From NCBI GenBank assembly GCA_004114245.1, contig QZWS01000167.1, forward strand, positions 1 through 20,004: a DNA stretch of 20,004 nt. Direction: 5' to 3'. This document shows, piece by piece, positions 1-20,004 of the stretch (position 1 is its first letter; each line of letters begins with the position of its first letter). A program made the position numbers and the translations under genes. The notes under the pieces were generated by a model. That model ran no database searches. It saw only the letters and a program-made list of their open reading frames with translations, and was not told the origin of the DNA. The DNA is from Zoopage sp. CT-All (taxonomy: Eukaryota > Zoopagomycota > Zoopagomycetes > Zoopagales > Zoopagaceae).

Positions 1-87
1 GTTGTAGATTTCGTTACGCTTCACTCTATCTCGTATGCTGCGCACATTGTATGTCGCAGTCGTCAGCACATGGAGAGTTTCAAGCAT
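1..87 (-). CDS. LINE ORF2 (endonuclease/reverse transcriptase), first 29 codons only
   Basis: On the minus strand an ATG at 87-85 opens a frame that stays open to the window edge. The peptide runs from MLETLHVLTT into ATYNVRSIRDR and ends in KRNEIYN. The TYNVRS-type segment is the usual beginning of the APE-type endonuclease domain of LINE ORF2 proteins, where the Asn is part of the active site. The ATG overlaps the ORF1 stop in the string ATGCTTGA, so ORF2 is in the +1 frame relative to ORF1. Only this fragment is visible, so domain content beyond the endonuclease start is inferred from the family. Confidence 0.75.
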   Translation of the reverse strand, partial: MLETLHVLTTATYNVRSIRDRVKRNEIYN

Positions 88-1591
88 AATGGTCGGGTGG
101 TGCGCGGATGCGCTTTTGACATTGGTGGGAGCTTATCTGGGCCTGCATGCCCTCGGTGCCATCCAGCAGAGTGTACTTGTTTGTCGTGAGCAAGTTTATG
201 GTCCCTTTGATGAACTGGTCGGGACTCGCACTCCTAGCCGGCTGGACGCTGGGCTGTTCTGATACCTCAGCTTGTTCCGGCACTTCTGAAGCTGCCTCTA
301 GTGCTGGTCCCAGGATTGGCTCTGGGTCCAGTTCTGACTCTGGCGCAGGGGCAAGTTTCGGTGTCATCTCCGGATCCGGGGCTGTCACTATGGCGTCTGC
401 AATGCCAACTTGCTCGTCGATCTTTGCCTCGGGTTTCTTAATTTCCTTCGGCTGAATCTTGGGTGTTTCCTTTCCCTTTGGCTTGTGCTCCATATCAACA
501 GCCTTCTTTCCCGTTCCGTTGGCTTTGACTTGCTGGTGCTTCTTTGGATGCTTGCACTCAGCAATGTAATGCGGTCTGTGGCAATACCAGCAGGTATGGC
601 CAGTGCGCCACAGTAGGCGGATCTTTTGCTCGCCCATTGTCGCGAACTTGGGCCGGTTAACTACAAAGTCAACACACGCGGTGGTGTTCAACAGGATGAT
701 GACGCTGCCGATGAAGAGGTTGGTCGGTTTGTTCCTGACGAGCAGGACTTCCTGGACTGTTGCCCCAGGCACGATATTGTGGAGTGCCTGGCGGACTGCG
801 GAGACCGTGGCCTCCGGCTTGAGAACATTCATGATGGGGATCTCCATGCGGGCGGTGGACTTGTTTGCGGTCTGCAGCGGGGTGACCGGGATTGTGTGGT
901 CGTTGCACTTGAGCCCCGTGCAGCACGCCTTGATTGTGCTTTCCAGAGAGGGAAACGCGACGAGAACGCTCCCGTTCACACCATGGAGCTGTGGTGTGGA
1001 GGTGGGCCAAGCTTCGCGCACAGCCCCGAGGATGTCCTGCGTGGAGACATCCGGCATGTCCCGGTGGATCAGCCCCATGGGCGCCAGCGCGACGTGTTGC
1101 AGCGACGCCAAGAACTTCCAGATCTTCTCCTTGTCGTTATAGATGCCATAGTCCAGCGACTCTGGCGGGAAAAGGGCGGACGTGAGTGCCGGACCATCAT
1201 GTTGCGGACGGTTACTCGGCGCGCGTGGATTGGACCGCCTTCCTGCCATCTCTGCAAAGGTTAGCCTCGGGAGTGGCGGAGGGGTCTGATTGATTGGGTC
1301 GGGTGTATGCGCGGGATTCTCCAGGGCGATGGTCGCCGCGCGAACGCGTCCGGTTGTGAGCGTGGACGCGTGAGAATGCATGTCGGCGCGGGCATCCTGC
1401 GCTGCCCGCGCCTTTCCTTCGATCGTCTTGTCATTTTCTGCCGCTGTTACCATACTTTCGCTAGGCACAGGGATGGCAGCGGCATGAGGGCCGGCAGACG
1501 CAACACTAGCGTGAGCTTGGCGTTGTTTGCTAGTCTGCATGTTTGATGGAGCAGTGGCATCTCTGCGCGGCAACTTTACAACACCTGGCAT
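80..1591 (-). CDS. LINE ORF1, Gag-like RNA-binding protein with zinc knuckle
   Basis: This 503-aa protein has a low-complexity Ala/Pro-rich N-terminus (about residues 1-125), a central globular part (about 135-325) and a single CCHC zinc knuckle at residues 334-346 (C334, C337, H341, C346). A long Lys/Pro/Glu-rich, probably disordered tail follows. In non-LTR elements ORF1 binds the element RNA and forms the ribonucleoprotein used for retrotransposition. The knuckle spacing is C-x2-C-x3-H-x4-C, one residue shorter than the usual x4 between the second Cys and His. The ATG at 1591 is the first in frame; the true start could be elsewhere because the 5' end is undefined. The stop codon at 82-80 overlaps the start of ORF2. 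The assignment rests on the knuckle, the downstream endonuclease-like start and the ORF layout, not on a database match. Confidence 0.85.
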   Translation of the reverse strand: MPGVVKLPRRDATAPSNMQTSKQRQAHASVASAGPHAAAIPVPSESMVTAAENDKTIEGKARAAQDARADMHSHASTLTTGRVRAATIALENPAHTPDPINQTPPPLPRLTFAEMAGRRSNPRAPSNRPQHDGPALTSALFPPESLDYGIYNDKEKIWKFLASLQHVALAPMGLIHRDMPDVSTQDILGAVREAWPTSTPQLHGVNGSVLVAFPSLESTIKACCTGLKCNDHTIPVTPLQTANKSTARMEIPIMNVLKPEATVSAVRQALHNIVPGATVQEVLLVRNKPTNLFIGSVIILLNTTACVDFVVNRPKFATMGEQKIRLLWRTGHTCWYCHRPHYIAECKHPKKHQQVKANGTGKKAVDMEHKPKGKETPKIQPKEIKKPEAKIDEQVGIADAIVTAPDPEMTPKLAPAPESELDPEPILGPALEAASEVPEQAEVSEQPSVQPARSASPDQFIKGTINLLTTNKYTLLDGTEGMQAQISSHQCQKRIRAPPDHYA

Positions 1592-1783
1592 CTGGTGACT
1601 GCCAAGTCTGTAACCGTACCGTCGAGGCGGGAGATAGGGTGGGAGTTAGCACAGTCCTGGATGTCGGGATGTGCTCACGCGTCGGCGGGAGAGATGAATT
1701 GCCGCGCGCCCGGTTTTTTTTGGCCCGAGGATGTCAACAAGCAGGTTTTTGAAATACTAATCTATAATTTCGGAGATATTCAT
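1592..1783. other. Spacer between LINE ORF1 and tRNA gene; probable LINE 5' UTR
   Basis: About 190 bases without a convincing gene. GC-rich sequence resembling the LINE runs to about 1730 and includes an 8-T tract at 1714-1721 (A8 on the LINE sense strand). After about 1740 the sequence becomes AT-rich up to the tRNA gene. The change in composition may mark the LINE 5' boundary, but no target-site duplication can be recognised without the 3' end. Confidence 0.4.
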
Positions 1784-1865
1784 GACACGATGACCGAGTG
1801 GTTAAGGTGCCGCCCTGCTAAGGCGGTTGGCTCTGCCAGCGCAGGTTCGAATCCTGTTCGTGTCG
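1784..1865 (+). tRNA. tRNA-Ser, anticodon GCT (reads AGC/AGT)
   Basis: All arms fold. The 7-bp acceptor stem pairs 1784-1790 with 1858-1864 perfectly, followed by discriminator G1865. The D stem is ACC/GGT (1793-1795 with 1806-1808). The anticodon stem is CCGCC/GGCGG (1810-1814 with 1822-1826), with loop CTGCTAA and anticodon GCT at 1817-1819. A long variable arm (TGGC/GCCA, 1828-1831 with 1835-1838) is typical of tRNA-Ser. The T arm is GCAGG-TTCGAAT-CCTGT with one G-T pair. The A box (TGACCGAGTGG) and B box (GGTTCGAATCC) serve as the internal pol III promoter. There is no intron, and CCA is not encoded, as usual in eukaryotes. Confidence 0.97.
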
Positions 1866-1869
1866 TTTT
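1866..1869 (+). terminator. RNA polymerase III terminator of tRNA-Ser
   Basis: A TTTT run directly follows the discriminator base of the tRNA. Four or more T residues on the sense strand are the standard pol III stop signal. Confidence 0.75.
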
Positions 1870-2077
1870 ATACCGGCCAATTAATTGGATGGTTCATATA
1901 ATCTAAAATTTGACTTGTCGCTGTTTTAGTTGGATCTTTATAGCAGTTACTGTCCATTACTCTGTAAATATCAGGTACACATTCAGCAATCATACAGTAC
2001 CAAGCACAAGGTTGTGCGTAATTTGTAGCATAAAGGTATTGTTCAAGACAATTAATGTATGAATTTCTGCTCAGCAT
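1868..2077 (-). CDS. Small AT-rich ORF with five cysteines, possible gene or terminal exon remnant
   Basis: From ATG 2077 the minus strand encodes 69 aa with five Cys, including a PCAWYCMIAEC cluster and a later SNCYKDP. Its AT-rich codons differ sharply from the flanking GC-rich genes. It has no signal peptide of its own and ends within the pol III terminator region of the tRNA, so it may be the last exon of a decayed gene, or chance. I do not recognise a family. Confidence 0.25.
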   Translation of the reverse strand: MLSRNSYINCLEQYLYATNYAQPCAWYCMIAECVPDIYRVMDSNCYKDPTKTATSQILDYMNHPINWPV

Positions 2078-2125
2078 CAAATGCAATCATGAGCAGGCTG
2101 GGATGGGGCAACTGCCACTGCCTAC

Positions 2126-3919
2126 ATGGCTCAATCCATAGACGCACTCACCGAGGCAACACGGGCAAGCGGCTCAGTGGCGTGGAATCTGCATCCAATT
2201 TTACGGATTAATTGCATCCCATCCACCAGGGTGCCCACCGCCAAATCCCCGCTACCCCCCACTCCAATCATGTCGTATTTCACCCGGCCGTTGTCTGCCG
2301 CGTCGTCCACCCCCACCGCAGCTGCATTGACACCGCAGCCGCGCACTCCCGTTGACGATGACGAGCTGATCCCGTCGCCGCATCCCGCCTTGCTCGCCCC
2401 GCGCCCCAAACCCACCGTACGCTTCAACCCCCGCATTACCTTCCACGTTGTCCCAGAGACCCATTTGCCCGTGCCCGGGCCCGGGCCCGTGCGCGCCTCT
2501 GCGGCAATAAATCCGATGCATCCGCCGGCGCGATCGCTGCGTCCCACTCATGCAGTGCGTCATCTTCCCGATCCCGATATTACCGCTCCTCAATCAAAGA
2601 CTTCCGCACCCCGTCGCTGTGCTCCGCGTGACGAGACCACCACGGGCTTCACCCTTGAAGGGTTTTATCCCTCGTGGTCGGCATACCCTGGCCGTGAATT
2701 CCCGCCTGCAAAGATTCCTGCGCGGTCGTTGACGCACCTGTTGTATGCCTTTGCTACCGTGCGCATCGACGGCACCGTAATCCTGGCCGATTCTTGGGTC
2801 GGGTCCGATAAGCCCTTCTCGCCCAGCGCCACTGGTGCGCCGCCAGAGCGAGCCATGCTCCGGGGGTGTCTTGGCGAGGTGTGGCGCCTCAAACAGTCGG
2901 CCCATCCAACGCTCAAGTCTCAGCTCGTTATCGGCGGATGGACGCATACGCCGCACATGGCGCGTGTTGCCGCCGATGCCACCGATGAAATCCGCTCCCG
3001 ATTCATCGTCTCCGCAATCGGGCTCGTCGAGCATTACGGCCTCGACGGCCTTGACCTCTGCTGGGAGTTCCCCACCACCCCCGAGCAAGGCCGCCAGCTG
3101 CTCGCTCTCCTCCGCGACTTGCGTCTCGGTCTTAACACGCTTGCTGCGGCCAACTCCGCCTTCCCCTACCGCCTCACATGCGCGCTTCCACCGCGCCCCG
3201 GCCTCCTCCGCATCCTGCCGCTCCGCGACATGGCCGTCGTCGTTGATGCCTTCCATCTCCATGCCTGGGACTTTCACGGCCCGTGGGATCGCCGGTGCGG
3301 CTATCTCTCTAATCTTTATTCGGCCGCGCCCGGTGAATGGTCCATCTCCGCGCTCGTCTCTCTGCTGCAGAACGAATATTCGGTGCCACTTGGCAAAATG
3401 GTCCTCGGCTTGCCGCTGTACGGCCGATCCTACACCGACGTCTCGCTCAACCATCGCGCAAAGTTCTTGGCCGCCAACAGCGCTTCAGATGCTCCGCTTG
3501 ATCTCTCACTCATGCGGCATATGGGGCCTGGTGGCGGCACCCACGAGCCTGGTGTCTACGACCTTCGCAGCATTCCAACCTCTGCATCCACCCGCATCCT
3601 CACGGACTCCACTCGCATCGCTTCCTACTGCCATGATCTCGCCACCCGCGAGCTTGTAGTATACGACACGGACGAGGTCATTGCTGCCAAGGTGCGCTGG
3701 GCACACGGCATTGGACTTGCTGGCGTCTGCTTTTGGGAGCTGTGTGCCGACCGACCCTCGGACTCGGCTGCAGGTAGCATTGTCGACCTCGCCTACGACC
3801 AAGTCCAGGAGGCACACAAGCAGGCTCCGTTCCGTGTCAATCCCACCGACAGCGCTCACTCACACACCCATTTCCCGCGAAGCCGCTACGCCAACGTGGC
3901 CACCCAAACGCCGACCTGA
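2126..3919 (+). CDS. GH18 chitinase-like protein, intronless, with altered active-site motifs
   Basis: The 597-aa ORF has a Pro/Ser/Thr-rich N-terminus (about 1-170) and a complete GH18 barrel from about residue 175. Visible family landmarks are the first strand (EGFYPSW), the second-strand LLYAFA, VIGGW, the catalytic loop LDGLDLCWEFP, the HAWDFHG loop, LGLPLYGRSY and the closing AGVCFWEL. GH18 enzymes hydrolyse chitin by a substrate-assisted mechanism using the Glu of D-x-x-D-x-D-x-E. Here D307, D310 and E314 are kept but the third Asp is C312. The usual MTYDFHG reads HAWDFHG and the usual SIGGW reads VIGGW. No signal peptide is seen from ATG 2126 or from the alternative ATG 2270 (549 aa), so the product may be cytosolic or unconventionally secreted. 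It could be a weak chitinase or a chitin-binding non-enzyme. Confidence 0.9.
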   Translation: MAQSIDALTEATRASGSVAWNLHPILRINCIPSTRVPTAKSPLPPTPIMSYFTRPLSAASSTPTAAALTPQPRTPVDDDELIPSPHPALLAPRPKPTVRFNPRITFHVVPETHLPVPGPGPVRASAAINPMHPPARSLRPTHAVRHLPDPDITAPQSKTSAPRRCAPRDETTTGFTLEGFYPSWSAYPGREFPPAKIPARSLTHLLYAFATVRIDGTVILADSWVGSDKPFSPSATGAPPERAMLRGCLGEVWRLKQSAHPTLKSQLVIGGWTHTPHMARVAADATDEIRSRFIVSAIGLVEHYGLDGLDLCWEFPTTPEQGRQLLALLRDLRLGLNTLAAANSAFPYRLTCALPPRPGLLRILPLRDMAVVVDAFHLHAWDFHGPWDRRCGYLSNLYSAAPGEWSISALVSLLQNEYSVPLGKMVLGLPLYGRSYTDVSLNHRAKFLAANSASDAPLDLSLMRHMGPGGGTHEPGVYDLRSIPTSASTRILTDSTRIASYCHDLATRELVVYDTDEVIAAKVRWAHGIGLAGVCFWELCADRPSDSAAGSIVDLAYDQVQEAHKQAPFRVNPTDSAHSHTHFPRSRYANVATQTPT

Positions 3920-4079
3920 CTAGTTTCTCGCCACCGCAGTGTACTTATCTTGTCGCCATATTTGTTTGGGTCAATCAGCTGCTTCTATACAGTGATTTTC
4001 ATCTGACAAAGTGTACAATGAAATTACACCGATACAGTGGTGATTAGTGACGAGCGAAGTGTCCAGAGCATGCCCAACA

Positions 4080-8050
<3,971 letters not shown>

Positions 8051-8296
8051 TCATTGGAGAAATATATTTCGCGTCAGGGTGACGGCTTAGTCAGACTCAA
8101 TAGCCTGAGCGAAAACAAACTTGTCTCCTGACAGATGCAGAAATTATATTGCCCCTGAAAATGGAGGCACCAGAGCTCACTCAACCCAACAAGCTGCTGA
8201 CGCATTTTGTGACTGGCTTCGAAAATTGCGACTTTGCTTGGCCGTCGCGGCCAACACCGCCCATCTGCCCGCGCCCGCGCGATATTATTATCTTGC

Positions 8297-11200
8297 ATGT
8301 CTTCGCTACAGCTGTGCCGTGCGACCGTTCGCGGCGACATCGATGAAGCACGGCGGCTGCTCGCGGACGGCGCCTGTGATATTGATGCCATCTGCTCCTG
8401 GCGCGCCTCGCTCACCCCATCGCCCTTCTTCCACCCCGACACTGATCTTGTGCGCGACGGCGTGGTGGAGGAGTGCGAGTACAAGTCGCGTGCACTGCAT
8501 CTTGCTGTTCTTGCTGGCAGGATTGACATGGTCGCATTTTTGATCGACGAAGGTGCTGATCCCAACGAGCTCGATGGTCTCGGGCGTACCCCGATCCTCT
8601 GCGCTGTGTTCGGGCTCGACACTCTCCGTGCAACCGAATCCAATCTCACCTATCTTGCCCTCGAGCATCCAGCGCATGTTGCGATCCTGCGCGATCACCT
8701 CCTTCCGCATCCGCGTCTCTCGCGCCGCACTCTGCATGACCCTCAGGTCGCCGTGCTCGGCCTCACTCTTGTGTGTTTGGCAGCCTATTTAGATAAACTC
8801 GAAGCGCTGGAGCTGCTGCTTGATGTCGGCGGTGTATCCCCCGATAGTCGGGACGGCAGTGATGCGACGCCGTTGATGTATGCTGCTCGCGACGGCCATC
8901 TGGAGATTGTCGAGGCGCTACTAGACCGTGGCGCAGATCCGCTTCTTATCGATGGCAACGGATTTTCCGTGTTTCAGCATGGTCAGGATTTTCCCAATGT
9001 GCTTCAGGCCTGCCAAGCATCCGTGCAAGAGGTAAGCCATTTGATGTCCGCCTACGGTGGCCAACATGTGTTAGCGCGGAATAAAACCGAAAATTCACAG
9101 TCGCCAGAGCTCAAAGGATAACGGTTACTTGAAGGCATCCAGTCAAGTGCATCGACAGCAAGGTCAAGACAAAGTGCTGCCATCGCTGTCGCCCCGCTCG
9201 AGCCCCGTATATCCCAAGCCTGCCTCATCACCCGAGATTTTGCCGGCATTTTCACTCGAAACTGCTGTAGGCAATGACGCCAGTCGTCCAGAGGATGAGC
9301 GCACTGGTCACGATACTCTGCCCGGTCACATCCAAATAACTCAGCGCACGGTGGATGACAGTGTGTCATTTTTCTTCATTAACTATCTCATCATTGATGC
9401 CTAGTATGCGCCGATTTTCCAACACCCCCAGCGGTCGCATTCGACCCGTCTCAACGCCTCGATGCTTCCTCCCCAGCTTTTCGAGCCGGCGACAATGGCA
9501 ACATGCCAACGGCAGATATCAGCGAGCTTGATGCGTCAGAGTCACCATATATTGCCCAGCTTGAGCGCAACATACGGGAACTGACCCAAAATCTGGCGAA
9601 TAGCGATCGTATGCTGGTGGAACACCGGGCAAGCTATGAGCGCACCATTGATGATTACCAGCGTCAACTCGGTAAACTCGCGGCTGCCAACGCAAATTTG
9701 TCACGCAGCAAGCCGACGGTGCCAGATCAGACTGGGACCGAAGCCAATGGCCAGCATAGCTGCCTTTCACTGAGTCAAGTGGAACGCCTATACCAGCGAC
9801 TGGCCGAACTTGAGTATGAATTGGACGACGCTCGAAACGTAGCAAGCATTGCAAATGCTGCGATTGATCCGTCCTACGGCGAGCGCCCCGAAACGCAGCA
9901 TAGTATCTCGTCAGATATGTCGTCAACCCTGCTTGCGCAGGAGCTACATTTAGATATTCTGCGCGCCAACGTGCATGAAATTGATCAGGATCTCAAGCAC
10001 ACTCACGAACGTTCGGTGACGATTATCCATGAGATTCAAGAGGCCCGCGAGCTTTTTGCCCAGCTCTCGTCAAATAATCAAGCAGTGGAATCGGAAAAAA
10101 GCGCGGCCGAGGCGCGCTGGCGAGCTTTGGTTCAGCGACATGTCAAGCTCAGGCGTGAGATAGATCAGCTGGGTAGGGATCGTCAGCAAAACGTCAGCGA
10201 TATTCGAAAGGCCGTTCAGCAGATTCGCTCTCATCACCCCACCCGCCCTTTGGAGTGGCTATTAGAAGACATCAAGTCGGCAGAGGATGACCGCAATGCT
10301 GCGGTTGGACGACGTGTTCGAGAACTCGAACGGGAACCTCGTCCTGGATCGACCATCTCGCTGGAATCTGTCCTTTCGGCAGGCAGCTTTGAGGCCATGT
10401 TCAGCGATCCGGCCAAGGAGGAGCGAATCCGACAGCTGGAACTGGAGCTGCAGCGCTCGCGGGAGGAAGCTCGGAATAACGCCGAAAAGGCGGAACAGGA
10501 GTCGCGGGATGCCGCTTTGATGCAGCAGAAGCTGCTACAAGAACTGACATCCGCGCACGGCATAACGGGGTCACTGCGCCAGCAAATCGGCCTAGCCGAA
10601 AAAGAGTGCGAACGCTATCGCAACCGTCTGGCATCAATTGTTCAGATAAAGAAGGAGGAGATTAGACGCGCTCTCGAGGTGGCCAGCGCATGGGAGATAG
10701 AGCTGGCCGATGGTCGACGAATCGTCGTCGGCGACAGAGAGCCCTTGGAATGCAGCCAGGAGCCGAGTGACCACGATGACCAGGACAGCAATGGTCGCTA
10801 CACTGGATCCGAAGCAACGGATCGCAAAGACCACGCACGGATGATGATGGCATTGGATCGTGCATTTTGGCATCGTGACAACGTTGCTGATCAGCTGGAT
10901 CTGTATGCTCGTGAGGTCACGTCACAACGCGATCGAAACGAAAAACTCATTCAAGTTGTGCTGGATCAGATTCGAGAGAAGCTGTTGCGCGACGACGATC
11001 ATATCACAGAAGCTATAGAATCTGTTTTTGCTGCTGAGCTCGGGAAAGTAGGGAATGGTTCAAGGATTGTCGGCGCGAATGTCGGAGCGGATTCTCCGCA
11101 AGGTAGCGTGCGTCGTCCTCGGGGCAGCCGACAATCTACCGCGGACCTCGGAGCCGATGATTCGGCCAACACCATCGACGAATGGCGATACAGTAGCAGC

Positions 11201-12376
11201 GTTGGCGCCTCATCTAATCGGAATATATCAGGCCCCGTGAGCCGCAATGCCGCCATTGCGGCTGCAAAGCAGACGAAGAATCACCAGCGAACCGAGTCAA
11301 CGCAGTCGCGGCCCATAGACGCTGTGTCTGAAGATATTCTTGAGGATCTGGAGGAGAATGCTCCCGAGCCCGAGAGCAAAGACGTGATTTTGTCCTCGCC
11401 CAAGAACGACAATCCACGCCGGCAGATCGCCAGCACCGGCCATCACCCCCGAAACGCCAGCAATACGAGCTGGTCATCGACAATGTCGACAATCGTCATT
11501 CCAAACCAACTTAGGAATGCCATGTCGCCCCAATTTCAGGTCGGCGCTCGAGCGCGTAGCGTCGATGCGCGATCCGCAAAATCGTCAGGTGCCCAGTCCA
11601 GCCGCCAAGGCAGCTCCATAGCCGATGGTCTAGAAAGCCGTGGCCGAGCGCCAACGGTGCATTCAAGGTATGACTTCAACCAAGACGATGGTGTCAAGCG
11701 CCGCGAGCAATCACAGCCGCCCGGATCTACTGTGCAAATGCACGGCGCTGTTCTGCCGCCTGGCAATGCTCACCTGATATGGCGGGATGTCAAGGGTGTT
11801 ACGCCACGAAGAGCAACCGTCTCTGCTGGCTCCGACATTGCGTCGGATGCAAGCTCCGCTAAGGCTGGCAAAAAGCAACCCTTTTCAGCGGGCCTGGGCC
11901 ATCACCCGAATGCATCGGACGAGCGCGGGCGGCGCGGATCGGAATTATCTTCTGACACCTTTGGAGTTCCTTCGCGTAATGACAATGATGCTTCCGCTGG
12001 TGATTTTGTCTTGGCCACGAGTCCTTCGTCATCGGTGCGTGGGAATCGCCTGCACCAACTACGGCCGCCCTCTTCCTCGTCACAAGGAAGCAGTAGGAAG
12101 CGCAGCAACTCGTCTGTTCTAGCGGCGGCGCAACTTCGCCGTCAAAATGATCCTGCCATCGGAGAGCAGCTTACGCAAGCATCACGACTAAAGGCAGAAA
12201 TTTCGCTGTTGGAACGCGGCTTAGTGCAACAAATGAAGCAGCAGCGTTCGTTGGACACCATGGGGCGGCAGGATGGTAGTCCAGGAAGGCCGATGGACAA
12301 GGCGAGACAGGTTCTGTCCAAGAAGCGCGATGAATACCTGCAAGTGATGGCGCATTTGGCGGATATGTGTCCATGA
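8297..12376 (+). CDS. Ankyrin-repeat plus coiled-coil protein (3 exons)
   Basis: Three open stretches splice in phase: exon 1 8297-9031, intron 9032-9074 (GTAAGC..TTAG), exon 2 9075-9360, intron 9361-9404 (GTGTGT..ATTAAC..CTAG), exon 3 9405-12376. The product is about 1330 aa. Exon 1 (245 aa) carries ankyrin repeats, clearest at ALHLAVLAGRIDMVAFLIDEGADPN and TPLMYAARDGHLEIVEALLDRGADP. Exon 2 and the start of exon 3 are a Ser/Pro-rich linker. Residues from about 385 to 780 are long heptad-rich coiled coil (Glu/Gln/Arg-rich). A Ser/Asn/Arg-rich, probably disordered region follows, and a short helical segment closes the protein near residues 1270-1330. Such a layout suggests a scaffold or cytoskeletal adaptor, but I do not recognise the family. 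Exon 2 has no ATG of its own and exon 3 is open upstream of its first ATG (9503), which supports one gene. The alternative is two separate genes, 8297-9121 and 9503-12376. Confidence 0.8.
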
Positions 12377-12790
12377 CCATGCGGTAGCATTTACATGTAC
12401 GAGTAGTTTTATTCCACAGTCTTTATTCTGGGATCTTGCAGCAAAAATCCCATAAGTAGGCGCTTATCATATGTCCTGCTCCGAGTTGCCCTCTTGCCTC
12501 TGCCCGGTTATCTGGTGAGCTAACTAATCCACGGCCCGCGACGGTCACGGCAGTGCTCCCATTTGCGAGCTTGACCGTAATCTGCTGCAGTGTTTGCGGC
12601 TGGTCCAAGAGCAACTCTACGGCGATTTAATCACAGCCGCAGCTAGCCTCTGCTGCGCGCCTGTTTCATGCTCTGCCGACAACGCTCGTCTTGCCCTTAT
12701 ATATAAGCAAATGGCAATGTATGTATGATGTACGGGTGGATCGAGTACGAGCGCTGGGCGATCACTAGACTTTCGCTGCTGACAAAAATA
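12377..12790. other. Spacer with promoter of the Oct1 gene; weak minus-strand ORF
   Basis: A 414-base spacer. It contains a palindromic TATA element near 12700 and a minus-strand open frame at 12614-12423 (63 codons from a TTG, no ATG, no recognised motif). I see no supported gene in it. Confidence 0.5.
12696..12707. promoter_or_regulatory. Palindromic TATA-box element upstream of OCT1
   Basis: The 12-mer CTTATATATAAG is a perfect palindrome, so it reads as a TATA box on both strands. It lies 83 bases before the preferred Oct1 start at 12791, a plausible distance for a fungal core promoter. It could also serve a transcript leaving leftwards, but no supported minus-strand gene is visible there. 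Confidence 0.5.
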
Positions 12791-15076
12791 ATGAGATGGT
12801 GCCTCGCTCGCTTTGCCAATGTGGCTTCACGACGCATCCACCCGCGCACTTCCTTATATCCTCACACCATCAAAAACTTTTTCTCTTCTGTGCACAGAAT
12901 GCCGACGGCAGCAGAGGCTTTGGCCCCATTGGCGGCGTCGGCCATCACATCATCCCCACTGGTCGACATCTTCCAGCCCGCCGCATTTGCCGCGCCACGT
13001 TTACGCCCGCTCTTTGGGCACGCGTTGCTCACAGCCCCAGATGGTTTGGCAGAAATGGCGCGCCGTGCGCTGTCTACGTGTCGAATGCTTGTTGATCGCA
13101 TTCATGCATCCGCCGAGGAATCTTCCCCCGGGTCTCACCTGATTGTGCAGCGCCTCGACAGGATCTCTGACACCCTGTGCCAGGTGCTGGATTTATGCGA
13201 GTTTGTGCGAAGCGTGGATCCGCGAGATGAGTACGCGCGTGTCGCGGATGAGGTGTTTGTCGAGCTGCATTCGTACATGAATGAGCTCAACACCGACCAG
13301 CGACTGTACGCGGCCCTAGATCGGTTCATAAACAGCTCTCGTTCTGGTGATGATGCGATAGAGTTGGATGTGGCGAGGCAATTTCGCTGGGATTTTCAGC
13401 AATCCGGCGTACACCTGTCCGCCTCGTCACGGCGCCAGTTTGTGGTGCTATCGGATCGTATCGGGCGTCTCTCACAGGCGTACCTGTCTACGAGCTCGTT
13501 TGCCAAAGAGGATGACGCTGATGGGAAAAGGATGGTATCGGTTTCTGTGGCGGATATCCCGCCATCCATGATCGAATCCAACGACGTGCACATTATCAAC
13601 GATCGTGCGTGGATATCGGCCAATTCACACGTCGCCATGCAGCTGTTGCGCCGCTCGATGCAAGAGCAAACCCGGCGGGATGTGTATCTTGCAGGATGCA
13701 CTGCAGATCCTCAAGAAATGGCCGTACTCGTTGACCTGATTCAGACTCGTTCTGAAATCGCAACTCTGGCCAGCGACGATGCGACCATGTCGTTTGCACG
13801 GTATTACCTGCAGGATAAGCTCCTCAAGACGCCCGAGGCAGTCCAACGGTTTCTTGCCTGGGAAACAAGTCGGAATCGACCGGGCTTGGCTCGAGAGTGC
13901 GAGGAGCTGCTGGCAGTCAAGAAAATGTTTCCGCATGCCGATGGCGCACGATTCTACCCCTGGGACCGAGAATTTTGCCTAGCCCAGCGCACAGTCAATC
14001 TCCCCACTCTAACACCGATTCGCTCCTACCTCGATTCTGGCCGCGTTGTCGCCGGCCTAGCACGGCTTTTGCAGACACTGTTCGGCATCTCCGTTGAGCC
14101 TGACGCGCTTCAGGGTGAGCAAACTTGGCACCGAGATGTTCGCAAGCTCGTTATCCGAGATGCGGAACGACGGCTCCTCGGCCACATATACCTGGATTTA
14201 TTCGAGCGTGATGGAAAGGATACGCAGCATGGTGCCGTGCACTACACTGTCCGATGTGCGCGCCGAATATTTGACGAAGAGACCACTGAATCGCCATCCG
14301 CTGCACGAGCATCGTGGACGATGCGGACGTCTGCAGTGAGCGGCAAAGAGAGCGTGCCCTGGCAGACGCCAATCGTCGCCCTTGTCGCCTCGTTCCGCCA
14401 TCCCAGCTCTGCAGTCGGTCTATCGCTGACCGAGATCGAGACGCTCTTCCACGAATTTGGCCACGCGCTACACACGATGCTTGGTCAGACCGAGTTTCAG
14501 CATACGTCGGGCACACGATGCGCAGCCGATCTCGTCGAGCTGCCGTCCGTGCTATTGGAGCGCTTTGTGCGCGATGAACGTGTGATGGTGCCGATGATGA
14601 AGTGCGAGAACCAAACTCGTGCTTTTGGTGTGTTCCGCGAGCATGTGGCACGGAATCGCGGAGGAATGCCGGCCATAGAAACCCAACTACAGGTCGACTA
14701 TGCTGCACTCGATCTGCACCTCCATTCACTGACCGTCGCAGATTCGGCTGCCGGCATCGGCGGGGCACTGGCTGCGTACTGTGCAAGCAACCAACACCAA
14801 AACATGCCTAGGTCCAGCGAGGACACCCGCTGGCTGCTAGCTATCCCACACATGGCAAGCTACCCAGCCTCGTACTATGCATACCCGCTCGCCAAATTTC
14901 TCTCTGAGCATGTCTGGCGGAAGCTATTTGCTTGCAATCCAGAGTCTTCCTCGGCTGGTGAGAGGCTGCGACACTCGCTGCTTTGCTGGGGCGGCACCCG
15001 GGACGGCTGGACGTGTATCGGAGAGCTGCTGCAGGACGCATCCATCGCCAATGGTGACATAGACTCGCTGCAGTAG
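12791..15076 (+). CDS. OCT1: Mitochondrial intermediate peptidase (M3 metallopeptidase)
   Basis: This 761-aa protein removes N-terminal octapeptides (in fungi, Oct1) from a subset of precursors already cut by the matrix processing peptidase. The zinc site HEFGH is at residues 554-558 (H554, E555, H558). The third ligand lies in the M3-typical GTRCAADLVELPS segment, probably E583. The C-terminal half also shows ASYPASYYAYPLAKFLSEHVW, a family-like block. I chose ATG 12791 because it begins MRWCLARFANVASRRIHPR, an Arg-rich, acid-free presequence expected for a matrix protein; ATG 12725 would put an acidic peptide in front. Length matches the family (about 770 aa in yeast). It is intronless. The next gene, COX6, also encodes a mitochondrial protein and is in the same direction 263 bases downstream. 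Confidence 0.93.
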   Translation: MRWCLARFANVASRRIHPRTSLYPHTIKNFFSSVHRMPTAAEALAPLAASAITSSPLVDIFQPAAFAAPRLRPLFGHALLTAPDGLAEMARRALSTCRMLVDRIHASAEESSPGSHLIVQRLDRISDTLCQVLDLCEFVRSVDPRDEYARVADEVFVELHSYMNELNTDQRLYAALDRFINSSRSGDDAIELDVARQFRWDFQQSGVHLSASSRRQFVVLSDRIGRLSQAYLSTSSFAKEDDADGKRMVSVSVADIPPSMIESNDVHIINDRAWISANSHVAMQLLRRSMQEQTRRDVYLAGCTADPQEMAVLVDLIQTRSEIATLASDDATMSFARYYLQDKLLKTPEAVQRFLAWETSRNRPGLARECEELLAVKKMFPHADGARFYPWDREFCLAQRTVNLPTLTPIRSYLDSGRVVAGLARLLQTLFGISVEPDALQGEQTWHRDVRKLVIRDAERRLLGHIYLDLFERDGKDTQHGAVHYTVRCARRIFDEETTESPSAARASWTMRTSAVSGKESVPWQTPIVALVASFRHPSSAVGLSLTEIETLFHEFGHALHTMLGQTEFQHTSGTRCAADLVELPSVLLERFVRDERVMVPMMKCENQTRAFGVFREHVARNRGGMPAIETQLQVDYAALDLHLHSLTVADSAAGIGGALAAYCASNQHQNMPRSSEDTRWLLAIPHMASYPASYYAYPLAKFLSEHVWRKLFACNPESSSAGERLRHSLLCWGGTRDGWTCIGELLQDASIANGDIDSLQ

Positions 15077-15339
15077 TTTGATTGTGGAGAGTGCATATTG
15101 GATTGGGATTATGCAAGCGCGAATCACCAGGCCAAGCGCTTCGCAGTTCTCCGCTGAATTATTGCCTGCGATGGTGCTCTCGGTGCTTCTGCAGCCGCGA
15201 TATCCTGACACCTCTGGCGCATACTGAGCGGAGGTGGATCACAAAGTCGGATTTTCTCCCTCTCCTGCTTTGGCCTCTGCGGCATCGACTGCCTACTCTA
15301 TCCGCGACACCCGCCAGCCTCCGCCGCCGTCAGCATCGC

Positions 15340-15753
15340 ATGTTCGCGCGCAGATTTGCCCCGCAGGCTGCTCGTGCGGCCGCCACTCGCGCCGTTTCCG
15401 CGCCATTGCCTCCCGCCGCGCTCATCCCCCGCCGATATGCCCACGCCCCCGCCGAATCATTCGAGGCTTTCACCGAGCGCTACACCCGCTTCTTCGCTGA
15501 CTGCTCCGATCTGTTTGAGCTCCAGCGTGGCCTCAACAACTGCTTCGCCTACGACCTCGTGCCTGCCCCTGCCGTCGTCGAGGCTGCCTTGCGCGCTGCT
15601 CGCAGAATGAATGATTACGCCACCGCTGTGCGCGTTCTCGAAGGCGTTAAAGAAAAGGTTGAAAACGAGCGGCAATACGCCGACTACTTGTCCGTGCTTA
15701 AGGATGTCAGGGAAGAGCTCGGCGTCGATACCAAGGAGGAATTGGGGTTCTAG
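15340..15753 (+). CDS. COX6: Cytochrome c oxidase subunit VI (mammalian Va), mitochondrial
   Basis: This 137-aa protein is a nuclear-encoded, matrix-facing peripheral subunit of respiratory complex IV. The first ~37 residues (MFARRFAPQAARAAATRAVS..RRYAHA) form an Arg/Ala-rich presequence. The mature part matches the family: ESFEAFTERYTRFFADCSDLFELQRGLNNCFAYDLVP, then RRMNDYATAVRVLEGVKEKV and a C-terminal LGVDTKEELGF. The open frame extends upstream to 15082, but the presequence and family length support ATG 15340. There is no intron. Confidence 0.95.
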   Translation: MFARRFAPQAARAAATRAVSAPLPPAALIPRRYAHAPAESFEAFTERYTRFFADCSDLFELQRGLNNCFAYDLVPAPAVVEAALRAARRMNDYATAVRVLEGVKEKVENERQYADYLSVLKDVREELGVDTKEELGF

Positions 15754-16288
15754 TGTCTCGCGAATATATTTTTTGCGAAGAAAATGTATACTGCATTGCT
15801 GAGTGGTAGCATGGGAAGCAGTGCTATATATATGCGACTGCAGTATTTATGCCTTGGGGAGTGTGACTTGTGCAATGCATGATGTGGTGTCTATTGCGTG
15901 AATCAAGTTAGGAGTTGTGTGATGCCACTTGGTACAAACTATGTTGTCAGAGAAGAGTTAGTAGAGCATTAAGTTGGAGATTCAGACTCTTCATCTGTTG
16001 TTGGATTGTAAAAACTGTAGTTATACTACCAATATTGTGCACACTGGTTGCTTTGTTATATGATAATAGTAAACTAATATATAATAATATGCAGGTAGAC
16101 TGTTTAGCCATTTATAATCCCTATTGCATACTAAGCAGCATAATTACTGACCTCTATTGCAGTTTAATATTTAGATCTTAATGCTGCAATTTATTCAACT
16201 GCATTGCTCCGCTATTGTTCATAGCATCACCATGTGACCTGACAAACCTTGCCACCTTCCGCAGACTTCACAGAACTCCCATAGAATC
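15754..16288. other. AT-rich intergenic region, no supported gene
   Basis: About 535 bases, strikingly AT-rich between 15980 and 16200. The first part holds the probable 3' end of COX6. An 88-codon plus-strand frame (15915-16181) is Cys/Leu/Ile-rich with no recognisable motif and is probably not coding. The last 60 bases (16229-16288) are shared with the upstream flank of the paralogue at 19624 and may be a promoter/5' UTR. Confidence 0.5.
16229..16288 (+). repeat. Conserved 5' flank shared with the paralogue at 19567-19623
   Basis: The bases before the start codon resemble 19567-19623. Both begin ACCATGTG, share CGCAG..CTCA/TTCAC..GAA and end in ATAGAATC directly before ATGAGC. The similarity shows that the duplicated unit includes at least the 5' UTR and perhaps the core promoter. 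Confidence 0.65.
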
Positions 16289-17182
16289 ATGAGCGTCTGC
16301 TACACAATTTACATCATGCTATTTGCCGCTATTGTTGCTAGAAGTGCACGCGTTGAGCCATCCTTTGAATATCCTCTAGTCAAAGGAGATGATTGGGACC
16401 CATTCGACCCTGCTTCCTATGGAATGCCGCCTCTGAGGGACAATCCAGAGCTCTTTCCTTTCAGCAGTATCTCCAATCATGTTAGTGACGACAGGACTTT
16501 GCCACCAACCCCAGCATATCAAGCCACCGTTCTGCAACCTGCTGCCATTCAGCCCGCTGCCATTCAACACGCTGTCAATCACAACCTGGGAGCACCGCCA
16601 GTTCATCCTGCTTTTTATTATGACTCTACTCATTCTACTGCTGCCAGCACAGCCGAGCCTAGCCGTAGTTCCGCTCAACTTGGGGCTAAGCAGGCCGCTG
16701 CAAAGACCCCGCAGGGCATTACAAAACGATCAGAGACTCGTATATCACAAGATGCCACAGCACCACGTTCTGCACTACATTCAAACACCAGCCAAGCCCC
16801 AACAATCCAATCCAAGAATCCCTTTATACCCAAGCCAAAAGCCTCTTATAAGCATAAAGATGGTTCAAAACCCATTGCGAGATCCTCTGCTGTCAGAAGT
16901 GCACGCCATACTGCTTTTGATGCATTGCCTGAGCCAACAAAAGAAGAAATGTGTAGGTACCTGATGAAGGAGGTTACTTGCAAGTATTCGTCGTGCAAAC
17001 TTATTCTAATGTTTGGTAATCTTTGGAATCATTATCAGGTTGATCATGGAGAGCAATATCCCACAAATAGCATCAAATGCCTAACCTGTGGACACCCAGT
17101 GCTAATGAACAGATTTCGCTACGAGCATATGTATGGTACGAAGCATTGGAAGGATTGTGGTGGCGGTGAAGTAGAAATATAG
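16289..17182 (+). CDS. Predicted secreted protein with two C2H2-like zinc fingers (unrecognised family, copy 1)
   Basis: This 297-aa protein starts with a probable signal peptide (MSVCYTIYIMLFAAIVARSA). A Pro/Ala/Ser/His-rich linker follows, containing a small tandem repeat (PAAIQPAAIQHA). A Lys/Arg-rich stretch around residues 175-205 precedes a compact C-terminal domain. There two finger-like motifs can be read: C-x4-C-x11-H-x4-H and C-x2-C-x12-H-x5-H, about 20 residues apart. The order (secretion signal, disordered linker, basic stretch, zinc fingers) would fit a secreted effector or a cell-surface protein. A single-pass membrane anchor or a nuclear protein with a chance hydrophobic start cannot be excluded. 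It sits in an AT-rich island with codon use poorer in GC than its neighbours. A paralogue begins at 19624. I do not recognise the family. Confidence 0.75.
   Translation: MSVCYTIYIMLFAAIVARSARVEPSFEYPLVKGDDWDPFDPASYGMPPLRDNPELFPFSSISNHVSDDRTLPPTPAYQATVLQPAAIQPAAIQHAVNHNLGAPPVHPAFYYDSTHSTAASTAEPSRSSAQLGAKQAAAKTPQGITKRSETRISQDATAPRSALHSNTSQAPTIQSKNPFIPKPKASYKHKDGSKPIARSSAVRSARHTAFDALPEPTKEEMCRYLMKEVTCKYSSCKLILMFGNLWNHYQVDHGEQYPTNSIKCLTCGHPVLMNRFRYEHMYGTKHWKDCGGGEVEI
16532..16571 (+). repeat. Short tandem repeat in the secreted protein gene (15-bp unit)
   Basis: Two and a half copies of a 15-base unit (CCTGCTGCCATTCAG, CCCGCTGCCATTCAA, then a decayed CACGCTGTCAATCAC) encode PAAIQPAAIQHAVNH. The paralogue at 19624 has a single QPVANH at the equivalent place, so the expansion happened in this copy or was lost in the other. 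Confidence 0.7.
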
Positions 17183-17514
17183 GTTGTGCTGGCGTAAATC
17201 ACAAGCACATTGAATATCTTATTTCTCCAGCCATTATAACTTGAGGCTGTTCTTTGCCAAGGTGGAATTTGAAGTGAAGCAACCATCTGAGCCAAGTACT
17301 TCAGGTCAAGGGAATGTAAACAAGCTTGTTTATAAGACCACTTGCATAACTATTATGACATTATTATATGCACGGGACTGCTTGACCACTTCTATATTGA
17401 ATTGCATTGCTTTGGCAATGCCGCGTCTGCTGGGCTACAACGTAAAGTCCAACTGACTGGCAAATTCACGCTGGCTGCTGGTCTTGACTGCTTCGATGCC
17501 TTGTTGCCAACTCC
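17183..17514. other. AT-rich spacer before the sirtuin gene
   Basis: A 332-base stretch with no supported gene. It holds the probable 3' UTR of the secreted protein gene and the sirtuin promoter region. Short frames (17241-17456) show no motif. Confidence 0.5.
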
Positions 17515-18975
17515 ATGTTGGGCCATGCTGATTCAGTCCCGACCAGCGCCGCATCCATCAGCTCCATGCACATATCCACAGACGATGGCGATCCCTGCCC
17601 CTCGGGTGCTACTGTCACGATCGCCCAACACTCGTCCGGCACTGCCTTCTCGCCTCCTGCATCATTCATTCCTGCCCTGCCTCAACCTTCCTCCCGCGGC
17701 CGCCAGCAGCCATGCCCGCCGAACTCATCTAGTAGCATCTCCAGCACAGCGTCCAATATATCCGCTGCATCATCGCGCCCGCCACCACGCGAGCGCCACG
17801 CCCTCACGCCCGCCCAACTCCGCACACGATTCCCGGACCGCGCTATCCTCCAGTCCGGGTCCCTTGCATCCCTCGTTGATTGGTGGCAGACCTCAAATGG
17901 AGGCCATGGGCCGCAGAGGATTATTGTGATGTGCGGCGCGGGGGTATCCACCGCCGCGGGGATCCCCGACTTTCGGTCGCCTGGCACCGGGCTCTACTCA
18001 AACCTCGCTAAATTTGATCTTCCCTACGCCGAAGCCATCTTCGATGTTGACTACTTCCGGGAAAAGCCAGAGGCGTTCTACGCGTTGGCGCGAGAGCTCT
18101 ACCCGGGGCAATTCAAGCCCACACTGTCACACTACTTCATACGGCTGCTGTCCGAGAAGGGGCGATTGCTGCGGCTCTATACCCAAAACATTGATACCCT
18201 GGAGCGCGTCGCTGGAATCACCGAAGACGTGCTCGTGGAGGCCCATGGATCATTCCACCGTGCCGCCTGTATTGACTGCAAGGCAGACCAGGACACAGAG
18301 TACGTGCGTGCCCGGATCCTCGCTGGTGCGATTCCGCGGTGCACGGCCTGCCTCCACGGCTGCGTGAAACCATGCATCACGTTCTTTGGCGAATCTCTTC
18401 CGCAGCGCTACCACGACATGTCTACCGTGGACTTCAAAAAATGCGATCTTCTCATCGTCATGGGAACATCCCTTAAAGTTCATCCATTTGCATCGCTCAT
18501 CGACGCCGTTGGAAGAAAGACCCCCCGGTTACTCGTAAACCGCGAGATCGTTGGGGTGCGCAACCTGGCACGGTTCGGGTTTGATTTTGATGGCTCCGTG
18601 GCAAAATATCGGCGTGATGCGGTATACCAAGGTTCGTGCGATGACGGGGTCCGAGAGCTGACACGGCTGCTTGGGTGGGAGGATGAGTTGGTCGAGTTAT
18701 GGCGGCGCGATCATGCTAGGATTGATGAGAGAGTGGAAGGGACCGTGGTTGAAGGTGAGTTTGGTAATAAGGCGGCGGTAGATGCTGGAGTGGGGAGTGA
18801 CGAGTTACTGGCAGCAATGCTCGAGAGAGTGCATCTCGTGGCAGACCATGTGCCGATCAATGAGGTCGCACCGGGCAAAGACGTGATCGAAGCGAGTGCT
18901 GCAGCAGATACGGTAAAAAGTAGCGATCTGGAACGTGGACATGCGGAGGTAAGAATTACTGGAACGGAAGTCTAG
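17515..18975 (+). CDS. NAD-dependent protein deacylase, class I sirtuin (Hst2/SIRT2-like)
   Basis: The 486-aa protein has a complete Sir2 core from about residue 130 to 375. The core shows the NAD-binding GAGVSTAAGIPDFRSPGTGLY (from G141), TQNIDTLERVAG, catalytic H244 in EAHGSFH, and a structural zinc site of four Cys (C252, C255, C276, C279). Further landmarks are KPCITFFGESLP, VMGTSLKVHPFA and LLVNRE. Class I sirtuins remove acetyl groups from histones and other proteins. The core pattern is closest to the cytosolic/nuclear Hst2-SIRT2 subgroup by eye. The first ~95 residues are Ser/Pro-rich and probably disordered, so the true start could be an in-frame internal ATG such as the Met of MHISTDDGD. 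The last ~110 residues are acidic and not conserved. It is intronless and lies between the two secreted zinc-finger paralogues. Confidence 0.95.
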   Translation: MLGHADSVPTSAASISSMHISTDDGDPCPSGATVTIAQHSSGTAFSPPASFIPALPQPSSRGRQQPCPPNSSSSISSTASNISAASSRPPPRERHALTPAQLRTRFPDRAILQSGSLASLVDWWQTSNGGHGPQRIIVMCGAGVSTAAGIPDFRSPGTGLYSNLAKFDLPYAEAIFDVDYFREKPEAFYALARELYPGQFKPTLSHYFIRLLSEKGRLLRLYTQNIDTLERVAGITEDVLVEAHGSFHRAACIDCKADQDTEYVRARILAGAIPRCTACLHGCVKPCITFFGESLPQRYHDMSTVDFKKCDLLIVMGTSLKVHPFASLIDAVGRKTPRLLVNREIVGVRNLARFGFDFDGSVAKYRRDAVYQGSCDDGVRELTRLLGWEDELVELWRRDHARIDERVEGTVVEGEFGNKAAVDAGVGSDELLAAMLERVHLVADHVPINEVAPGKDVIEASAAADTVKSSDLERGHAEVRITGTEV

Positions 18976-19478
18976 ACAAAGGAGTACACGATGTAATGCT
19001 GTCCATATATAAATCAAGCAAGTTGTCGGTTTGTAATATAGCCATTCATAGCAGCCACTGAATGATGAGCATCATCACGAATCTGACAGAAATCAGAGAC
19101 AAGGATCAGAGATGGTAGAAATAATTTCAGCAAGGGGAGATTGAGTGTATTGGCTCAACACTGGTATTAGCATAGCAGAGGGAAAAGAAAATATCCTTGG
19201 AACCAGGCTGAGTAGCAGCTGCTTGCATAAACCTGTGAGCCTTTCTGTTGATATCACCATCACCCTGCCATTGCTGGGAAAGACTACATACAGCATACAA
19301 GGATTGATCATATAGTCTGCAGAATAGAGATATTTCTACTTTACTGTCAGGTATGCATCCTCACACTATCTGCCTGCAGGGATGTGGTCAAAGTTGGTGT
19401 CCATGTATTGTCATTTGCTAGTTTAGATTACAAGAGAAGTGAGAAAAAGCACGAGGATAAAGCATGGTTGCTCATTGC

Positions 19479-19548
19479 CAGGGGTGTTTATTTTAGGCGC
19501 CTGCTTTCATTATTCAAAAGAACCAAGCGCCTAAAATAAGCACCCTTG
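19479..19548. repeat. 25-bp inverted repeat (hairpin), 20-base loop
   Basis: The left arm 19479-19503 and the right arm 19524-19548 are reverse complements at 22 of 25 positions. The core of each arm is TATTTTAGGCGC and its complement. The three mismatches are all transitions, so in one transcribed strand they would become G-U pairs. It ends 76 bases before the start codon of the downstream gene. It could be a small foldback/MITE-like element, a cruciform or a regulatory hairpin. Confidence 0.8.
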
Positions 19549-19550
19549 TT

Positions 19551-19556
19551 TATATA
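19551..19556 (+). promoter_or_regulatory. TATA box upstream of the second secreted-protein gene
   Basis: TATATA lies 68 bases before the start codon at 19624 and directly after the inverted repeat. The distance suits a fungal core promoter, but the call rests on sequence and position only. Confidence 0.45.
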
Positions 19557-19566
19557 GACTGGCCTG

Positions 19567-19623
19567 ACCATGTGGCAACCTTTGGCATATTTGCGCAGCC
19601 CTCACCGAAACTCCAATAGAATC
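19567..19623 (+). repeat. Conserved 5' flank, second copy
   Basis: Matches 16229-16288 upstream of the first paralogue, from ACCATGTG to ATAGAATC, with several small insertions or deletions. Confidence 0.65.
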
Positions 19624-20004
19624 ATGAGCATCCGTCACACACTTTTCATCATCGTATTTGCCGCCGTTGCCGCCAGAAGCGCACGCATTGAGTCAATCTT
19701 TGATTATCCTCCAGGCAAAAGAGATGATTGTCGTGGCATGTACGAGGACGAGTATTGGCGGATAATTGATGCTACCCTCGGATTGCCACATCCGCGTATC
19801 AACCAGGGGCACTCTCATTTCAGCAATAACGCCGATCTTGGTGGTGATGACAGGGCTTTGCCACCGCCCCTACCACAAGCCACCGCCCCACAGCCTGTTG
19901 CCAATCACAACCCGGGATCACCGCCAATTCTTCCTTCCCTTTGTGATGACACTCCTTGGTCCACTGTTGACAGTGCACCCGAGCGTAGCCGTAGTTCCGC
20001 TCGA
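19624..20004 (+). CDS. Predicted secreted protein, paralogue of the gene at 16289 (cut by window end)
   Basis: An ATG at 19624 opens 127 codons that run off the window. The N-terminus MSIRHTLFIIVFAAVAARSA is a better signal peptide than that of copy 1 and shares FAA-x-x-ARSAR-[VI]-E with it. Further shared blocks are FDYP/FEYP, DDRALPP/DDRTLPP, VANHNPGSPP/VNHNLGAPP and the final ERSRSSA/EPSRSSA. Copy 2 has an insertion of about 20 residues (around Met-Tyr-Glu-Asp) and lacks the PAAIQ repeat. The zinc-finger part would lie beyond the window; its presence is inferred from copy 1. The two copies flank the sirtuin gene as direct repeats about 3.3 kb apart. Confidence 0.8.
   Translation, partial: MSIRHTLFIIVFAAVAARSARIESIFDYPPGKRDDCRGMYEDEYWRIIDATLGLPHPRINQGHSHFSNNADLGGDDRALPPPLPQATAPQPVANHNPGSPPILPSLCDDTPWSTVDSAPERSRSSAR

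What the first reader, a model, noticed from the sequence alone, without database searches (positions are those of the whole stretch)
16289..20004. Paralogue pair of secreted proteins with C-terminal zinc fingers flanking the sirtuin gene
Seen: two plus-strand ORFs share a signal-peptide-like start (FAA-x-x-ARSAR-[VI]-E), several linker blocks and ~60 bp of 5' flank. The complete copy ends in two C2H2-like motifs (C-x4-C-x11-H-x4-H and C-x2-C-x12-H-x5-H) after a Lys/Arg-rich stretch. Known: C2H2 fingers are normally intracellular, so pairing them with a secretion signal is unusual; some effectors of host-associated microbes are secreted and act in host nuclei. Inference: this may be a lineage-specific, expanding effector-like or surface family in AT-rich islands between core genes.
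Basis: partly seen in the sequence, partly recalled or inferred. Interest (0 to 1): 0.8.

Follow-up and report, generated by a model that had tools for sequence, protein, structure and literature searches.

The report
Secreted fast-evolving zinc-finger protein family
A little-known fungus carries dozens of related genes for apparently secreted proteins that end in paired zinc fingers, in which the zinc-binding residues never change while much of the rest changes very fast, as expected of proteins sent out to act on another organism.

Summary
ORF A (16289-17182) ends in C-x4-C-x11-H-x4-H and C-x2-C-x12-H-x5-H; ORF B (19624-20004, cut by the contig end) is its paralogue over residues 1-130. Both belong to a large family: 49 match clusters on 40 of 419 contigs. 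In 41 aligned finger modules, 16-55% identical to ORF A, the only invariant columns are the eight zinc ligands. The module is modelled as two helices plus two beta-beta-alpha fingers (pLDDT 90). N-termini share a signal-peptide-like segment, and 15 of 25 upstreams an E-box-like element. Codon models give module omega 1.20, 1.69 and 1.22 in three subfamilies (the first not significant), with no amino-acid change at ligand codons. Two searches of 5.8 billion proteins found no homologue, though zoopagomycete proteins are held there. A one-gene tree places the organism near Ramicandelaber and Zoopagales. Best reading: a lineage-specific family of secreted effector-like proteins that fold with zinc inside another organism's cells and there bind nucleic acid or nuclear proteins. 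Secretion, host entry, nuclear targeting and DNA binding are inferred, not shown.

The parts
16289..17182 (+). ORF A, 297 aa, complete family member in one open frame
16289..16363 (+). signal-peptide-like N-terminus of ORF A (residues 1-25)
   Evidence: 27 family N-termini listed side by side; hydropathy and cleavage score
16364..16714 (+). variable Pro/Gln/Ser/Thr-rich linker of ORF A
16715..16729 (+). GITKR: copy of the family G-I-x-K motif that begins the basic stretch
16865..17179 (+). C-terminal module of ORF A: two helices plus two beta-beta-alpha zinc fingers (residues 193-297)
   Evidence: A2 alignment, AlphaFold2 model pLDDT 90
16979..17047 (+). finger 1, C231-x4-C236-x11-H248-x4-H253
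   Evidence: invariant ligands
17078..17146 (+). finger 2, C264-x2-C267-x12-H280-x5-H286
   Evidence: invariant ligands
16229..16236 (+). ACCATGTG, E-box-like element 60 bp before ORF A
19567..19574 (+). ACCATGTG, E-box-like element 57 bp before ORF B
19624..20004 (+). ORF B, second family member, cut by the contig end before any finger module
19624..19698 (+). signal-peptide-like N-terminus of ORF B

Best explanation
ORFs A and B belong to a large, lineage-specific family of secreted, effector-like proteins of a zoopagomycete-like fungus. Proposed path: the N-terminal signal peptide sends the protein through the ER and is removed; the low-complexity linker is a flexible spacer; the basic stretch that begins at the G-I-x-K motif and the two-helix, two-finger module form the working part. 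The module takes up zinc in a reducing compartment (cytosol or nucleus of a host or prey cell) and there binds nucleic acid or chromatin-associated protein through its fast-changing exposed surface. The genes turn over by duplication and decay and are probably switched on together through a shared E-box-like element. Shown by computation: multicopy family, shared architecture, invariant ligands, confident fold model, elevated omega, shared promoter box. Inferred: real secretion, uptake by another cell, nuclear targeting, nucleic-acid binding, effect on a host.
For: 49 match clusters on 40 of 419 contigs, a lower bound because the family sits at assembly breaks: of the 33 clusters whose contig length I had, 16 lie within 1 kb of a contig end, about 3.6 expected. 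The eight ligands are the only invariant columns in 41 modules and again in 42; 0 nonsynonymous changes over 363 nonsynonymous ligand sites in 17 module pairs, against pS 0.40 there. AlphaFold2: two helices plus two beta-beta-alpha fingers in ORF A (pLDDT 90), and the same layout in a distant two-module member (pLDDT 80.5, pTM 0.43). 24 of 38 module ORFs carry the signal-peptide-like segment in the same ORF. Hydrophobic-core score passed by 26 of 27 family N-termini against 0 of 29 other mechanical window ORFs. Searches with the N-terminal segment gave loci of this family and contig-end pieces, with no fusion to another recognised domain. Module omega 1.20/1.69/1.22 (2dlnL against omega=1: 2.0, 10.1, 4.0); without ligand codons 1.45/2.09/1.50 (7.4, 18.2, 15.3); signal-peptide codons 0.75. 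E-box-like ACCAYGYG at -40 to -65 in 15 of 25 upstreams. Invariant His beside invariant Cys point to zinc rather than disulfides (inference). Precedent: MoHTR1/2 of Magnaporthe, secreted C2H2 proteins that enter host nuclei (PMC7672089, passages).
Against: NLS-like patterns in only 14 of 24 SP-plus-module ORFs, with no background control. Pairwise pN/pS of 17 module pairs is 1.02 (bootstrap 0.85-1.20), not above 1; 6 of 10 module pairs have ratios below 1 (0.69-0.99); subfamily 1 with all codons is not significant. Change at the four classical base-contact helix positions is only suggestively raised (P 0.063). One locus (C288) has the signal segment and linker but a stop before any module in the 1.2 kb read. 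Finger 1 and the 10-residue spacer depart from classical DNA-binding arrays. Host, lifestyle and expression are unknown.
Confidence: 0.55

Rival explanations
1. The proteins are secreted but work outside cells: zinc carriers, cell-wall or surface proteins, or weapons against other microbes.
For: Signal-peptide-like N-terminus, Pro/Gln/Ser/Thr-rich linker, invariant zinc ligands; diversification fits microbial competition too.
Against: A module kept as two modelled beta-beta-alpha fingers with a Lys/Arg-rich approach (25% K/R against 7% in the linker) and fast change at exposed helix positions is more than zinc capture needs (inference). No second membrane segment by hydropathy after residue 30 in the 25 members printed.
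Confidence: 0.2
2. The hydrophobic N-terminus does not lead to export: the proteins stay in the fungus (membrane-tethered or internal regulators, e.g. of recognition or mating) and use the fingers on its own DNA.
For: C2H2 fingers are usually intracellular (established knowledge); the closest solved chains by profile are nuclear fingers such as CTCF; a co-regulated family could be internal regulators; the cleavage score fails for 8 of 27 N-termini.
Against: The hydrophobic core is short (about 11-12 residues by eye) and followed by V-x-A-S in 17 of 27 N-termini, as in cleaved signal peptides; module omega at or above 1 is unusual for a fungus's own regulators (inference).
Confidence: 0.15
3. 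The family is a mobile or selfish element, or a relic of one, spreading through the genome.
For: Dispersed copies, degraded copies with stops, position at assembly breaks.
Against: 24 ORFs keep signal segment and module in one frame and ligands are under strict constraint. No transposase, integrase or phage-family match among the members scanned (Pfam: ORFs A and B, and 19 members at E <= 0.01; PHROGs: three members). Terminal repeats around copies were not searched for.
Confidence: 0.05

Closest known systems
MoHTR1/MoHTR2, nuclear effectors of Magnaporthe oryzae (PMC7672089, passages read)
   Same: Secretion signal plus C2H2 zinc finger with basic residues around it in a fungal protein.
   Different: In the passages read, the MoHTR1/2 C2H2 domain is compared with the single finger of GAGA; here a helix-helix-finger-finger module, single or doubled, in about 50 diversifying loci of an unrelated fungus. 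Sequence relation to MoHTR1/2 was not tested directly.
Classical tandem C2H2 fingers (TFIIIA/Kruppel type; CTCF best in the PDB search with an 18-module profile, E 2.6e-5)
   Same: beta-beta-alpha fold in the model; in subfamilies 1 and 2 a Leu three residues before the first His of finger 1; S-G-Q-K-P-like spacer in some members.
   Different: 11 residues between Cys and His in most finger 1 copies, 10-residue spacer in all 45 complete modules, 5 or 6 residues between the last two His; ORF A has no Pfam zinc-finger match above cut-off.
U1-like/matrin-type fingers (C-x2-C-x12-H-x5-H, definition recalled)
   Same: Finger 2 of ORF A has this spacing.
   Different: No match to such a Pfam family appeared in the lists seen (one search shows 25 of 75 families); finger 1 differs; finger 2 of most members has 11 residues between Cys and His.

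Membership tests
Secreted fungal nuclear C2H2 effectors (MoHTR type) | N-terminal signal peptide | tested here: inconclusive
   19 of 27 N-termini pass both heuristic scores against 0 of 29 control ORFs; matrix recalled, SignalP not available
Secreted fungal nuclear C2H2 effectors (MoHTR type) | C2H2 zinc-finger domain | tested here: met
Secreted fungal nuclear C2H2 effectors (MoHTR type) | nuclear localisation signal | tested here: inconclusive
   regex hit in 14 of 24, no control
Secreted fungal nuclear C2H2 effectors (MoHTR type) | translocation into host nuclei and control of host genes | not testable with these tools
   needs expression and microscopy
Secreted fungal nuclear C2H2 effectors (MoHTR type) | sequence homology to MoHTR1/2 | not tested
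   no direct comparison made; database searches with the family returned nothing
Classical tandem C2H2 fingers | four conserved zinc ligands in a beta-beta-alpha fold per finger | tested here: met
Classical tandem C2H2 fingers | seven-residue TGEKP-type linker between fingers (definition recalled) | tested here: not met
   10 residues in 45 of 45 complete modules
Classical tandem C2H2 fingers | Pfam match above the curated cut-off | tested here: not met
   ORF A: only DUF7559, 15 bits against cut-off 27. Other members have weak zinc-finger matches (e.g. Sina_ZnF 7.9e-05 in 1 of 19, CEP104_ZnF in 3 of 19; their cut-offs were not shown)
U1-like/matrin-type fingers | C-x2-C-x12-H-x5-H spacing (recalled) | tested here: inconclusive
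   finger 2 of ORF A has it; most members have x11 there

The most novel reading that the evidence does not exclude
An early-diverging fungus has built a large arsenal of secreted two-finger proteins that enter host or prey nuclei and bind nucleic acid, with recognition surfaces under diversifying selection on an invariant zinc scaffold: a eukaryotic, zinc-finger counterpart of the TAL-effector idea.
Probability: 0.3. Interest if true: 0.9.

Novelty: new variant of a known kind. Interest (0 to 1): 0.72.

Why it matters
Zoopagomycota are mostly parasites or pathogens of animals and fungi (PMC10386755, passages), and in the listings of two searches on their effectors I saw no described effector family of this kind. 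A diversifying family on an invariant zinc scaffold gives a ready set of natural variants to test whether secreted zinc fingers read host nucleic acid, and which residues decide it.

Tried and rejected
Considered and rejected: artefact of low complexity (ligands invariant, fold model confident); recent tandem duplication of A and B (B is closer to a C87 copy); Kex2-type processing as the reason for the G-I-x-K-R motif (no KR there in the C274/C318 subfamily); a modular N-terminus fused to other domains (searches gave loci of this family and contig-end pieces; C288 ends in the linker).

Rows dropped or chosen: A2 holds 41 of the 42 long modules (a near-identical C251 copy left out). Omega used 36 of 42 modules in three subfamilies; six (C379, C365, C324, C240, two of C86) were left out. 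The 27 N-termini were picked by a motif, and two were scored without their Met. One ORF, ORF A itself, was removed from the control set. The upstream test used 25 members with a located start and 110 bp upstream; C403 was dropped and near-identical C4 and C251 both counted. The tree used 37 of the 120 listed sirtuins.
Full report
What is there. The window is the whole contig C415 of an 8.62-Mb, 419-contig assembly. By Pfam it carries a GH18 protein, ankyrin repeats, an M3 peptidase, COX5A and a sirtuin.

A large family. Own-genome searches with ORF A and five other members, plus two N-terminal peptides, give 49 match clusters on 40 of 419 contigs (matches at E <= 0.01 except one, on C266, at 0.029). 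Several clusters hold more than one gene; others are degraded, with internal stops (C305, C397, C143, C112) or a frame change (C365). C288 has the signal segment and linker, then a stop, and no module in the 1.2 kb read. Of the 33 clusters whose contig length I had, 16 lie within 1 kb of a contig end against about 3.6 expected, so the family breaks the assembly and the count is a lower bound.

Architecture. A signal-peptide-like start (consensus M-x-I-R-x-x-I-C-I-x-L-F-A-A-I-x-A-x-x-A-x-V-E-A-S-S over 19 members), a variable linker rich in P, Q, S and T, a G-I-x-K motif in 21 of 24 SP-plus-module ORFs that begins a basic stretch (25% K/R against 7% in the linker), and one or two C-terminal modules. 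A profile search of the fetched loci found 51 modules or pieces in 38 ORFs; 45 carry all eight ligands, always with 10 residues between the fingers; the six others are incomplete (one at a contig end, two at the end of the fetched stretch, two halves of the frame-changed C365 copy, one short piece). The matching pattern allowed ranges of spacing. In a 41-module alignment (16-55% identity to ORF A) the eight ligands are the only invariant columns; with all 42 long modules the result is the same. AlphaFold2 models ORF A's module as two helices and two beta-beta-alpha fingers (pLDDT 90, pTM 0.76); a two-module member repeats the layout (pLDDT 80.5, pTM 0.43).

Secretion. No SignalP was available. 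A cleavage score (matrix recalled) above 3.5 together with a hydrophobic 11-residue core was met by 19 of 27 family N-termini and 0 of 29 other mechanical ORFs of the window; the hydrophobic core alone by 26 of 27 against 0 of 29; the cleavage score alone was also passed by 5 of 29 controls and 18% of shuffles. The 27 were picked by a motif, so this is not an unbiased sample. V-x-A-S follows the core in 17 of 27, but the best-scoring site often lies a few residues earlier. Of 38 module ORFs, 24 include the segment. The other 14 are, by their coordinates, cut by a contig end, separated from upstream family sequence by a stop or frame change, or short pieces.

Selection. Over 17 independent module pairs, non-ligand codons have pN 0.210 and pS 0.205 (ratio 1.02, bootstrap 0.85-1.20), while ligand codons have no nonsynonymous change (363 sites) and pS 0.40 (45 sites). 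Maximum-likelihood codon models give omega 1.20, 1.69 and 1.22 in three subfamilies of 10, 7 and 19 modules (2dlnL against omega = 1: 2.0, 10.1, 4.0), 1.45, 2.09 and 1.50 without ligand codons (7.4, 18.2, 15.3), and 0.75 for the signal-peptide codons (2.2); 12 alignments each simulated at omega = 1 gave 0.77-0.99, 0.84-1.34 and 0.94-1.19. Subfamily 1 with all codons is thus not significant by likelihood, and leaving out invariant codons raises omega by construction. In one search, 6 of 10 module pairs have ratios below 1 (0.69-0.99) and 4 above (1.30-1.66). The residue just before the first His of each finger is among the fastest (pN 0.46 and 0.50), but the four classical contact positions as a group are only suggestive (P 0.063). 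So the firm statement is: no net purifying constraint outside the ligands and core, and evidence for diversification in subfamilies 2 and 3.

Regulation. ACCAYGYG lies 40-65 bp before the ATG in 15 of 25 upstreams; background 0.009 per 103 nt. The pattern was chosen after looking and the genes are related, so the printed P overstates it.

Kinship. No homologue at E <= 10 in 5.8 billion proteins with ORF A (1364 candidates scored) or with a 19-member alignment (the 7995 candidates sharing most words scored). That search needs shared 5-residue words and similar length, so remote kin can be missed. The same database returns sirtuins of Thamnocephalis, Syncephalis, Piptocephalis, Dimargaris, Ramicandelaber, Coemansia and Basidiobolus. 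None by sequence in PDB for ORF A, in PHROGs for three members, or in viral contigs and genome contigs for ORF A. The profile of 18 modules matches generic C2H2 chains weakly (CTCF 2.6e-5). A 38-row sirtuin tree puts the window next to Ramicandelaber (95/83), in a group with Zoopagales and, oddly, Paraphysoderma (87/82), while Dimargaritales and Coemansia fall elsewhere; one gene, so provisional.

Mechanism. The invariant Cys and His indicate zinc, which argues for a reducing workplace; the signal-peptide-like start indicates export. Both fit if the working place is inside another cell (inference). Precedents exist for secreted fungal proteins that act on DNA in host nuclei (PMC7672089, passages; PMC10728069, passages; PMC12886408, one passage). 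Zoopagomycota are mostly parasites or pathogens of animals and fungi (PMC10386755, passages), but this organism's lifestyle is unknown. In the listings and abstract openings of eight searches of the open-licence library I saw no described family of this kind; most of those papers were not read.

Verdict. A real, large, fast-evolving, apparently secreted zinc-finger family; effector-like function is the best reading at moderate confidence.

Noticed in passing
window 19479-19548: A 70-bp inverted-repeat element (28-nt arms, 86% complementary) just upstream of ORF B; 57 matches in the genome, both strands counted, from 35 candidates: MITE-like.
   Followed up: partly
window 80-1591 (-): 503-aa ORF with a CCHC zinc-knuckle-like motif (read by eye), a repeated element: 7 further matches, one full-length at 94% on C11 with one stop, three at contig starts.
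   Followed up: partly
window 1783-1866 (+): tRNA-Ser (gct) gene.
   Followed up: no
upstreams of 25 family members: A shared leader just before the ATG, with a C at -10 in 25 of 25, besides the E-box-like element.
   Followed up: partly
L011:3500-5728 (-): A 742-aa family member with two finger modules and a long N/Q/A/H-rich repeat array in its linker.
   Followed up: no
L063:230-830 (+), contig C288: Family signal segment and linker ending in a stop, with no finger module found in the 1.2 kb read.
   Followed up: partly
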